The notes under the pieces: model-generated
Database searches by the model: none
Told to the model about the DNA's origin: nothing
What the model saw: the letters and a program-made list of their open reading frames with translations, nothing else
Part shown: piece by piece, positions 1 through 64,000 of the stretch
How the letters are laid out: every line of letters begins with the position of its first letter
How positions within the stretch are numbered: position 1 is the first letter of the stretch
NCBI GenBank assembly: GCA_017304135.1
Contig: JAFLBB010000013.1
Coordinates: forward strand, 1 to 64,000
Direction: 5' to 3'
Length of the DNA stretch: 64,000 bases
Origin: Acidobacteriota bacterium
GTDB lineage: Bacteria; Acidobacteriota; Terriglobia; Bryobacterales; Bryobacteraceae
Position numbers and translations under genes: made by a program

Positions 1-177
1 AGATCTGCTCCGCTATCCTGCCCTGTGCAGGCCTCACGCAGACACTGGCCTCCTGGACAGAGATCACACGGCGCTTAGCAGAACCAAAACGGCGCCGCAG
101 AAGACATTCGTTAAGTTAACGCTTATGGGGCCGCTCCCTATGCCCAGGCAGGACTACAATTTCAAAAATTTAGCCCC

Positions 178-894
178 TTACACCAGCCCCTCGGCCACGT
201 CCAAATCCTCCGGACGGCCCACGTCGCGCCACTCGCCTTTGAGGCCATGCAGCAACACGCGGCGCCGTTCCGTGAGCAGCATCTCAACCGCCGTGGTCAG
301 CTCATACTCGCCGCGCGGTGAGAGCGGGAGCCTCTCCAGCAGCTCAAACACACCCGCCCGGAACACATACGCGCCGGCGCTGTTCCAATGGGTGGCGGAG
401 GTTCCGCGAAGTGGCTTCTCCACAATGCGCTCCACCACGCGCTGCTGCTCGTAGATGGCCGCACCCTGCCAGGGGTCGTCCACCCACTTGGCGGCGAGCA
501 CAGCCTCGGCAGCGGCGTCGTTTTCCAGCATGGCCGTCATCGCCCGGTAGTCAGCCGTTTCGGTGAGGATGTCGCCGAAGGTGAGCAGGAACGGAGCGCC
601 GCCGCAAAACTCGCGCCCGAGCAGCGCCGCCGAACCGGTGCCGTCGAGCTTCTCCTGGCGGCGGCAGCTAAGCTTCATCGGGTAGGCCGCAAAGTGCGCC
701 TCGATCACCTCGGCGCGAAAACCGGTCACCAGCAGCGCTTCGATGAAGCCCGCCGCACGCAGCCGGTCGAGAATGTGCTCGAGCATCGGTTTGCCGCGCA
801 GCTCCAGCATCGGCTTGGGCAGCTCTTCGGTCAACGCGCCCATCCGGGTGCCTCGCCCGGCGGCCAATACAACGCATTTCGAGATCAATCCCAT
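178..894 (-). CDS. Sugar-phosphate nucleotidyltransferase (NTP transferase family)
   Basis: A 238-residue cytoplasmic protein predicted to transfer a nucleoside monophosphate onto a sugar phosphate, making an NDP-sugar for cell-surface glycans. The N-terminus has the family signature LAAGRGTRMG (about residues 11-20) followed by ELPKPMLELRGKPMLEH, which binds the NTP; an LLTFGDI segment supplies the metal-binding Asp region. The length fits the short single-domain NTP_transferase class without a left-handed helix acyltransferase domain. The ATG at 894 is only 11 nt from the GTG of the divergent MFS gene, so the two promoters must overlap the opposite coding start. The exact sugar cannot be told from sequence; MurNAc-1-P uridylyltransferase (MurU) or glucose-1-P thymidylyltransferase-like roles are both possible. 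Confidence 0.85.
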   Translation of the reverse strand: MGLISKCVVLAAGRGTRMGALTEELPKPMLELRGKPMLEHILDRLRAAGFIEALLVTGFRAEVIEAHFAAYPMKLSCRRQEKLDGTGSAALLGREFCGGAPFLLTFGDILTETADYRAMTAMLENDAAAEAVLAAKWVDDPWQGAAIYEQQRVVERIVEKPLRGTSATHWNSAGAYVFRAGVFELLERLPLSPRGEYELTTAVEMLLTERRRVLLHGLKGEWRDVGRPEDLDVAEGLV

Positions 895-899
895 ATAAT
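894..899 (+). promoter_or_regulatory. Perfect -10 hexamer for the MFS gene, possible leaderless start
   Basis: TATAAT lies 6 nt before the GTG start at 906, so transcription would begin at or within a base or two of the start codon. No convincing -35 is visible 16-18 nt upstream, and the hexamer overlaps the ATG of the divergent nucleotidyltransferase. Inference from sequence only. Confidence 0.5.
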
Positions 900-905
900 G
901 CCACC

Positions 906-2195
906 GTGCCCTTCGCTCCCGCCGCTCCCACGGCGCACTCCGCTCCCGCCACCCGCTACCGCTGGTGGATTCTCTCGCTCCTCTTCTTCGCCACCACCGT
1001 CAACTACCTCGACCGCATTCTTTTAGGATTTCTCTATCCGATCATCCGCGATGAGCTGCACATCAACGAGCAGCAGTACGGCTATGTGCAGGCCTGCTTC
1101 TCGGCGGCCTACACGATTGGCTTCCTCATCATGGGCAAGTTCATCGACAAGGTCGGCACGCGCATCGGCTATCTGGTCTCGCTGGTCTGGTGGTCGGTTG
1201 CCGCGGCGCTGCATGCCACCGCCGGCAGCACGGTGGCTCTCGGTTTTTGGCGCGCCGTGCTTGGCGTGGGCGAAGCGGGCAATTTCCCGGCCGCCATCAA
1301 GTCGGTCACCGAGTGGTTCCCGAAGCAGGACCGCGCGTTCGCCACCGGCATCTTCAACGCCGGCTCGAACGTCGCTTCGATGATCGGCCCGCCCGCCTTC
1401 GCCATGATCGCCGCCGCCTATGGCTGGCGTATGTGCTTTCTGCTCACGGCCGCGCTGGGCATTGGCTGGGTCGTGCTGTGGGTGCTCACCTACCAGCGCC
1501 CTGAGATTCACCCCCGCGTCAACGACGCCGAACGGGCCTACATTCTCGGCGATGCCGAGGCCGAAGCCGCCAACGAGCCCACCGTCGGCTGGGCCAAGGC
1601 GCTCACCTACAAACAGACGTGGGGCTTCGCGCTGGCCAAGTTCCTCACCGACCCGGTTTGGTGGTTTTACCTGTACTGGCTGCCGCCCTACCTCTACGAC
1701 GTGCGCAAATTCAACATGACCGAGATCGCCTGGGCGCTGCCGTTCATCTACCTGATGGCCGATTTCGGCAGCGTCGGCGGCGGCTGGATCTCCGGCTACC
1801 TGATGCGCCGCGGCTGGCCCAACGGCAAGGCCCGCAAGACCGCCATGGCTCTCTGCGCCGTGTGCATGCCGATCGGGGCCTTAAGTGTCCTGGCAGGCAA
1901 TCCGGTTCTCGCCGTCGTTCTGATCAGCCTCGCCACCTCCGGTCACCAGGGCTGGTCAGCCAACCTCTACACCACCGCTACCGATGTCTTCCCCAAGGCC
2001 GCCTCGGCTTCGGTGACCGGCATCGGGGGCTGCCTGGGCGGACTCGGCGGCGTCATCTTCTCGTCGCTGCTGCCCGGCTACATCGTCACCCATTTCGGCT
2101 ACACGCCCATCTTCCTCATCATGGGCAGCTTCCACCTGATCGGCCTGCTCGTCGTCCACCTGCTGCTGGGCGACATGAGGAGGCTGCAAAAATGA
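906..2195 (+). CDS. MFS transporter, hexuronate/anion:cation symporter type
   Basis: A 429-residue inner-membrane permease with about 12 hydrophobic segments. The N-terminal TM1 ends in NYLDR, followed by the loop motif GKFIDKVGTRIG between TM2 and TM3, typical of the ACS family (ExuT/GudP-like) that carries hexuronates, galactonate or glucarate. The start is the GTG at 906: no in-frame ATG exists before the first membrane span, and a TATAAT sits 6 nt upstream. The stop overlaps the ATG of the downstream sulfatase (ATGA), so the two are co-transcribed. Import of a sugar acid released from a sulfated polysaccharide is a reasonable but unproven link. Confidence 0.88.
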   Translation: MPFAPAAPTAHSAPATRYRWWILSLLFFATTVNYLDRILLGFLYPIIRDELHINEQQYGYVQACFSAAYTIGFLIMGKFIDKVGTRIGYLVSLVWWSVAAALHATAGSTVALGFWRAVLGVGEAGNFPAAIKSVTEWFPKQDRAFATGIFNAGSNVASMIGPPAFAMIAAAYGWRMCFLLTAALGIGWVVLWVLTYQRPEIHPRVNDAERAYILGDAEAEAANEPTVGWAKALTYKQTWGFALAKFLTDPVWWFYLYWLPPYLYDVRKFNMTEIAWALPFIYLMADFGSVGGGWISGYLMRRGWPNGKARKTAMALCAVCMPIGALSVLAGNPVLAVVLISLATSGHQGWSANLYTTATDVFPKAASASVTGIGGCLGGLGGVIFSSLLPGYIVTHFGYTPIFLIMGSFHLIGLLVVHLLLGDMRRLQK

Positions 2196-3676
2196 ACCGG
2201 CGCACCGCCATCGCCACCACTCTCGGCGCGACGCTCGCCGCCTGCTCGAAGCCCGCAGCCAAGCGCCCCAACATCCTCTTCGTGATGACCGACGACCATG
2301 CCACCAGCGCGCTGGGCTGCTACGGCAACACGCTTGTCCGCACGCCCACGCTCGACCGCCTGGCCTCGGAGGGCGTCCGTTTCACCAACGCCTTCTGCAC
2401 CAATTCCTTGTGCGCCCCCGGCCGCGCGGCCACCATCACCGGCACCTACTCTCATCGCAACCGCATCCTCGGCAACTCGGAAATGAAGGGCGCCGAGGAG
2501 CATCTGGACCAGTCGCTTCCCACCTATCCGCGCGTCCTCCAGGCCAACGGCTACCGCACGGCGCTGGTGGGCAAATGGCACATGTCGGATGACCCGAAGG
2601 GCTTCGATTACTGGTGCGTGCTGCCCGGCCAGGGACTCTACTTCGACCCCGACTTCATCGAAAACGGCCAGCGGAAGAAATTCCCCGGCTACGCCTCCGA
2701 CGTCACCACCGACATTGCCCTGCGCTTCCTCGAACAGGCTGGCTCGGCGGGCGACGGCAAGCCGTGGTGCCTCGTCTACCAGCACAAGGCTCCGCACCGG
2801 CCCTTCCTGCCACCGCCGCGCCACGCCAAGCTTTACGACGGCGTGGAGATCCCCTTTCCGGCTACCTTCGACGACGACTACGCCACGCGCCGGATCGCCG
2901 CCGCCGCCGAGGATATGCGCTTCGACCTCTCGCTTGAGCCCGATTACGTCAAGGAGATCCCCAAGGGCCTCGATCGCGCCGCCAAGAAGCGCTGGATCTA
3001 TCAGCGCTTCGTCAAGGACTACTACGGCGCCATCGCCGGCGTGGACGACAACCTCGGCCGCGTGCTCGACCACCTCCGCACGACCAAGCAGTACGACAAC
3101 ACGCTGATCATCTACACCACCGACAACGGCTTTTTCGTCGGCGACCACGGCTGGTACGACAAGCGCTTCATGTATGAGCCCTCGCTGCGCATCCCCCTCA
3201 TCGTGAAACCCCCGTCGGCCTCAGGTTCCGGTCGCGTGACGGCCGACTTCGCCCTCAACGTCGACTACGCCTCCACCATCCTCGACTACGCCGGCTGCAC
3301 GATCCCGGAGACCATGCAGGGGCGCAGTCTGCGCCCCGTCCTCGAAGGTTCGACGCCCTCCGATTGGCGGACATCGATGTACTACGCCTACTTCGAGAAC
3401 TCCTGGGTTCTGGCTGGCAAGGGCAAGGAGGCCATGTCCGACCCCAGCTTCGCCTTTTTCACTCCGCATCGCATTGGCCCCCACCGCGGCGTCCGCACGC
3501 GCAACCACAAGCTGATCCACTACCACGCCGAGGGCGACTACTGGGAACTGTTCGACCTGGAGAAGGACCCCAACGAGCTGAACAACCTCTATGGCAAGCC
3601 CGAGGTGGGCGCGTTGACCGGAGAACTCAAGGCGGAACTCACACGCCTCAGGCGGCAATACGGCGACGCCGGCTGA
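2192..3676 (+). CDS. Sulfatase (type I, formylglycine), predicted lipoprotein
   Basis: A 494-residue alkaline-phosphatase-superfamily sulfatase predicted to hydrolyse sulfate esters outside the cytoplasmic membrane. The start at 2192 has a strong AGGAGG 8 nt upstream and overlaps the MFS stop. The first 18 residues form a lipoprotein signal ending in LAAC (Cys18). NILFVMTDDH gives the metal-binding Asp pair. The formylglycine motif is CAPGR (Cys74) rather than the usual C-x-P-S-R. The C-terminal part keeps TTDNGFFVGDHG and the DLEKDPNELNN segment typical of arylsulfatases. No anaerobic sulfatase-maturing enzyme is seen nearby, so maturation would depend on a gene elsewhere. Pairing with the MFS gene suggests scavenging of sulfated sugars. 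Confidence 0.9.
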   Translation: MNRRTAIATTLGATLAACSKPAAKRPNILFVMTDDHATSALGCYGNTLVRTPTLDRLASEGVRFTNAFCTNSLCAPGRAATITGTYSHRNRILGNSEMKGAEEHLDQSLPTYPRVLQANGYRTALVGKWHMSDDPKGFDYWCVLPGQGLYFDPDFIENGQRKKFPGYASDVTTDIALRFLEQAGSAGDGKPWCLVYQHKAPHRPFLPPPRHAKLYDGVEIPFPATFDDDYATRRIAAAAEDMRFDLSLEPDYVKEIPKGLDRAAKKRWIYQRFVKDYYGAIAGVDDNLGRVLDHLRTTKQYDNTLIIYTTDNGFFVGDHGWYDKRFMYEPSLRIPLIVKPPSASGSGRVTADFALNVDYASTILDYAGCTIPETMQGRSLRPVLEGSTPSDWRTSMYYAYFENSWVLAGKGKEAMSDPSFAFFTPHRIGPHRGVRTRNHKLIHYHAEGDYWELFDLEKDPNELNNLYGKPEVGALTGELKAELTRLRRQYGDAG

Positions 3677-3747
3677 CGCCTTTCGAGCGTGTGCCCGTCT
3701 CTAGCTGTGGCGCTACGATGGAGACGGCTCGAACGAGGGTAGGCTGC

Positions 3748-5118
3748 ATGGACACCGCTGGCTCATATCCGTCACGCCGGGGCGAAGACTTCAGTGAGGA
3801 ACTCGCCGGAAAGGGCTGGTATCACAGTTTCGCGCTGCCGGATGGCACAGTCATCCAGGGGTACAACCGGCTGGAGGTTCTCAACGAGCGCTACGCCCGC
3901 CTTCCGATTCCCCGATCGCTTGCGGGAAGGCGAGTGCTGGATATAGGCGCCTGGGATGGCTGGTTCAGTTTTGAAGCCGAGCGCAACGGGGCCGGCGTAA
4001 CTGCTGTCGATTGCGTCGAGGTCGCCAACTTCCACACCATTCACCGCGCGCTGTCCTCCCGCGTGGAGTACCGCATCCTCGATTTCTATGACCTGCCCCA
4101 ATCGGGCCTGGGGCCCTATGATTTCGTCTTCTTCCTCGGTGTCCTTTACCACTTGAAGCATCCGCTCCTGGCGCTGGAAATCGTCTGCGCACTGACGACG
4201 GATACCGCCATCGTGGAATCGTTCGTCACCGATGCCGACACCTGGCGCGAACACAGCGATGAGATCCCCGCCATGGAATTCTACGAGACCGATGAATTGG
4301 GGAATCAGCTGGACAACTGGATTGGCCCCAGTGTGGGATGCCTGCTGGCCATGTGCCGCGCGGCGGGATTTGCCCGCGTGGAACTCCTCTACGCCAGGCG
4401 TCACCATGCCGGCGTTGCCTGCCACCGGACTTGGGAGCCTCTCCCAGAAGACGCAAAACAGGAGCCGCCGGAGTTGATCGCCGTCAGCAACACCAGGACC
4501 TTTGGCATCAACTTCTTCACGCGGAAAGAGGAGTATGTTTCCTGCTGGTTCCGCACCTCGATGGGTGCCGTTGCGCGTGACGAGCTTCGTCTGGAAATCG
4601 CTGGCTTCGGCATTCGCGCGCTCTACGTGAAGCGTCAAACTGACGACACCTGGATGGCGAACTTCCGGTTGCCGCCGGGGCTGCGGCCCGGCTGGAACGA
4701 GGTTCGTCTTCGCCTGGCGCAGAGCCATTTCGGATCTTCGCATCGCATCGCCGTCGACATTCCGCTTCACGTCCGCCAACTGGTAGTGAAGGGTGTCCGG
4801 GACGGCACGACCTGGAGCGATGAGGGGATCCGCGTCGACGGCGCCAAGGCTGTACTCAGTTGCTGGGTTCATGGCCTCCCGGAGAACGCGGACCGCGCCA
4901 ACGTTTACACGCGCCTGGGGGAGGCCATTCTCGGGATCGAATACGTAGGGGAGCCCGATGCGCAGGGCCTCCGCCAGATCAATGCCACCGTTTCCACGTC
5001 CGTTGCCAGTGGGGTACACCCGCTCATCGTCGAATGTGGAGGCGTGAAGTCGGACCCATGGCCGGTAAGCGTGGCCGGTGGCGACACGGTCCCGAACTGT
5101 ATCGAACGCAACCAATGA
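3748..5118 (+). CDS. SAM-dependent methyltransferase with unknown C-terminal extension
   Basis: A 456-residue protein. Residues about 1-260 form a class I methyltransferase with motif I VLDIGAWDGWFSF (about 63-75), then TAVDCVE, and FFLGVLYHLKHPLLALE as a post-motif IV/V segment; this resembles the CmoB/DUF1698-like family. The remaining 200 residues look like beta-rich domains with no match I recognise. Start choice: an ATG at 3718 is also in frame, but 3714-3719 reads TACGAT, a likely -10, and the ATG at 3748 has GAGGG upstream, so 3748 is preferred. The gene stands alone, 71 nt after the sulfatase. The substrate is unknown; glycan or rhamnose-related methylation is only a guess. Confidence 0.75.
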   Translation: MDTAGSYPSRRGEDFSEELAGKGWYHSFALPDGTVIQGYNRLEVLNERYARLPIPRSLAGRRVLDIGAWDGWFSFEAERNGAGVTAVDCVEVANFHTIHRALSSRVEYRILDFYDLPQSGLGPYDFVFFLGVLYHLKHPLLALEIVCALTTDTAIVESFVTDADTWREHSDEIPAMEFYETDELGNQLDNWIGPSVGCLLAMCRAAGFARVELLYARRHHAGVACHRTWEPLPEDAKQEPPELIAVSNTRTFGINFFTRKEEYVSCWFRTSMGAVARDELRLEIAGFGIRALYVKRQTDDTWMANFRLPPGLRPGWNEVRLRLAQSHFGSSHRIAVDIPLHVRQLVVKGVRDGTTWSDEGIRVDGAKAVLSCWVHGLPENADRANVYTRLGEAILGIEYVGEPDAQGLRQINATVSTSVASGVHPLIVECGGVKSDPWPVSVAGGDTVPNCIERNQ

Positions 5119-5124
5119 GAGGCT

Positions 5125-5140
5125 GGGGCAATTTCGCCCC
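5125..5140. terminator. Short GC hairpin after the methyltransferase
   Basis: GGGGC and GCCCC pair around a 6-base loop AATTTC, 6 nt after the stop at 5118. It is followed by a C/T-rich run rather than a clear T tract, so it may be a weak terminator or an mRNA 3'-end stabiliser. Confidence 0.3.
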
Positions 5141-5257
5141 TCCCCCTCAAACCCGATTGCATTCTGACGCCTTACCCCCCTTGAACCCCTCCCATCACCC
5201 TCGTATTCTAAGAAGAGCTGTCAACAATCGACGCTTTTGGCAGCTTCTGTACCCGTT

Positions 5258-7222
5258 ATGCGCGAAGTTCCTGGTTTCGTGATCCGAAGCGAGTTCCACG
5301 CCACCGTCACCGCCCCTGCCCCGGCAATCGAAACGGTTCCCGCCGAGGAGGCTCTAGCCACCGCCCGCCACGCCGCCCGCGCCCTCATCGCCAAGCAGCA
5401 CCCGGACGGCTATTGGAACGGCAAGCTGACCGCGGATTCCACCCTCCAGGCCGACTACATCCTCCTGCAGATGTGGCTCCATCCGGCGGAGGCCGACGGC
5501 ACGTGGGATCCGCCGACGCTGCCCAAAATCCGCAAGGCCGCGCGCGCCATTCTCGACGCCCAGATGCCCGACGGCGGCTGGAGCATCTACGAACCCGGCC
5601 CGGCCGAAATCAACGCCACCGTGCGCGCCTACACCGCCCTCAAAATGGCCGGCATGGACATGGACCACCCGCGCATGCGGCAGGCGCTGGGAATGGTTCA
5701 CAGACTGGGCGGCATCCAGGCCTGCAACAGTTACACGAAGATCAACTTCAGCCTGTTCGATCTCTTCCCCCGCAAGTTCTGCCCCACCATCCCGCCGGAG
5801 CTGATGATCCTGCCGGGCAACTTCCTTTATGAGATGTCCTCCTGGACGCGCAGCATCATTGTGCCGCTCTCCATCGTCCAGGCCCTCGGCGGAACAAAGC
5901 CCACGCCGGGACTGCACCGCGTCGACGAACTCACCCACCCGCGCCGCAAGTTCGCCCTGGCCCGCCGCGACCGCATCGCCAACCTCTTCGTCGCCGCCGA
6001 CAAGCTCTTCAAGCGCTGGGAACGCCAGAACGTCCGCCGCATCCGCCAGGAAGCCATCCGCGAGGCCGAGGAGTGGATGCTGCAGCACCTGGAACACTCA
6101 GAGGGCCTGGGCGCCATCTATCCCGGCATGATGTATGGCATCATGGCGCTCGACGCGCTCGGCTACGAACGCGACCATCCGGACCTGATTCGCGAGATCC
6201 GCCACTTCGACAATCTCATGCTGGAGGGTCCGGAAAGCCTCATCTTCCAGCCCGCCAAGTCGCCCGTGTGGGACACGGCCATCGCCGCCTATGCCCTGGG
6301 CGAGCTCGGCCAGCACGACTCACCCTCGCTCGCCGCTGCCGCCGATTGGCTGCTCCTCAAGGAGATCCGCCGCAAGGGTGACTGGGCGCGCAAACGCCCC
6401 GACCTGCGGCCCTCGGGCTGGGCCTTCGAGTTCGACAACGAGTTCTATCCGGATATCGACGACACGGCGATGGTGCTGCTGGCCCTGCTCCATGCGAAGT
6501 CGAATGACCAGGAGCGCCAGTCCCGCGCCGAAGCCCGTGCCGTGAACTGGCTGCTCGGCATGCAAAGCTCCGACGGCGGCTGGGCCGCCTTCGATGTGGA
6601 CAACAACTGGGAGTTCCTGAACAAGGTTCCCTTTGCCGACCATAACGCCATGCTCGACCCGACTTGCCCGGACATCACCGGCCGCACGCTGGAGTCGCTC
6701 TGCCGCCGCGGATTCGACCATCGCGATGAGCCCATCGCCCGCGGCATCGACTACCTGCTCAACCATCAGGAAGCGGATGGCAGCTGGTATGGCCGTTGGG
6801 GTGTGAACTACGTCTACGGCACCTTCCTGGCCATTCGAGGCCTCGCCGCCACCGGGTCGCCCGACGTCGCTCCAGCCATCGACCGCGGCGCACGCTGGTT
6901 GAGGTCCGTCCAGAACCCTGACGGCGGGTGGGGCGAAAGTTGCCGCGGCTACGACACCGGCAGGTTTGAGCGCGCCGTCAGCACGCCCTCGCAGACCGCG
7001 TGGGCCGTGCTTGGCCTGATTGCGGCCGGAAGAGCGCGCAGCGCCGAGACCGTCCGCGGCGTCCAGTGGCTCAAAAACAACCAGCGCCCGGACGGCACCT
7101 GGGAGGAGTCAATCACCACTGGCACCGGCTTCCCCCGCGTCTTCTACATCAGCTACCACCTCTACCGCGACTACTTCCCCATTTATGCGCTGGCGGCCTA
7201 TGCCAGAGCCATCATCGCGTAG
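5258..7222 (+). CDS. shc: Squalene-hopene cyclase
   Basis: A monotopic membrane-associated cyclase (about 654 residues) that folds squalene into hopene, the first committed step of hopanoid synthesis. It carries the catalytic DIDD of the D-x-D-D motif (about residues 399-402) and many QW repeats, such as QMPDGGW, QSSDGGW, QNPDGGW and QRPDGTW, spread over the (alpha/alpha)6 barrels; length matches the family. An in-frame TTG at 5237 would add 7 residues; the ATG at 5258 is preferred although no clear Shine-Dalgarno is visible. TATTCT at 5205-5210 is a plausible -10. No other hpn genes are adjacent, so hopanoid tailoring enzymes must lie elsewhere. Confidence 0.95.
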   Translation: MREVPGFVIRSEFHATVTAPAPAIETVPAEEALATARHAARALIAKQHPDGYWNGKLTADSTLQADYILLQMWLHPAEADGTWDPPTLPKIRKAARAILDAQMPDGGWSIYEPGPAEINATVRAYTALKMAGMDMDHPRMRQALGMVHRLGGIQACNSYTKINFSLFDLFPRKFCPTIPPELMILPGNFLYEMSSWTRSIIVPLSIVQALGGTKPTPGLHRVDELTHPRRKFALARRDRIANLFVAADKLFKRWERQNVRRIRQEAIREAEEWMLQHLEHSEGLGAIYPGMMYGIMALDALGYERDHPDLIREIRHFDNLMLEGPESLIFQPAKSPVWDTAIAAYALGELGQHDSPSLAAAADWLLLKEIRRKGDWARKRPDLRPSGWAFEFDNEFYPDIDDTAMVLLALLHAKSNDQERQSRAEARAVNWLLGMQSSDGGWAAFDVDNNWEFLNKVPFADHNAMLDPTCPDITGRTLESLCRRGFDHRDEPIARGIDYLLNHQEADGSWYGRWGVNYVYGTFLAIRGLAATGSPDVAPAIDRGARWLRSVQNPDGGWGESCRGYDTGRFERAVSTPSQTAWAVLGLIAAGRARSAETVRGVQWLKNNQRPDGTWEESITTGTGFPRVFYISYHLYRDYFPIYALAAYARAIIA

Positions 7223-7306
7223 CATTCCGGGCCAGACCACAGGCCTCCGGCGCTTCGGGAACCTTTCCCTGTTATCTGTCGTACACTATGGCAGGGATTG
7301 ACGAAT

Positions 7307-7786
7307 ATGCCCTTCTGCACACAATGCGGTAGCCAGGTGTCCCCCGCGGATACCTACTGCCACCAGTGCGGAAGCCAGCAGCCCGGGGCCACCCCAGGGG
7401 CCTCTCCGCCGCGCCCTTCCGGCGGGCAAACCAACTTCACCGACAACATCGACGACCGCACCTGGAAGACCCTTTGCTACATACCGGGCTTGGGGTGGCT
7501 GGCCAGCGTCTTCGTGCTGGCAGCGGACCGCTTCGGGCGTGACCGCACGGCCCGCTTCCACGCCTTCCAGGGCCTCTACCTCTTCGTCGCCTGGCTCGTC
7601 ATCGACTGGGGCCTCGGCCCGGCCTTCCAATTCGGCCGCTCGTTCCGCCTTGACGTGGAAGGCCTCGTCAAGCTGGTCCTGTTCGGCGTCGGCATCTTCA
7701 TGATGATTAAGACCTGGCACGGCCAGATCTTCCGCCTGCCCATCTTCAGCGAACTGGCTGACCGCAGCCTCGCCGACCACCCCTAA
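7307..7786 (+). CDS. Zinc-ribbon protein with DUF4870-like membrane domain
   Basis: A 159-residue protein with an N-terminal double-Cys zinc ribbon (FCTQCGSQ and YCHQCGSQ, residues 2-24), a Gly/Pro-rich linker, then a membrane domain with about three hydrophobic helices resembling DUF4870/Tic20-type proteins (LCYIPGLGWLASVFVL, FHAFQGLYLFVAWLVI, and VLFGVGIFMMIKTW). The ATG at 7307 is preferred over an in-frame TTG at 7298 because AGGG lies at a workable distance. Function is unknown; this architecture is common in Gram-negatives and often described as a small integral membrane protein. It is 84 nt after the cyclase and could be co-transcribed. Confidence 0.75.
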   Translation: MPFCTQCGSQVSPADTYCHQCGSQQPGATPGASPPRPSGGQTNFTDNIDDRTWKTLCYIPGLGWLASVFVLAADRFGRDRTARFHAFQGLYLFVAWLVIDWGLGPAFQFGRSFRLDVEGLVKLVLFGVGIFMMIKTWHGQIFRLPIFSELADRSLADHP

Positions 7787-7818
7787 ACCCCTCATCCCCC
7801 ATACCCTCTGGCCCCGAC

Positions 7819-7834
7819 GTACGGCCCCCCGTAC
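7819..7834. repeat. Perfect 6-bp inverted repeat between zinc-ribbon gene and sensor gene
   Basis: GTACGG and CCGTAC flank a CCCC loop. It lies 33 nt after the stop of the zinc-ribbon gene and 74 nt before the sensor gene. No T tract follows, so it may be a stem in the mRNA or a small operator. Confidence 0.3.
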
Positions 7835-7907
7835 CACTACCTTCCCGCACGAAAGTACCCTTGCTGGGATCCCTACCCTACCCGGACACTAATGAGGAAG
7901 GAGTCTG

Positions 7908-9896
7908 ATGAACCGACGAGAGCAGGAGATGTGGAGTCCGCGCGAAGTGGCGCGCCTGCTTTCACTTCTGGAGGCTGAACGGCGTTACTACCAGGAGATC
8001 ATGGCGGCCGTCCCCTCCGGCCTGGGAATCGTCGGCCAGGACGGGACCGTTCAGATTTCCAACCGCGCTTTGCGTCGCATGTTCGCCCTCGACCCGCTGT
8101 CCGCGGGCGACCCTCCCGTCAGCCAGATCCTTCCCAGCGAGAACCTGCGCACCGCCATTCCGCTCATGCTGTCCGGTGAGCGCACGGAGGCCATGAGCGA
8201 GCTCTCCATGCAGTCCGATGGCCGCTGGCTGCGCTTTTCCCTGCGCCCGTTCCGTGATTGGGACGACTTCTCCCGCCTCGAAGTTCTGCTCACCGTGGAG
8301 GAATCCACCGAAGCCGCCGAGCAGGCCCGCGCCGACGCCGAAGCCGGCCTGGATGCCCTGCGCGCCCGCTACGCCTCCTTGCCCGCCTGCGCCTGGGAGC
8401 TCGACCCAGCCACCATGCGCTTCACCTCGCTGGATGCCGAGGCCGCCGCCGCGCTTTCGCTGGCCCCGGACTCATGGGCCCCCGGCGCCGACTTCTGGAC
8501 CTCCCGTGTTCACCCCGGCGACCTGGCCCGCCTGAAGGGCTTCTGGGAACTCGCCCTGCGCGGCACGGCTCTGCGCTCCTGTGACTATGGCACCCCCACC
8601 TCGCAGGGCCGATCCCGCCGCCTGCGCGATTATTGGACCATCCTGCGCGACGAGTCCGGCCAGCTGGCGCGCGTTCAGGGCCTGACCCTCGACGTAAGCG
8701 AGGAGTTCGAAATCTCCCGCCTTTCGGCGCAAAGCGAACGCGTGGAGGCGATGCACGAACTCGCCGGCCGTATCGTCCACGACTCCAACAACCTGCTCAT
8801 GATCCTCTCCGGCTACGGTGAGGAACTGCTGCACGGGCTCGACTCGGATCACCCCCTGCGCGCCCACGTCCAGGAGATTCTCGCCGCCGGCGACCGGCTG
8901 TCGGCCCTCACCTCCCACCTGGCCGCCTCCACGCGCAAGGAGGCCGAACCGGAAACCCGCCCCGCTCCCATCGACACCCTGCTCGCAGAGTGGCTCGACT
9001 CGCTCTCGGCCATGGCCGGCTCCAAAGTGGATCTGCGCCTGGAATGCGGAGCCCCCGGCGTACACGCCAGCACTGAGCCGGACCGCCTCCGCCTGGGCCT
9101 GGAACTCCTGCTCCGCCGCGCCTCGGCCGCCATGCTCGCCGGCGGTTCCATCCACATAGCCACCCGCGTCGACCACCGCCAGACGGCCACCGCCCGCCCG
9201 GATGGCGCTCTCTCGCACCCCTCCTACTTGCGCATCGAGATTCGCGACAACGGCATCGCCCTCCACCCGGAGGCCCGGTCCAGCTTCTTCGCCCCCAACC
9301 TGTCGAGCGAACCCAACCGCGAGGAGTTGGCCCGCTTCTACCGCTTCCTGCGCGAGACCGGCGGCGACGCGATGGCCGATTCCGACTACCAGGTGGGCAC
9401 CACCATCACGCTCTTCCTGCCCTGCACCGAGCAGGAGCCCGTCGCCACGCCGCCCGCCGAGACCACCACGCTCACGGCCGCCGCGCCCAAGGAAACCATC
9501 CTCGTGGTCGATGATGAAGACGGCATCCGCGCCCTCATGGCCAAGGTGCTCACCCGCGAAGGCTATGAAGTGATCGAAGCATCCAGCGGCGAAGAAGCGC
9601 TGGAAAAGGCCAACGCCTACTGGGGCCAGATCCCCCTCATGGTGACCGACGTCGTGATGCCCGGCATGGGGGGTGTCGACCTTGCGGCGCAGTTGTCGCC
9701 ACAACGCCCCGAGACGTTCGTCATGTTCATCTCCGGCTACACGGGCCAGGCGGCGTTGTCCACCGCTCAGCTCGCCCGAGGCTACGAGTTTCTCCAGAAG
9801 CCCTTCACGCTCTCCGCTTTCCTGGGAAAGATCCGCGCCATCCTCAGCGCGCCAAGGCCCGCCGCCAAGGCCCGCGGCCACGCCACCGGCGCGTGA
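7908..9896 (+). CDS. PAS hybrid sensor protein with degraded kinase ATPase domain and C-terminal receiver
   Basis: A 662-residue cytoplasmic protein. Residues about 20-135 form a PAS domain (QEIMAAVPSGLGIVGQDG), about 150-270 a second PAS-like region, then an HisKA-like helix with GRIVHDSNNLLMILSGYG (His291). The following ATPase region is unusual: the N-box Asn is missing (LELLLRRASAAM), the G1 box reads DNGIAL, and no GTGLGL G2 box is found. The C-terminal receiver (about 520-640) is intact: LVVDDED, phospho-acceptor in VTDVVMPGMGG, ISGYT and QKPF. It may act as a phospho-relay or phosphatase rather than a kinase. A strong GGAAGGAG precedes the ATG. It has no adjacent cognate regulator. Confidence 0.85.
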   Translation: MNRREQEMWSPREVARLLSLLEAERRYYQEIMAAVPSGLGIVGQDGTVQISNRALRRMFALDPLSAGDPPVSQILPSENLRTAIPLMLSGERTEAMSELSMQSDGRWLRFSLRPFRDWDDFSRLEVLLTVEESTEAAEQARADAEAGLDALRARYASLPACAWELDPATMRFTSLDAEAAAALSLAPDSWAPGADFWTSRVHPGDLARLKGFWELALRGTALRSCDYGTPTSQGRSRRLRDYWTILRDESGQLARVQGLTLDVSEEFEISRLSAQSERVEAMHELAGRIVHDSNNLLMILSGYGEELLHGLDSDHPLRAHVQEILAAGDRLSALTSHLAASTRKEAEPETRPAPIDTLLAEWLDSLSAMAGSKVDLRLECGAPGVHASTEPDRLRLGLELLLRRASAAMLAGGSIHIATRVDHRQTATARPDGALSHPSYLRIEIRDNGIALHPEARSSFFAPNLSSEPNREELARFYRFLRETGGDAMADSDYQVGTTITLFLPCTEQEPVATPPAETTTLTAAAPKETILVVDDEDGIRALMAKVLTREGYEVIEASSGEEALEKANAYWGQIPLMVTDVVMPGMGGVDLAAQLSPQRPETFVMFISGYTGQAALSTAQLARGYEFLQKPFTLSAFLGKIRAILSAPRPAAKARGHATGA

Positions 9897-9975
9897 TCGG
9901 TTGGGGCGCTTTCAGTGGGTCCCATTACGCCCAGTCATTGACGGACCGGTCGCGGGATTCAATACTAACCAGTAC

Positions 9976-10593
9976 ATGCGAATCCTGAACCTCATCGCCA
10001 CCGGTCTCCTCGCAGCCGCGGTGAACGCCGCCACGCTGAACTACGACTTCCAACTGCAAACGACGGAAGGCTACGATGTGCACGGCATCACCATGTATGC
10101 CACCGACGGCGCCGGCAACGACGACATCTATTTCAGTCCCACGGTCGTCCCCGCCTCAGGCCGGTTCCAGTTGCAGCACAATGTCGGCTTTAATGCCGCC
10201 GCCGCCATGATTGTTGGCTACATGCAGCGCAACCAGGACAGCAAGATGGATCTGGTGATGTGGGTCAGCAACGATTTTGCTTCCGATGTCCTGGGCCTGC
10301 GCTACTCCGAGGTCTTCCCCAACGGCGCCAATGGGCCTGACCCGGGCCACAACGCCTGGCCCTCGATCATCGACGCCGCCGCCTCGGGTGACGCTGCGTC
10401 GCTTGGTACTCTTTACGACTTCTTCCGCCGCACCCACGCCTACAACCCGCTGTTCGCGCCGGGCGGCTCCTACTCGATCATCGAGTTCTCGTATGTCCCT
10501 CCCCCCATCGGCGGCAGCGTCCCGGAGCCCTCGACCATGGCATTGGTCGGCGCCGGAGCGCTTCTGGTCTTCGTAAGCCGCCGCCGCAGGTAG
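9976..10593 (+). CDS. PEP-CTERM sorting domain protein
   Basis: A 205-residue exported protein. It begins with a signal peptide (MRILNLIATGLLAAAVNA) and ends with the sorting tail VPEPSTMALVGAGALLVF followed by SRRRR, the PEP-CTERM signal recognised by exosortase and linked to exopolysaccharide-associated surface proteins. The body is of unknown function, with no Cys and many Asn/Asp residues. The ATG at 9976 is chosen because the signal peptide starts there; AATACT 9 nt upstream could be a -10. No exosortase gene is in the window. The gene stands alone between the sensor and the DinB-like gene. Confidence 0.82.
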   Translation: MRILNLIATGLLAAAVNAATLNYDFQLQTTEGYDVHGITMYATDGAGNDDIYFSPTVVPASGRFQLQHNVGFNAAAAMIVGYMQRNQDSKMDLVMWVSNDFASDVLGLRYSEVFPNGANGPDPGHNAWPSIIDAAASGDAASLGTLYDFFRRTHAYNPLFAPGGSYSIIEFSYVPPPIGGSVPEPSTMALVGAGALLVFVSRRRR

Positions 10594-10662
10594 TATCGCG
10601 GCCTTCCTTAAGCGCGAGTCTTAGCGTGAGTCTCGCACCGGCAGATTAGCGCTATGGGGGTC

Positions 10663-10691
10663 TTGACTTTCGCCGTATCTTCGTCCACAAT
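10663..10691 (+). promoter_or_regulatory. Sigma-70-type promoter for the DinB-like gene
   Basis: TTGACT (10663-10668), a 17-base spacer, and CACAAT (10686-10691). This is one of the few sites in the window with both hexamers at standard spacing. A 5-bp hairpin (GAGCC/GGCTC) follows in the leader around the GGAGG that precedes the start. Confidence 0.55.
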
Positions 10692-10717
10692 GGGAGCCCA
10701 CGGAGGCTCTCCTTGCC

Positions 10718-11191
10718 ATGATCAAAGACACCATCGCCGGCGAACTCGCCGCTGCTCACAAGTTCTTCAACACCTCAACGCGCGAACTCGCTGAAGCCGA
10801 TTCCGCTTTTACCCCCAAGGACGGCATGTTCACCGCCGCCGCCCAAATCGCCCACGTCGCCCAGACCATCGACTGGTTTGTCGCCGGGGCCTTCGCCCCC
10901 GAGGGCTTTTCCATGGACTTCGAATCCATGGAAAAGGAGGTCCGCGGCTGCACGTCGATTGCCGCTGCCCGTGCCTGGTTTGAGAAGTCGGTCCAGGCCG
11001 CGCACGCCGCCATCCAGGCGCACTCCGACGAGGAGTGGCTCGCCCCGCTGCCCGCCGGACCGATCATGGGCGGCATGCCCCGCTGCGCCATCTTCGGCGC
11101 TATCAACGACCACACCGCCCACCACCGCGGCGCGCTCACCGTCTACGCCCGCCTGCTGGGCAAAGTGCCCCCCATGCCCTACATGGATTAG
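10718..11191 (+). CDS. DinB-fold (DUF664/YfiT-like) metal-dependent protein
   Basis: A 157-residue four-helix-bundle protein of the DinB/YfiT superfamily, cytoplasmic. The three metal-ligand histidines are visible: His46 in QIAHVAQTIDWF, and His132 and His136 in DHTAHHRGAL. Family members include thiol transferases (bacillithiol or mycothiol S-transferases) and proteins of unknown role. GGAGG lies 11 nt before the ATG within a small hairpin, which could modulate translation. It is 67 nt upstream of recA, which has its own -10, so it is probably a separate unit despite the DNA-damage-inducible name of the family. Confidence 0.85.
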   Translation: MIKDTIAGELAAAHKFFNTSTRELAEADSAFTPKDGMFTAAAQIAHVAQTIDWFVAGAFAPEGFSMDFESMEKEVRGCTSIAAARAWFEKSVQAAHAAIQAHSDEEWLAPLPAGPIMGGMPRCAIFGAINDHTAHHRGALTVYARLLGKVPPMPYMD

Positions 11192-11216
11192 CCGCGCCCC
11201 TGGCGCCTATCGACGG

Positions 11217-11238
11217 TATACTTGAAGTTCCCCCGAAC
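11217..11238 (+). promoter_or_regulatory. recA -10 element and adjoining GTTC-N4-GAAC palindrome
   Basis: TATACT at 11217-11222 is the probable -10. Immediately downstream, GTTC CCCC GAAC (11227-11238) is a dyad placed over the expected transcription start, where a repressor such as LexA would block initiation. The arms are the same tetranucleotides, in inverted order, as in the Gram-positive SOS box. The LexA site of this lineage is not known to me, so the operator assignment is tentative. Confidence 0.4.
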
Positions 11239-11258
11239 AACACTGGAGGCCCTCCCGC

Positions 11259-12329
<1,071 letters not shown>

Positions 12330-12336
12330 CGGTTCG

Positions 12337-13218
12337 CTACTGCCGGGGCAGGTAGCGGTTGAACCACGCCACCATCTCGCCCATGTAATCCGGCGGGTTC
12401 ACGGCGCCCGGGAACGTCGGTCCGTGTCCACCGCCCTCCACGCGGATGAGCTTTACGGCCACACCCGCTCCGCGTAGCGCCTTTTCGAACTCCTCGGATT
12501 GGGCATACGGCACCGTGCCATCTTTGTCGCCATGGGTCAGTAGAAAGGGCGGGTCGTCAGCCGTCACGTGTGTAATCGGAGACGCTTCCGCAGTCGTTCT
12601 GTATTCAATCGTGCTTCGCTGCGCGTCCCCATCGCCCGCCGGCAGCCGCATGCCCACAAACGGATTGCTCGCCGCTTTCAGTAAGTCCGTCGGAGCCGCC
12701 CTCGCCGCCACGCACTGCACCTTCGCGCTTTCCCGCTCCACCGGATCAGGGTCGTTGGCGTTCCCTTTCCCGTCGAGCGTCCCGAGCATGCTCACCAGGT
12801 GGCCGCCTGAGGAGCCGCCAGCCGCACCGATGCGGTCCGCGCGAATGCCAAACCGCGCCGCGTTGTGGCGCACGAATCGCACCGCCCTCTGCACATCCTC
12901 CACCGCCGCGGGATAGTGAAATCGCGGCAATGCACGGTGGTTCAGGCTGAACACGGTGTAGCCCGCCGCCACCAGAGGCTTGGCGTACAGCAGCGACTGC
13001 TCGTTCGATTTCAATGGCGGCGCCGAATAGGCCATCGGGGCCGTCCAGCCGCTGCCCGACACGTAGATAATCCCGTAGCCGTTCGGATTGGCCGGCTTGT
13101 GAACATCCAGCAACAGAGCCGCACCCGAGTACATCCCATACACGACGTTCGACTCCACAACTGGCTCCGCTGCCAGGCAGCCGCCCACCAGCCACAGCCC
13201 TAATCCCAGTGCTCTCAT
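12337..13218 (-). CDS. Secreted alpha/beta hydrolase (BD-FAE/carboxylesterase-like)
   Basis: A 293-residue exported esterase-like protein. A signal peptide covers about the first 18 residues (MRALGLGLWLVGGCLAAE); VGGC could alternatively serve as a lipobox. The catalytic triad is visible: nucleophile in GGSSGGH (Ser137), Asp in THGDKDGTVPYAQ, and His in GGGHGP. The SLNHRALPRFHYPAAVED segment resembles the oxyanion region of BD-FAE/acetyl-xylan-esterase-like hydrolases. The start at 13218 is 1 nt beyond the stop of the upstream sulfatase, so translation is coupled. An alternative upstream start would lie inside the sulfatase and add a non-signal leader. Probable role: deacylation of a substrate also treated by the sulfatase. 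Confidence 0.85.
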   Translation of the reverse strand: MRALGLGLWLVGGCLAAEPVVESNVVYGMYSGAALLLDVHKPANPNGYGIIYVSGSGWTAPMAYSAPPLKSNEQSLLYAKPLVAAGYTVFSLNHRALPRFHYPAAVEDVQRAVRFVRHNAARFGIRADRIGAAGGSSGGHLVSMLGTLDGKGNANDPDPVERESAKVQCVAARAAPTDLLKAASNPFVGMRLPAGDGDAQRSTIEYRTTAEASPITHVTADDPPFLLTHGDKDGTVPYAQSEEFEKALRGAGVAVKLIRVEGGGHGPTFPGAVNPPDYMGEMVAWFNRYLPRQ

Positions 13219-13219
13219 G

Positions 13220-14701
13220 TCACCGCCTCGCCTTCGGCTTGAACTCGTACCGTTCGAAGTTGAACTCGTAGTCGTCGCGCTCCAGTGCGAACGGGGCATT
13301 CATCTGCGGCACCCAGCGCGCATGCTCCTGCTTCACCGCCGCCACCTCTGCATGGCCCGCCAGGTTGCGGAACTCGTCGGGGTCCTTCACCCGGTCATAC
13401 AACTCTTCGCTGCCGTCCTGATAGCGGATGTACCGCCACTGCTGCGTGATTACGGCGTGGTTGTTCCCCATGAGCGTGCTCACCGCCGGCCGGCGCGCGG
13501 CTGCCGGGTTGCGCAGTTGCGGCTGCAGCGACTCTCCATCCAAGCCCGCCTTCTGCGGCAAACCGCACAGGTCCACGAGCGTAGGATAGATATCCAGCAG
13601 AGAAACCGGCATCTTCCTCACCGTCCCCGCCTGCGCCACGCCAGGCCCGGCGAACACCAGCGGCACATGCGTTGACCGCTGCCAAAGCGTCGTCTTATGC
13701 CAGTGCCGCTTCTCGCCCAAATGCCACCCGTTGTCGCTCCACAACACGACCACGGTATTCTTCGCGTACGCGCTTCGCTCGAGCGCTTCGAGCAGGTATC
13801 CGATCATGCGGTCGGCAAACGAAATGCACGCCAGGTAAGCCCGCACCGCGTCGCGCCACTTGCCCTCGCGGCGGATGCGGTCATGCTCTTCCCATCGCGC
13901 CGCGGCGAATTTCTTCGCCACTGCCGGCACATCGTCCAGATCGTCCTCCGGCGCATTCGGCGTCTTCACCGTTTCCGGCGGATACATCGCGAAGAACTCT
14001 TCCGGCGCATACATCGGGATGTGCGGATGCCACAGCCCCACGGCGAGAAAGAACGGCTTCGTATGCTCGCGCTGGAGGAACTCCCGGCCAAACCCGACCG
14101 CCGCCATGTCGCCGTAGGCGTCTTCCTTCCGCCCCGGCAGCGCGCCCCAATCAAACTCGCCCTGAAACCCGTGGAGATCGTTAAACGGATGCCCCGGCGG
14201 GGCTGGAATCTTCGTGTTCCAGGGATACCATTCCGGACGCCGGTACCACGGATCATCGAACTTCTGCAGTTGAAACTCGTGCCACTGCGACGGCGGATTG
14301 TGCCCCACGACATGATGAAACACCTTGCCCGCACCGGCCACGTAGTAGCCGTTCTCCTTGAAGTAGAGCGGCAGGGTCTTCACATCGGGCATGTGCGGCG
14401 GCCATGGCTGATCGTTGTTGTAGATCCCGGTGCGCCAGGCCGCCTGCCCCGTCAGCAGCGCGGTTCGCGACGGATTGCAGATGGGTGAGGAGCAATGCGC
14501 ATCGGCAAAGAGAGCCCCCCGCAGGGCGAGGGCGTCGATATTCGGAGTCTTCACTCCCGGATAGCCGCCCAGGCACCCCACCCAGTCGTTCATGTCGTCC
14601 ACCGACAGGAACAGCACGTTGGGCCGTGCGCCCTGTGCCACCGCGCGCGATCCCATCCCCGCCGCCAGCACACTGCCCAGAAACGAACGCCGCTTGATCA
14701 T
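13220..14701 (-). CDS. Sulfatase, iduronate-2-sulfatase-like
   Basis: A 493-residue exported sulfatase. The N-terminus (MIKRRSFLGSVLAAGMGSRA) resembles a Tat-like signal with a KRRSFLG core. The metal site begins at NVLFLSVDDMNDW, and the formylglycine motif is the canonical CNPSRTALLTG (Cys75). LWHPHIPMYAPEEF and WSDNGWHLGEKRHWHK are characteristic of iduronate-2-sulfatase-type enzymes. TATGCT ends 9 nt before the ATG. Co-transcribed with the alpha/beta hydrolase immediately downstream. The natural substrate is unknown; heparan-like or plant/algal sulfated glycans are candidates by family. Confidence 0.92.
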   Translation of the reverse strand: MIKRRSFLGSVLAAGMGSRAVAQGARPNVLFLSVDDMNDWVGCLGGYPGVKTPNIDALALRGALFADAHCSSPICNPSRTALLTGQAAWRTGIYNNDQPWPPHMPDVKTLPLYFKENGYYVAGAGKVFHHVVGHNPPSQWHEFQLQKFDDPWYRRPEWYPWNTKIPAPPGHPFNDLHGFQGEFDWGALPGRKEDAYGDMAAVGFGREFLQREHTKPFFLAVGLWHPHIPMYAPEEFFAMYPPETVKTPNAPEDDLDDVPAVAKKFAAARWEEHDRIRREGKWRDAVRAYLACISFADRMIGYLLEALERSAYAKNTVVVLWSDNGWHLGEKRHWHKTTLWQRSTHVPLVFAGPGVAQAGTVRKMPVSLLDIYPTLVDLCGLPQKAGLDGESLQPQLRNPAAARRPAVSTLMGNNHAVITQQWRYIRYQDGSEELYDRVKDPDEFRNLAGHAEVAAVKQEHARWVPQMNAPFALERDDYEFNFERYEFKPKARR

Positions 14702-14741
14702 CGCCCCAACAGCATAACGCGCACGCCGCCCCCCGATTGCC

Positions 14742-15323
14742 CTACGCGTCTGGCTTCCGAAACAGGTAGATCTCCATCCACGACCCCGTCAACCGCTGCT
14801 CCCGCGCCTGTCCGGCGATCACATACTCGCCCGGATTCGCCGCATCCGGATGACCAGGATCATCGGCCCGCACCATCTGCAATACCTCCGCGCCCGGTTC
14901 ACACACCACAACGGCGCCGGCCTGCTTCACCACCCGCAGCGCTTCGCTCATGACAGCCGGCCGCCGTTCCTCGGGCGCATGGTGCAGCATGCCGAAGAGA
15001 AACACCGCATCAAACGCCTCGCTCTCAAACGGCATGGCGCTCGCATCGAAGGACTCGAAACGAATCCGCTCCCGAACTCCAGCCTTGCGCGCGTTCTCCG
15101 CCCACTCACGGCCCGCGTACATCGACCGGTCGTCGGCCGGTTCCCCCGTCACCACATCGAAGCCACGCGCCGCGAGGAAGATCGCGTTGTGCCCGCTCCC
15201 GGTGCCCACATCGAGCACCCGTGCTCCGGGCGGGAGCGCCAGCGCTGCCAGCGCCTTGGCCGTGTCGCCGGCCACCACTTCGAATCTCGGTCCCAGCGAT
15301 GTACTAATTGCGTTGATGTCCAT
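14742..15323 (-). CDS. Class I SAM-dependent methyltransferase
   Basis: A 193-residue methyltransferase of the Methyltransf_11/25 type. Motif I is VLDVGTGSGHNAIFLA (about 36-51) and the catalytic-core segment is FDAVFLFGMLHHAPEERR. A very good Shine-Dalgarno (AAAGGAGG) precedes the ATG by about 9 nt, stronger than most in this window. It is divergent from a MarR regulator, with a perfect palindrome between the starts, which suggests MarR-controlled expression, possibly for modifying a toxic small molecule. The substrate cannot be deduced. It lies 40 nt upstream of the sulfatase operon start but that operon seems to have its own -10. Confidence 0.82.
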   Translation of the reverse strand: MDINAISTSLGPRFEVVAGDTAKALAALALPPGARVLDVGTGSGHNAIFLAARGFDVVTGEPADDRSMYAGREWAENARKAGVRERIRFESFDASAMPFESEAFDAVFLFGMLHHAPEERRPAVMSEALRVVKQAGAVVVCEPGAEVLQMVRADDPGHPDAANPGEYVIAGQAREQRLTGSWMEIYLFRKPDA

Positions 15324-15344
15324 TTTTCGCTATCCTCCTTTATA

Positions 15345-15358
15345 TGCGTGCGCACGCA
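15345..15358. promoter_or_regulatory. Perfect 14-bp palindrome, probable MarR operator
   Basis: TGCGTGCGCACGCA is its own reverse complement. It sits 21 nt upstream of the methyltransferase start and 41 nt upstream of the marR start, in the only divergent MarR/target arrangement of the window. It adjoins a TATAAA-like -10 for the methyltransferase, so bound repressor would block that promoter. Confidence 0.6.
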
Positions 15359-15399
15359 CAGGATAACAAACGGCAAACAGCCGCGTCAAGGAACCGGTC

Positions 15400-15870
15400 A
15401 TGACCGCCACTCTCGAACTCTTCGAACTCATTGGCGAACTCGCCCGACGGCGGTATCAACTCGCCGAGACAACCTTCGCCCCGCTCGGCCTGAACCACAC
15501 CGAGGCGCGCCTGCTGTCACTGCTCGCAGCGGCCGGCGGAGCGTCGGCGCAAGACGCCCTTTGCCACCAGCTCACGGTGGACCGCACCAATGCCGGCCGC
15601 GCCCTCACCCGCCTCGCCGAAGCCGGATACCTGGAGCGCCGCAAGGACCCCGGCGACAAGCGGGCCAACCGCCTCCACATCACGGCCAAGGGGCGAAAGA
15701 CCGTCGCCGCGATTACCCGCCTGCGCGACCAGATGGCCGCCACTTTCCTGGGCAACCTCTCCGGCGACGAAGCACGCACCATCGTTCGTCTCTTTCGCGA
15801 ACGGCTGCCGCTGCCGGCCCCGGCTTCCCGTGAGCGCGTCCGCGCTGCCGGCGGTCCGTCCGTACAATAG
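15400..15870 (+). CDS. MarR-family transcriptional regulator
   Basis: A 156-residue dimeric winged-helix regulator. Recognition-helix region: ALCHQLTVDRTNAGRALTRL; wing: ERRKDPGDKRANRLHIT with the conserved D-x-R near the tip; the C-terminal helices RLRDQMAATFLGNLSGDEA are for dimerisation. AAGGAA lies just upstream of the ATG at 15400. It most likely represses itself and the divergent methyltransferase through the palindrome at 15345-15358, with release by a small ligand. The radical SAM gene begins 4 nt after its stop and may be co-transcribed or use its own -10 (15863-15868). Confidence 0.88.
   Translation: MTATLELFELIGELARRRYQLAETTFAPLGLNHTEARLLSLLAAAGGASAQDALCHQLTVDRTNAGRALTRLAEAGYLERRKDPGDKRANRLHITAKGRKTVAAITRLRDQMAATFLGNLSGDEARTIVRLFRERLPLPAPASRERVRAAGGPSVQ
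15863..15868 (+). promoter_or_regulatory. -10-like hexamer directly before the radical SAM GTG
   Basis: TACAAT overlaps the marR stop codon and lies 6 nt before the GTG at 15875, the same geometry as at 894-908. It could give a leaderless transcript of the radical SAM gene independent of MarR control. Confidence 0.4.
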
Positions 15871-15874
15871 GACC

Positions 15875-16771
15875 GTGCCCGAGCGCTTCCGCATCTTCAG
15901 CGCCGACGCCCGCACGATTCTCAGCCGCACCTGCGGCTTCATCGCCGAAGCCGGCTTCACCCATTCGCTTACCCCGGCGCGCAACTGCACCTTCGCCTGC
16001 ACCTACTGCTACGTGCCGACGATGCGCCTGCAAGGCGGGCTCCAACCGGAGGACTGGCGGCGCTGGGGCCAGTTCACCACCTTCAAAGAGAACACCGCCG
16101 CACTGCTCGCCCGCGCCCTGCGCCCTACGCAGCGCATCTATTGCTCGCCGACGGTCGACCCCTATCAGCCCGCCGAGGCGCTCGATCCGCACATGCCGCC
16201 GCTTCTCGACGCGCTCATTGCCCGCCCGCCAGCGGTCGTCGCGCTCCAAACGCGCGCCATTCTGATCCTGCGCGATCTCCCACGACTGACGGAGTTGGCC
16301 CGGCACACCACGCTCCGCGTCAGCTTCTCTCTCACTACCAACCGTGACGACATCCGCCGACTCTACGAACCCCACTGCGACGCCTTCGAAGCCCGCCTTG
16401 ACGCCATTCGACAGCTTCGCGCCGCCGGGCTTCTCGTCCACGCCACGCTCGCCCCCATCCTGCCCTGCGACCCCGAGCTGTTCACCCAAGCCGCGCTCGA
16501 CGCCACCCCCGAGGCGCTCATCGCCGATCCCTTCCATGCCCGCTCCACCAAGCCACGCGGCGCCACCACGCGCCCGGAAAGCGAGGCCATCTCGCGGCGG
16601 CATGGATTTCTCGAATGGCACGAGCCCGCCTTTCAAACCACGATCCTGGAGCGCATGGCGCAAGTGGCCGCCCGCGCCGGACGCCCGTTCGCCGCCGGAC
16701 CGGCGGGCTTTGCCTGGCTGGCGCAACCCATTGCCGCCACGTCCTCCCGCCCGTCAGCCCCGCTATCCTGA
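15875..16771 (+). CDS. Radical SAM protein, SplB/Rv2578c-like
   Basis: A 298-residue radical SAM enzyme. The cluster motif is CTFACTYC (Cys38, Cys42, Cys45), a C-x3-C-x2-C arrangement, followed by YVPTMR. The DPYQPAE segment and FSLTTNRDDIRRLYEP are typical of the spore-photoproduct-lyase-like/Rv2578c group. The start is the GTG at 15875, because translation further upstream would overlap marR and lacks similarity. Members are widespread but their substrate is unknown in non-sporulating bacteria; DNA repair has been suggested from the SplB relationship only. No conserved partner is evident here. Confidence 0.8.
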   Translation: MPERFRIFSADARTILSRTCGFIAEAGFTHSLTPARNCTFACTYCYVPTMRLQGGLQPEDWRRWGQFTTFKENTAALLARALRPTQRIYCSPTVDPYQPAEALDPHMPPLLDALIARPPAVVALQTRAILILRDLPRLTELARHTTLRVSFSLTTNRDDIRRLYEPHCDAFEARLDAIRQLRAAGLLVHATLAPILPCDPELFTQAALDATPEALIADPFHARSTKPRGATTRPESEAISRRHGFLEWHEPAFQTTILERMAQVAARAGRPFAAGPAGFAWLAQPIAATSSRPSAPLS

Positions 16772-16792
16772 AGACGTCCGCATCGATTCGCC

Positions 16793-18325
16793 ATGGCTTC
16801 CCACGCGCACGACATTCTCTCCCGGCTCCACTTGGACGCCACCAACCCCGGCGCATGCGGGCTCGACTGGCTCCGCACAACAGGCCCTGAACTGGAGCCC
16901 TTCAACCCGGCCAACGGCCAGCCTCTGGCCTGTGTCCGCCAAGCCTCACGCGCCGACTATGAGCGCGTCATGGAGGAGATGGGCGAGGTCTGGCTGCGCT
17001 GGCGGCTCCACCCGGCGCCGAAGCGCGGCGAGATCGTCCGCGAATTCGGCGAGGAACTGCGGGCTGTGAAGGACGACCTCGGCGCACTGGTGACGTTGGA
17101 GATGGGCAAGATTCTCGCCGAAGGCCGCGGCGAAGTGCAGGAGATGATCGACATCGCCGACTTTGCTGTCGGCCTCTCGCGCCAACTCTACGGCCTCACT
17201 ATGCCCAGCGAACGGCCCGGCCATCGCCTGTACGAGCAGTGGCACCCGCTGGGCCGCGTCGGCGTGATCACGGCGTTCAATTTTCCCGTCGCCGTCTGGG
17301 CCTGGAACGCCATGCTGGCCGCCGTCTGCGGTGATTGCGTCATCTGGAAGCCCTCGCCGCGCACACCGCTCACCGCGCTTGCCGTTCAACACATCGCCCA
17401 CCGCGTTCTGGCGCGCCACGGTTTTGCCGGCGTATTCACGCTCGTCATCGGAGGCGTGGAGGAGATCGGCGAACCGATGCTGGCCGATGCGCGCCTGCCG
17501 CTCATCTCCGCCACCGGCTCCACGGCGATGGGCCGCCGCGTGGCTGAAGTGGTTGGGCGCCGGCTTGGCCGCACTCTGCTCGAACTGGGCGGCAACAACG
17601 GCGTCATCCTGATGGACGATGCCGACCTCGATCTCGCTTTGCGCGCCGTGCTCTTCGGTGCCGTCGGCACCGCCGGCCAACGCTGCACCACCATCCGGCG
17701 CCTGTTCCTTCACCGTTCCATTGAGCGTGACTTTCTCGACCGCCTGACGCGCGCCTACGGCCAGATTCCCATCGGCGACCCGCTCGATGCGGCCACGCTC
17801 ATGGGTCCGCTCATTTCCCAGGATGCCGTCGAGCGCATGCTGAGAGCCATCGCCGAGGCCCGTGCACAAGGCGCGGAACTGATTCACGGCGGCGAGCGCC
17901 GCGCCGGCCTCCCCGGCGGCTGCTTTGTCACGCCGGCCATTCTCCGCTCACGGGCGAACCTGTCCATTGTGCGCGAGGAGATTTTCGCTCCCATGCTCCA
18001 CGTCATCCCGTTTGACCACATCGACGAGGCCCTGGCCTGGCACAACGCCGTTCCGCAGGGGCTCAGTTCGGCCATCTTCACCGCCAGCCTGCGCCACGCC
18101 GAGACCTTCCTCAGCCCGCGCGGCTCCGATTGCGGCATCGCCAACGTGAACATCGGCACCAGCGGCGCGGAGATCGGTGGGGCCTTCGGCGGGGAGAAGG
18201 ACACCGGCGGCGGGCGCGAATCCGGCTCCGACTCCTGGAAATCCTATATGCGCCGCCAAACCGTTACCATCAATTATTCGAGCGATCTCCCGCTCGCCCA
18301 GGGCATCTCATTCGACTTGGACTAA
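16793..18325 (+). CDS. Aldehyde dehydrogenase, ALDH7 (aminoadipate semialdehyde dehydrogenase) type
   Basis: A 510-residue NAD(P)-dependent dehydrogenase. Features: TAFNFPVAVWAWNAMLA for cofactor binding, LLELGGNN with general-base Glu264, and GQRCTT with nucleophile Cys298. The C-terminal EIGGAFGGEKDTGGGRESGS is characteristic of the ALDH7/antiquitin and piperideine-6-carboxylate dehydrogenase group, which oxidises alpha-aminoadipate semialdehyde in lysine breakdown. Length matches the family. TATCCT at 16764-16769 is a plausible -10. It lies 21 nt after the radical SAM gene and 18 nt before an unknown gene; no other lysine-catabolic gene is adjacent, so a broader aldehyde-detoxifying role is possible. 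Confidence 0.9.
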   Translation: MASHAHDILSRLHLDATNPGACGLDWLRTTGPELEPFNPANGQPLACVRQASRADYERVMEEMGEVWLRWRLHPAPKRGEIVREFGEELRAVKDDLGALVTLEMGKILAEGRGEVQEMIDIADFAVGLSRQLYGLTMPSERPGHRLYEQWHPLGRVGVITAFNFPVAVWAWNAMLAAVCGDCVIWKPSPRTPLTALAVQHIAHRVLARHGFAGVFTLVIGGVEEIGEPMLADARLPLISATGSTAMGRRVAEVVGRRLGRTLLELGGNNGVILMDDADLDLALRAVLFGAVGTAGQRCTTIRRLFLHRSIERDFLDRLTRAYGQIPIGDPLDAATLMGPLISQDAVERMLRAIAEARAQGAELIHGGERRAGLPGGCFVTPAILRSRANLSIVREEIFAPMLHVIPFDHIDEALAWHNAVPQGLSSAIFTASLRHAETFLSPRGSDCGIANVNIGTSGAEIGGAFGGEKDTGGGRESGSDSWKSYMRRQTVTINYSSDLPLAQGISFDLD

Positions 18326-18343
18326 CGTAAGGAACCGTTCCGC

Positions 18344-19126
18344 TTGGCCATCTACACCTGTTTCGACATGATCGTCGACTGCCGTCAGGGAAACGCCCCC
18401 GGCTGGCGTCACTTTGCGCGTACCTTCGTGCCGCCCCTGCGCCGGCTGTTGCGTCATTACGGCGGAGGCGACGACCAGCTCTTCGCCCTCATCGAACGCC
18501 TGCGCAACCCCACCGCCTCGCCACTCCAGGCCATGCAGCCCATGACCGAGCGCGAGTTCCTTGACACGCTGCGCCCGCTCATCCTCGAATTCACAGCCCA
18601 ACCCGCCGCCGGCAGCCCCCCCGATCTCACACTCGTCCAGGAAGCCCTCGCCCCGCTCACCGCCATTGAGCGCCAGACGGCCTGGATGGAAACCTTCGGT
18701 TACTCCATCCCGGAAGCCGCGCGCATCATGCGCCTCGACCCCGGAACGGCGGAGAAACTCCGCGCACGAACCGAAGAGCTGCTGCGCGCCAAGCTCGACG
18801 ACTGGTCCACGGGCCTGCTGGCCCGGCACGGCCGCGTGCTGGGCGCCGAGGTGGAGCTCAGTCCCTCCGCCGAACCCCTCTCCTACCGCGACGTTTTTGA
18901 CGTGATCGACGGCCGCAACACCTGGCAGCACCGCCTGCACTTTGAGCGCACGCTCGAAGAGTCCTGGTTCGACGTCCACCGCGCCTGCCGCATCCGTGAG
19001 GCCGACGACGCCCTGGACAAGGCCAAGCCGCTTGACCACGCCGTGGCCCAACCCATCCTCGATCGCCTCGGCATCCCCGCCGAAAAGCCCGGTCTCCTGA
19101 AGCGTCTCTTCGCGGGGAAACGGTAA
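18344..19126 (+). CDS. Unknown protein with a sigma-factor region 4-like segment
   Basis: A 260-residue soluble protein that I do not recognise. It starts with TTG at 18344, supported by GTAAGGAAC about 9 nt upstream; no in-frame ATG is near. Residues about 105-150 (LTAIERQTAWMETFGYSIPE, then AARIMRLDPGTAEKLRAR) resemble the helix-turn-helix of ECF sigma factor region 4, but no region 2 is obvious, although the N-terminal HFARTFVPPLRRLLRHYGGG part might be a remnant. The C-terminal 100 residues are unmatched. It is followed after 10 nt by another unknown gene; the pair may form a unit with the ALDH gene. Confidence 0.7.
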   Translation: MAIYTCFDMIVDCRQGNAPGWRHFARTFVPPLRRLLRHYGGGDDQLFALIERLRNPTASPLQAMQPMTEREFLDTLRPLILEFTAQPAAGSPPDLTLVQEALAPLTAIERQTAWMETFGYSIPEAARIMRLDPGTAEKLRARTEELLRAKLDDWSTGLLARHGRVLGAEVELSPSAEPLSYRDVFDVIDGRNTWQHRLHFERTLEESWFDVHRACRIREADDALDKAKPLDHAVAQPILDRLGIPAEKPGLLKRLFAGKR

Positions 19127-19136
19127 ACTGGACCCT

Positions 19137-19577
19137 ATGCCCCCCACTCGCACGCAGGTCACCTACGACGATGTCAACCTCGTCCTGCGCCTCTACGAAC
19201 TCCGCCGCGAATCGAAGATGCGCGAGGCCCGCGCCTGGTTCACCGCCAATTTCCGTCCGCAAACCTGGGCCGAGGCCCTCGAGAAGTGGCCCCCTGGTTC
19301 GCCTGAGAACGCGATGTACCGGCAGGTGGTGAGCTATTGGGAGATGTGCGCGTCGTTCATCACCTCGGGCGTCCTGTTCGACGAGATCTTCTTTGAGAAC
19401 ACGCGTGAACTTCTGCTGGTGTATGTGCGGATCGAAAAGGTTCTGCCCGAGATGCGCAAGGCCAACTCCGACCCGCTCGCGTTCCACAATACGGAAAAGG
19501 TGGCCCAGCGTTTCATCGAGTGGATGAATCGTCGCGCTCCGGGCAGCTACGAAGCCTTCGCCAAACGCGTCGGTTAG
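19137..19577 (+). CDS. Conserved-looking unknown protein
   Basis: A 146-residue, mainly helical, soluble protein without signal or membrane segments; I do not recognise its family. It is rich in aromatic and charged residues (YRQVVSYWEMCASFITSGVL, FFENTRELLLVYVRIEKVL). A similar FENTRELLLVYVR-type helical segment occurs in unknown acidobacterial proteins as far as I recall, but I cannot verify that. TAAACT at 19124-19129 overlaps the previous stop and lies 7 nt before the ATG. Its last 4 nt overlap the end of convergent tsaE. Confidence 0.7.
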   Translation: MPPTRTQVTYDDVNLVLRLYELRRESKMREARAWFTANFRPQTWAEALEKWPPGSPENAMYRQVVSYWEMCASFITSGVLFDEIFFENTRELLLVYVRIEKVLPEMRKANSDPLAFHNTEKVAQRFIEWMNRRAPGSYEAFAKRVG

Positions 19578-19999
19578 GCGACTTCCCGCACTTCGACAGT
19601 TCGTTGTTCGTCGCCGCTGCGCTCAATGCGGATCTCCGTACGCGGCTTCGGCATACGATCGGCGAAGCGCTCGCCCCATTCGATCAGCACGAGCGCGTCG
19701 CGGTCCATCAAATCGTCCAGCTCCAACGTCGCCAGTTCGGCCGCCTCTTCGATGCGGTAGAGATCGATGTGATAGAGCCGCACAGGTTCGCCGTATTCGT
19801 GAATGAGGGTGAAGGTCGGGCTTGCCACCTCATCGGGCCGCGCCACACCGAGGCCCATCGCGATGCCTTTGGTCAGGGTCGTCTTGCCAGCGCCGAGATT
19901 GCCGATGAGCAGCACAACGCCGCGCCGGGGCAACTCCACGGCAAGCCGCGCGCCGAGCGCGATGGTCTCATCGGCCGAATGAGTGCTATAGGTGCGCAT
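19574..19999 (-). CDS. tsaE: tRNA t6A biosynthesis ATPase TsaE
   Basis: A 141-residue P-loop ATPase that works with TsaB, TsaC and TsaD to make N6-threonylcarbamoyladenosine at position 37 of ANN-decoding tRNAs. Walker A is GNLGAGKTT (about 33-41); SPTFTLIHEY and LYHIDLYRIE are diagnostic of TsaE; LIEWGERF follows. The ATG at 19999 gives the family-typical N-terminus; a longer reading from 20041 would extend 14 residues into nnr. Its start overlaps the end of nnr by 14 nt, a gene order (nnr-tsaE) found in many bacteria. Confidence 0.95.
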   Translation of the reverse strand: MRTYSTHSADETIALGARLAVELPRRGVVLLIGNLGAGKTTLTKGIAMGLGVARPDEVASPTFTLIHEYGEPVRLYHIDLYRIEEAAELATLELDDLMDRDALVLIEWGERFADRMPKPRTEIRIERSGDEQRTVEVREVA

Positions 20000-21419
20000 C
20001 GGCCATCGCCCGCGGCAGAAATCGCAACAGGTCCGTGGCAATCACACAGCGCTCGCTTAACTCCGCGGCAGCATGGTCGCCCGCGCATCCATGCAACCAC
20101 ACCGCGGCTACCACGGCCTCGCGCCATTGCTCCGGTTCCTGCGCCACCAGGCCCGCGATGAGTCCGGTGAGCACATCGCCCGAGCCGCCCGTGGCCATGC
20201 CCGGATTGCCCGTCGGGTTGATCCACACCTCGCCATCGGGGAAGGCGATCAGTGTGCGGTGCCCTTTTAACACGACCGTGCAGGCGTGCTCTATGGCGAA
20301 CCCTCTCGCCAAGCCGAGACGATCGGCCTGCACCTGCGCCGTGGTGAGCCCAGTCAGGCGGCTCATTTCGCCGGGGTGCGGCGTCACGATACAGCCGGCC
20401 AGGCTGAGCGCCTCCGCTGCCGCAACATTGAGTGCATCGGCGTCCAGCACCTTCACAGCAGTGGCCGCCAGCACCGTCCGCAATACCGCTGATGCCCTCG
20501 CGTCGGTGCCCAGTCCCGGCCCCGCCGCGATCACTGCTTTGCCTTCCAGCGGCGGCGCCTCCAGGCTAGCTGTCATCAGCTCCGGCGCCATCGCCCGTGT
20601 ATCTTCGCAGGCGACCGTCACCAGTCCTGCGCCGGCCCGCAGAGCCGCTAAACCCGCCATCGCCGCCGCGCCCGACTTGCCTGCGGCACCGCCCACCACA
20701 AGCACATGGCCATAGCTCCCCTTGTGAGCATCGCGGGCGCGTGTGCCAAGCACCGTTGCCGCCTGCCTCGGTTCGGTGACGTTCAGCCAGTGCGAAGGTT
20801 CCTTGTCGAGGAACGCGCTGGGAATTCCGATTGCACCGACAATCAACTCGCCCACGCGCCCGGCCTCGGCGCTGAGGTAGTGTTCCACCTTCGGCGCACC
20901 AAACGTGACCGTCACCTCCGCCCGCACGCCGTCGAACCCCAGCCCCGACGGCAGATCCACAGCCACCACCTTCGCCCCACTGCAGCGCTTGATCTCCTCG
21001 ATCAACTCCGCCGCACGCCCCCGAGGCGCGCCTTCCAGCCCCGTGCCCAGCAGCGCGTCGACGATGATGGTCGCCGTGGGCGGGATGTCCCGCGTCACCT
21101 GGCAGCCCTTGTTCATCGCCAGCATCCGCCAGTTCGTGAGCGCATCGCCGCGAAACTCCTCAGGCTCACACGCCAGCACCACCTCAACGCGCGCCCGGAA
21201 CCGAGTGAACAACTGCCGCGCAATGGCCAGCCCGTCGCCCCCGTTGTTGCCCTTCCCGCAACAGACGACGATGTGATGCCGGTCAAGCGGCGCGTAGCGT
21301 TCGGCGATTACTTCCACCACCCGCATCGCGGCATTCTCCATCAGGATCAGGCCCGGTATGCCGGCCACGATCGCGCGCCGGTCCGCCTCGCGCATCTGCG
21401 CCGCCGTGAGCACCTTCAT
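19986..21419 (-). CDS. nnr: Bifunctional NAD(P)HX epimerase / ADP-dependent NAD(P)HX dehydratase
   Basis: A 477-residue metabolite-repair enzyme. The N-terminal half (about 1-205, YjeF_N) epimerises hydrated NAD(P)H, with CCGKGNNGGDGLAIAR and DALLGTG motifs. The C-terminal half (about 225-470) is the ADP-dependent dehydratase of the ribokinase-like fold, with VVGGAAGKSGAA, TPHPGEMSRL and the catalytic NPGMATGGSGDVLTG loop. The fusion is the common bacterial form. It overlaps the channel gene upstream by 4 nt (ATGA) and tsaE downstream by 14 nt, so all three are translated from one message. Confidence 0.95.
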   Translation of the reverse strand: MKVLTAAQMREADRRAIVAGIPGLILMENAAMRVVEVIAERYAPLDRHHIVVCCGKGNNGGDGLAIARQLFTRFRARVEVVLACEPEEFRGDALTNWRMLAMNKGCQVTRDIPPTATIIVDALLGTGLEGAPRGRAAELIEEIKRCSGAKVVAVDLPSGLGFDGVRAEVTVTFGAPKVEHYLSAEAGRVGELIVGAIGIPSAFLDKEPSHWLNVTEPRQAATVLGTRARDAHKGSYGHVLVVGGAAGKSGAAAMAGLAALRAGAGLVTVACEDTRAMAPELMTASLEAPPLEGKAVIAAGPGLGTDARASAVLRTVLAATAVKVLDADALNVAAAEALSLAGCIVTPHPGEMSRLTGLTTAQVQADRLGLARGFAIEHACTVVLKGHRTLIAFPDGEVWINPTGNPGMATGGSGDVLTGLIAGLVAQEPEQWREAVVAAVWLHGCAGDHAAAELSERCVIATDLLRFLPRAMADAHL

Positions 21420-22429
21420 CGTCTTGCCACCGCCAATCGCTGTTCCAGTTTGCGGACGTCCTCTGACTTACCCATCACGATGAGCACGTCGCCGCCGTCC
21501 AGTTGCGCCTCGGCCGGAGGATTAAATTCCATCGCCCCGCCGGCACGCCGAATAGCCAGCACGATGACGCCGATCTCGCGCCGCAGCTGCAGGTCGCGCA
21601 GCGAATGTCCAGCCATGGGGCACTCCGCATCCACTTTCACCTGTTCGATGCCCACATTCAAGCCCATGCGCGTGGTGGAGGTCACGTCGAGAAACTCAAA
21701 CACATGCGGCTGGACGATGGCCTGCGCCAGGCGGTAGCCGGTCATCGAATAGGGCAGATAGACCGCGTCGGCCCCGGCCCGCCGCATCTTCGACTCCGCT
21801 TCCTCCTCCGCCACGCGCACGCTGACGTTGAGCATCGGGTTCATGGACTTCGCCGACAGAATCAGGAAGAGGTTTTCCGCATCGGTCGCCAGCGCGGCAA
21901 TGAGGCCCTTGGCTTTCGTGATGCCCACCTCGCGCAACATCTCGTCGCGCGTGCAGTCGGCGAGCACGGCCAGGCAGCCCATCTTCATCGCGCGCTCCAC
22001 ACGGTCGGGGTTCTTGTCCATCACAACGAACGGCACGCCGGTGCGCGCCATCTCCCGCGCCGCCCCGCGCCCCACGCGCCCAAACCCGCACAGCAGGTAG
22101 TGGTTCTCCAGTTTGTCGATCACTTTTTTGGTCCGCCGCTTCCCGAAATAATTACTCAACTCCAGTTCCAGTACAATCTGCGTCACCGTGGCCATGATGT
22201 AGAACATGGTGGTGACGCCGCCAATCAGGAGGAACAGGTTGAACACTCGCCCGGTTTGAGAGAGCGGGTGAACCTCCATGTAACCCACAGTTGTGATCGT
22301 GATGGCCGCCATGTATAGCGAGTCGAGGAAGCCCCAACCCTCCACGATCATGAAGCCCGCCGCGCCGCCCAGCGAGATGGCGGCCAGTAGTGCCGCAATC
22401 GTGAACACACGCCGCCGCAGGTGTTCCAT
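21416..22429 (-). CDS. Two-TM potassium channel with RCK (TrkA-N/TrkA-C) domains
   Basis: A 337-residue inner-membrane channel. TM1 spans about 10-28, the pore helix and filter read TITTVGYME (about 44-52, TVGY signature) and TM2 is FNLFLLIGGVTTMFYIMATV. The cytoplasmic RCK_N Rossmann domain starts at YLLCGFGRVGRG, and the RCK_C ligand domain ends the protein (GGDVLIVMGKSEDVRKLE). This is the MthK/GsuK-like layout; gating by Ca2+, nucleotides or c-di-AMP is known in the family but not predictable here. It begins 2 nt after the SpoIIE-type phosphatase gene and overlaps nnr by 4 nt. Confidence 0.93.
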   Translation of the reverse strand: MEHLRRRVFTIAALLAAISLGGAAGFMIVEGWGFLDSLYMAAITITTVGYMEVHPLSQTGRVFNLFLLIGGVTTMFYIMATVTQIVLELELSNYFGKRRTKKVIDKLENHYLLCGFGRVGRGAAREMARTGVPFVVMDKNPDRVERAMKMGCLAVLADCTRDEMLREVGITKAKGLIAALATDAENLFLILSAKSMNPMLNVSVRVAEEEAESKMRRAGADAVYLPYSMTGYRLAQAIVQPHVFEFLDVTSTTRMGLNVGIEQVKVDAECPMAGHSLRDLQLRREIGVIVLAIRRAGGAMEFNPPAEAQLDGGDVLIVMGKSEDVRKLEQRLAVARR

Positions 22430-22431
22430 CG

Positions 22432-24426
22432 CTAGGATCTCTTCACCACCAGCAGTGTCATGTCGTCCTGCAACTCATGAGAACCGGTGAAATGCTGCAC
22501 CGCGTCGATTACCGATGCGATGATCTGATCACCCGGCAGATGCGCGCCCTTCAGAGCCAATCGCCGCAACCGCTCCTCGCCGAACATCTCGCCGAACTCA
22601 TTCTCCGGCTCGGTCACGCCGTCGGTGTAGCACACCAGCACGTCGCCCGGCAGCAGTTGCAGGCGGCTTTCCTGATAGGGCGCATGTGGGAACAGCCCCA
22701 CCACCATGCCGTTCACATCCAGCATGGAGGCCTCTCCGTTCCTGATCAAAATGGGAGGAAGGTGGCCGGCATTGGTGTAGGTCAACACACCCGCGGCCGG
22801 ATCGTACACCGCGAAGAAGAAGGTCGCGTATTTCTCCTGCGAGGTGTTGGCGTGCAACTGGCGGTTGATGCGGCTCACCAGCATCGAAGTGGGGAACGAG
22901 GTACAGGCCCCACGCTCGTCTTCGGCGGCCAGGCGTTGCACGTCGCTCATCACCAGGCGCAGCGAGGCCTGCAGGCTGGCCATCAACAGCGCCGCCGAGA
23001 TGCCCTTGCCGGCCACATCGGCGATGGCCACGGCGAGGCAGCCCGAGGGCAGATCCTGGTAGTCGTAGTAGTCGCCGGAAACGGTCCGCGCGGCGTGGCA
23101 CAGCGCCTCCACCTGCAAGCCATCCAGTTTCGGCTTGGACTTGGGGAAGAGCTGCCCTTGCACCTCGCGGGCGATCTGCAACTCAGCCTGCATGCGCTCG
23201 CTTTCCTTGGCCACCACCAGCAGACGCTCCACGTTTTCCGTCATGCGATTAAAGCTGCTGCTCAGTTCGGCCACCTGCTCGCCGCCGCGCACACGGATGC
23301 GGTGGCTGAAGTCGCCTTTCCTCACGCGCTGCGTTCCTTCATATAAATCCTGCACCGCGGCGGTGATCGTCGTCGTAATGCTCACGCCGATGAAGATGGA
23401 GATGAACTCCACCGCCACCAGCAGAATCGCCAGCGTGTACATGAACGGCATCAGGCCCGACTCCGTCCGTTGGGAGAATAGCGTGCGCACCACGGCGCTC
23501 ATGCGCGAATGGACCCCCAACAGCGCGGTGTCGGTTTGCGCCAGGTTGTCCCAGAAGCGGATGGGCACGCGCGTCCCCCAGAGAAGTTCCCAATCGAAAC
23601 GGTTCACCGGGGGCGGCACGGCTTGCACGGCAGCCTCCTCTTCCTCCGGGCTGGCCATCGGGTAGAAACCGATCTGCCGCCGCCGGAAGGGCTGCGCCGA
23701 GGCCGGGTCGGCAAAATGCAGGACGCTCACCTCGCACAGACCTGGCGAGAGATCAGCGAAGAACTTCCGGGTCAGCGGAGCAAGGATGGTCACTTCGCGT
23801 CCGCCCGCCACCACGTGGGCCCAGCCGTGCAGGTAGCGGCCGCGCACCACCAGCCCGGATTCGTTGCCCTGCCCCGGCGTCCGTTCGATGGGCGGCGACC
23901 CTTCAGGAAACGAATGCACTTTGCCGCCGTCGTATACCGTGATCAACAGGCCCGGAAAGCGCTCCTGGTTCACCGCCCCAACCCGGTCCACGGCGCGCTC
24001 CACGATCGCTTGCGGCGCGCGCGCCAGGCTCTCCGCACTCAGGTGCAGCTGGGCAATCCGTCGTTCCATCTCCGAATGCACCAGGTAGACCGCGAACTGT
24101 CCGGCCGTTTCCTTGGCGGCATATCCAGCCAGGCCCACAACGAGCAACAGGGGAATGACGGCGATGAACAGGAACGCCACCACCAGGCGATTGCGCAGGT
24201 TCCAGATGAAATGCCGCAGCAGCCGCCGCGCCCATTTCACGAACGACCAGCCGAAGGCGCCGATGGTGATCAGAAGGGCCAGCAGCACCAGGCCCACATG
24301 CAGCGACGCGAATTGAAGCCCGGCGGCCAGCAGGCCCGCCGCGACCGTCAGCTTCTCCGAGGTCTCCCAACGGGGCAGCCAGTCGCTCCAACTCAAGGCC
24401 GCCTGTTGACCTTCACCCGCGCTCAT
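22432..24426 (-). CDS. Membrane HAMP sensor with PP2C (SpoIIE-type) phosphatase domain
   Basis: A 664-residue membrane protein. Three hydrophobic segments near the N-terminus (about 25-65 and 80-104) precede a periplasmic/extracytoplasmic sensor region (about 105-320), a further TM (FMYTLAILLVAVEFISIFIG), a HAMP domain (about 345-400), a coiled linker (LQIAREVQGQLFP) and a PP2C-type serine phosphatase (about 430-664) with GDYYDYQ, AIADVAGKGISAALLMA, NAGHLPPIL, CYTDGVTE and DDMTLLVV. Such proteins (RsbU-like) usually dephosphorylate anti-anti-sigma factors in partner-switching stress pathways; no partner gene lies nearby. It is in the lpxD-to-tsaE cluster, 15 nt after the LOG-like gene. Confidence 0.92.
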   Translation of the reverse strand: MSAGEGQQAALSWSDWLPRWETSEKLTVAAGLLAAGLQFASLHVGLVLLALLITIGAFGWSFVKWARRLLRHFIWNLRNRLVVAFLFIAVIPLLLVVGLAGYAAKETAGQFAVYLVHSEMERRIAQLHLSAESLARAPQAIVERAVDRVGAVNQERFPGLLITVYDGGKVHSFPEGSPPIERTPGQGNESGLVVRGRYLHGWAHVVAGGREVTILAPLTRKFFADLSPGLCEVSVLHFADPASAQPFRRRQIGFYPMASPEEEEAAVQAVPPPVNRFDWELLWGTRVPIRFWDNLAQTDTALLGVHSRMSAVVRTLFSQRTESGLMPFMYTLAILLVAVEFISIFIGVSITTTITAAVQDLYEGTQRVRKGDFSHRIRVRGGEQVAELSSSFNRMTENVERLLVVAKESERMQAELQIAREVQGQLFPKSKPKLDGLQVEALCHAARTVSGDYYDYQDLPSGCLAVAIADVAGKGISAALLMASLQASLRLVMSDVQRLAAEDERGACTSFPTSMLVSRINRQLHANTSQEKYATFFFAVYDPAAGVLTYTNAGHLPPILIRNGEASMLDVNGMVVGLFPHAPYQESRLQLLPGDVLVCYTDGVTEPENEFGEMFGEERLRRLALKGAHLPGDQIIASVIDAVQHFTGSHELQDDMTLLVVKRS

Positions 24427-24441
24427 AGGCCTCCGCTGACG

Positions 24442-25251
24442 TCAAATGCGCGACTTCGCGATAGCCGGCGTTTCTTCCTCGGCCAACTCCGGCAAGTGAT
24501 CAATGCCCTGCAAATAGTACTGCGTCAGGCCCTCGCGCAGAATCGCCATGGCCTCTTTCGGATCGTCGGCGAACTGGAACAGATCGAGGTCGCCCGGGCT
24601 GATCATGCCGTGCTTCACCAGCGCGTCGAAGTTCAGCACCTCTTTCCAGAACGCCGTGCCGTAGAGCACGATCACGATCTTCTTCATCAGTTTGTGCGTC
24701 TGCGCGAGCGTGAGCAGCTCGCTCAGTTCGTCCAGAGTGCCGAACCCGCCGGGGAACACCACAAGCGCCTTGGCCAGATACGCAAACCAGAATTTGCGCA
24801 TGAAGAAGTAGTGGAATTCGAAATTCAAGTCGGGCGTGATGTAGGGATTGGGCGCCTGCTCAAACGGCAGGCCTATGTTGAGACCGATGCTCTTGCCGCC
24901 GGCGTCGATCGCCCCGCGGTTGGCGGCTTCCATGATGCCCGGACCACCGCCCGTGGCCACCACGAAGCGCTGCCGCTCCTGATCGAGAAGCAGCGACCAC
25001 TCCGTCACGAGCCGGGCCAGTTCGCGCGCTTCGTTGTAATAGCGCCCCATCGGCCCGTCTTCGTGAATGCGTGCAGAGCCGAAAAACACCACCGTGTCGT
25101 GAATCCGGTTCTGCCGGAAGTGCGACCAGGGGTGCAGGTACTCGGCCAGAATGCGGATCGTCCGCGCATCGCGGCTGGCCAGAAATTCGTGGTTCAGATA
25201 GGCAACCGGCATTCCGTTTTCTTTGGACGACGGCTTGGTCGGATCACTCAT
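24442..25251 (-). CDS. LOG/lysine-decarboxylase-like (TIGR00730-type) nucleotide hydrolase
   Basis: A 269-residue cytoplasmic protein of the LOG family, whose members release the base from nucleoside monophosphates (cytokinin activation in plants; PpnN-type nucleosidase in bacteria). The two diagnostic motifs are GGGPGIMEAANRG and PGGFGTLDEL. The start at 25251 overlaps the lpxD stop by 8 nt (ATGAGTGA); an earlier start would put more of it inside lpxD. The N-terminal 60-residue extension before VVFFGSARI fits the longer PpnN-like group rather than minimal LOG proteins. Function in this cluster is unclear. Confidence 0.88.
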   Translation of the reverse strand: MSDPTKPSSKENGMPVAYLNHEFLASRDARTIRILAEYLHPWSHFRQNRIHDTVVFFGSARIHEDGPMGRYYNEARELARLVTEWSLLLDQERQRFVVATGGGPGIMEAANRGAIDAGGKSIGLNIGLPFEQAPNPYITPDLNFEFHYFFMRKFWFAYLAKALVVFPGGFGTLDELSELLTLAQTHKLMKKIVIVLYGTAFWKEVLNFDALVKHGMISPGDLDLFQFADDPKEAMAILREGLTQYYLQGIDHLPELAEEETPAIAKSRI

Positions 25252-26302
25252 CGCGGGCTGGCTCCCTCTCCGCCGTGGCGCCACGTTCACTTTGCAGGGC
25301 GTCCACGCGCTTTCCCAATTGTCTCACCGCCCGTACCAGTTCCGGCAGTTTCGGAAACGCAGCCACGGCCCGCCGCCAAGTCTTCGCGTCGAAGTGCGGC
25401 GAACCGGCCACGACCGAACCCGCCTCGATATCGCCTCCGATCCCCGCCTGCGCATAGACGATCGCGTTGTCGTGGATGGTCAAGTGGCCGCTAACGCCCG
25501 CCTGCCCGGCCAGCAGCACGTTCTTCCCCAGCACGGAGCTGCCCGCCAGCCCAGCCTGCGAGCAGATGATGTTGTCCTCACCGATGACGCAGGCGTGCCC
25601 TACCTGGACGAGCGAATCGATCTTCGCCCCGCGCTTTACGCGCGTTTCGCCCATCGTCGCGCGGTCAATCGAGGTCAGTGACTGGATCTCCACATCGTCC
25701 TCAATCACCGTGACGCCCGACTGCACGATCTTGAAATGAGTGCCCTCCTTCGTCTTGGCGAAGCCAAACCCGTCGCCGCCCACCACGACGCCGTTTTGCA
25801 GGATCACGCGGTGGCCCACGCGGCAGAACTCGCGCACCACGGCATGGGAATGGGCCGTGAAGTCGTCGCCGATCTCGGCGCCTTCGTAAATGACGACATG
25901 CGGATGAAGGAGCGCCCTTTTTCCGATGCGCACACGTTCGCCCACCACGGCGAACGGCCCGATGGAGGCCCCTTCGCCGATGATCGCCGAAGCGGCAATG
26001 GAGGCCTGTGGGTGGATGCCCGGCGCCGGCCGCGGCGGTTGATAGAACATCGCCAGAGCGCGCGCGAAGTCGTGATAGGGGTTGGCGCTGACGACGCTTG
26101 TGATGGACTGCCCGCTGACGGGAGCCGTCACCAGAATCGCCCCCGCGCGCGTGTCCTTCACCTTGTGCGCATACTTCGGATTGGCCAGAAAGGTAAGCTC
26201 GGAGGGACCGGCCTGCTCCATGCCCCGCACGCCAGTGATGTCCAATTCCCCGTCGCCGATTACGGTACACCCCAACGCCGCCGCCAGCTCTCGCAGTTTC
26301 AT
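25244..26302 (-). CDS. lpxD: UDP-3-O-(3-hydroxyacyl)glucosamine N-acyltransferase
   Basis: A 352-residue left-handed beta-helix acyltransferase, third enzyme of lipid A synthesis, adding the N-linked hydroxyacyl chain. The N-terminal uridine-binding domain (about 1-95; GVRGMEQAGPSELTFL, NPKYAHKV) is followed by hexapeptide repeats (about 98-300) and a short helical tail. The catalytic-His region is VQVGHACVIGED. The ATG at 26302 gives the usual MKLREL start; a TTG two codons earlier is possible. Its presence shows an LPS-containing outer membrane. It heads the minus-strand cluster down to tsaE; no fabZ or lpxA is adjacent. Confidence 0.96.
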   Translation of the reverse strand: MKLRELAAALGCTVIGDGELDITGVRGMEQAGPSELTFLANPKYAHKVKDTRAGAILVTAPVSGQSITSVVSANPYHDFARALAMFYQPPRPAPGIHPQASIAASAIIGEGASIGPFAVVGERVRIGKRALLHPHVVIYEGAEIGDDFTAHSHAVVREFCRVGHRVILQNGVVVGGDGFGFAKTKEGTHFKIVQSGVTVIEDDVEIQSLTSIDRATMGETRVKRGAKIDSLVQVGHACVIGEDNIICSQAGLAGSSVLGKNVLLAGQAGVSGHLTIHDNAIVYAQAGIGGDIEAGSVVAGSPHFDAKTWRRAVAAFPKLPELVRAVRQLGKRVDALQSERGATAEREPARDE

Positions 26303-26384
26303 TGTCAAGCATCAGGGTAGCGCGCCCGCCGCCAAGCTGCCCCCCATGCCGCCCCCAACCTGCGAGATAAAGGAAGGGAACCTA

Positions 26385-29300
26385 ATGCCCTTCAACCGCG
26401 TCCCCCTAGCCGTGAGAACTCAGGCGCTTCTCTTCCTCTTTGCCGTGTCCGTGCCCCTCGCCGCGCAGGAACGGCTCAACCGATACGCACTCCTGCTGAA
26501 CGACCCGCCGCTGGCCGCGGTCGGGTCGTTCGGCAAGGCCGGTCCCCGCGCCGCCTCGGCCGACGCACGCGCCCGCGTAGCCGCGGCGCAAACCAGCCTG
26601 CGGGCTACGCTGGCTGAGCGCAACATCAAGGTGCTCGGCAGCGCCGACACGGTGGTCAACGCTGTCTTCGTCTATTCGCCCGACGCCGCCGCGCTTGCCT
26701 CATTGCCCGGCGTCCGCCGCGTCGTGCCCATGGAGACTCACAAAGCGCACATGGTGAAAGCGCTCGACCTGATCCGCGCGCAGATTGGCTGGAACAATGT
26801 GGGCGGTCCGGATAACGCGGGCAAGGGCGTGAAGATCGCTATCCTCGACTCCGGCATCGACAAGGACCATCCCGCCTTCCAGGACGCATCGCTCGCCATG
26901 CCCGCCGGCTACCCGCGATGCGCCGGCAGTGACTGCAACTACGCGAGCAACAAGATCATCGCCGTGCGCAGCTACGTTGACCTGCTCGTCCTTCCCGACC
27001 AGCCGGAGTTTTCGCGTCCCGATGACCTCACGCCGCGCGACCGTGTCGGCCACGGCACCGCCGTTGCGTTCGTCGCCGCCGGCAACCAGGTCTCCACGCC
27101 GCTGGGCCAGGCCTCCGGCGTCGCCCCCAAGGCCTGGGTCGGGAATTACAAGATCATCGGTTCGCCCGGGGTCAACGACGTCACCTTCACCGACGTGTTC
27201 ATTCAGGCCCTCGATGACGCCGTGAAGGATGGCATGGACATCGCCGTTTACTCCTACGGGCGCGGCGCTCTGTGGGGTCCCACTGATCGCGGCGCCACCT
27301 GCGAGGAAGCGGCCAACCGCGCTTGCGACCTCTCGGCCGACGCCGTGGACAACGCCACCCGTGCGGGGCTCACCGTCGTCGTCTCGGCCGGCAACGACGG
27401 CGACCTCGGCAACCAGCCTCCCACCCTCAACACGATCAACTCGCCGGCCACCGCGCCTTCGGCACTTTCGGTTGGCGCCACAACAAACTCACAGCGCTAT
27501 GTTTCGAGCGTCCGAGCCCCGGCCGGCGCGCCACAGGCAATCACCGACATCGCGGCCTTCCTCGGCAACGGTCCCAAGCCACAGGCCTCCTTCTCCCCCA
27601 CAGTGAAGGATGTGCGCACACTGGAGAACGACGGCAAAGCCTGTACCCCGCTTGCTAACGGAAGCCTCAATGGCATGCTCGCCCTCATCGACCGCGGCAA
27701 CTGCCAGATCGCCATCAAGGCCATCAACGCCCAACAGGCCGGCGCGGTGGGCGTGATCCTCATCCAATCCGACAATTCCGACTTCATCTTTCCGCCCACG
27801 GGACTTGAGGAGACTGGCATCCCGCTCGCGATGATCGGGGCGACCCCAGGCGCGGCTCTGCGCACCTACGTCAACGCCAATGCGAACGCCCGGGTGACGC
27901 TCGACCCAACGCTGCGTGCCGAGTCGCAGACCGCGAATCAGATCGCCTATTTCAGCTCCTACGGTCCGAATATTCGCACCACGGGCATCAAGCCCGAGGT
28001 GGTCGCTCCCGGCCTGCCTCTCTATATGGCGACGCAAAGCCTCGATCCCAATGGCGCCATGTACAACCCCTCGGGCTGGGTCACCGCACAGGGCACCAGT
28101 TTTTCCGCTCCCATGGCCGCCGGTGTCGCCGCCCTCTTCAAACAGCGCTTTCCCAACGCCACGCCGGCCCAGGTAAAGTCGGCCGTGGTGAACTCGGCCA
28201 GCGCCGACATCGATGACATCATCGACGGCAACCTGGTGAGTCCGGCCCGTGTCACGGCCATGGGCGCCGGCAAGGTGAATGTGAATGACACCGCCCGCAC
28301 GACGCTGGTGGTGGAGCCTTCCACCGTCAGCTTCGGCGCGGTGACCGCAAACTCCGCTCCCTCGCCGCAGACGCTGGTCTTCCGCAATCTGGGCGACTCG
28401 GCCATCACCGTCCGCATCGACAACCGCGCGCGCGACCTCTCCAGCAACGCGCGCGTCACTCTCTCCACCAACGCCTTCCCGCTCGCGCCCGGGGCCTCGC
28501 AGCAGGTGACCGCCACGCTGCAAGGCACCCCGAATGCCGGCGGCTATGAGGGCGAACTCGTGGTCACCGGAGGCGTCACCACGATTCGTGTTCCCTACCT
28601 GTTTATGCGCTCCGACAATGTCCTGTTCGACGCCTTCCCGATCACCAACTATTTCTTTGAAGGCATCGCCGGCGAGGCCATCCCCGGCGGCGCGTTCACG
28701 CGGCTCGTGCTGAAGGCGACCGACCAGTACGGTTTGCCCGTGGGCAACCTCCCGGTGCGCTACCGCGCCACCCGCGGCGGCGGACGCATCGAGGTGGCGC
28801 TCGAACGGACCGACGATCTGGGCATCGCCGCCGTGCGCGACGGCTTCCTGGGCCCTGAAATTGGCGAGCAGGAGTTTGTTGCCGAGGTCGGCACGGCGCC
28901 CAGCATTGTCTCCGTCATCTTCCCCGGCCGCGCCCGGCTGCGCCCGGTGATCCGCACCGGAGGTGTCGTCGATGCCGCCAGTGGCCTCGCGGGCAACGGC
29001 CTGGCGCCCGGCAGCTACATCTCCATCTTCGGCCAGAACCTCAGCGACGTAACGCGCGCCGGCGTGACGCTCTCGCTGCCGTTGTCGCTGGCCGGCATCA
29101 GTGTCAGCTTCGACATCCCCAGCCGCCAGCTCAGCTACCCCGGCCGGCTCCACTTCGTCAGCCAGACGCAGATCAACGTGCAGATTCCGTGGGAGCTTGC
29201 CGGCCAGAACTCGGCGCAAATGAAAGTGTCTATCGGCGACTACTCGTCGGCGCTCTACACCGTGCCGCTCAATACCGTCTCTCCCCAAGCTTTCGAATTC

Positions 29301-29669
29301 ACCGATCCCGGCACCGGACGCCGCCTGGCAGCCGCGCTCGATGCTACCTTCGCGCTCGTGTACGACGCCAACAAGGCAAAGAAGGGCCAGTTCATCCAGA
29401 TCTACTGCAACGGCTTGGGGCCGGTGGATTCCACGCCGCCCTCCGGCGAGCCCTCGTCGGCGAACCCATTGGCCCGCACCACCAGCGCCCCCACGGTTAC
29501 CATCGGCGGCCGCCCGGCCGAGGTGGTCTTCTCCGGCCTCGCTCCCGGCATTGTCGGCCTCTACCAGATCAACGTCCGCATCCCGGCTGACGCTCCCTCC
29601 GGCCTCCAGCCGGTCACCATCCAGATGGGCAACGTAACCGGAAAAGCCACGAACATCCCGATCGAGTAG
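26385..29669 (+). CDS. Secreted subtilisin-like protease (S8) with Solibacter-type C-terminal domain
   Basis: A 1094-residue exported protease. Signal peptide about 1-28 (LLFLFAVSVPLAAQE), inhibitor-like I9 propeptide (about 30-130), then the catalytic triad: Asp155 in KIAILDSGID, His223 in RVGHGTAVA, Ser572 in GTSFSAPMAAG, with SAGNDG carrying the oxyanion Asn. A PA-type insert (about 400-500) separates the last two motifs. Downstream are Ig-like segments and a terminal region (about 860-1094) starting LAPGSYISIFGQNLS, which I recognise as the Solibacter-type C-terminal domain (TIGR03437-like), probably for surface attachment. The ATG at 26385 has GGAAGGGAAC just upstream. A hairpin follows the stop. 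Confidence 0.9.
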   Translation: MPFNRVPLAVRTQALLFLFAVSVPLAAQERLNRYALLLNDPPLAAVGSFGKAGPRAASADARARVAAAQTSLRATLAERNIKVLGSADTVVNAVFVYSPDAAALASLPGVRRVVPMETHKAHMVKALDLIRAQIGWNNVGGPDNAGKGVKIAILDSGIDKDHPAFQDASLAMPAGYPRCAGSDCNYASNKIIAVRSYVDLLVLPDQPEFSRPDDLTPRDRVGHGTAVAFVAAGNQVSTPLGQASGVAPKAWVGNYKIIGSPGVNDVTFTDVFIQALDDAVKDGMDIAVYSYGRGALWGPTDRGATCEEAANRACDLSADAVDNATRAGLTVVVSAGNDGDLGNQPPTLNTINSPATAPSALSVGATTNSQRYVSSVRAPAGAPQAITDIAAFLGNGPKPQASFSPTVKDVRTLENDGKACTPLANGSLNGMLALIDRGNCQIAIKAINAQQAGAVGVILIQSDNSDFIFPPTGLEETGIPLAMIGATPGAALRTYVNANANARVTLDPTLRAESQTANQIAYFSSYGPNIRTTGIKPEVVAPGLPLYMATQSLDPNGAMYNPSGWVTAQGTSFSAPMAAGVAALFKQRFPNATPAQVKSAVVNSASADIDDIIDGNLVSPARVTAMGAGKVNVNDTARTTLVVEPSTVSFGAVTANSAPSPQTLVFRNLGDSAITVRIDNRARDLSSNARVTLSTNAFPLAPGASQQVTATLQGTPNAGGYEGELVVTGGVTTIRVPYLFMRSDNVLFDAFPITNYFFEGIAGEAIPGGAFTRLVLKATDQYGLPVGNLPVRYRATRGGGRIEVALERTDDLGIAAVRDGFLGPEIGEQEFVAEVGTAPSIVSVIFPGRARLRPVIRTGGVVDAASGLAGNGLAPGSYISIFGQNLSDVTRAGVTLSLPLSLAGISVSFDIPSRQLSYPGRLHFVSQTQINVQIPWELAGQNSAQMKVSIGDYSSALYTVPLNTVSPQAFEFTDPGTGRRLAAALDATFALVYDANKAKKGQFIQIYCNGLGPVDSTPPSGEPSSANPLARTTSAPTVTIGGRPAEVVFSGLAPGIVGLYQINVRIPADAPSGLQPVTIQMGNVTGKATNIPIE

Positions 29670-29672
29670 CTT

Positions 29673-29708
29673 GAGAAGGGGGGAGCGCCACCGCTGTCTC
29701 CCTTTCTC
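29673..29708 (+). terminator. Imperfect hairpin after the subtilase gene
   Basis: GAGAAGGGGGGAG and CTCCCTTTCTC pair imperfectly around a GC-rich loop starting 4 nt after the subtilase stop. There is no proper T tract, so it may act as a weak terminator or 3'-end stabiliser separating it from greA. Confidence 0.4.
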
Positions 29709-29741
29709 ACGCCCTCGGCCAGCGACCCGCCCGGCGCGTCG

Positions 29742-29747
29742 TATAAT
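29742..29747 (+). promoter_or_regulatory. Consensus -10 (TATAAT) for greA
   Basis: TATAAT lies 26 nt before the greA ATG, giving a leader of about 20 nt. No clear -35 hexamer is visible at 16-18 nt spacing, as for other promoters in this window. Confidence 0.5.
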
Positions 29748-29773
29748 GAAATCTCGGAAGTCCAGCCCTCCCC

Positions 29774-30241
29774 ATGGAAGATCTCAAGAAGAAGTTGCAG
29801 GAGGAGATCGCCGCCCTGGAATACGAAATGCATGTCGAGCTCCCCAGGGAGATCGCGCGCGCTCGTGCCTACGGCGATCTCAGTGAAAACGCGGAATACT
29901 CCGCGGCCAAAGAGCGCCAGCGCTACGTCGACGCGCGGCTTTCACAGATCAAAGGGCGCTTGCGCCACTTCTCCATGATCGACATGAGCCGCATTCCGCG
30001 CGACAAGGTGGGTCTCGGCTCGGAAGTGACAGTTCTCGATCTCAAGAAAGACGAAGAGATCTCTTATAAGTTGGTCGCCAGCGAAGAGGCCGACGTGAAT
30101 GCCGGCCGCATCTCCACCACCTCGCCGATCGGCAAAGGGCTGCTTGGCAAGGAAGTGGGCGACACTGTTAAAATCATCATTCCGGGCGGCGCCAAGGAAT
30201 TTGAGATTCTCAAGCTCACCACGATTCACGATCAGGTCTAG
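29774..30241 (+). CDS. greA: Transcription elongation factor GreA
   Basis: A 155-residue factor that enters the RNA polymerase secondary channel and stimulates cleavage of backtracked RNA. The N-terminal coiled coil (1-75) carries the acidic tip in GDLSENAEYSAAKERQ, and the C-terminal FKBP-like domain ends with SPIGKGLLGKEVGDTV. Length matches the family (about 158). It is followed after 30 nt by a CDP-alcohol phosphatidyltransferase, with which it may be co-transcribed. Confidence 0.97.
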   Translation: MEDLKKKLQEEIAALEYEMHVELPREIARARAYGDLSENAEYSAAKERQRYVDARLSQIKGRLRHFSMIDMSRIPRDKVGLGSEVTVLDLKKDEEISYKLVASEEADVNAGRISTTSPIGKGLLGKEVGDTVKIIIPGGAKEFEILKLTTIHDQV

Positions 30242-30271
30242 GCGGCGCCGGGAAGCGGGAGCAGTGACAAC

Positions 30272-30907
30272 ATGACCTTCACCAGTATGATCGGGGTCAC
30301 CTGCAACAAGGTGATCGTCGGCATTGTGGGCATTCTCAAGGCTCTCGGCATTCACCCCAACGCGCTAACCCTGATTGGGCTTCTGATCAACATCGGGGCC
30401 GCCGTGTTGCTCGCCCAGGGCCGCTTCTTCGCCGCCGGGTGGGTCATTACAGGCGCCGCCATCTTCGACATGGTCGACGGCCGGGTGGCCCGGGAAACAA
30501 ACCAGGTGACACGGTTCGGCGGTTTCTTTGACTCCGTGATTGATCGCTACTCCGACCTCGGCCTGCTCATGGGCCTGCTCGTGTATTACGCCAACATCAA
30601 CCGGCCCTTTTACGTCGTCCTGACGGCGATTGTGATGACTGCCTCGGTGATGATCAGCTACACGCGCTCACGCGCCGAGAATACGATTCCCAAATGCAAG
30701 GTCGGCTTCCTGGAGCGGCCCGAGCGCATTGTGCTGTTCATCATCGGATCGCTGTTTAATCGCATTCCCGCCGTGCTGTGGGTGATCGCGGTGCTCGGCA
30801 ACATTACGGTGATCCACCGCATGATCTTCACCTGGCAGGAAACCACGCGGCTTGAGGATGCCCAACTTCGCTCGGTAGGCCAGCAGGAAAAGGCCGCCCG
30901 GGCTTAG
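30272..30907 (+). CDS. CDP-alcohol phosphatidyltransferase
   Basis: A 211-residue inner-membrane enzyme that transfers a phosphatidyl group from CDP-diacylglycerol to an alcohol. The family signature is complete: DMVDGRVAR, then FGGFFDSVIDRYSD (D-x2-D-G-x2-A-R-x8-G-x3-D-x3-D). About six hydrophobic helices. The acceptor (glycerol-3-phosphate, inositol phosphate or other) cannot be fixed; the GFLERPERIVLF segment is shared with PIP/archaetidylinositol-phosphate-synthase-like members. GGGAG precedes the ATG. Its stop overlaps that of convergent acpS. Confidence 0.9.
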   Translation: MTFTSMIGVTCNKVIVGIVGILKALGIHPNALTLIGLLINIGAAVLLAQGRFFAAGWVITGAAIFDMVDGRVARETNQVTRFGGFFDSVIDRYSDLGLLMGLLVYYANINRPFYVVLTAIVMTASVMISYTRSRAENTIPKCKVGFLERPERIVLFIIGSLFNRIPAVLWVIAVLGNITVIHRMIFTWQETTRLEDAQLRSVGQQEKAARA

Positions 30908-31299
30908 CCCGCCGCGCCGTCGTCGCCTTCCAGGATGACGAACGCCATTCCGTTTTGCGCGGTGTGTGTTAACGACAGCGCAATGCGCTTCACACCCATC
31001 CGCGCCGCCACCTCAGCCGCCACACCGTGCAGACGCAGGGTCGGCCGGCCTGAAGGCAAGTTGGCGACCTCGAAATCCTGCCACGTCACGCCCCGCCGCC
31101 ACCCCGTGCCAATCGCCTTCATTCCCGCTTCCTTGGCTGCGAAACGGGCCGCGTAGCGTTCAAACTTGTTCGCCTTACGCTCCACATAGGCGATTTCGCC
31201 CGGTGTGTAGATACGCTTCACGAAACGCTCGCCGTAGCGTTCAATCGAATGGCGGATGCGGTCCACCTCGGCCAGATCAATGCCCGTTCCGAGAATCAA
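30904..31299 (-). CDS. acpS: Holo-[acyl-carrier-protein] synthase
   Basis: A 131-residue phosphopantetheinyl transferase that converts apo-ACP to holo-ACP for fatty-acid synthesis. The start is a TTG at 31299 giving [14 protein letters not shown], which aligns exactly with the usual AcpS N-terminus, and GGAG/AGGA lies just upstream. Metal and CoA-binding elements are Asp8 in the GIDLAEV motif and [14 protein letters not shown]. The TTG overlaps the nikR stop (TTGA), so it is translationally coupled to nikR, an unusual partner. Confidence 0.94.
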
Positions 31300-31712
31300 A
31301 GTCCTGCTCCCGTGGTGGTAAGAGTCAGCCGCCCGTGCTTCACTCCCTTGGTCGACAGCAGCGCGTCGGCAATCTTCCTGACCTCCCCCGCCCGACCCTT
31401 CACGACGAGCACCTCGAGGCAGTTGTCGTGATCCAGGTGCACATGCAGGGTGGAGAGGATGTTGTGGTGGTGGTCGTGCTGCAATCCGGTGAGCCGCTCG
31501 CTGAGTTGCCTCACATGATGGTCGTACACCAAGGTGACCGTGCCCACCACCGGCACTTCGGGCTTCTCCCAATCGTGACGCACCAACTCGTCGCGAATGA
31601 GATCCCGAAACGCTTCGGAGCGGTTCGTATAGCCCCGCTCCGAAATAAGATCATCAAACTTGTGTAACAAGCTTGCGTCGATAGCTACGCCGATGCGGCT
31701 GAGATCACTCAT
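31296..31712 (-). CDS. nikR: Nickel-responsive regulator NikR
   Basis: A 138-residue ribbon-helix-helix repressor with an ACT-like nickel-binding domain. The N-terminal RHH is [20 protein letters not shown]; the high-affinity Ni site is His79 (LQHDHH), His90 and His92 (LHVHLDHD) and Cys98. The start at 31712 gives the family-typical short N-terminus; a start at 31757 would add 15 unmatched residues. Targets are normally nickel uptake or hydrogenase/urease genes, none of which is nearby; the linked gene is acpS. Confidence 0.94.
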
Positions 31713-31785
31713 GGAAAACCCATCCACGAGCCTAGCCGAGACACTGCGTCCCCGCAACTGCGCTTGGCCGCTTCGAGCGTAGGGA

Positions 31786-32073
31786 CTAGCCGTCCGACTT
31801 TTGCTGCTTGCGGTATTCGCTCCAGCGCTTCTTCTGCGCTTCGGCGATCCGTTTCCGCGCCGCGGCGCTCATCTTGCGGCGCTTGCGCGGCTTTTCCTCT
31901 GCCGGAGCCGCGCTCGCACTGGCGCTCTTTGCCGGACGGCCAGGAGAACGCTTGCCCATCGCTTCGCGCAGCTGACGGATCTGTTCGTCCAGCCGCTCTT
32001 TCTGCAGCAGCAAACCTTCCAATGCCGCCGCGAGCAGGTTCGGATCGTTCATAAGTTGTGTTGGTCGAGCCAT
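31786..32073 (-). CDS. Small basic protein with helical N-terminus and Lys/Arg-rich tail
   Basis: A 95-residue protein. Residues 8-40 form an amphipathic or coiled helix ([20 protein letters not shown]); then PGRPAKSA, an AT-hook-like GRP core, an Ala-rich linker, and a basic tail [18 protein letters not shown]. The arrangement suggests a nucleoid-associated or DNA-binding protein; I recall similar small proteins in Acidobacteria but cannot name a family. GAGG is 10 nt before the ATG, and the upstream 32085-32121 is AT-rich with TAGAAT-like hexamers on the minus strand, so it probably has its own promoter. Confidence 0.75.
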
Positions 32074-32121
32074 GGGTAACCTCGTCTAAAGATTCTATAT
32101 CAATGTAACAAAAATTACTAT

Positions 32122-32571
32122 CTAGAATCCCCGCTCCGAGTCCGCCAGGATGGTAACAGGGCCTTGGTTGGTGAGCGTCACCTCCATGCTCGCCTGAAAC
32201 ACACCGGTCTCGACACGCAATCCTATCCGCCGCAATTCATCCACGAAGTACTCGTACAGATCGCGCGCCTGAGCCGCGCCCGCGGCTCGTTCGAACGAGG
32301 GCCGGTTACCCTTCTTGACGTCTCCCCACAAGGTGAACTGACTCACTACGAGCAGCGCGCCCCCCACTTGCTCTACGTTCCAATCCATCTTCCCCTCGGG
32401 GTTGGGGAAGATGCGCAGCCCGGCTATCTTGCGCGCCAGATACCGCGCGCTCTCGGCATCGTCCTCACCAGATACTCCCACCAGCACGAGGAGGCCACGT
32501 GCAATCGCCCCCACCACCACTCCGTCCACCTTCACATTGGCTTCCGATACCCGCTGCACCACGGCTCTCAT
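32122..32571 (-). CDS. dtd: D-aminoacyl-tRNA deacylase
   Basis: A 149-residue proofreading enzyme that removes D-amino acids (and glycine from tRNA-Ala) from mischarged tRNAs. The two signatures are present: VVSQFTLWGD and LTNQGPVTI (the N-x-GP motif with Gln in second position). The start at 32571 gives the canonical MRAVVQRV and has a GGGGGGAG sequence at a suitable distance; upstream extension would overlap the divergent small gene. Confidence 0.96.
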   Translation of the reverse strand: MRAVVQRVSEANVKVDGVVVGAIARGLLVLVGVSGEDDAESARYLARKIAGLRIFPNPEGKMDWNVEQVGGALLVVSQFTLWGDVKKGNRPSFERAAGAAQARDLYEYFVDELRRIGLRVETGVFQASMEVTLTNQGPVTILADSERGF

Positions 32572-32692
32572 GACGATTCGATTCTCTCCCCCCCGTTTCC
32601 CGGCGACCACATTCGCCCACAGGTGATTATCCCGCGGCTCTAAGCCAATCACCCGAGCGACCCCGCCCTCACAGTCCCCGATACTGAGCACA

Positions 32693-32974
32693 ATGATCTT
32701 CCGACGCAAACGAGGGGGCCGCAGATTGCCCGTCGGCTTCTACCACCTGCAGAGCGACGGCAAGTCCGCTCAGGGCTTTGGTGACGCCGACTTCATCCGC
32801 TTACGCGACGAGGATGGGAACGTCTGGCAGGGAACCGTCGACATTCACGGCGACAGTTCGCTCCACTACCGGTTCCGCGACGCCAAGGGCAACTCCATCA
32901 GCGGCTTTTCCGATGATTATGGCGTGTTGTTGCGCGACGGCCGGGGGCGCACCTGGCGCGGCTACATCTGCTAA
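32693..32974 (+). CDS. Small protein with three imperfect beta-repeat units
   Basis: A 93-residue protein, unrecognised. Three units can be aligned: RLRDEDGNVWQG (about 36-47), RFRDAKGNSISG (about 60-71) and LLRDGRGRTWRG (about 79-90), each spaced about 20 residues and each with a [RL]-D-x-x-G-x turn, suggesting a small WD/MORN-like or beta-meander fold. The N-terminus is Arg-rich. GATACT 7 nt before the ATG may drive a near-leaderless transcript. It is divergent from dtd and convergent with the amidohydrolase operon. A spurious ORF is possible, but repeat conservation argues for coding. Confidence 0.6.
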   Translation: MIFRRKRGGRRLPVGFYHLQSDGKSAQGFGDADFIRLRDEDGNVWQGTVDIHGDSSLHYRFRDAKGNSISGFSDDYGVLLRDGRGRTWRGYIC

Positions 32975-32990
32975 ACCAGACAGCCGGCGC

Positions 32991-34250
32991 TCATTGCGGG
33001 CGTCTCGAATACTTCTCATACAATTTGGTGTGCTTACTGTCCAGGCTCACCTGCTTGCCCTGAATGAACAGGCTTCGGACCTGAGTCTTGGTTTCCAGCG
33101 GATCGCCATCAGTCAGGATGAGGTCTGCCACCTTGCCTTCCTGAATCGAGCCTAGCTGCCCGCCAAGACCCCAGATTTCAGCCGCGTGCACAGTGAGAGC
33201 CTTCAACGCCACCTCCTTGGGCAGGCCAAAGGCAACAGCCGCAGCGGCCTGATAAGGGACGTTGCGAGCAAACTGATTGTCGAAGCTCCCGAAGGCAAAC
33301 TTGACCCCAGCCTTGTGCAATTCCGCCGGAAGCGTGTACTGGCTGTCGTAGGCGGCGTCTTCTTCCGCCGGCAGCGTATGCGTCTCGCCGAGAATCACGG
33401 GGATCTTGTCCTTCACGATCTCCGCCAGCGCCTTGCCGGGTTCGCGCACTTCGGCCAGAATGATCTTCACCCGTTCGCGCCGGGCAAAGGCAATCGCGTC
33501 CAGAATGGTTCGTTCGCGCCGCGCCACAACCAGGACAGGCCGCCTGCCTGCCAGCACCGGCAGCATGGCTTCCAGCTTGGGATCAGTCTGGAACCCGGCG
33601 CCGCCCGCACTCTTCGCTTTCTCATAGCGGCGGGCATCTTCAAAAAATAAACGCAGCTTCTCTAGCTCTTCGTCATAACGCTTTTTGGCCTCGCCATACG
33701 CCGTTGCCCGCGAATTAAAGAACTCCCCACTTGATGCGGCGATAACCGGGAAATTGAGCCTGACCACCACATCGCCCTTCACGCTCATCTCTTCCCACGT
33801 CCAGCCATCCAGATGAATCATGGCCCCTTGGCCTGAGATGATCCCGCCCTGCGGCAACGTGACTACCGAGGTGATGCCATTGGCCCGCGTGACCGCAATA
33901 TGCTCACTCTCCGGATTCACCGCAATCAGCGCCCGCAACTGAGGATTGAAGTCACCCAGTTCATTGGTGTCGCTGGTTTCTCGAACCGCGCCAATCTCAC
34001 TCAAACCGATATTGGTGGCCGAGTTAATCAGGCCCGGATAGAGGTGCAAGCCCTTGGCGTCGATCACCGTGGCCCCTTTGGGCGCGGCTAACTTCACCCC
34101 AACACCGGCGATTTTCCCGCCTTGAATCAGTACGGAACCGCTCGGCAGCTCCTCGCCCACCACGGGGTGGATGTAGGCGTTGCGAATGAGAATCGTTTCC
34201 TGTGCCGGAGCCGCGGCCAGAGACGCGAGGAGTAAAAGGATCGCTCTCAT
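32991..34250 (-). CDS. Amidohydrolase-family protein lacking the HxH metal motif
   Basis: A 419-residue exported protein with signal peptide MRAILLLLASLAAAPAQE and an amidohydrolase/imidazolonepropionase-like composite beta-sandwich plus TIM barrel. After the sandwich, the strand that normally reads PGxIDxHxH is PGLINSATNIGL, so the first two metal-binding His are absent. ILGETHTLPAEED and the C-terminal GKVADLILTDGDPLETK are retained. It may bind without hydrolysing, or act as a partner of the catalytic paralogue encoded just upstream, with which it overlaps by 4 nt. Last gene of the three-gene operon. Confidence 0.85.
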   Translation of the reverse strand: MRAILLLLASLAAAPAQETILIRNAYIHPVVGEELPSGSVLIQGGKIAGVGVKLAAPKGATVIDAKGLHLYPGLINSATNIGLSEIGAVRETSDTNELGDFNPQLRALIAVNPESEHIAVTRANGITSVVTLPQGGIISGQGAMIHLDGWTWEEMSVKGDVVVRLNFPVIAASSGEFFNSRATAYGEAKKRYDEELEKLRLFFEDARRYEKAKSAGGAGFQTDPKLEAMLPVLAGRRPVLVVARRERTILDAIAFARRERVKIILAEVREPGKALAEIVKDKIPVILGETHTLPAEEDAAYDSQYTLPAELHKAGVKFAFGSFDNQFARNVPYQAAAAVAFGLPKEVALKALTVHAAEIWGLGGQLGSIQEGKVADLILTDGDPLETKTQVRSLFIQGKQVSLDSKHTKLYEKYSRRPQ

Positions 34251-35575
34251 GCCGGCCTCCGGCCCGGCGCCGCCGCCGGTTTCTTCTGCTTTTCCTCGAG
34301 CGCCTTTTTCCTCAATTCGAGTTTCATCCGCGCTTTCTCGTCTTCTTCGCGGCTAAAGTACATCACACCGTCCACAAATACCTTCTCCACCTTGCTGTAA
34401 TTGGAGAGAGGATGCTGATCATAGATCACCAGATCGGCATCCTTGCCCACTTCAATCGAACCCACGCGGGAGTCGATGGCGAGTTGCTTCGCCGGATTGA
34501 TCGTCACCATGGCGAGGGCTTCCTCTTCGGTCAGGCCGCCATACTTCATCACCTTGGCCGCTTCCAGATTCAGGTGACGCATCAGTTCGGCCGAATCCGA
34601 GTTGAGCGACACCAGCACGCCGCGCTTGTGCATCAGCGCCGCGTTGTAGGGAATGGCATCGAAGGCCTCCACTTTATACGACCACCAGTCACTGAAGGTG
34701 GACGCCCCGGCGCCGTGCTTGGCAATCTCGTTGGCCACCTTGTAGCCTTCCAGGACGTGCTGCAGAGTGCGGATCTTAAACCCGAATTCATCCGCTAACC
34801 GAAGGAGCATTAAGATTTCGTCAGCGCGGTAACAATGCGCGTGAATAAACCGCTTGTCTTCCAGAATCTCCACCAACGGGTCTAACTTCAGGTCGCGGCG
34901 CGGCGGAATCGCTGTCTCGCCTTTCGCTGTCCGGGCTTCAAATGCCTTCCAATCGGCTTGATAACGGCGCGCATCGGTAAAAGCCTGGCGGATCACATCT
35001 TCCACGCCCATGCGTGTCGCCGGATAACGGAGTGTCGTCGCACCAAAAGAGGGAGTGCTGCCGCGGCGCTTCGGATTCTCTCCTAACGCAAACTTAATTC
35101 CCGGCTTCGCACCTTCAAACAATAGACCTTTGACGTCTTTTCCCCAACGCGTCTTAATAACGGAACACTTACCACCGATGGCATTCGCGCTCCCATGGAG
35201 GACATTTACGGTGGTCACGCCGCCGGCCAGGGCACGGTAAATGTCGATATCTTCAGGATTCAATACATCCTCAATCCCGACCATGGAACTTACCGAGACG
35301 CTGCCTTCATTGATCGAGTCAGCAGCAATATGCGAATGGCAGTCGATGATTCCCGGAATCACGTACTTCCCGGCCGCATCCACCACCGTGGCCCCACCGG
35401 GAATCATCAGCTTTTCGCCCACTTCGGCGATCTTTCCGTTGGAGATTCGGATCGACCCTTCCAACCGCCCCTTGGTGACCGTCAGGATCTTCGCGTTTTG
35501 AATCACCAGGTCCGCCCCGGGCAGCGCGCATGCCGCCAGTGCGAGGACCCCGCCCACCTGCCAGAGCGTCTTCAT
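34247..35575 (-). CDS. Amidohydrolase with intact metal site, exported
   Basis: A 442-residue exported hydrolase. Signal peptide about 1-20 (MKTLWQVGGVLALAACALPG; LAAC could be a lipobox). The metal motif is present: PGIIDCHSHIAAD; further candidate ligands are HAHC and the QHVLEGYK region, and SLNSDSAE supplies the late Asp. The C-terminal VGSIEVGKDADLVIYD is typical of dihydroorotase/imidazolonepropionase-type hydrolases. The C-terminus is Lys/Ala/Pro-rich. Only this member of the triad keeps HxH. Stop and start overlap both neighbours by 4 nt, implying fixed stoichiometry. The substrate is unknown; dipeptide or cyclic amide hydrolysis is common in the family. Confidence 0.88.
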   Translation of the reverse strand: MKTLWQVGGVLALAACALPGADLVIQNAKILTVTKGRLEGSIRISNGKIAEVGEKLMIPGGATVVDAAGKYVIPGIIDCHSHIAADSINEGSVSVSSMVGIEDVLNPEDIDIYRALAGGVTTVNVLHGSANAIGGKCSVIKTRWGKDVKGLLFEGAKPGIKFALGENPKRRGSTPSFGATTLRYPATRMGVEDVIRQAFTDARRYQADWKAFEARTAKGETAIPPRRDLKLDPLVEILEDKRFIHAHCYRADEILMLLRLADEFGFKIRTLQHVLEGYKVANEIAKHGAGASTFSDWWSYKVEAFDAIPYNAALMHKRGVLVSLNSDSAELMRHLNLEAAKVMKYGGLTEEEALAMVTINPAKQLAIDSRVGSIEVGKDADLVIYDQHPLSNYSKVEKVFVDGVMYFSREEDEKARMKLELRKKALEEKQKKPAAAPGRRPA

Positions 35576-36876
35576 TTCGCAGCCTCCTCCTTCTTTGCCT
35601 CCACAGGCGCAGGCTCATACTTCACGCCATCCACAATCACTGCCTTCACTTTTGACCGCTCCTGAAACCAGTCGCCATCCACCACCGTGAGGTTGGCGAT
35701 CTTACCCGGTTCGAGGCTTCCCACGCGGTCGGCGACGCCGTAAATCTCCGCCGCTGAGAGCGTCAGCGCCCGTACGGCATCCTCGCGCGACAGACCAGCA
35801 TCGATGGCCTTCTTCAGCGCGGCGCGCAACTCCGAGGGCTTCTCGATGCCGCCCGAGTAGAAGGCGAACTTCACCCCGGCTTTTTGCAACGCGGCAGCGG
35901 CTGCTGGAGCGGCCTCGCGCAGTTCCAATGTGCGCACGCTGTCACGCACGTCGGGGTTGGCTTCCTTTGGCTTCTCGGGGAATTGCAGGCTCACCAGGAC
36001 GGAAAAGCCGCTGGCCTTGATCGCCTCGATGGCGCGGGCAGCGTCGTGACCGCCGTAGAGCACCACATTCCGCTTCAACTCCGCTCCAAACCTGGCCATC
36101 CGCTCCAACTCCACCCGCGAGGCGGCGGGCAGCATGACGCGCGACGAGGCCAGTACGCCTTCCAGCGCCCGGTCGTACTCCACACGCTTCATCCCCCGCG
36201 GCGACTTGGCATAGAGTTCCTTGGCCGCCTGATAGTGATCGGCATCGAGATACACCTGGCGAATGTAGGCAAACGCGCCCATCAGCGAGCCGGGAAAACT
36301 GGTGAACCCCGATGTGCGCACACTCAACGATTGCCCCAGCGGCGAGGCGACCAGCATTTGGCCCGGCTTGTCCCCTGCCAGATTGATCCAAGAACCGTGT
36401 CCGGCGAAGATACCCGATGTGGGGAAGACGACGGCCGAGGTAAAGCCCGCGTCGCGTGCCTGAGCGATGCTGGCGTCGCCGGATTGCACCAACTCGACTC
36501 CGGTGATCCAGGCGGTGTTGGCCGGGCGATCCTCCGGTCCCCGGGCCACTGGCCCTGCGGGGGCAGCGCCCCGGCCGCGTGGCGTGGCCGGCTCCTGCGC
36601 GGAGGTGGAGCGGGGAACGCCCCAGGTGCTCATGGTGTTGGTGAAGCCGGGATAGACGGTGAGGCCCACGCCTTCAATGATCCAGGCATCAGGAGGAATC
36701 GCGGCGTTTGCGCCGGCGGCTTCGACAAGCCCATCACGCACCACCACATTGCCGCGCTCGATCACGGCGCCTGTCCCCGTATAGATCTTGGCACCCCGCA
36801 CAGCCAGCACCTTGGGAACCTCCGCCCACAGCGCGCCGGCCGTGAGCAGAATCGCCAGCACCTTCGTTCGCCACAT
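35572..36876 (-). CDS. Amidohydrolase-family protein lacking the HxH metal motif (first gene of triad)
   Basis: A 434-residue exported paralogue with signal peptide MWRTKVLAILLTAGALWAE. The metal-site strand reads PGFTNTMSTWGV instead of PGxxDxHxH. A Pro/Gly/Arg-rich insert (about 90-115) follows it. C-terminal VGSLEPGKIANLTVVDGDW keeps the family pattern. The ATG at 36876 is chosen because AGGAGGG lies upstream and the signal peptide starts there; a TTG at 36912 would add 12 residues. It heads the operon from the bidirectional promoter shared with purM. Confidence 0.83.
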   Translation of the reverse strand: MWRTKVLAILLTAGALWAEVPKVLAVRGAKIYTGTGAVIERGNVVVRDGLVEAAGANAAIPPDAWIIEGVGLTVYPGFTNTMSTWGVPRSTSAQEPATPRGRGAAPAGPVARGPEDRPANTAWITGVELVQSGDASIAQARDAGFTSAVVFPTSGIFAGHGSWINLAGDKPGQMLVASPLGQSLSVRTSGFTSFPGSLMGAFAYIRQVYLDADHYQAAKELYAKSPRGMKRVEYDRALEGVLASSRVMLPAASRVELERMARFGAELKRNVVLYGGHDAARAIEAIKASGFSVLVSLQFPEKPKEANPDVRDSVRTLELREAAPAAAAALQKAGVKFAFYSGGIEKPSELRAALKKAIDAGLSREDAVRALTLSAAEIYGVADRVGSLEPGKIANLTVVDGDWFQERSKVKAVIVDGVKYEPAPVEAKKEEAAK

Positions 36877-36922
36877 TGCCTTCCAGACCCTCCTGAAACC
36901 GCTCCTAATCAAGTGAATCCGC

Positions 36923-36929
36923 TATTATA
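36923..36929. promoter_or_regulatory. Shared bidirectional -10 element between purM and the amidohydrolase operon
   Basis: The sequence CTATTATAG reads TATTAT on the plus strand (36923-36928) and TATAAT on the minus strand (36929-36924). It is 15 nt before the purM ATG and 47 nt before the amidohydrolase ATG, so one near-palindromic box may serve both directions. Confidence 0.5.
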
Positions 36930-36943
36930 GGGGTTTCTTTCAC

Positions 36944-38017
36944 ATGCCCTCCCGAAAGCAGCCGCCGCAGACGCCTCGCGCTCAGGCCACTTCCTACAAA
37001 GACGCCGGCGTCAACATCGACGAAGCCGACCGCGCCGTGGCACGCATCAAGCGACTGGCGAAGTCCACTTTCTCGCAAAATGTTCTTACTGGAATCGGCA
37101 GCTTCGGGGCCGCCTTCAGTCTCGCCGGATGGAAGAAGCCGGTCCTGATCAGCTCCGCCGATGGCGTCGGCACGAAGCTTAAGGTGGCCTTCCTGGCCAA
37201 CAAGCACGACACGGTGGGCGAGGACCTGGTGAATCACTGCGTCAACGACATCATGGTGCAGGGCGCGACGCCGCTCTTCTTCCTCGACTATTTTGCCACG
37301 GGAACGCTGAACGCCCTGATTACCGCGGATGTGATCGCCGGAATCGCCCGCGGATGCAAAGCCAACGGCTGCGCGCTCATCGGCGGCGAAACGGCCGAGA
37401 TGCCGGGACTTTACTTACCGGGCGAGTATGATCTGGCCGGCTTCATTGTTGGCGCGGTGGAGCAGAAAAAGCTGCTCACCGGCGCCGCCATCCGTCCGGG
37501 CGACCTGCTGCTCGGCCTGCCATCCACCGGACTGCACACCAACGGCTACTCGCTGGCGCGCAAGCTGCTCTTTGAGGTCGCCAAAGCGAACGTCGATACG
37601 CACCTGCCCGAGTTAGGCTGCACGGTAGGCGAGGAATTACTGAAGGTTCACCGCTCGTATGCGAAGCCGATCACGGCCTTGCGAGATGCCGGCATCCTCA
37701 AGGGTGCGGCCCACATCACCGGCGGCGGCATCACGGACAACCTGCCGCGCATTCTGCCCGATACGGCATCAGCGGAGATCCACACACGCTCGTGGACGAT
37801 CCCGCCCGTGTTTGAGTTGCTGCGCTCCATCGGCAACGTGCCGCTGGATGACTACCGCCGCACGTTCAACCTCGGCGTGGGCATGATTCTGGTGGTCGAT
37901 GCGAAGCGCGCTTCGGCGGCGGAAGCCCTGCTCAAGAAGGTTCGCTCGCCGTTCTTTGAGATCGGCCACATTGTCGCCGCCAAGCCGCGCGCACCGCGCG
38001 TCGTGTATCTCGACTAG
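36944..38017 (+). CDS. purM: Phosphoribosylformylglycinamidine cyclo-ligase
   Basis: A 357-residue AIR synthetase, fifth step of purine synthesis, closing the imidazole ring with ATP. Typical segments: SADGVGTKLKVA, VNDIMVQGATPLFFLDYFATG, ALIGGETAEMPG, GLPSTGLHTNGYSLAR and HITGGGITDNLPR. The length is about 10 residues above E. coli PurM because of an N-terminal Pro/Gln/Arg-rich leader. It is followed by purN after 3 nt, forming a purine operon. Confidence 0.97.
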   Translation: MPSRKQPPQTPRAQATSYKDAGVNIDEADRAVARIKRLAKSTFSQNVLTGIGSFGAAFSLAGWKKPVLISSADGVGTKLKVAFLANKHDTVGEDLVNHCVNDIMVQGATPLFFLDYFATGTLNALITADVIAGIARGCKANGCALIGGETAEMPGLYLPGEYDLAGFIVGAVEQKKLLTGAAIRPGDLLLGLPSTGLHTNGYSLARKLLFEVAKANVDTHLPELGCTVGEELLKVHRSYAKPITALRDAGILKGAAHITGGGITDNLPRILPDTASAEIHTRSWTIPPVFELLRSIGNVPLDDYRRTFNLGVGMILVVDAKRASAAEALLKKVRSPFFEIGHIVAAKPRAPRVVYLD

Positions 38018-38020
38018 TCC

Positions 38021-38629
38021 ATGGGCAAACGACTCGGCATTCTCCTCTCCGGCCGCGGCTCCAATTTCGAGGCCATCGCCGGCAACATCCGCCACGGAAC
38101 CCTGGACGCGGAAATCGCCGTGGTCATCTCGAATCGCGAGGCCGCTCCCGGACTGGCGACTGCCCGCGCCCTGGGCCTGCAAGCCGTGTGTCACCCCTCC
38201 AAGGGAATCGAACGCGAGGCCTTTGACACGCAGTTAGTGGCCACGCTGCGGCAGCACGAAGTCGACCTGGTCATCCTGGCCGGTTACATGCGCCTGCTGA
38301 GTCCCGTGTTTATCCGCGCCTTCCCGCAGCGCATCCTGAACATTCATCCGTCGCTGCTACCGGCCTTTCCCGGACTGGACGCCCAGCACCAGGCGTTTGA
38401 GTATGGCGCTAAGATCTCAGGGTGCACCGTGCACTTCGTGGACGAGCAGCTCGACCACGGCCCGATCATTTGTCAGTCCGCTGTGCCTGTGCTCGCCGGT
38501 GATACGGCCGAGACGCTTTCCGCGCGCATCCTCGAAATGGAGCACAAGGTCTACTCCGAGGCCATTGGCATCGTGCTCTCAGGCCGGTACCGTATAGAGG
38601 GACGACGCGTCCTGGTTGAGGAGAACTAA
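38021..38629 (+). CDS. purN: Phosphoribosylglycinamide formyltransferase
   Basis: A 202-residue enzyme using 10-formyl-THF to formylate GAR in purine synthesis. Key elements: LLSGRGSNFEAIAG (phosphate loop), AGYMRLLSPVF, NIHPSLLPAFPG with catalytic Asn/His, and HFVDEQLDHGPIICQ with catalytic Asp. Complete length. It starts 3 nt after purM and is followed 1 nt later by an oxidoreductase gene. Confidence 0.97.
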   Translation: MGKRLGILLSGRGSNFEAIAGNIRHGTLDAEIAVVISNREAAPGLATARALGLQAVCHPSKGIEREAFDTQLVATLRQHEVDLVILAGYMRLLSPVFIRAFPQRILNIHPSLLPAFPGLDAQHQAFEYGAKISGCTVHFVDEQLDHGPIICQSAVPVLAGDTAETLSARILEMEHKVYSEAIGIVLSGRYRIEGRRVLVEEN

Positions 38630-38630
38630 C

Positions 38631-39824
38631 ATGAACCGCCGCCAATTCGCCGCTGCCGCCGCCGCCGCGCAAACCGCGCTTGCCTATCAACGCACCATCG
38701 GAGCCAATGACCGCATCAGGGTGGGAGTCATCGGCGCGGGCGGCCGAGGCCGCTACCTGACTGGTGAGTTCAAGGAGATCGGCGCGGAGATGGCGGCCGT
38801 GTGCGACGTGGCCGAGGCGAATCTCGAGGCAGGTTTGAAGGCCGCAAGCACCGGCGCCAAGCCGTTCGACAACTACAAGCGTCTGCTGGAAGACAGGTCC
38901 ATCGACGCCGTCATCGTGTCCACGCCTGACCACTGGCATGCGCAGATGACGATCGATGCTGTCGAAGCAGGCAAGGACGTGTATGTCGAAAAGCCGCTCG
39001 CGCACACCATCGCTGAGGGCTATCGCATGATCGAGGCGACGCGTCGCACCAAGCGCATTGTGCAGGTGGGCATGCAGCGGCGCAGTTCGGCGCTGTTTCA
39101 GGAATCGCGCGCCATTGCGCAGTCGGGCGAACTGGGCAACGTGCGGCTGGTGAATTCCTGGTGGTACAACCATCAGGCATCGATGAACACGAGCCCGGTT
39201 ACGGGCAAGGTCGACTGGCAGCAGTGGCTCGGGACGTCACCCAAGCGCGAGTTTGATCCGATCCGCTTCCGCAACTGGTATTACTTTTGGGACTACTCAG
39301 GCGGACTCATGATCGGCCAGGCTGCGCACGTGATCGACGCCATCCACTGGTACATGAACTCCGACGCTCCGCTGGCGGTCACCACTTCGGGCGGCGCGGT
39401 GAATATCGACGGCGTGGAGATTCCCGAGACCACCTGCATGTCGATTGAGTATCCGCAGAACTACCTGGCGGTGTTCACCGTCGGCTACAAGGCGATGCGG
39501 TACAACATGTTCAACGACCAGTGCAAACAGTTCCACGGAGACAAAGCGCGCCTGGATGTGGGGCGTGAATGGTATGCGCTCTATCCGCAGTCGACCGCGA
39601 TTGAGATGAAGCCGAGCCGCGAAAAGAAGCTGCCGGGTTCGTTCAATCCGGCCACGCGCGATCACATCCGCAACTTCCTGGACTGCATCCGCACGCGAAA
39701 CGAACCCAACGCTCCGGTGGAGGCGGGCCAGTCGACCAACATCGTGCTCTGCATGGCGATCGAGTCGCTGCGCACGGGGCGGCGGATGAAGTGGAATCCG
39801 GTGTCGCGCCGCGCCGAGGCATAA
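38631..39824 (+). CDS. Gfo/Idh/MocA-family oxidoreductase, exported
   Basis: A 397-residue NAD(P)-binding oxidoreductase. The first 20 residues (MNRRQFAAAAAAAQTALAYQ) look like a Tat-type signal with NRRQF. The Rossmann motif is VGVIGAGGRGRY, EKPLAHTIAEGYRM is the conserved EKP region, and AAHVIDAIHWYMNS the family active-site segment with HxxD. Such exported members are numerous in Acidobacteria and Planctomycetes and may act on sugars. GAGGAG is present upstream. It is 1 nt after purN, so it is transcribed with purine genes although no functional tie is apparent. Confidence 0.88.
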   Translation: MNRRQFAAAAAAAQTALAYQRTIGANDRIRVGVIGAGGRGRYLTGEFKEIGAEMAAVCDVAEANLEAGLKAASTGAKPFDNYKRLLEDRSIDAVIVSTPDHWHAQMTIDAVEAGKDVYVEKPLAHTIAEGYRMIEATRRTKRIVQVGMQRRSSALFQESRAIAQSGELGNVRLVNSWWYNHQASMNTSPVTGKVDWQQWLGTSPKREFDPIRFRNWYYFWDYSGGLMIGQAAHVIDAIHWYMNSDAPLAVTTSGGAVNIDGVEIPETTCMSIEYPQNYLAVFTVGYKAMRYNMFNDQCKQFHGDKARLDVGREWYALYPQSTAIEMKPSREKKLPGSFNPATRDHIRNFLDCIRTRNEPNAPVEAGQSTNIVLCMAIESLRTGRRMKWNPVSRRAEA

Positions 39825-39833
39825 GCGGCCCCC

Positions 39834-39986
39834 TCAGGGCACCCAGGTGAGCGTCTTGGCCGGGGGAGCGTCGTTCGGCACGAGGCCGGGCTGCGCGGGC
39901 AAGGGAGCGGGTTGATTGGGAAGCGGCCCGGGGAAGCGGCCGGGGTTCGATCCGTAGGCGTGGATGGAAGTGAACAGGGTTTCCAT
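39834..39986 (-). CDS. Possible 50-residue proline-rich small protein
   Basis: An ORF of 50 codons, starting METLFTSIHAYGSNPGRFPG and ending KTLTWVP, with 12 prolines after residue 14. TGGAG lies before the ATG at a suitable distance, and TACACT ends 9 nt upstream, the same promoter-to-start geometry as other genes here. It has no signal or recognised domain. It lies in the 291-nt gap between convergent genes, which otherwise shows nothing. It could be spurious. Confidence 0.4.
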   Translation of the reverse strand: METLFTSIHAYGSNPGRFPGPLPNQPAPLPAQPGLVPNDAPPAKTLTWVP

Positions 39987-40115
39987 AGCGGCTCCAGTGT
40001 AGGGGGCGGTGTGTGTGCGCGGTTCACCGGGCTGCCGGAAGTGGTTGCAGAGACAAGGGGAAGAGAAATTCCCAGCGTGTGTGATCGGGAATGAACGGAG
40101 GGTGATTTCGAGCCG

Positions 40116-40979
40116 TCACTGATTGGGTGGCGGCGGGGGCGGGGTATGGCTGGTTGTGGTGAGGAACAGGGACTGGAGCCGCCAGCCGTGCACCGTGCGG
40201 TGGAAGATGGCGATGTTGGAGTAGCGGCAGCCTCGGAGGTAATCGAAGCCGGCGATGGCGCGCTGACCATCGCGGGTTATATGAGGTGTGCGAACCGCGA
40301 GTAGTTTGCCACGCTTGGCGGCGTTCGCGGCGCGTGCCGCGAGGGAAGTGAGGTCGGTTCCATCCAGGGGAGTTGCCCCGGAGCGAATGTAGTTGATGGC
40401 TTCCTCAATGTACTCTCGGCTCTCCGAATTGACGGCTCGCGCGGCTTCGAGCAGCGCCAGTGCACGCGGCGAAGCGTTGAGTTTCAATGATCGGATCGCG
40501 TTGCTGGTGACGGCGCCGCCGAATTCGCCTTTGGCAGCGTAGGCGAGAAGGCCCCAATCCTTGTCCGTCGCCGGGTGAATCAGGTGGGCGACAAGATCTT
40601 CTGCAAGATCGTGATCGGGCTCGCCGCGGCCTGGCGCGGGCATTCTCCTGATGGACTGACGCAACGCTACAGGTTCGCCGAGGTATGTGAGTAACCCCAG
40701 CGCTTCTTTCTCCTTGATGCCCTTACTGCTCACCAATTCGGCGAGCAGTTGCCGGAATTCGAAGATCTGAGCAATGAACTCTTCAGGGTCTTGGATATCC
40801 AGATCCTTGGTCTGAAACAGAGCCTTCAGGGCACTGGTTTGCTGCGCGCGGGGCAGGCGGCCGATGCGGCCGAGTTCCTGTTCGGCACTGGGACGATCCG
40901 TCTGCGCCACCAGCGGCAGCGCGATGGACGAAGCGGCCTGCGCGATGGTGAGGAGGATGTGGATGGCGCGATGTCGCAT
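40116..40979 (-). CDS. Exported unknown protein
   Basis: A 287-residue predicted periplasmic protein that I do not recognise. From the ATG at 40979 there is a good signal peptide (MRHRAIHILLTIAQAASSIA, ending PLVAQ). The body is helical with HEAT-like pairs (about 40-200) and the C-terminal part (SNIAIFHRTVHGWRLQSLFL) resembles a small SnoaL/NTF2-like beta segment; it ends in a Pro-rich HTPPPPPPNQ tail. In-frame ATGs at 40997, 41006 and 41042 are alternative starts. Divergent from hicA with a shared 18-bp inverted repeat upstream. Confidence 0.65.
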   Translation of the reverse strand: MRHRAIHILLTIAQAASSIALPLVAQTDRPSAEQELGRIGRLPRAQQTSALKALFQTKDLDIQDPEEFIAQIFEFRQLLAELVSSKGIKEKEALGLLTYLGEPVALRQSIRRMPAPGRGEPDHDLAEDLVAHLIHPATDKDWGLLAYAAKGEFGGAVTSNAIRSLKLNASPRALALLEAARAVNSESREYIEEAINYIRSGATPLDGTDLTSLAARAANAAKRGKLLAVRTPHITRDGQRAIAGFDYLRGCRYSNIAIFHRTVHGWRLQSLFLTTTSHTPPPPPPNQ

Positions 40980-41034
40980 GCCAGGCACCGTGGCCATATT
41001 GTGGCACATTTCCCAGTAGGATTCGATTGATTCA

Positions 41035-41052
41035 GTAACCATTTTTGGTTAC
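41035..41052. promoter_or_regulatory. Inverted repeat upstream of hicAB, probable HicB operator
   Basis: GTAACC, a 6-base ATTTTT spacer, and GGTTAC: perfect 6-bp arms ending 9 nt before the hicA GTG. HicB antitoxins with a DNA-binding domain usually repress their own operon from such dyads. The divergent exported-protein gene could be affected too. Confidence 0.5.
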
Positions 41053-41061
41053 GCTTGGATT

Positions 41062-41241
41062 GTGAAGATGAGCGAACTGCGGCGCTGGCTGAGAAAGCAG
41101 GGCTGCCGGTTCGTTGAGGAGTCGAGGCATACCCGCATCATTCTCGGCGAGCGGATCTCCCGAATGCCAAGGCATCCGGCCAAGGAGATCAAGAAGGGCA
41201 CGCTGGAAGGTGTGCTGCGGGACCTGGGCCTTCGGATGTAA
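41062..41241 (+). CDS. hicA: HicA-type mRNA interferase toxin
   Basis: A 59-residue double-stranded-RNA-binding-fold toxin. From the GTG at 41062 it reads VKMSELRRWLRKQGCRF, matching HicA proteins that start M-K-x-S-E-F-R-R-W-L; the ATG at 41068 is possible. The catalytic His is in ESRHTRIIL (His23), and HPAKEIKKGTLEGVLRDLGL is the standard C-terminal HicA motif. The toxin would cleave mRNA and arrest growth. hicB begins 8 nt downstream with a strong AAGGAG. The order toxin-antitoxin is the usual one. Confidence 0.88.
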   Translation: MKMSELRRWLRKQGCRFVEESRHTRIILGERISRMPRHPAKEIKKGTLEGVLRDLGLRM

Positions 41242-41249
41242 GGAGTGCG

Positions 41250-41684
41250 ATGGAACCATATCAGGCGCTATTCGAAGAAGATCAGGCAGCGGGCGGCTAC
41301 GTCGTCACGTTCCCTGATTTCGGTTATGGTGTCACCCAAGGCGAAAGCGGCGCCGAGGCCATGGAGATGGCGCGTGACCTGCTCCTGCTGACCATCGGCG
41401 ACTACATGCGGGCGGGCAGGCCGCTGCCGGCGGCGGCGCGGCGGCGCGGCGGAAAATACAGGCCTGTGGCCCTGACGATTCTGCAATCCGCGAAGGTGGA
41501 CCTCTACACGGCTTTCCTTGCGTCCGGTTGGAAGAAAGCCGAATTTGCGCGGCGGGTTGGCATTCCCAGGACTCATGTGGAGCGCCTGTTCTCACTGCGG
41601 CACCGTTCACGGCTAGAGCAAATCGAGGCGGCGTTCGCGGCGATGGGGAAGACGCTCAGGCTCGAAGTGATGAGCGCGGCGTAG
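41250..41684 (+). CDS. hicB: HicB-type antitoxin
   Basis: A 144-residue antitoxin. The N-terminal partially degraded RNase-H-like fold contains YVVTFPDFGYGVTQGESGAE, and the C-terminal helix-turn-helix is AEFARRVGIPRTHVERLFSL, typical of longer HicB proteins that act as repressors. AAGGAG lies 5 nt before the ATG. It neutralises HicA and probably binds the inverted repeat at 41035-41052. Confidence 0.92.
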   Translation: MEPYQALFEEDQAAGGYVVTFPDFGYGVTQGESGAEAMEMARDLLLLTIGDYMRAGRPLPAAARRRGGKYRPVALTILQSAKVDLYTAFLASGWKKAEFARRVGIPRTHVERLFSLRHRSRLEQIEAAFAAMGKTLRLEVMSAA

Positions 41685-41801
41685 GCCCGTGCACAGTGCG
41701 GGCCTAGCCCCACGAACCTCTGGAAGTGATTGCAAAAATAGGAGCGGAAGGGACTTCGCCGCCTTGTGGCAGGTGGCCGGCAGGGGTAGGATGGTGGCGG
41801 T

Positions 41802-43778
41802 ATGAAATCGCTTACCTTGCTTCTCTGCTCGGTCGTCATGGCCTTTGGCCAAGGGGGTGGCTCAGGCGAGGCGACGGCCGTCCTGCGCCTGGATGCCACG
41901 CCAGGGGCGAAGCTGAAGACCGTGCCCGTCTCGGCGGTGAAGCTCGAAGGCGGCTTCTGGGAGCCGCGGCGCGAAACCAACGTCGAGAAGAGCATTCCGA
42001 CGCTTCTGCAACTGCTCGAAGAGCACGGTGTGATGGACAACTTCCGGCGCCTGAGCGGCAGGAAGCAGGTGGAGCGCAAGGGCCCGCTCTACACCGACTC
42101 GGACCTTTACAAGTGGATGGAGGCCGTAGCCTGGGTGCTCGCCAGCGAGGACCGCCCGGATCTGCGCCGCACGTTTGATGCGCTGACGGCGGACATCCTC
42201 GCGGCGCAGGAGCCCTCGGGTTACCTCAACACCTACTTCCAGGAGGAGCGGAAAGCTCAGCGCTGGCAGGAGCAGTACAGGGGGCACGAACTTTACTGCC
42301 TGGGCCACCTGCTGCAGGCGGCGATTGCCTATTACCGCGCGACGGGCAACCGAACGCTGCTCGATGGCGGCATCAAGTTTGTCGAACACCTGGTGCGCGA
42401 CTTCGGCCCCGGCAAGCAGCCTCTGATGGCCGGGCACCCGGAGATTGAGATGGCCCTGGTGGAGCTCTACCGCACAACGGGCGACAAGAAGTACCTCGCG
42501 CTGGCGGGCTACATCCTCACCGGCGAGCGCGAGCGTTTGAAGCTGACACCGCAGCAGATTGCCTACACCTTCAGCGGGCGTCCGTTCATTGAGCGCACGA
42601 TCATGGAAGGGCACGCCGTGCGGGCGGGTTATGCGGCTTCGGGAGCGACCGACTACTGGATGGAGTCAGGCGACGCGGCCTATGGCGCCACGCTCGAGCG
42701 GCTGTGGCAGGACATGGTGCGGTCCAAGATGTACATCACCGGCGGCATCGGTTCGCGCAGCGCGGGCGAAGCGTTTGGCGATCCCTATGAACTTCCGAAC
42801 GCGAAGGCATACACGGAGAGCTGCGCGGCCATCGCCAACCTGATGTGGAACTGGCGCATGCTGCAGGCCACGGGCGAAGCACGCTTCACCGACGTGATGG
42901 AGACGGCGCTCTACAACTCGATCAACTCGGGAATGTCGCTCTCTGGCACGATGTACTGCTACCGCAATCCGCTTGAGCTGACACGCGACGCAAGCGCGAC
43001 GATTCGCAACCCCTGGTACAGCACCACCTGCTGCCCGCCGAACCTGGAGCGGATGTTCGCCTCGTTGCCAGGGTACTTCTACGGCACCAGCGCCGAAGGG
43101 CTGTGGGTTCATTTCTACGACCGCAACAAGATGGCTTGGAAGCTCGCCGACGGCACGCCGCTGGCGGTGACGATGGAGACGAAATACCCGTGGGAGGGCG
43201 TGGTGGAGATGACGGTGTCGCCGCGGGCGGAGAGGGAATTCACCGTGTTTCTGCGTGTGCCCGGCTGGAGCGAATCGACGCGCGTGACCGTGAATGGCGC
43301 GGCGGTGTCGGGCAAGGCCGAGGCGGGGCGGTATCTGGCGGTGAAGCGGCGTTGGAAGGCAGGGGACAAACTGAAGATCGAGTTCTCGATGACACCGCAG
43401 GCGATCGTCTCCCATCCGCGAGCGCTGGAAAACCAGGGGCGTGTGGCGGTGAAGCGCGGGCCCATCGTGTATGTGCTCGAACAGGAGGGGCAAGCAGAAG
43501 GCGTGAACGTGCTGGAGAGCAAGCTGCTGCTCACCGGCGATGGCGCGAAGGATTTCACGGTGAGGTGGGAACCGGAGTTGCTGGGCGGCGTGGTGACGTT
43601 GCGGCACAAGGGCGCGCAGCCGGTCGTGCGCAGCGAGAGCTTGCCGCTCTACCGGCGGTTTGATCCGAAGGAGCCGCGCACGGGCAAGGTGGCGGAGTTG
43701 GTGTTCACGCCGTATTATTCGTTTCTGAATCGCGGACCCTCGGCGTCGCAGGTGTGGGTGGAGGCCGTGGGGCGGTAA
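41802..43778 (+). CDS. Glycoside hydrolase family 127-like (DUF1680) enzyme, exported
   Basis: A 658-residue enzyme related to beta-L-arabinofuranosidases. Signal peptide MKSLTLLLCSVVMAFGQ. The zinc/cysteine active site of the family is complete: TESC with Glu339 and Cys341, and TTCCPPN with Cys410/Cys411, which provides the Cys nucleophile. An (alpha/alpha)6 barrel occupies about 60-430 and beta-sandwich domains follow. Length matches HypBA1 plus a signal. TAGGAT lies 9 nt before the ATG. It would remove L-arabinofuranose or related sugars from plant glycans in the periplasm; the next gene is convergent. Confidence 0.9.
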   Translation: MKSLTLLLCSVVMAFGQGGGSGEATAVLRLDATPGAKLKTVPVSAVKLEGGFWEPRRETNVEKSIPTLLQLLEEHGVMDNFRRLSGRKQVERKGPLYTDSDLYKWMEAVAWVLASEDRPDLRRTFDALTADILAAQEPSGYLNTYFQEERKAQRWQEQYRGHELYCLGHLLQAAIAYYRATGNRTLLDGGIKFVEHLVRDFGPGKQPLMAGHPEIEMALVELYRTTGDKKYLALAGYILTGERERLKLTPQQIAYTFSGRPFIERTIMEGHAVRAGYAASGATDYWMESGDAAYGATLERLWQDMVRSKMYITGGIGSRSAGEAFGDPYELPNAKAYTESCAAIANLMWNWRMLQATGEARFTDVMETALYNSINSGMSLSGTMYCYRNPLELTRDASATIRNPWYSTTCCPPNLERMFASLPGYFYGTSAEGLWVHFYDRNKMAWKLADGTPLAVTMETKYPWEGVVEMTVSPRAEREFTVFLRVPGWSESTRVTVNGAAVSGKAEAGRYLAVKRRWKAGDKLKIEFSMTPQAIVSHPRALENQGRVAVKRGPIVYVLEQEGQAEGVNVLESKLLLTGDGAKDFTVRWEPELLGGVVTLRHKGAQPVVRSESLPLYRRFDPKEPRTGKVAELVFTPYYSFLNRGPSASQVWVEAVGR

Positions 43779-43799
43779 GAAGCCAGAGACGATGAATGA

Positions 43800-44990
43800 C
43801 TATCGGGCGGTGAGGAGTTGGATGAGCAACTCGCTCACCCCTTCCGCCTGCTCCTGCTGCACCCAATGTCCCGCGCCATCGAGGATGTGAGCGCCGCGAA
43901 ACCGAGCGCAGGCTGTGGATTGCATGCGCTCGAAACTGCCGGGGCGCTGGTAGATGCCCCAATCGCTTTTGCCGGCGATGAACGTAGTGGGAACGTCGAG
44001 CGTGCGGCCGGCGAATACTTCGAGGTCGGCGTTGTGATTGGCGGTGCCGCAGCGGTACCACTGCAGGCCGCCCTGAAAGCCAGTGCGCTGGAACTCAGAG
44101 GAGTAGACGCGCAGTTCCTCATCGGTGAGCCACGCGCAGGCGGCGATCTGGGCAGCGGTGGGCATCTCGGCAGCGACGGTTTCGGCCATGCCCTTGGCGC
44201 GGTCCATCACGTAGTAACTGGGAAGCTGGGCGAGCTCGGATGCGGTCCAGGAACGCAGCGTGTGAGGCTGGTTCCGCTTCCAGTCGGCCGATTTCATGTG
44301 ATAGTAAGCGCGCAGGAAGGCGTGGATGCCCTGCGGGCATCGCATCATGTTGTCGTTGGCTTCGCGGGTGGAGTAATACCACTGGTAGTGTTTGCGCGGG
44401 CGAATGAGGGCGGCGAGTTGGTCGTGAATGCTGGGCCCGGTGAACGCAGCGGGGGCGGCGGGTGAGGGCGGTCCCGCGAAGGGAGCGCTCATTAAGACGG
44501 CCGGGCGGAAGAGATCGGGGCGGATGAGCGAGCACCAGGCGGCGACGGGTGAGCCGAAGTCGTGGCCGGCGACGGCGGTGGACTTCACTCCCAGCGCGGA
44601 GAGCAAGGCGACGAGATCACGGACAAGGTTGAGGAAGCGAAACGAGGCCACGTCGCCGTCGTAGCGGCCATCCCAGCCGGTGGTGCGGCCATAGCCGCGC
44701 TGGTCAGGCGCGATCACGTGGAACCCGGCGGCGGCAAGCGCGGGCACCACCTTGCGCCAACTGTAGGCGAGTTCGGGAAAGCCGTGAAGCAGCAACACGG
44801 CGGGGCGGCCGGGGGACTCGTGGCCCGCCTCGAGGATGTGCATCGTGAGGCCGTTGACGCTGGGGATGAGGCGCGACCGGATGGAGGCAGGCAGAGTGGA
44901 CTGCCCGTAAAGCACGTTCGGATTGCGGGCTGCCGGAGCCTGCGGGGCCAACCCCGCCGCGAGACCGCCCTGGAATTGTCGCCGCGTCAC
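43800..44990 (-). CDS. Epoxide hydrolase-like alpha/beta hydrolase
   Basis: A 396-residue hydrolase. The GTG at 44990 gives MTRRQFQGGLAAGLA, a Tat-like leader, and avoids overlap with the upstream FAD gene; a longer start at 45026 overlaps it. Features: HGFPELAYSW (HGxP oxyanion motif), DQRGYGRTTG, nucleophile Asp144 in AGHDFGS, cap Tyr in RTGFQGGLQWYR, acid in GKSDWGIYQ and base His in GAGHWVQQE. The nucleophilic Asp and Tyr cap point to an epoxide hydrolase rather than a dehalogenase (no Trp/Asn halide pair seen). It may be co-transcribed with the two FAD genes. Confidence 0.85.
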   Translation of the reverse strand: MTRRQFQGGLAAGLAPQAPAARNPNVLYGQSTLPASIRSRLIPSVNGLTMHILEAGHESPGRPAVLLLHGFPELAYSWRKVVPALAAAGFHVIAPDQRGYGRTTGWDGRYDGDVASFRFLNLVRDLVALLSALGVKSTAVAGHDFGSPVAAWCSLIRPDLFRPAVLMSAPFAGPPSPAAPAAFTGPSIHDQLAALIRPRKHYQWYYSTREANDNMMRCPQGIHAFLRAYYHMKSADWKRNQPHTLRSWTASELAQLPSYYVMDRAKGMAETVAAEMPTAAQIAACAWLTDEELRVYSSEFQRTGFQGGLQWYRCGTANHNADLEVFAGRTLDVPTTFIAGKSDWGIYQRPGSFERMQSTACARFRGAHILDGAGHWVQQEQAEGVSELLIQLLTAR

Positions 44991-45003
44991 TGCGCGCAGG
45001 ATA

Positions 45004-47082
45004 CTAATCGCGCGCTTCGGGGGCAACCTGGAGGCCGTCGACGGTGGTGACGCCGTTGGTGGCTTTGTTGGTGATAGTCACGGTGAAGGTCGCCGACAGC
45101 TCAAACGGGCCTAGCCATTCGGCGGGCTTGCGCTGGTTCACAGTGGCCTTGAAGCTCTTGCCGGGTGCGGCGATTTCAATGGGCACATTGGAGGCATTCT
45201 TCGCATCGACCGGGTAGAGGAGCTTCACACGAAAGCGGCCGGGTTGCTTGGCGTCCACATCGAAGCGAGCCGTGGCGCGGCCGTCGCGCGCGTCAAGGTC
45301 GTGGAAGTAGGCCGGGCCAAGACGAGGCGAGCCGCCGCGAGCGCCCTTCCATGCGGGGCTGACAGTGGCGAACTGGTTGTCGAGCACAATGCCTTCGAGT
45401 TGCGCCGGGTCAAGGTCGCCGCGCGAAAGCTCAGCGGGCGCTGCAAGCACCTGCTTGTCGGCCAACAACCGCGCGCGCAGCTTGGCGTAGTCGACGTCCT
45501 GCACAGCGCCGTTGGCATCAATGGCCTGCGCCGCGGCTGAGGCGGCCGACTGGCCGAGGACCATGAACACGGGTTCCATGCGAATCGAACCATACGCGAT
45601 ATGAGACGCCGCGAGGCAAACCGGAACAAGCAGGTTGTCCACTTCACTCTTCTTTGGAACGAGCGACCGATAGCTGACCGGGTAGGGCGGGAAGCCGCCC
45701 ACCTGCACGTTGCCCTCGTTGCGCACGAATCCTTCCTTGGTGACGTAGCGCTGGACGTTGTGCGAGTCCATCCCGTAAGCGCCCATGCCCACGGAATCCG
45801 TCGCCAGGACGCGGCCCATCACATGGTGCTCAGTCATCACAACCGGGCCGATGAGGCGGCGAGCTTCGCGGATGTAGAGCTGCGTGGGCCAGCCACCGGC
45901 GGAGGTGAACTCATCCTTGGGCAAGCCCCACTGGCGGTAGTAGGCGCGGATCTTCTCAGGGATACGAGGGTGGTTCTGCAGGGTCCACATGTACCCCTTC
46001 TGATACACCTCGTGGCGCTTGATGATGCGCTCGCGCGTGGCGTAGTCGCCTTCGGGGTAGTCGTAATTCGCACCCATGTAGTCGGTGGATACGGCGCCGT
46101 GGTTGTTGGTATCGGTCTTGAGATTGGGGATCGGGTCGTACTTGCGCGACGGCTCGTGATACTTGCCCGTTTCGGCGAAGCGGAGGAGGAGTTCGTGATC
46201 CTTTTCGTCATAGCCTTCAGGCTTGGCGATGGGAAGCGAGTTCTTCGGATCGCTGGTGAGGCACATGCGGTAGCAATACGCCTGGATGCGCTTGTCCCCG
46301 GCGCCTTCGTCCCCGGGGCCTGACGGGTCAATGATGGGGAGCAGACCGGAGTCAGGCTTGCCGGGGACGACATAGGGGTCAACCTTGGCGCCTTCGGGGA
46401 ACTGGTGAAGATGATAGTGGGCGGCCTGTGAGCCGTTCCAGGTTTCGTTGTACGTGGAGTTGGACTCGCGGCCTATGGCGTACGACGCGCCGGCTTTGGC
46501 CATCAAGTCGCCTTCGTAGGTAGCATCAATGAACACGCGGCCCTCATAGCGTGTGCCGTCTTCGAGCACGATCGCCGTGATGCGGCTGCCCTGTTTGACG
46601 ACGCCTTTGCCGGCGGCGAGATCGAGGCGCGCCTTGGTGATCACCTTCACCTTGGCCTCGGCCAGCATCTCGTCATAGACAGCGCTGGCGATCTTCGGCT
46701 CGAAGGTCCACATCGCGTCTTCCTCTTTGGCGTTGGGGCCGCGGCGGCGGACGAAGTATTCGTCGCGTGATTCCGAGGTCCACAACTTGGGGTCCTCATA
46801 CCTCTTCTTGATGCGCTGATAAAATTCGCGCGCAATGCCGCCGACGACGGCTTTGTTGCCGATGTCGGTCCAGGAGAGCCCGCCCGTGGTGAGGCCGCCG
46901 ATGTGCGTGCCGGGTTCGAGCAGGATGACGCTCTTCCCCATACGGCTCGATTGAATGGCGGCGGCGATGCCGCCCGACGTGGCGCCATAAATGACGACGT
47001 CGGCTTTGCGCGGATTGGCGCAAGAAATCGTCAGTAACGCGGCGAGGGCGACGAGGGCCCGCCGCTTCAGGATGCTTTGCAT
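45004..47082 (-). CDS. FAD-dependent oxidoreductase, probable lipoprotein (xanthan lyase-like annotation family)
   Basis: A 692-residue exported flavoprotein. The N-terminal signal ends in LTISC (Cys21), a likely lipobox. The FAD-binding motif is DVVIYGATSGGIAAAIQS, followed by EPGTHIGGLTTGGLSWTD, typical of FAD_oxidored (pfam12831-type) proteins. About residues 560-692 form a beta-rich C-terminal extension, perhaps for carbohydrate binding (ADKQVL to the end). It starts directly after the TAG of the paralogue upstream. Such proteins are frequent in Acidobacteria, Planctomycetes and Bacteroidetes glycan loci; their substrates are not established. Confidence 0.85.
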   Translation of the reverse strand: MQSILKRRALVALAALLTISCANPRKADVVIYGATSGGIAAAIQSSRMGKSVILLEPGTHIGGLTTGGLSWTDIGNKAVVGGIAREFYQRIKKRYEDPKLWTSESRDEYFVRRRGPNAKEEDAMWTFEPKIASAVYDEMLAEAKVKVITKARLDLAAGKGVVKQGSRITAIVLEDGTRYEGRVFIDATYEGDLMAKAGASYAIGRESNSTYNETWNGSQAAHYHLHQFPEGAKVDPYVVPGKPDSGLLPIIDPSGPGDEGAGDKRIQAYCYRMCLTSDPKNSLPIAKPEGYDEKDHELLLRFAETGKYHEPSRKYDPIPNLKTDTNNHGAVSTDYMGANYDYPEGDYATRERIIKRHEVYQKGYMWTLQNHPRIPEKIRAYYRQWGLPKDEFTSAGGWPTQLYIREARRLIGPVVMTEHHVMGRVLATDSVGMGAYGMDSHNVQRYVTKEGFVRNEGNVQVGGFPPYPVSYRSLVPKKSEVDNLLVPVCLAASHIAYGSIRMEPVFMVLGQSAASAAAQAIDANGAVQDVDYAKLRARLLADKQVLAAPAELSRGDLDPAQLEGIVLDNQFATVSPAWKGARGGSPRLGPAYFHDLDARDGRATARFDVDAKQPGRFRVKLLYPVDAKNASNVPIEIAAPGKSFKATVNQRKPAEWLGPFELSATFTVTITNKATNGVTTVDGLQVAPEARD

Positions 47083-48729
47083 CTAGTACTCCCAGTTGTA
47101 ACGAAGCGGGGCTTTGGGCTGCATCTTGCGGTGGATGATGCCAAGGGCGTCCATCTGCGGCGTGCGAACGAACTCAAACACGGCGCCTTCGCTCTTGAGG
47201 GTCTTCTGCAGCTCAGGCACAGAGACATCTTGCACGGGCTGCGAGGCCTTGATGGCCATGGCGGCGGCGACCCCGGCGGCGTGGCCGAGAATCATGTATT
47301 GCGGTTCCATGCGCAGCGAACTGTATGCGACGTGCGAGGCGGAGAAGGTCACCGGGTTGAGCAGGTTCGACACCTCGGCACGCTTCGGCAGCATGACGCG
47401 GAAGGGAATCTGATAGGGTTTCACGGCCACCTGCATGTCGCCTTCGTTTTCGGCCATGCCGCGCGAGTTCACGAAGCGGCGGATGTTGTGGGAATCGGAG
47501 TTGTAGCTGCCCATACCGATCACGTCGGGCTTGGTGAGGTCGGTCTGCAGGTCCTTCTGGCTGGCAACAAACTCACCGACCATGCGGCGCGCCTCGCGCA
47601 CATAGAGTTGGTGCGGCCAGTGGTTGGTGTCGGTGTATTCGTCCTTGCACAAGCCCCACGAGTTGACCTCAGCCTGCAGGTCCTTCGGCACGTGGGGATC
47701 ATTGGCCAGGAAGTAGTAGAAGCCCTGGACGTAATCGATATGTTCCTGCCACAGGCGGTCACGTTCGGCGTAGGAGGCATCGGGATAGGAGTAATTCTTG
47801 CCGATGTAGTCGGTGGAGAAGGGGCCGTTGTTGTTGAAGTCGGCTTTGCCGTTGGGGATGGGCGCGATGAGGGTGAGTTCGTGGAACACGGGCGAGCGGC
47901 CGCGGTTCTTCACAAAGGCATCGAGGTAGCGGGCGAGCAGTTCATAGCGCGCCGCGGTGTAGCCTTGCGGCCGGGGCCAGGGCACCCGGTTGTGGGCAAC
48001 ATTGGTGGCGATGATGCGGAAGTTGTATGACTGGACGCCTTTGTCGGCAACGCCAGGCGAGAGCGGCTTCTCGGCGGTGATCTCCGGCAGCGGCTTGCCG
48101 TTGGCATCGAGCGCAGGCACGTCGAACAGGAACTGGTGATAGGGCGTCTTGTCGCGCACCCCGCCGAGCGGCTCGCCATACTGTGCCGAGGACTCGCGGC
48201 CGTAGGTGTAGCTCACCTTGGCCTGAGCCATCAGGTCGCCCTCGTAGGAGCAGTCGGCAAAGATCTTCGCCCGGAAGCGGTCGCCGTTTTCGGTCGTGAT
48301 CTCCGTGATGCGGAGGCCCTGCTTGGCGACGCCGTTCTTTTCCTGCAGGCGGTGGTTGTAAAGCAGCGTCACGCCCGCTTCGGCGAGCATGTCCACCATC
48401 ACCTTTTCGCCCACCTTGGGCTCATAGAACCAGGCCACGGGATTCTTGAAGCGGCGGATCTCATACTCGTTGCCGACGCGGTAGTAGAACTCCAGCGCCA
48501 GGCCACCGATCACCTCGCGCGTGCCGGTGTCGGTTCGTGAAAGCCCGCCGGTAGCCATGCCGCCGACATGGCGGCGCGGCTCAAGCAGCGCGGTCTTCAA
48601 CCCATGGCGCGCACCGGCGATGGCGGTCGTCACGCCACCGGCGGTGCCGCCGTAGACAACGAGGTCGAATTCATGCGAGGCCGCGGTGAGGCTTGCGGCC
48701 GTGGCCAGCAGGAGGGCGAGTTTGTTCAT
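47083..48729 (-). CDS. FAD-dependent oxidoreductase, exported paralogue
   Basis: A 548-residue flavoprotein, paralogous to the downstream gene. Signal peptide MNKLALLLATAASLTAASHE; FAD motif DLVVYGGTAGGVTTAIAGAR; EPRRHVGGMATGGLSRTD; and shared blocks such as YEGDLMAQAKVSYTYGRESS and YIGKNYSYPDASYAERDR. It lacks the beta-rich extension of its neighbour. The start at 48729 is chosen because upstream sequence belongs to the barrel gene in another frame. Tandem duplication with domain gain or loss is the likely origin. TAG of this gene and ATG of the next are contiguous. Confidence 0.86.
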   Translation of the reverse strand: MNKLALLLATAASLTAASHEFDLVVYGGTAGGVTTAIAGARHGLKTALLEPRRHVGGMATGGLSRTDTGTREVIGGLALEFYYRVGNEYEIRRFKNPVAWFYEPKVGEKVMVDMLAEAGVTLLYNHRLQEKNGVAKQGLRITEITTENGDRFRAKIFADCSYEGDLMAQAKVSYTYGRESSAQYGEPLGGVRDKTPYHQFLFDVPALDANGKPLPEITAEKPLSPGVADKGVQSYNFRIIATNVAHNRVPWPRPQGYTAARYELLARYLDAFVKNRGRSPVFHELTLIAPIPNGKADFNNNGPFSTDYIGKNYSYPDASYAERDRLWQEHIDYVQGFYYFLANDPHVPKDLQAEVNSWGLCKDEYTDTNHWPHQLYVREARRMVGEFVASQKDLQTDLTKPDVIGMGSYNSDSHNIRRFVNSRGMAENEGDMQVAVKPYQIPFRVMLPKRAEVSNLLNPVTFSASHVAYSSLRMEPQYMILGHAAGVAAAMAIKASQPVQDVSVPELQKTLKSEGAVFEFVRTPQMDALGIIHRKMQPKAPLRYNWEY

Positions 48730-48747
48730 GTGTGTGCTCCATGGGGT

Positions 48748-48764
48748 CCGCCGCCTTGCGGCGG
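48748..48764. repeat. 7-bp GC hairpin between barrel gene and FAD operon
   Basis: CCGCCGC and GCGGCGG flank a 3-base loop. In the minus-strand message it falls between the barrel gene stop and the first FAD gene start, without a T tract. It could reduce read-through or protect the upstream message, setting different levels of barrel and enzymes. Confidence 0.4.
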
Positions 48765-48788
48765 CGGCGCGGTATGGATGAATGCGTC

Positions 48789-51700
48789 TTAGAAGGACAG
48801 GCGCAGGCCGAACTGGGCGCGGCGTGCGTCGAGCGAACTGGTGATGCGGCCGAAGTTGTTGTTGGCGTTCACACCCTGGGCGTTCGGCGTGAAGGTCGTG
48901 TTCGGGCTGTTGTAGTTGACGTGGTTGATCGCGTTGAACAGCTCGGCACGAGCTTCGAGCTTGAACCGTTCGGCGAAGGAGAAGGTCTTGAACAGCGAGA
49001 AGCTGAGATCGTTCAAACCCGGCCCTCGCGTGGAGGGTTGCGTGCGCGGACCGTTGCCGATGACAAAGTTGGCGGGATTGCGGAAGGCATCGGTGTTGAA
49101 CCAGCGGGCCACCGTGCGTTGATCGGAAGGCAGCGTCGCGTCGCCGACCAGGTCCGGGTACGAAATGCCCGTGAAGTTGTTCGACCCGCGCACGGACAGA
49201 GGCAGGCCGCTCTGAAGGGTCCAGATGCCATTGAGCTGCCAGCCGCCGATGACGGCGTTGGCGACTCGGTTCATGTCCGTTCCGAGCTTGCGGCCGCGGC
49301 CGATGGGGAGTTCCCACAGACCGCTCATGACCAGGCGCTGGCTGACGTCGTCGTTGTCGATGGCGCGATCCAGGCGGCGGTTGTATGCGCCGACGCGGAA
49401 GTCACCGACGCCGGAGTTGCCGGAGTTGCCGCCGCCGATGGCGAAGCTCTCGGAAATCAGCTTGCCGTTGGTGTAGCTGAGCAGGGCGGAGATGCCGTCG
49501 GAGAAGCGCTTTTCGACGGTCATTTGGAAGGAGTGATAGGTGGTGGAGAGGGCGTTGTTACCCCACGTTTCGATGTTCAGATAGTCGGGGAACGGGCGCA
49601 GCAGTTGCGACCGGGCGATGGTGCGTGCCGACAGCGCGCCTGTGGTGATCTGGCCGAAGAAGGGGTTGGCGACCAGGTTCTGCAGGGCGAGGCCTTCGCT
49701 GAAATACTTGGGGTCCATCTGGTTCACGTTGTAGTTGGAGCCGAAGAGCTTGGTGCCCTTGGAGCCGGCATAGACGGCGGAGATGACAACGCCTTTGGTG
49801 AGCGAACGTTGGATGGCGAAGTTCCACTGCTGCATGTAGCCGGCGGGGGCGTCGCGGTCCTGGTAGCGGACTCCGAAGCCGCGGAAGGCGTTGGGGCCGC
49901 CGGCAGCGCCTTGTGGGGTGAGCAGGAAGCCCGGGCCCTGGCTGAATTGGAAGGCCTTAAAAGGCCCGGCGCCGGGAGCGACGAAGGGCGTATCGACGGA
50001 GAAGCCGAAGGCGCTGGCGTTGTCGGGAACGGCGTTGCCGCTTTCGAGCATCAGGTAGATCAGGCCATAGCCGCCGCGGATCGCGGTCTTGCCGTCGCCG
50101 CGAGGATCCCAAGCGAAACCAACGCGCGGGCCGATGTTGTTCTTGTCGGTGTCAACGAAGTTATTCGGGAGTCCGCCGGTGCCCGCATAGAGCAACTGGC
50201 CCGACGTTCCGGTGGAGGAGTTGGCAATGTACGGATCGAAGCTGGAGTAGCGATTGTGCAGTTCGCTGGGGCCTATGCTGACGTCGTAGCGCAGACCGAG
50301 GTTGAGTGTGAGAGTACGGCTAACCTTCCAGTCGTCCTGGAAGTACACACCAAGTGGGATGGCGCGGAACTGGAAGAAGGGGCGGAAGCCCTGGTTTCCG
50401 CTGGCGACCTCTCCGAGAAGGAAATCAGCCATGGCCGAGCCGGTGCCGGCGGGGCGTTGCGGGTTGTTGGTGAGGCTGCCCGTGAAATTGAAGAGACCGG
50501 AGGGCTGGAGGCGGTTAATAAAGCTGAGGCGCCACCAGCGGAGGTCAAAGCCGGTTTTGAAGTTGTGACGTCCACGGGTGATGATGACGCTGTCGGTGAT
50601 CTGGGTGATCTGTTGTGCGCGCCGTCCGCCGGAGAAACCGCTGGAGCCGATGGTGAGCAGGCCGGAGATGTTCACCGGCGGGAACTGGTCCTGCGGAATG
50701 ATGCTCGGGTAGCCAAGCTGCGCCGGCCAGCCCTCGTCAAAGCTGGGGTGGAGGAAGGGCAGGTTCTGGCGGGTGACGCCGACGCGAAGGTCATTCAGGA
50801 TGCTGGAGCCGAACAGGCGGCTGTAGTTCACGATGGCGTTGTGGTTGTCGCGCTGGTCCTTACGGGCGGCGGGGTCAGCGGGGCCGAGACCCCAACCGCG
50901 GTTATCGAGGGTGTTGCGGTTGGAGGAGTAGCGGAAAAAGATGGAGTCTTTGTCGCCAAAGCGGTGGTCCGCGCGCACGGTGAAGATGCCCTGATTGGAC
51001 AGGGAAGGGATCAGCGCGGAGTAGTTGTTGGCCGGAGCGAACTGATTGGTGGAAGGCGCATTGGCGGTGGGATGGAAGGGGAGCACTTTGAGCGCCAACG
51101 GGTCCATGCGCGAGCGCGGAACAACATTGCCGGGCAGAAGCTGGCGAACAAAGCCGGAGCCGTTCGGATTGGCAAGCGTGGAAGCGGGATCGTAGAGGGT
51201 GATGGCTTGGCCGTTGCCGTCAAGGAGGTTCGAGAAATCGCCGGCGCGCCATTCCGCGGGAGCCACCGTACCGATACGCGGCGAGCCGGAGGAGACCCAC
51301 CGCCACTGTTCATAGCCAGTGTAGAAAAATGTACGGTTTCGGCCATCGTACAGTTTGGGAATGTAGACCGGGCCGCCAAAGGTTCCGCCAAACTGGTTGT
51401 AGCGCAGCACCTGTTTGATGCGGCCCGTGCGCGCGTCCGGGGTGATGGCGAAGGCGTTGCGTGCATCGAAGGCGTCGTTGCGGACAAACTCATACAGCGA
51501 ACCGTGCATCTGGTTGCCGCCCGACTTGGTGACGACGTTCACCACGCCGCCCGCGGTTTGACCGAATTCGGCCTTGAGCGCGTTGGTTTCGACGCGGAAC
51601 TCCTCGACGGTATCGGTTTGCGGAACGACGCTGATTTCGTTGTGGACAGCCGCCGAGTTCGACACGCCATCGAGAAAGAACTGGTTACCGTAGGCCGGGC

Positions 51701-52253
51701 CACCATTGATGCGCATCTGCGAGAACGTCTGGTTGGAGACTTCGGCGAAACCATCGGTGGTGTTCGAACGCGGCTGCACGCCGGAGACGATTTTCACCAG
51801 ATTGAAGACGTGGCGGCCATTGAGGGGCAGTTCCTCGATGCGGCGCCGTTCCACGACCGTGCCGACGTTTGAGTCCTCGGTCTGCACACGCGGGATCTCC
51901 GCCGTGACGTTCACACTCTCGGCGACGTCGCCGACCTGCAGGACGATATCGACACGCAGGCGCTGGGAAACTTCCAGGTTGAGTCCGGTTTGACGGAAGG
52001 ACTTGAAACCGGGGGCGACGGCGGATAGCTCATAGCCACCCACCGGCAAGCTTGGGACAACGTAGACGCCATCGGATGAGCTGGCGCCGCGATAGTCCAG
52101 CCCGGTGGCGGTGGCCTTCAGGGTGACGGCCACGTTGGGCACGCCAGCGCCGGTGGAGTCTGTGATTGTGCCCGTGATGGTACCGAGCGGCGATTGCGCG
52201 AATAGGCCGGTCGCGCACAAAAGGAGGGATAGCAAACGGGTGCGATTCAACAT
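48789..52253 (-). CDS. Oar-like TonB-dependent outer-membrane protein
   Basis: A 1154-residue outer-membrane protein. Signal peptide (MLNRTRLLSLLLCATGLFAQ), a carboxypeptidase-regulatory-like (CarboxypepD_reg) domain about 25-110 (GTITDSTGAGVPNVAVTL), a plug domain (GGPAYGNQFFLDGVSN, RVETNALKAEFGQTAGGVV) and a large beta-barrel ending in a C-terminal Phe (FGLRLSF). This is the Oar-like receptor layout abundant in Solibacter-type genomes. Probably imports or binds oligosaccharides processed by the FAD/GH127/epoxide-hydrolase neighbours. It is divergent from a winged-helix regulator starting 84 nt away. Confidence 0.93.
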   Translation of the reverse strand: MLNRTRLLSLLLCATGLFAQSPLGTITGTITDSTGAGVPNVAVTLKATATGLDYRGASSSDGVYVVPSLPVGGYELSAVAPGFKSFRQTGLNLEVSQRLRVDIVLQVGDVAESVNVTAEIPRVQTEDSNVGTVVERRRIEELPLNGRHVFNLVKIVSGVQPRSNTTDGFAEVSNQTFSQMRINGGPAYGNQFFLDGVSNSAAVHNEISVVPQTDTVEEFRVETNALKAEFGQTAGGVVNVVTKSGGNQMHGSLYEFVRNDAFDARNAFAITPDARTGRIKQVLRYNQFGGTFGGPVYIPKLYDGRNRTFFYTGYEQWRWVSSGSPRIGTVAPAEWRAGDFSNLLDGNGQAITLYDPASTLANPNGSGFVRQLLPGNVVPRSRMDPLALKVLPFHPTANAPSTNQFAPANNYSALIPSLSNQGIFTVRADHRFGDKDSIFFRYSSNRNTLDNRGWGLGPADPAARKDQRDNHNAIVNYSRLFGSSILNDLRVGVTRQNLPFLHPSFDEGWPAQLGYPSIIPQDQFPPVNISGLLTIGSSGFSGGRRAQQITQITDSVIITRGRHNFKTGFDLRWWRLSFINRLQPSGLFNFTGSLTNNPQRPAGTGSAMADFLLGEVASGNQGFRPFFQFRAIPLGVYFQDDWKVSRTLTLNLGLRYDVSIGPSELHNRYSSFDPYIANSSTGTSGQLLYAGTGGLPNNFVDTDKNNIGPRVGFAWDPRGDGKTAIRGGYGLIYLMLESGNAVPDNASAFGFSVDTPFVAPGAGPFKAFQFSQGPGFLLTPQGAAGGPNAFRGFGVRYQDRDAPAGYMQQWNFAIQRSLTKGVVISAVYAGSKGTKLFGSNYNVNQMDPKYFSEGLALQNLVANPFFGQITTGALSARTIARSQLLRPFPDYLNIETWGNNALSTTYHSFQMTVEKRFSDGISALLSYTNGKLISESFAIGGGNSGNSGVGDFRVGAYNRRLDRAIDNDDVSQRLVMSGLWELPIGRGRKLGTDMNRVANAVIGGWQLNGIWTLQSGLPLSVRGSNNFTGISYPDLVGDATLPSDQRTVARWFNTDAFRNPANFVIGNGPRTQPSTRGPGLNDLSFSLFKTFSFAERFKLEARAELFNAINHVNYNSPNTTFTPNAQGVNANNNFGRITSSLDARRAQFGLRLSF

Positions 52254-52284
52254 GGATGTGGTCCTGTACCACAACATTCTGGGC

Positions 52285-52312
52285 TTGATTTTCGTGGCAG
52301 GGGGGATAGAAT
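52285..52312 (+). promoter_or_regulatory. Promoter of the winged-helix regulator
   Basis: TTGATT (52285-52290), 16-base spacer, TAGAAT (52307-52312), 25 nt before the TTG start. Both hexamers are recognisable, which is uncommon in this window. The region is shared with the upstream end of the divergent barrel gene. Confidence 0.5.
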
Positions 52313-52337
52313 GGGGTCAGTTAACGGTTAAGAAGCT

Positions 52338-53624
52338 TTGGTTTCAAATGTTTCAGAGATCCAGTCCGAGTTAGAGCGGATCCTGGAAAGCCCTTGGCTG
52401 CGGGAGTCGGCCGCGCTGAAAGCGCTCCTCCGGTATGTTGTGGAGGAGACGGTTGCGGGTCGGCAGACGGGGCTGAAGGAGTACGCACTCGGCTTGGCGG
52501 TGTTCCATCGCCCGGGGGATTATGATCCCCGGAACGACGCCATCGTGCGCGTGCAGGCAAGCCAGCTGCGAAAGAAGTTGGCGGCCTATTACGAGAACGA
52601 GGGCCGGGGAACAACGCTTAAGATCGAGTTGCCACGGGGCGGGTATGTGCCCCAGTTTGTCGCCCAGACCAGCCATGAGCTGGTGGTGGCCTCGGAAGGG
52701 ACAACGGCGGTTCCAGCCGTGCCCGGACTGCCCGACCCCAGGCTGGCTGAGGTGGTGTTCGAGCGGAAGCATTTTGCCTGGGGCGCCTTCGCGCTCGGAG
52801 TCGCGGTGACACTGACGGCCGCAGTGCTGATCCGCTTGCCTGGCAGCGCCCCGCGACTGGAGGCGGGCGAGGTGGTGTGGAGGGGGTTCCTGGAGCCGAA
52901 GCGTCCCGTGGTGGTGAGCCTGGGTGTGCCCCTGTTCTTCAACGGTGGCGGCGGGCTCTATGTGCGTGACGTGCAAAAGAACCAGGGGAGCGAGCCGAGT
53001 GAACCGATCCGCAGGATCGAGGCGGCGCTGGGCACGCGGATGACGGTGCACGAAGACGTCTACACGGGAGTGGGCGAGGCCATGGGGATGGCGCGGGTAA
53101 GCCGGTGGCTGGACCGCCTGGGGCTCGATGTGACCGTGGCCAATTCGCATTTCCTGGGTGAGTCTGACCTCAAGGGAAAGAACCTGGTGGTGATCTCCTC
53201 CATGCGGTTTCAGACCCTGCTCAACGCTCGCGAGCTCCCCGTGGCGTTTCGCTTCGAGCCCGGCGCCGGTGGCGCCCTGATCAACGAGCGGCCGATTGGT
53301 GGAGAACAGAACCGCTACCTGCCGCGGAATGGTCCCGGCGTGGACAAGGCCCCAGGGCTGCTCACGGTGTACCCGGGCGAGTCACCAGGCACGCGCATCC
53401 TGTACGCCTCCGGAATGCACTCCTGGACGACCAACGGCGTGGCGCAGTACGCCATTCAGGAAGACCATCTGCTGGAGTTGGACCGGCGGCTGACGGCGGA
53501 TCCCGCTGATGGCCCCAGGGGCAGGAAGTCACCGTACTTTCAAGTGCTGGTGGAGGTCGAGGGCAAGAACGACCAGGTGCGTCACGTGCAGTATGTCACG
53601 CACCGCTATCTGAAAATGGACTGA
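52338..53624 (+). CDS. Winged-helix/transmembrane regulator-like protein
   Basis: A 428-residue protein starting with TTG at 52338 (no ATG in frame nearby; an upstream ATG at 52311 runs into a stop). Residues about 5-105 match the DNA-binding-like domain seen in many Solibacter proteins (SELERILESPWLRESAALKA, YDPRNDAIVRVQASQLRKKL, IELPRGGYVPQF). A single TM segment lies at about 148-168. The 250-residue C-terminal domain is probably extracytoplasmic and of unknown ligand. The divergent position beside an Oar-like barrel suggests it senses a substrate and regulates that locus, in the manner of CadC-type membrane regulators; this is inference. Confidence 0.75.
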   Translation: MVSNVSEIQSELERILESPWLRESAALKALLRYVVEETVAGRQTGLKEYALGLAVFHRPGDYDPRNDAIVRVQASQLRKKLAAYYENEGRGTTLKIELPRGGYVPQFVAQTSHELVVASEGTTAVPAVPGLPDPRLAEVVFERKHFAWGAFALGVAVTLTAAVLIRLPGSAPRLEAGEVVWRGFLEPKRPVVVSLGVPLFFNGGGGLYVRDVQKNQGSEPSEPIRRIEAALGTRMTVHEDVYTGVGEAMGMARVSRWLDRLGLDVTVANSHFLGESDLKGKNLVVISSMRFQTLLNARELPVAFRFEPGAGGALINERPIGGEQNRYLPRNGPGVDKAPGLLTVYPGESPGTRILYASGMHSWTTNGVAQYAIQEDHLLELDRRLTADPADGPRGRKSPYFQVLVEVEGKNDQVRHVQYVTHRYLKMD

Positions 53625-53657
53625 GCCTTGACTCAGCGCTCGGGGTAGCGCGAGGGA

Positions 53658-54335
53658 TCAGCGCGCGCCAGCGCGAGCCACCTGGCTGGCGGTGGGTGAG
53701 GATTCCATCTCGGCACGGCTAAGGTCGAACCGGACCAGTTTTTCCCGCCACGAGATCTCGCACACGTGACGCCGCTCGACGGAGACCATCCTGTGCGGCC
53801 ACCACTCGCCCAGCGCGATGCGCAGTCCGGGGATGGCCCAGTCGCCGTCGTCCACATAGAAGTCCTCAACAAAGCCGGCGAACCCCTCGCGCGACCAGGC
53901 GCGATACGTGGTCACCTCGCGGAAGCTGCGCAGGTGCGGATTGCCGTGCGCGGTGCCTTCCGTAGCCCCTTCCACAGCCTCTGGCGGCGGGGTGAGCGTG
54001 TAGGGCTCCATGGTCCAATAGGCCGGCCAGCCGTAGTGAAGCTGCATGTCGATCTCGTGTTGCCGGGAAACGGGCGCGTCCATATCGATCGGCGGACTGT
54101 TGCGTACCTGCTCCTTGGTGAGAGGCACGCAGAACTTCCGCTTCTCCCAACCGGTGTGCATCACGATGCCGGCGGAAATCAGGACGCGGCGGCGGTGGAA
54201 CCAGCGCCCCGTTTCGACGACAAGATAGCGGACCGTCCAATTCGCGTCATCGAAGTAGAAATCGTGGACCTTCCCCAGGTCGCCATCCTGTTCATGCATG
54301 GCGTAGCCGAGAAGCCCGTCGAGTGACCAGAGCAT
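53658..54335 (-). CDS. PRC-barrel domain protein
   Basis: A 225-residue cytoplasmic protein with two PRC-barrel units: about 10-90 (DGDLGKVHDFYFDDANWTVR) and about 140-210 (GFVEDFYVDDGDWAIPGLRI). TAGAAT lies 9 nt before the ATG at 54335. Paired PRC-barrel proteins are common in Acidobacteria and Proteobacteria, often stress-associated, without a defined reaction. It is 34 nt from the convergent regulator gene. Confidence 0.88.
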   Translation of the reverse strand: MLWSLDGLLGYAMHEQDGDLGKVHDFYFDDANWTVRYLVVETGRWFHRRRVLISAGIVMHTGWEKRKFCVPLTKEQVRNSPPIDMDAPVSRQHEIDMQLHYGWPAYWTMEPYTLTPPPEAVEGATEGTAHGNPHLRSFREVTTYRAWSREGFAGFVEDFYVDDGDWAIPGLRIALGEWWPHRMVSVERRHVCEISWREKLVRFDLSRAEMESSPTASQVARAGAR

Positions 54336-54393
54336 TGCGCCCCCATTCTAACCCCGGTGGAGGAAGCGCGGACCTGCCGCGGGAAAACAAATC

Positions 54394-54423
54394 GGGGCCT
54401 GGCGGATGGGTCAGCCAGGCCCC
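54394..54423 (-). repeat. Perfect 10-bp stem, third hairpin downstream of the barrel operon
   Basis: GGGGCCTGGC and GCCAGGCCCC flank a 10-base loop. In the minus-strand transcript it follows the terminator-like hairpin at 54439-54466 and is followed by a T-rich stretch GATTTGTTTTCC, so it may be a second terminator. Confidence 0.5.
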
Positions 54424-54438
54424 TGGGGAAAAAGGGTT

Positions 54439-54466
54439 GGGCGTGACCTGGGGAGAAGTCACGCCC
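54439..54466 (-). terminator. Probable intrinsic terminator of the Cpx-like target operon
   Basis: Perfect 9-bp stem GGGCGTGAC/GTCACGCCC with a 10-base loop. In the minus-strand message, T5 follows 6 nt after the stem. It lies 51 nt beyond the stop of the barrel gene. The slightly displaced T run makes efficiency uncertain. Confidence 0.6.
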
Positions 54467-54467
54467 G

Positions 54468-54504
54468 CTTGCCGTGGCCAGGGTGGGTGGTTGGCCGCGG
54501 CAAG
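54468..54504 (-). repeat. 13-bp near-perfect stem, first hairpin downstream of the barrel gene
   Basis: CTTGCCGTGGCCA and TGGCCGCGGCAAG pair with one mismatch around an 11-base loop, starting 13 nt beyond the barrel gene stop. It has no T tract; with the next two hairpins it forms a tandem array of three stems within 111 bases. Confidence 0.5.
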
Positions 54505-54516
54505 AACTCATGGAAC

Positions 54517-57501
54517 TCAGAACGAGAAGCGAAGCGACAGCTCAATGCGCCGGTTGGGACCTTCGCCGCCTCCACCGCCGGGGCCGAAACCGCCTGCTGT
54601 CGAAGTAGATATGCCGAACAACGGTGAGCTTAGGTTACCGTTCGGAGTTGATAAATTCACAGTATTCAAAAGGTTGCGCGCCTGGATGGAGAGCGTGAGG
54701 TTGTACTTCTTGCGCGAACTGCCTCCGCCAAACATGCCCATCGGCCCGCCGGGACCACCACCAGGGCCGCCGCGCATCCCGCCACCACCACCACGCATGC
54801 CGGGTCCGCCACCGCCCGGACCGCCACCGCCAGGGCCGCCGCCCGGAGGCGGGCCCATCGGCATCTCTCCAGGTCCACCTTCGGCGCGCTCGGCGTTGTC
54901 GCCAAAGCTCCACGTCTTGCCAAGGCGCATGTTGAGCGAGAACTGGCCGGGGCCGCGGGCGTAGTTGCGGGGAATGATGATGTCGTTTGCTCCGGGGTTG
55001 GTTTGGAAGGCGCCGTAGATGGTCTGGATCACGCCCGGCGCTGACAAATTCGTTGCAAAGGCCGGGCGGTCGAGGAATTGCGAGTCGCCGTTGGTGTCGC
55101 GGCCGGTGACGATGTTGAAGGGCGCGCCCGAGGAGACCATCAGGAAGGGGTTCAGCGAGATGCCCCACTTGACGTTGAGCGAGCCGCCCATCACAACGCG
55201 GTGCCGCGTATCCATGCGCGACGGGCCCCACTCGGTGGCCAGATTGTACGGGTCGGCGGGCGAGCTGCCGGACCCGTCCGTGTCGCTGCGCGCATAGTTC
55301 AGCAGATAGAAGCCGAAGAGGCTCACGTAACGGCTGAAGCGCGTGTTGAAGTTCGTCATGATCTGGTGCTGGCGGCTGAAGCCGGTGGACTCGGACAGAA
55401 AGATATTGCCGATGTTGCCATACGGCCGCGTGCCGTCGGCGTAGGGCGAGTTGATGTTGCGTGAGCGCAGCATGTTCACACCGCGGCTGAAAATGTAGTT
55501 CACCGCCATGGTCGTGCTCTTGGGCAACTGGCGCTCAATGCCCGCTGAGGACTGGATCAGGTAGCCGGCCTTGATGTCGCCGGCCAGTTGGCGAATCGTC
55601 AGCACGTTGGCAAAGGGGGCCAGCTCGCTCACCGCCGGCGTGGTGGGGAAGAAGTCCGGATTGGGAACGATGTAGTTCACCTGGTTGGTGCCGTTGAAGC
55701 GCAGGGCGTTCAGCGTGAGGCCTTCGCCGACTCGGTCATAGAAGACGCCGCTGCCGATGCGCAGCACGGTCTTGGTGGCCTTGCCGTTGCGGCCGTCCAG
55801 CGCGTAGGCGAGCCCAAAGCGCGGGGCGAAGTTGTTGTGGTTCGAGATATTGGTCTGGTCTTCCCAGCGCAGGCCGCCACTCAAGGTGAGGCGGGCCGAG
55901 GCGCGCCAGTCCCAGGCGCCGAACAGCCCGGCATCCCACTGGGAGACGGAGGCGGCCGGGTTGCCGCCGTTGATGGTGAGCTGGCTCGCGCCGCCGCCGA
56001 GCGCACGGATCTGCGCGGGCGTGAAGCCCAGGCTCTGGAAGTAGAGCGTGCGACGGTAGCGTTCGAGCGAGGTGATCTGCACCAGCGTGGCGCCTCCGAT
56101 CACCTGGTTGTTGGCATCCAGCGCCGGAGCCTGGCCGCCCGCGAAGGAGTAGGTGCCGCCGAAATTGTTCGGCGAAATGTCGTCGAGCGAACCGCCGCGC
56201 ACGCGTCCGCCAAACTTGAACGAGTGCCGGCCCATGATGTAGCTGGTGGAGTTGTTGAACTCAAAGCGCGTCGAGCGCTGGTCGGCCAGGCCCGTCTGCG
56301 CCCCGCCGCCGTTGAAAGCGTCCAGGACGTTGATGGCAGCCAGCGTGTTGTCGCCGTCCTGAATCATCGTCGAGCGGTTGTACATGAAGCGGAACTCGTT
56401 CACCGAACGGGCGCTCAGCACGGCCGTCTCCGTCAGTTGGATCGAGTGGTCACGGTCCCGCGTGTTGTAGGCGCGGCTGGGCAGGGCAAACTGCCCCACG
56501 CCCCGGTTGTCCGAGTTCATCGGCGAATAGGCGTAGCGCAGAATCAGCGTGTGCTTCTCGCTGAGGGCGTAATCCAGCCGCGGGGAAATCGAATAGCGCG
56601 TCTGCGGCGTCACGATCGCCTGCTGGAACGGCGTTGGGATCAGCTCCGTGTTGAGGATCGTCGCATTCACCACGGCGTTCTCGTCCACGTTGCGGCCTTC
56701 GATATCGAGGCCAAACGAGGCCTTCTTGCTGATCGGGCCTGAGATGCGGCCGCCATACATGCGCGTCTGGTAGGGCGGTTTGTTTGTCGCGAACGGGTTG
56801 CGCGAGTTGAGTGACTCGTCGCTGAAGTTGAAGAAGAGGTCGCCGCGGAACTTGTCCGAGCCGGGCTTGGTGAGAATCTCAATGCGGCCGAAGCCAATGC
56901 GGTCAAACTCGGCAGAGTAGGGGTTGCGGTTGATGCGGATCTCGCGAATCGACGATTTCGGGGGCATCTTGCCGCCCGTGAAGCCGTCGATGTAGATCTG
57001 GCCGCCGTTGGGCCCCGCACCCGGCCCAGCCAGCGCCTGCAATTCATCGGCAAGCGTATCGGGGTCGTCGGAGAAGCTCTTCAAATCCTCAGCCTTCAGC
57101 GTGATCGCCCCGGCGTTGTCCAACGGATCCGTCGTAACCCCCGCCACTTCGTCCTGAATATCCACCTTTTCGGCCTGTGTGGCGATCGTCATCTGCACAT
57201 CGAAGGTGAGCATGCTGTTGATCTCCACTGCTTCGAGCGCATACGGCGTGAAGCCCTTCGACTGCACAACCAGCGTGTAGTTGCCGGGCCGCGCGACGCG
57301 CACCTCAAACGAGCCGGTCTCGTTTGTGGTGGTGCGCTGCTCGCGGCCGCCCCCATCGCGCAGGCGAACATCGGCCTTGGGAATTACCGCGCCCGAAGGG
57401 TCGGTCACCTTGCCGCGGATGCCCGCGACCTGCGCCACGGCGGACACGGCAACCAGCACCGCCAACACCGCCAGAGTTAAGAAGGAACGTAGAAAGTTCA
57501 T
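54517..57501 (-). CDS. Oar-like outer-membrane protein with Gly/Met/Pro-rich loop (Cpx-like locus)
   Basis: A 994-residue outer-membrane protein. Signal peptide MNFLRSFLTLAVLAVLVAVS, CarboxypepD_reg domain about 25-110 (IRGKVTDPSGAVIPKADVRL), plug (GGQIYIDGFTGGKMPPKSSI) and barrel ending in SLRFSF. Near the C-terminus (about 875-928) a segment of Gly/Pro with Met and Arg (GPPPGGGPGGGGPGG, MRGGGGGMRGG, GPMGMFGG) interrupts the last strands, unlike the other two barrels in this window. The ATG at 57501 begins the signal peptide; earlier in-frame starts at 57528 and 57540 are possible. Third gene of the operon with the LTxxQ and DUF5666-like genes; three hairpins follow it. Confidence 0.88.
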   Translation of the reverse strand: MNFLRSFLTLAVLAVLVAVSAVAQVAGIRGKVTDPSGAVIPKADVRLRDGGGREQRTTTNETGSFEVRVARPGNYTLVVQSKGFTPYALEAVEINSMLTFDVQMTIATQAEKVDIQDEVAGVTTDPLDNAGAITLKAEDLKSFSDDPDTLADELQALAGPGAGPNGGQIYIDGFTGGKMPPKSSIREIRINRNPYSAEFDRIGFGRIEILTKPGSDKFRGDLFFNFSDESLNSRNPFATNKPPYQTRMYGGRISGPISKKASFGLDIEGRNVDENAVVNATILNTELIPTPFQQAIVTPQTRYSISPRLDYALSEKHTLILRYAYSPMNSDNRGVGQFALPSRAYNTRDRDHSIQLTETAVLSARSVNEFRFMYNRSTMIQDGDNTLAAINVLDAFNGGGAQTGLADQRSTRFEFNNSTSYIMGRHSFKFGGRVRGGSLDDISPNNFGGTYSFAGGQAPALDANNQVIGGATLVQITSLERYRRTLYFQSLGFTPAQIRALGGGASQLTINGGNPAASVSQWDAGLFGAWDWRASARLTLSGGLRWEDQTNISNHNNFAPRFGLAYALDGRNGKATKTVLRIGSGVFYDRVGEGLTLNALRFNGTNQVNYIVPNPDFFPTTPAVSELAPFANVLTIRQLAGDIKAGYLIQSSAGIERQLPKSTTMAVNYIFSRGVNMLRSRNINSPYADGTRPYGNIGNIFLSESTGFSRQHQIMTNFNTRFSRYVSLFGFYLLNYARSDTDGSGSSPADPYNLATEWGPSRMDTRHRVVMGGSLNVKWGISLNPFLMVSSGAPFNIVTGRDTNGDSQFLDRPAFATNLSAPGVIQTIYGAFQTNPGANDIIIPRNYARGPGQFSLNMRLGKTWSFGDNAERAEGGPGEMPMGPPPGGGPGGGGPGGGGPGMRGGGGGMRGGPGGGPGGPMGMFGGGSSRKKYNLTLSIQARNLLNTVNLSTPNGNLSSPLFGISTSTAGGFGPGGGGGEGPNRRIELSLRFSF

Positions 57502-57536
57502 AAGAGGACCTGCAAGTACGCGTGCCATTCCTGTTT

Positions 57537-58796
57537 TCACGGCATCATGCCGATGCCAAGCCCACCGAGTCCGCCTTCACCGCCGCCCGCGCCACCGCCC
57601 ATGCCCCCCGCGCCACCAATGGAGAGCCCTGTACCGGCGCGCATTTGCGCGGCCTGCTGGCTGGCTGCCAGCATGTCGAGAATGGGTTGAGCGCCGGCAA
57701 GCAGAGTGATGGCCGTGTAGTCATCCTGCCTGGCGCCGAGTGTGCTGGCGACGATCACAGTGTCGCCAGGTTTGAGCGAGGCAAAGTCCGTCGCCGGCAT
57801 GCGGTCAAGCATGTTGGCGATGTCGGGGGGACCACCGCCAGGCCGGAATCCACCTGGCCCGCCCGGTCCCATACCAGGGCCGCCCGCTGCGGGACCGCCC
57901 GGACCCGCACCCGCGCGAGGTCCGCCGGCCATTCCAGGCCCGGTCTGTGCGCCTGCGGCGCCAGGGCCGCTAGCGCCAGGCCCGCCCGTGCGCGCCATAC
58001 CGCCGCCCATTTGCGACATACGCGCCATCATCATCCCCATCTGCGGTGGTACGGTTTTCAGCGTGGAATCGTCGGTGGCCCGCACGGTGAGGAGCTTCTT
58101 ACCATCCACTTCTTTCAATTGCAGCGATTTTGCGGCCGCATCGACACTGGTCACTGTGCCGGCAAAGGTGCGGAAGGTGCCAAACACCAGACGTTCGGCG
58201 GCCAACTTCGCATTGGCGTCATCCTTCACGCCCAGCGCGCGCAACTGGTCACCCTTCTTCACCTCACCGAGGCTGCTCGTCACCGCATCTGTGAACTTCA
58301 CCGAATCCGGAGCGTAGCGCTTGATCTCGGTCGTTTCGGCAGTGGTCACGGTGAAGGTCTTCGTCTCCATGCCCACGCGCGTGCGGAGTTTCACCTGGTG
58401 GTCCTTCACATCGACGGACTCCACCACGCCGAACACGCCGCGATCGCGCCACATTTGCCGTTCCGCATCGTTCTTCTGGCTGATTTCGCGGGCCGTCATG
58501 ATGATGAGCGAGTCGGCCAGCACGCCGCCCTCAGCTGTCGTGCCGCGCACGATCACCCGGTCACCGGGCTGCAAATCGGCGAGCGTGATCGCCTGCGCTT
58601 TGCTCAGGTCACGCTCGCCGGGAGCTACTTTCTGGATCTTGGCCTGGGGCGTGGGCAGGACCATCGTCTCCTGTCCCTGCTCGGACCTCACCTGGATCGC
58701 CTTGCCATCGTTGCCGGTGATCGTTCCCAGCAGCCGGGCCGGCTGTTGAGCGGCCAGCGTCAGCGTGGCGGCGAGCAGTAGGGTGATGGTCTTCAT
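57537..58796 (-). CDS. Exported DUF5666-like protein with Met/Gly/Pro-rich segments
   Basis: A 419-residue exported protein. Signal peptide MKTITLLLAATLTLAAQQ, then repeated small beta-barrel units resembling DUF5666: LGTITGNDGKAIQVRSEQG (about 23-41), GVVESVDVKDHQVKLRTR (about 123-140), and FAGTVTSVDAAAKSLQLKEV (about 211-230), each followed by a GD-x-[VL] segment such as LQPGDRVIVRG or LKPGDTVIVAS. Residues 253-324 are Gly/Pro/Met-rich (MGMMMARMSQMGGGMAR) and 389-419 Gly-rich ending in GIGMMP. Met clusters recall Cu(I)/Ag(I)-binding periplasmic proteins, but no His-rich motif is seen. It lies 30 nt after the LTxxQ gene, 35 nt before the barrel gene. Confidence 0.82.
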   Translation of the reverse strand: MKTITLLLAATLTLAAQQPARLLGTITGNDGKAIQVRSEQGQETMVLPTPQAKIQKVAPGERDLSKAQAITLADLQPGDRVIVRGTTAEGGVLADSLIIMTAREISQKNDAERQMWRDRGVFGVVESVDVKDHQVKLRTRVGMETKTFTVTTAETTEIKRYAPDSVKFTDAVTSSLGEVKKGDQLRALGVKDDANAKLAAERLVFGTFRTFAGTVTSVDAAAKSLQLKEVDGKKLLTVRATDDSTLKTVPPQMGMMMARMSQMGGGMARTGGPGASGPGAAGAQTGPGMAGGPRAGAGPGGPAAGGPGMGPGGPGGFRPGGGPPDIANMLDRMPATDFASLKPGDTVIVASTLGARQDDYTAITLLAGAQPILDMLAASQQAAQMRAGTGLSIGGAGGMGGGAGGGEGGLGGLGIGMMP

Positions 58797-58826
58797 TGCG
58801 GTGTGCCTCAGGCGCGGGATCAGCGG

Positions 58827-59288
58827 TTACTGCTGCGGAGGAGGGCCGCCCTTACGGCCGCCGGGGCCGCCAGGTCCACCCGGGCCGCCCGGCCCAAAGC
58901 CGCGGCGTTCGCCCATCATCTTCTTGTACTCAGCCTGCTGTTCGGTGGTGAGCACTTCGTTGATCTTCTTCGCCGTTGTTTCGCGGCTCTCGCGCATCGC
59001 CGCCATCATCTCCTCGGTGGGAGGCGTGCCCGGCTCCATCTTCTCGCGCATCGCCATCATGTTCTTGGCCGATTCGGCGAGGATTGGCTTCACCTTGGCT
59101 TCCTGCTCGGCGGTGAGCTTCAGCCGGTCCTTCATCTCGTCCAACTGCCGCTGCACCATCTGGCCGCCGCCCATCGGCCCCTTCTGCGCGCCGTCGGGGC
59201 GCTGCGACATCACCACGCCCACACTGCACACCAGAGCCAAGCCGGCCATCACTGTCGTTTGGATCTTCAACCAGGTATCTTGTTTCAT
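58827..59288 (-). CDS. Spy/CpxP-like LTxxQ periplasmic protein
   Basis: A 153-residue exported helical protein of the Spy/CpxP family. Signal or anchor about 1-28 (TVMAGLALVCSVGVVMSQ), the two LTxxQ motifs KLTAEQEAKV (58-62) and VLTTEQQAEY (113-117), Met-rich helices (NMMAMREKM, EEMMAAM), and a Gly/Pro-rich tail (130-153, GFGPGGPGGPGGPGG). Spy is an ATP-independent chaperone induced by Cpx/Bae; CpxP also inhibits CpxA. AAGGAGG precedes the ATG at 59288 by 10 nt. The minus-strand TACAAT at 59354-59359 and a TTTACC at 17-nt spacing form its promoter, overlapped by a GTAAA repeat. First gene of the three-gene operon. Confidence 0.88.
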   Translation of the reverse strand: MKQDTWLKIQTTVMAGLALVCSVGVVMSQRPDGAQKGPMGGGQMVQRQLDEMKDRLKLTAEQEAKVKPILAESAKNMMAMREKMEPGTPPTEEMMAAMRESRETTAKKINEVLTTEQQAEYKKMMGERRGFGPGGPGGPGGPGGRKGGPPPQQ

Positions 59289-59353
59289 TTCGTGCCGGCC
59301 TCCTTGTGGCCAAGTCCAGAGTCGCAGGGCAACGTAAATGTTGTGTGTGGCCG

Positions 59354-59382
59354 ATTGTAGGTTTGTGTAAAGGTTGGGTAAA
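59354..59382 (-). promoter_or_regulatory. Spy-like operon promoter with CpxR-type box
   Basis: On the minus strand: -35 TTTACC (59382-59377), 17-base spacer, -10 TACAAT (59359-59354). On the plus strand GTAAA (59367-59371), 6 bases, GTAAA (59378-59382) form a direct repeat of the type bound by CpxR (GTAAA-N4-8-GTAAA). A third GTAAA lies at 59334-59338. The repeat covers the -35, as expected for an activator that contacts RNA polymerase there. Confidence 0.55.
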
Positions 59383-59447
59383 TGTCGGGCAGCGCGCAAG
59401 TTGAGTGTGTACTATCGAATTGGGCGAGAGAGGATGAAAGGCCGAAG

Positions 59448-60203
59448 ATGAGCGGAACCGGGGCTCATGAAATGGAATTGTCGGCAACGCGTCTGCTGAT
59501 TGTCGACGACGACGAAAAGCTGGCCCGTCTGCTGCGCGACTACCTGGAGCCGCTCGGCTACCGCGTGGACCTCGTTCACAACGGTGTGGCCGGGCTGAAG
59601 CAGGCCCGCGAAGGCAACTACTCCGCCGTCATTCTCGACGTGATGATGCCGGGCATGAACGGCATGGAAGTGCTGCGCGAGCTGCGCAGAACGAGCTCGG
59701 TTCCCGTGCTCATGCTCACCGCCCTGGGCGACGAACCGGACCGCATTGCCGGGCTCGAAGTCGGCGCCGACGACTACCTGCCGAAGACCTTTTCCACACG
59801 GGAATTGCTGGCCCGGCTCCGCGCCGTGTTGCGCCGCTCCATGATCACGGCCAAGGCCCATGCCAAGGGCGAGGAAACGCGCGCCGCGGTGGTGGTCGGC
59901 CCGCTCTCCATCGACCCCGAAGCGCGCGAGGCCACCCTCGACGGCAAGCCGCTCGTGCTGACGCCGATTGAATACGACATGCTGCTCGCCCTGGCCCGCG
60001 GCGTGGGCCGCGTGAAAACCCGCGAGGCCCTGCTGCTGGAAGTGGCCGAACGCGACTTCGAAGCCTTTGACCGCTCCATCGACGTCCACATCTCCTCGCT
60101 GCGGAAAAAGTTGGGTGACGATCCGAAATCGCCTAAGTTCATTGAGACTGTGCGCGGCGCCGGCTACCGCATGCGAAAACCGGGGAGTGAGCCATGGGAG
60201 TAA
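59448..60203 (+). CDS. OmpR-family response regulator (CpxR-like)
   Basis: A 251-residue regulator. Receiver about 14-130: LLIVDDDEKLARLL (Asp20-22), phospho-acceptor Asp64 in VILDVMMPGMNG, Thr91, and Lys113 in YLPKTFSTREL, where Thr replaces the usual Pro after Lys. The OmpR/PhoB winged helix (about 155-245) includes PLSIDPEAREATLDGKPLVL, LTPIEYDMLLAL and DRSIDVHISSLRKKLGDDPK. AAGG lies upstream of the ATG at 59448; an ATG at 59472 is also in frame. Its stop overlaps the kinase start by 10 nt. It presumably binds the GTAAA repeats in the divergent region. Confidence 0.93.
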   Translation: MSGTGAHEMELSATRLLIVDDDEKLARLLRDYLEPLGYRVDLVHNGVAGLKQAREGNYSAVILDVMMPGMNGMEVLRELRRTSSVPVLMLTALGDEPDRIAGLEVGADDYLPKTFSTRELLARLRAVLRRSMITAKAHAKGEETRAAVVVGPLSIDPEAREATLDGKPLVLTPIEYDMLLALARGVGRVKTREALLLEVAERDFEAFDRSIDVHISSLRKKLGDDPKSPKFIETVRGAGYRMRKPGSEPWE

Positions 60204-61849
60204 ACCCCCGCTTCTCCCTGTCCACGAAGTTCGCCCTGCTGGCGCTGCTCAACGTAGCGCTGCTGGCCGTCGTGTTTGTCGTCTTCGTCCGCTGGCAGTT
60301 GAGTGAGGAACTGGAGTCGTTCCTCATGTCGACGGCGCGCGACCGCATCAGCAGCGTCTCGCGCAGCCTCGCGCTGGAGATGCAGCAGCACGACCGTTCG
60401 CACTGGAGCAGGCTGCTGCAGCAGTATTCCGACGAGCAGGGCGTCACCTTCATGCTCATCCAGACCGACGGCCAGGTGATGGCCGGTCCCGAGCTGGAAC
60501 TGCCCGCCGTCGTACAGGAGCGGCTCGTGCGCCCGCCGCAACGTGGCATTCCCGGTTTCAACCTTTTCCGCGAATGGAAAGGCCCCGGGCCTCCGCCGGA
60601 ACCACCCGTCAACCGTGAAGAGGAGCTGCGCCGGATGCAGCGTGAAATGAAGGCCGCCGGCAGGGAACTGAAAGCCGCCGGGAGGGAAATTAAAGAGGCC
60701 GAGAGCGAGATGCGCCGGCGCTATTTCCGCACCATCCCTTACTTCAATCCGACCCCTCCCCTTCTTGTAGTCTCCGAAGGGGCGACTCCTTACTGGGTGG
60801 GCGTCCGTCTCATGCTGCCTCCCGATGGCGAAGGCGAGCCGGTGCGCGCCTCCTTGCTGCTGGTCTCCTCCACCTTCTACAGCAATCCTTTCTTCTTCCA
60901 GCTGCGGCCCTGGCTTTGGATCGCCGCCGCGGCCATTGTCGTCTCCTTCCTCTGCTGGCTGCCGCTTGTGCATGGCCTGACTCAATCAACAGCCCGTATG
61001 ATGCGCGCCACGGCTGAAATTGCCGAAGGGAAGTTCGATGTCCACGTCGGCGACACGCGGCGTGATGAGCTGGGCCTGCTCGGGGCCGCTATCAATCGCA
61101 TGTCGTCACGCCTGGAGACCTTCACACGCGGGCAGAAGCGCTTCCTGGGCGACGTGGCCCATGAGCTGCGCTCGCCGCTGGCGCGCATGCAACTGGCCCT
61201 CGGCATTCTCGAGCGCAAAGCCGGCCCCGACGGCCAGAGCTATGTGCGCGACCTGATGGAGGATGTGGAGACCATGGCCGGGCTCACCGACGAGCTGCTG
61301 GCCTTCGCGAAAGCCGAGCTGAGCGCCGGGTCCATCAAACTCGAGCCGGTGAACGTGCTCGATGGCGTCCAGCGCGCCGTGCGGGCCGAAGCACGCGAGG
61401 GAGCCGCGGTGGAAGTGAACGTAGCCTCGAATCTCGCCATCATGGCCGACCCGGATTTCCTCTTCCGCTCCGTGTCCAACCTCCTGCGGAACGCCGTGCG
61501 CTACGCCGGCAGCGGCGGCCCCATTGCAATCTCAGCCGAACGGCGCGGCGGCCAGGTGAGAATCGCCGTAGCCGACTCGGGACCTGGAATTCCCGAACAG
61601 GCCGTGGACAAGATCTTCACGCCGTTCTTCCGCCTCGATGAATCGCGCAACCGCAGAACGGGCGGCACCGGACTGGGGCTGGCCATCGTACGCAGTTGCG
61701 TCGAGGCCTGCCACGGCTCAGTGGAGGCGCGCAACCGCAAGCCGCACGGGCTCGAAGTGGTGATGACGTTCACGGCCGCAGATGGATCGGGCCGCGAATC
61801 GCAGGAACTGGCCGCTGTCCGCGTGGACGGGCAGGGCGGGTCGCACTGA
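60194..61849 (+). CDS. Sensor histidine kinase (CpxA-like) with coiled-coil extracytoplasmic domain
   Basis: A 551-residue membrane kinase. TM1 about 13-33 (FALLALLNVALLAVVFVVFV), extracytoplasmic sensor about 34-235 that contains a charged helical repeat (about 140-178; REEELRRMQREMKAAG, RELKAAGREIKEAESEM), TM2 about 238-258, HAMP (STARMMRATAEIAEGKFDVH), HisKA with His323 in VAHELRSPLARM, N-box LLRNAVRYA, G1 ADSGPGIP and G2 GGTGLGLAIVRS. Catalytic elements are complete. It overlaps the regulator gene by 10 nt. The sensor is Pro-rich before the coiled coil (GPGPPPEPPVN). It resembles CpxA/EnvZ in domain order. Confidence 0.92.
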   Translation: MGVNPRFSLSTKFALLALLNVALLAVVFVVFVRWQLSEELESFLMSTARDRISSVSRSLALEMQQHDRSHWSRLLQQYSDEQGVTFMLIQTDGQVMAGPELELPAVVQERLVRPPQRGIPGFNLFREWKGPGPPPEPPVNREEELRRMQREMKAAGRELKAAGREIKEAESEMRRRYFRTIPYFNPTPPLLVVSEGATPYWVGVRLMLPPDGEGEPVRASLLLVSSTFYSNPFFFQLRPWLWIAAAAIVVSFLCWLPLVHGLTQSTARMMRATAEIAEGKFDVHVGDTRRDELGLLGAAINRMSSRLETFTRGQKRFLGDVAHELRSPLARMQLALGILERKAGPDGQSYVRDLMEDVETMAGLTDELLAFAKAELSAGSIKLEPVNVLDGVQRAVRAEAREGAAVEVNVASNLAIMADPDFLFRSVSNLLRNAVRYAGSGGPIAISAERRGGQVRIAVADSGPGIPEQAVDKIFTPFFRLDESRNRRTGGTGLGLAIVRSCVEACHGSVEARNRKPHGLEVVMTFTAADGSGRESQELAAVRVDGQGGSH

Positions 61850-61880
61850 GCGCTGCCGATCCGCCCCATCCGCGCCGCGC

Positions 61881-64000
61881 TCAAAAAATCAGCTTCAAGC
61901 CCAACTGCATGATGCGCGCATCGCGCGCCGTGGTAATTGTGCCGAACTGCGCGCGCGCGTTCCTGCCATCCGGACCGGCGCCAAAGGTATCGTCCACCAG
62001 GCCGTAGTTCACCTGATTGAAGGCGTTAAATGCTTCGGCGCGGAACTGCAGGTTGATGCGCTCCGTGATGCGCGTGTCCTTTACCAGCGAAAGGTCGAAG
62101 TTGACCGTGCCGGGGTGGCGGACATCACCAATCGTGCGGCTCACGTTGCCGAGCGTGAACTGCGGCGGATTCACAAACTGCGTCGTGTCAAACCAGCGTT
62201 GAGCGGTGCGCTGATCGCTCGGCAGTCCGGCGCTGATCCCCGTTGAGTTGGGTCGGTCGGCGGCGTTGTTGTTGGCCCCGCGCACGGTGAGCGGAATGCC
62301 CGTTTGCATCACCGAGATCATGTTGATCTGCCAGCCACCGACAATGCGCTGGGCGACTCCATTGGCAGGGCTGAACGCCTTCCCCCGGCCGAAGGGCAGC
62401 TCATACAGTGCGCTCACCACCAGCCGCTGGCTGACGTCGCCAGGGTCAACCGAGCGGTTCAGCTTGCGGTTGAACAGGCCGTCCTGGAAGCCGTTGTCCG
62501 TAATCTGCTCAATCGGTCCGAAATCGACCGGCACCAGCGTCGAATCGCTGATCTTCTTCCCATTGGTGTAGGCGAAATTGAGGAGCAGGCCGGTGGACAT
62601 GCGCCGTTGAATGTTCACCTGCAATTGGTGTGACAGATAGTTCCCTAACAACGGATTGCTCACTGTGACGCCCGTGTAGTACGGGAACGGCATCAGCGCC
62701 CGCTCGCGCGTGATCGTCGCCGCGCCCAATCCGCCCGGCACCAGCCCCGCGTAGGGATTCGGCACGGGCGTGTTCAGGTTCTGCTGGAGTTGGAATCGAA
62801 CCGTGGGGTCCACCTGGTTCAGGTTGTACCCGCCGGCCATGAATCCGTTGCCCTTGTTGCCGGCGTAGGTGACATCGATGAGCCAATTGGCGATCTGGTG
62901 CTGGATGCCAAAGTTCCACTGTTGGGTGAGCGGTGTGGTTTCGTCGCGCTGGGTGAAGCTTACACCCTGCCCAAGCAGAGCCAGGGGGCCGGCGGCGGCG
63001 CCAGGGGACTCCAGCGGCTTGGTGGGGAAGCCGTCCTGGAAGCGGAAGGCGCGCAGCCCGGGACCTTGCGCGACGTAGTTCGTGCGGGTGCTGGAGAACA
63101 ACTGCGGGTTGCCCAGGAAGGGCCGGAAGAAGATGGACGGGTAGTAGATGCCATAACCACCGCGGATGACGGTCTTGCCCGAGCCGAACACGTCGAGAGC
63201 GAATCCGAAGCGCGGGGCGAAGTCGTTGTAGTCCTCTTTCAGGAAGCTGCGCGGTTGGCCATCGCGGCCCGCGAAAACCGTATTGCCCGTAAAGGGCGAA
63301 CCCGTGACGCGGGCGCTGGGGTCGAAGTCGATCAGGCCGTTGTAGCGCTCATAGGGGCGCTTCTGCCAGTCCCAGCGTACACCCAGGTTCAGTGTAAGGC
63401 GGCGGTTTACCTTCCAGTCATCCTGGATGAACCAGCTGATCGCCGCACCGTGGTTGGAGTTGCCGAGGATGCGGTCAATGAAGGAGCTGCTCACATCGCC
63501 GGTAAGGAACTGCGCCATGTTGTTGCCCGTGCCGGCGGGTGATTGCGGATTGCTGGTGAGGCCGCCGAACGCATAGTCGCCCGACAGCGCCGCGCCTTGG
63601 CGGTTCCCGCCGTAGAGGATGCGGTAGTTGAAGCCGAACTTGGTCGCGTGATTGCCGGTGACCTTGGTGAGCATCTCCTGGATGTCCCAGTTCAGCGAGG
63701 CCCGCGTGCCGAAGGCCTGGCCGCCGATGGTGTCGAAGCCGAAGGCGATCTGCGGGAACTGGTCATTCGGTACGATTTCCGGAAGGCCCAGCTTGCGCGG
63801 CCAGCCCTGCCCGCCGTTGATGGCTCGGAAGGTGAAGAACTGGCGCATGAGGCCAACGCGCAGGTTGTTGATCAGCGTCGGCGACAACGTGTAGGTATCC
63901 GAGATCACCGCGTTGCGGTTGACCTGATCGTCCACGCGGTCCTGGCCCACGGTGGGGTCGGTGAAAATACTGTTGCCCGACGGCGCGTGCTGCGCCGAGG
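61881..64000 (-). CDS. Oar-like TonB-dependent outer-membrane protein, 5' part beyond window
   Basis: A barrel fragment of about 700 residues, open through the window end, so signal peptide, CarboxypepD_reg and plug are missing. Reading from the edge it begins APSGNSIFTDPTVGQDR in frame, and contains repeated barrel blocks shared with the 48789-52253 protein (WNFGIQHQIANWLIDVTYAG, VDPGDVSQRLVVSALYELPF). The last residues are LGLKLIF. It is convergent with the kinase gene 31 nt away. Lacks the Gly/Met-rich loop of its neighbour at 54517-57501. Confidence 0.88.
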   Translation of the reverse strand, partial: SAQHAPSGNSIFTDPTVGQDRVDDQVNRNAVISDTYTLSPTLINNLRVGLMRQFFTFRAINGGQGWPRKLGLPEIVPNDQFPQIAFGFDTIGGQAFGTRASLNWDIQEMLTKVTGNHATKFGFNYRILYGGNRQGAALSGDYAFGGLTSNPQSPAGTGNNMAQFLTGDVSSSFIDRILGNSNHGAAISWFIQDDWKVNRRLTLNLGVRWDWQKRPYERYNGLIDFDPSARVTGSPFTGNTVFAGRDGQPRSFLKEDYNDFAPRFGFALDVFGSGKTVIRGGYGIYYPSIFFRPFLGNPQLFSSTRTNYVAQGPGLRAFRFQDGFPTKPLESPGAAAGPLALLGQGVSFTQRDETTPLTQQWNFGIQHQIANWLIDVTYAGNKGNGFMAGGYNLNQVDPTVRFQLQQNLNTPVPNPYAGLVPGGLGAATITRERALMPFPYYTGVTVSNPLLGNYLSHQLQVNIQRRMSTGLLLNFAYTNGKKISDSTLVPVDFGPIEQITDNGFQDGLFNRKLNRSVDPGDVSQRLVVSALYELPFGRGKAFSPANGVAQRIVGGWQINMISVMQTGIPLTVRGANNNAADRPNSTGISAGLPSDQRTAQRWFDTTQFVNPPQFTLGNVSRTIGDVRHPGTVNFDLSLVKDTRITERINLQFRAEAFNAFNQVNYGLVDDTFGAGPDGRNARAQFGTITTARDARIMQLGLKLIF

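Follow-up and report, generated by a model that had tools for sequence, protein, structure and literature searches.

In the 64,000-nucleotide stretch of Bryobacteraceae DNA analysed here (the window), an open reading frame encodes a protein with the domain order PAS-DHp-CA-receiver, the features of which are collected in Table 1. It lies just downstream of a squalene-hopene cyclase gene (5237-7222; TIGR01507, 641.6 bits) and a gene for a zinc-ribbon protein (7298-7786), and is followed by genes for a PEP-CTERM protein, a DinB-like protein and RecA. About 50 kb away, at 59382-61849, the window also holds a response regulator (receiver plus Trans_reg_C) and then a HAMP histidine kinase, whose HisKA and HATPase_c matches both exceed their cut-offs. 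In our protein the receiver is matched strongly by Pfam (Response_reg, residues 531-642, 71.9 bits), while HisKA (residues 283-346, 16.0 bits) and HATPase_c (residues 438-506, 19.6 bits) fall under the curated cut-offs of 26.9 and 26.4 bits. Within the source genome the reading frame is the weakest of 41 HisKA sites found at E <=0.01, and it is not among the HATPase_c matches at E <=0.001, where 55 other sites are listed.

Table 1. Features of the gene and its product, with positions in the window
Feature	Position	Strand	Basis or remark
Hybrid pseudo-histidine kinase ORF	7908..9896	+	662 aa plus stop, ATG start
Family-specific N-terminal signature, residues 1-36, W...EVARLLxLxExERRYYQEI	7908..8015	+	Alignment, searches
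PAS_4 domain, residues 34-135	8007..8312	+	Pfam
PAS_3 match, residues 186-259	8463..8684	+	Pfam
DHp domain, residues 266-345	8703..8942	+	Alignment, AF2 model pLDDT 91.5
His291, predicted phospho-acceptor	8778..8780	+	Kept in 83/84 members
Asn295, +4 site	8790..8792	+	Kept in 82/84 members
Degenerate CA (ATPase-fold) domain, residues 350-510	8955..9437	+	Pfam, alignment, AF2, structural matches
N-box site, Arg404	9117..9119	+	Alignment; Asn in 12/12 canonical kinases
G1 remnant DNGIAL, residues 447-452	9246..9263	+	Alignment
Lost G2 and shortened ATP-lid region, residues 467-486	9306..9365	+	Alignment
Receiver domain, residues 529-648	9492..9851	+	Pfam, alignment
Asp581, predicted receiver phosphorylation site	9648..9650	+	80/84 members
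Lys631, receiver active-site Lys	9798..9800	+	84/84 members

The first-pass annotation, made from the letters of the window, had described a hybrid sensor with an intact histidine and receiver beside a degraded ATPase, and its reading of the motifs holds throughout. His291 stands in a good H-box, HDSNN (residues 291-295), with the adjacent acid present, and the receiver is complete (D535, D536, D581, S609 and K631). The controls were 12 HDFNN hybrid kinases outside the family, taken from the 18 such loci found in related genomes, and every motif is present in all 12. Aligned with these, the window protein has Arg404 in the column of the N-box Asn and L400 in that of the earlier N-box Asn; G1 does read DNGIAL from D447, its Asp and first Gly staying while the second Gly has become Ala; the six columns of GTGLGL hold PNREEL; and the lid region is four residues shorter. 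A G3-like VGTTITLFLP is still present. The same annotation had proposed an alignment that might reveal shifted motifs, and none is shifted in the alignment with the 12 intact hybrids and the family members described below, so that this explanation can be set aside at alignment level. In a crude regular-expression scan of 30 loci from the 41 HisKA sites of the source genome (E <=0.01), 28 showed the N-box or the G2 pattern, 20 of them both. Of the two misses, one ORF seems to be cut short where its contig ends and the second seems to be a wrong choice of ORF. By motif, then, the protein is not an active hybrid histidine kinase; its anatomy, a DHp domain with a conserved His next to a degenerate CA domain, is in keeping with the pseudo-histidine kinases.

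The gene belongs to a family, which is separated from generic PAS matches by a signature in the first 130 residues (Table 1). Among 200 genomes of the same taxonomic family we found 91 matches in 89, all at >=59.9 bits, the next score being 46.1, and among 396 genomes across the phylum scores above 43 bits occurred in three only, all of that same taxonomic family; since only the best 21 (200-genome set) or best 10 (396-genome set) first-look candidates per genome were scored, the absence of a match in a given genome is not firm. One signature pattern, run against 84,980 species genomes, returned 46 loci, nearly all with Acidobacteria-type titles (Bryobacterales, Bryobacteraceae, Bryobacter, Paludibaculum, Terriglobia and similar), and a single weak match in the Chloroflexota (E 5e-5) that may be generic. 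Two bins that carry the family gene are titled 'Bordetella parapertussis' (L214) and 'Acidimicrobiia' (L204), titles that are probably wrong. In open-licence papers, searched mostly without the name of the taxon, we found no description of the family.

The 91 sequences (the window protein and 90 further matches) were reduced to 84 near-full-length members, on which the counts below are based, by dropping seven (L131, L160, L167, L175, L176, L182 and L184) whose ORF was truncated or broken, or had no H-box or receiver in the alignment. A single split gene of genome G001 accounts for both L188 and L167; of the two, L188 was retained, although its first 27 residues are missing. The short or broken ORFs of L175, L176, L184 and L182 may reflect gene decay, assembly faults or shorter relatives; L184 (394 aa) and L182 (281 aa) in particular are possibly real shorter relatives without DHp or receiver, and if so would weigh against conservation. 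The second PAS region is absent from 24 of the 84.

No conserved neighbour or operon partner of the gene was found: the commonest neighbour cluster occurs at 14 of the 91 loci, a count that may miss genes because ORFs were chosen greedily and some loci stop at contig ends. The hopene cyclase and the zinc-ribbon protein fall outside the 25 commonest neighbour clusters of the 91 loci; of the window's ORFs, the one at 181-999 (-) has its cluster at 10 loci and the sulfatase ORFs have theirs at seven.

Within the family, the residues that handle a phosphoryl group and those that bind ATP have fared very differently. The phospho-acceptor His is found in 83 of the 84 members and the +3 Asn, like the +4 Asn, in 82; in the receiver, the position of Asp581 is kept in 80, Ser or Thr at 609 in 83 and the Lys in all. 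The N-box Asn survives in 2 of 84 (against 12 of 12 canonical controls), with no common substitute in the other 82, and the remaining ATP motifs differ between members. Only one member, L168, combines the N-box Asn with the G1 Asp and the G2 glycines. The acid at +1 is intermediate, being kept in 64 members, the window protein among them, and replaced by Val throughout one 17-member clade. It would appear from these alignments that the autokinase residues decay while the receiver-handling residues stay, although in the most diverged members the alignment of the CA domain is uncertain. Two orthologues from the same genus, 70% and 69% identical to the window protein, have their losses in the same columns, which, with the near-absence of the N-box Asn across the family, leads us to reject a frameshift or a chance loss.

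That the protein is still a kinase, binding nucleotide through altered motifs or using another phosphodonor, is very improbable in the light of these counts: the N-box Asn is gone without a common substitute, G2 is lost and the other motifs are variable, even if the window protein itself retains the DNG of G1 and the +1 acid and its modelled CA domain, discussed below, matches a nucleotide-bound structure well. The earlier suggestion of a pseudokinase is well supported as far as sequence can support it, by the family-wide loss of the ATP motifs beside a near-invariant His, +4 Asn and receiver site.

A few members depart from the pattern. L168 (2133-4172, -) is a mirror of the window protein, with an intact-looking ATP site, a receiver Asp changed to Gly and an altered acid pocket, a reciprocal pattern that is striking and rests on one gene. 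In L118 (1425-3341, +) the phospho-acceptor His is gone together with most of the H-box; the receiver Asp remains, beside an altered acid pocket. In one clade of three, L148 (6504-8414, -), L149 (5986-7896, +) and L154 (5986-7896, +), the receiver Asp is Glu and an acid-pocket Asp is Ser; this Glu receiver is possibly phosphomimetic.

In a tree of the DHp and receiver domains, the 12 canonical rows are split from the 84 family rows by a branch with support of 100/99, and the backbone within the family is weak. A topology with the other 83 members as one clade apart from L168 is not rejected by the AU test (p 0.364), and the data are compatible with the CA motifs having been lost once, in a common ancestor.

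Measured against the receiver, the CA domain (here residues 383-510) retains about half the identity that it has in intact kinases, the mean ratio of CA to receiver identity for pairs with receiver identities of 0.3-0.7 being 0.44-0.54 in the family (L168 excluded) and 0.85-1.40 in canonical kinases, where two of the four bins are small, with 2 and 3 pairs. Family pairs closer than this have ratios of 0.69 and 0.92 with no canonical counterpart. The 60 best-conserved positions, taken from columns occupied in 60 or more of the 84 members, all lie outside residues 350-510. Among 18 chosen close pairs, dN/dS in the CA domain is 0.05-0.36, below 1 in all 18 and above the DHp value in 16; it is 0.00-0.33 in the DHp domain and 0.00-0.21 in the receiver (17 computable pairs). 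These are simple NG86 counts, with some pairs sharing a member and several dS values above 1, and should be read as rough. Given the lower identity together with dN/dS below 1, the CA domain seems relaxed, not neutral, and purifying selection appears to act on it. The dN/dS values below 1 in these 18 pairs, and the losses common to orthologues in other genomes, are also the grounds on which we rejected a solitary pseudogene in decay and an assembly error.

An AlphaFold2 model of residues 262-514, built with the 84 family sequences, has the DHp domain folded as a helical hairpin and a CA domain of mixed structure (mean pLDDT 91.5, pTM 0.83), and the fold of the CA domain is predicted to be intact despite the lost ATP motifs. 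Even a strongly trimmed member, L178, is modelled confidently (pLDDT 92.1) with a smaller CA domain. The best structural matches are histidine kinases, CckA first, rows within 1 Z being ties: the CA model matches the nucleotide-bound CckA CA domain 5idm with Z 18.0 (rmsd 2.8, 157 residues) and the DHp-CA model matches 5idj with Z 17.6 (rmsd 6.9, 214 residues). A fold match by itself says nothing of activity. What was first called a degraded ATPase is therefore better described as a domain that has lost its motifs but whose fold is predicted to persist, apparently under selection.

A fold kept by purifying selection without its ATP motifs is what might be seen in a protein that acts on a real kinase without catalysis, allosterically or as its heterodimer partner, and whose own phosphorylation would be regulatory or incidental. 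RetS and DivL are kinase-like proteins with such an altered role, RetS modulating GacS and DivL modulating CckA. For neither is this modulation known to require transfer of phosphate by way of its own His, and DivL is not known to rely on a phospho-acceptor His. DivL has been termed a pseudo-histidine kinase (PMC9430884). The model matches both in structure, but no better than it matches active kinases such as CckA, and the relay residues, His, receiver Asp and Lys, are near-invariant in the family studied here. We consider a role of this kind to be quite unlikely for the window protein.

The loss of the ATP motifs, the retention of both phosphate sites and the recurrence of this pattern in dozens of relatives together indicate that the protein probably relays phosphate from one partner to another and does not generate it itself. 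We hold with about even confidence that the window protein is a histidine phosphotransferase, with a receiver-DHp relay in one chain. Its ancestor would have been a hybrid histidine kinase, and the protein, judged by its motifs, would no longer be productive with ATP. A true kinase elsewhere in the cell would phosphorylate Asp581 of the receiver, either itself or by way of a further relay protein. Asp581 and the DHp residue His291 would exchange the phosphoryl group, and His291 would donate it to a partner response regulator, on that regulator's receiver, with the PAS domains and the residual CA fold gating the transfer. We infer the lack of ATP-dependent activity, the phosphotransfer and its direction, the dimerisation and the partners.

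The main rival is that the protein is a phosphatase or phosphate sink by which a pathway is switched off, either because the DHp domain with Asn295 dephosphorylates a partner regulator or because phosphate returns through His291 to the attached receiver and is hydrolysed there. In the HisKA proteins examined in PMC3510030, kinase activity depends on the acid beside the His and phosphatase activity does not; the reverse holds for the Thr or Asn at +4, which phosphatase activity requires and kinase activity does not. The +4 Asn, kept more often in the family than the +1 acid, is accordingly what a phosphatase would show, and as it is equally expected there it does not discriminate in favour of a relay. 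Precedents exist as well, PhyT having first been proposed as a phosphatase (PMC5898713) and LovK with LovR being described as a phosphate sink (PMC5964349). Against this, PhyT showed no phosphatase activity on PhyR in vitro (PMC5898713), and the His, which contributes to HisKA phosphatase activity without being essential (PMC12632262), is near-invariant in the family, as are the receiver residues. This near-invariance leans towards phosphotransfer while remaining compatible with a phosphatase. The first reading had left open whether the protein receives phosphate from another kinase or only dephosphorylates; the conserved His, receiver Asp and Lys favour phosphotransfer over a pure phosphatase. 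We regard the phosphatase or sink reading as unlikely, though less so than the other alternatives.

Some observations weigh against the preferred phosphotransferase reading. Conserved DHp and receiver residues alone do not show a relay, because the 12 ordinary hybrids keep them too, and the receiver Asp is missing in four members and the His in one. An argument from a shortage of phosphotransferases in the source genome was discarded, as four Hpt sites are present there.

Among the closest known proteins are the CckA-type hybrids, which have an HDFNN-like DHp domain and share the PAS-DHp-CA-REC order; the CckA DHp-CA structure 5idj is the best PDB sequence match, with 1.4e-10 for part of the window protein and 1.3e-50 for the family profile. 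The window protein differs in its lost N-box and G2, and it scores 153.7 and 138.9 bits against the NCBIfam CckA equivalog models, whose cut-off is 1000. In the receiver, Arg541, kept in 80 of 84 members, matches CckA Arg583 by its spacing from the acid pocket, and family receivers carry an [FYL]xSG[YF]-like stretch resembling the FxSGY motif reported for CckA-type receivers (PMC9981736); neither discriminates, because canonical hybrids have both.

ChpT of Caulobacter and Spo0B of Bacillus are stand-alone phosphotransferases that are not known to carry PAS or receiver domains, both of which the window protein has. Neither is among the PDB sequence and structural matches listed for the family, which is compatible with some similarity to them. 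The ChpT model PF10090 (HPTransfase) does not match the window ORF in the genome search (E <=0.001) or the Pfam scan (E <=1), the only site in the source genome being on contig C29 (23.4 bits). Published accounts describe ChpT as a DHp domain plus a functionally degenerate CA domain (PMC9981736) and name ChpT and Spo0B degenerated-kinase phosphotransferases (PMC5898713). They also describe PhyT, of the alphaproteobacterial general stress response, as a phosphotransferase with a degenerate ATPase domain whose authors suspect descent from a kinase (PMC5898713), and PhyK as relaying phosphate from MrrA to PhyR, an ability that mutation of G1 or G2 does not abolish (PMC5964349). PhyT and PhyK resemble the window protein in having a degenerate or a dispensable ATP site, respectively, with a functional His; they differ in being of HWE/HisKA_2 type, with HRxxN in PhyT against HDSNN here, and in receiving phosphate from separate single-domain regulators, whereas the receiver of the window protein is on its own chain. 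On the best reading of these analogies, the relay would work like Spo0F-Spo0B, CckA-ChpT or SdrG-PhyT, in a separate lineage.

The kinase-derived phosphotransferases described in the papers cited, Spo0B, ChpT, PhyT and PhyK, are all separate proteins (PMC5898713, PMC9981736, PMC5964349), and the present family looks like an independent, lineage-restricted acidobacterial case in which the receiver is still attached. A broader proposal, which we offer tentatively and think rather unlikely, is that the family forms a lineage-wide Asp-His relay, the equivalent of Spo0F and Spo0B in one protein, which would have arisen independently from a CckA-like hybrid kinase in the Bryobacterales and may serve as a hub from several unlinked kinases to a distant regulator, the dead CA domain acting as a regulatory module that does not use ATP. 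Such proteins can carry a sensor-kinase annotation despite an absent ATP site, and caution is needed in reading it. The 84 sequences provide a graded series of ATP-site loss, with G1 kept or lost, the +1 acid kept or lost and the CA domain trimmed, and L168 provides the opposite pattern; with these in hand, the use of a kinase fold without ATP becomes a testable question.
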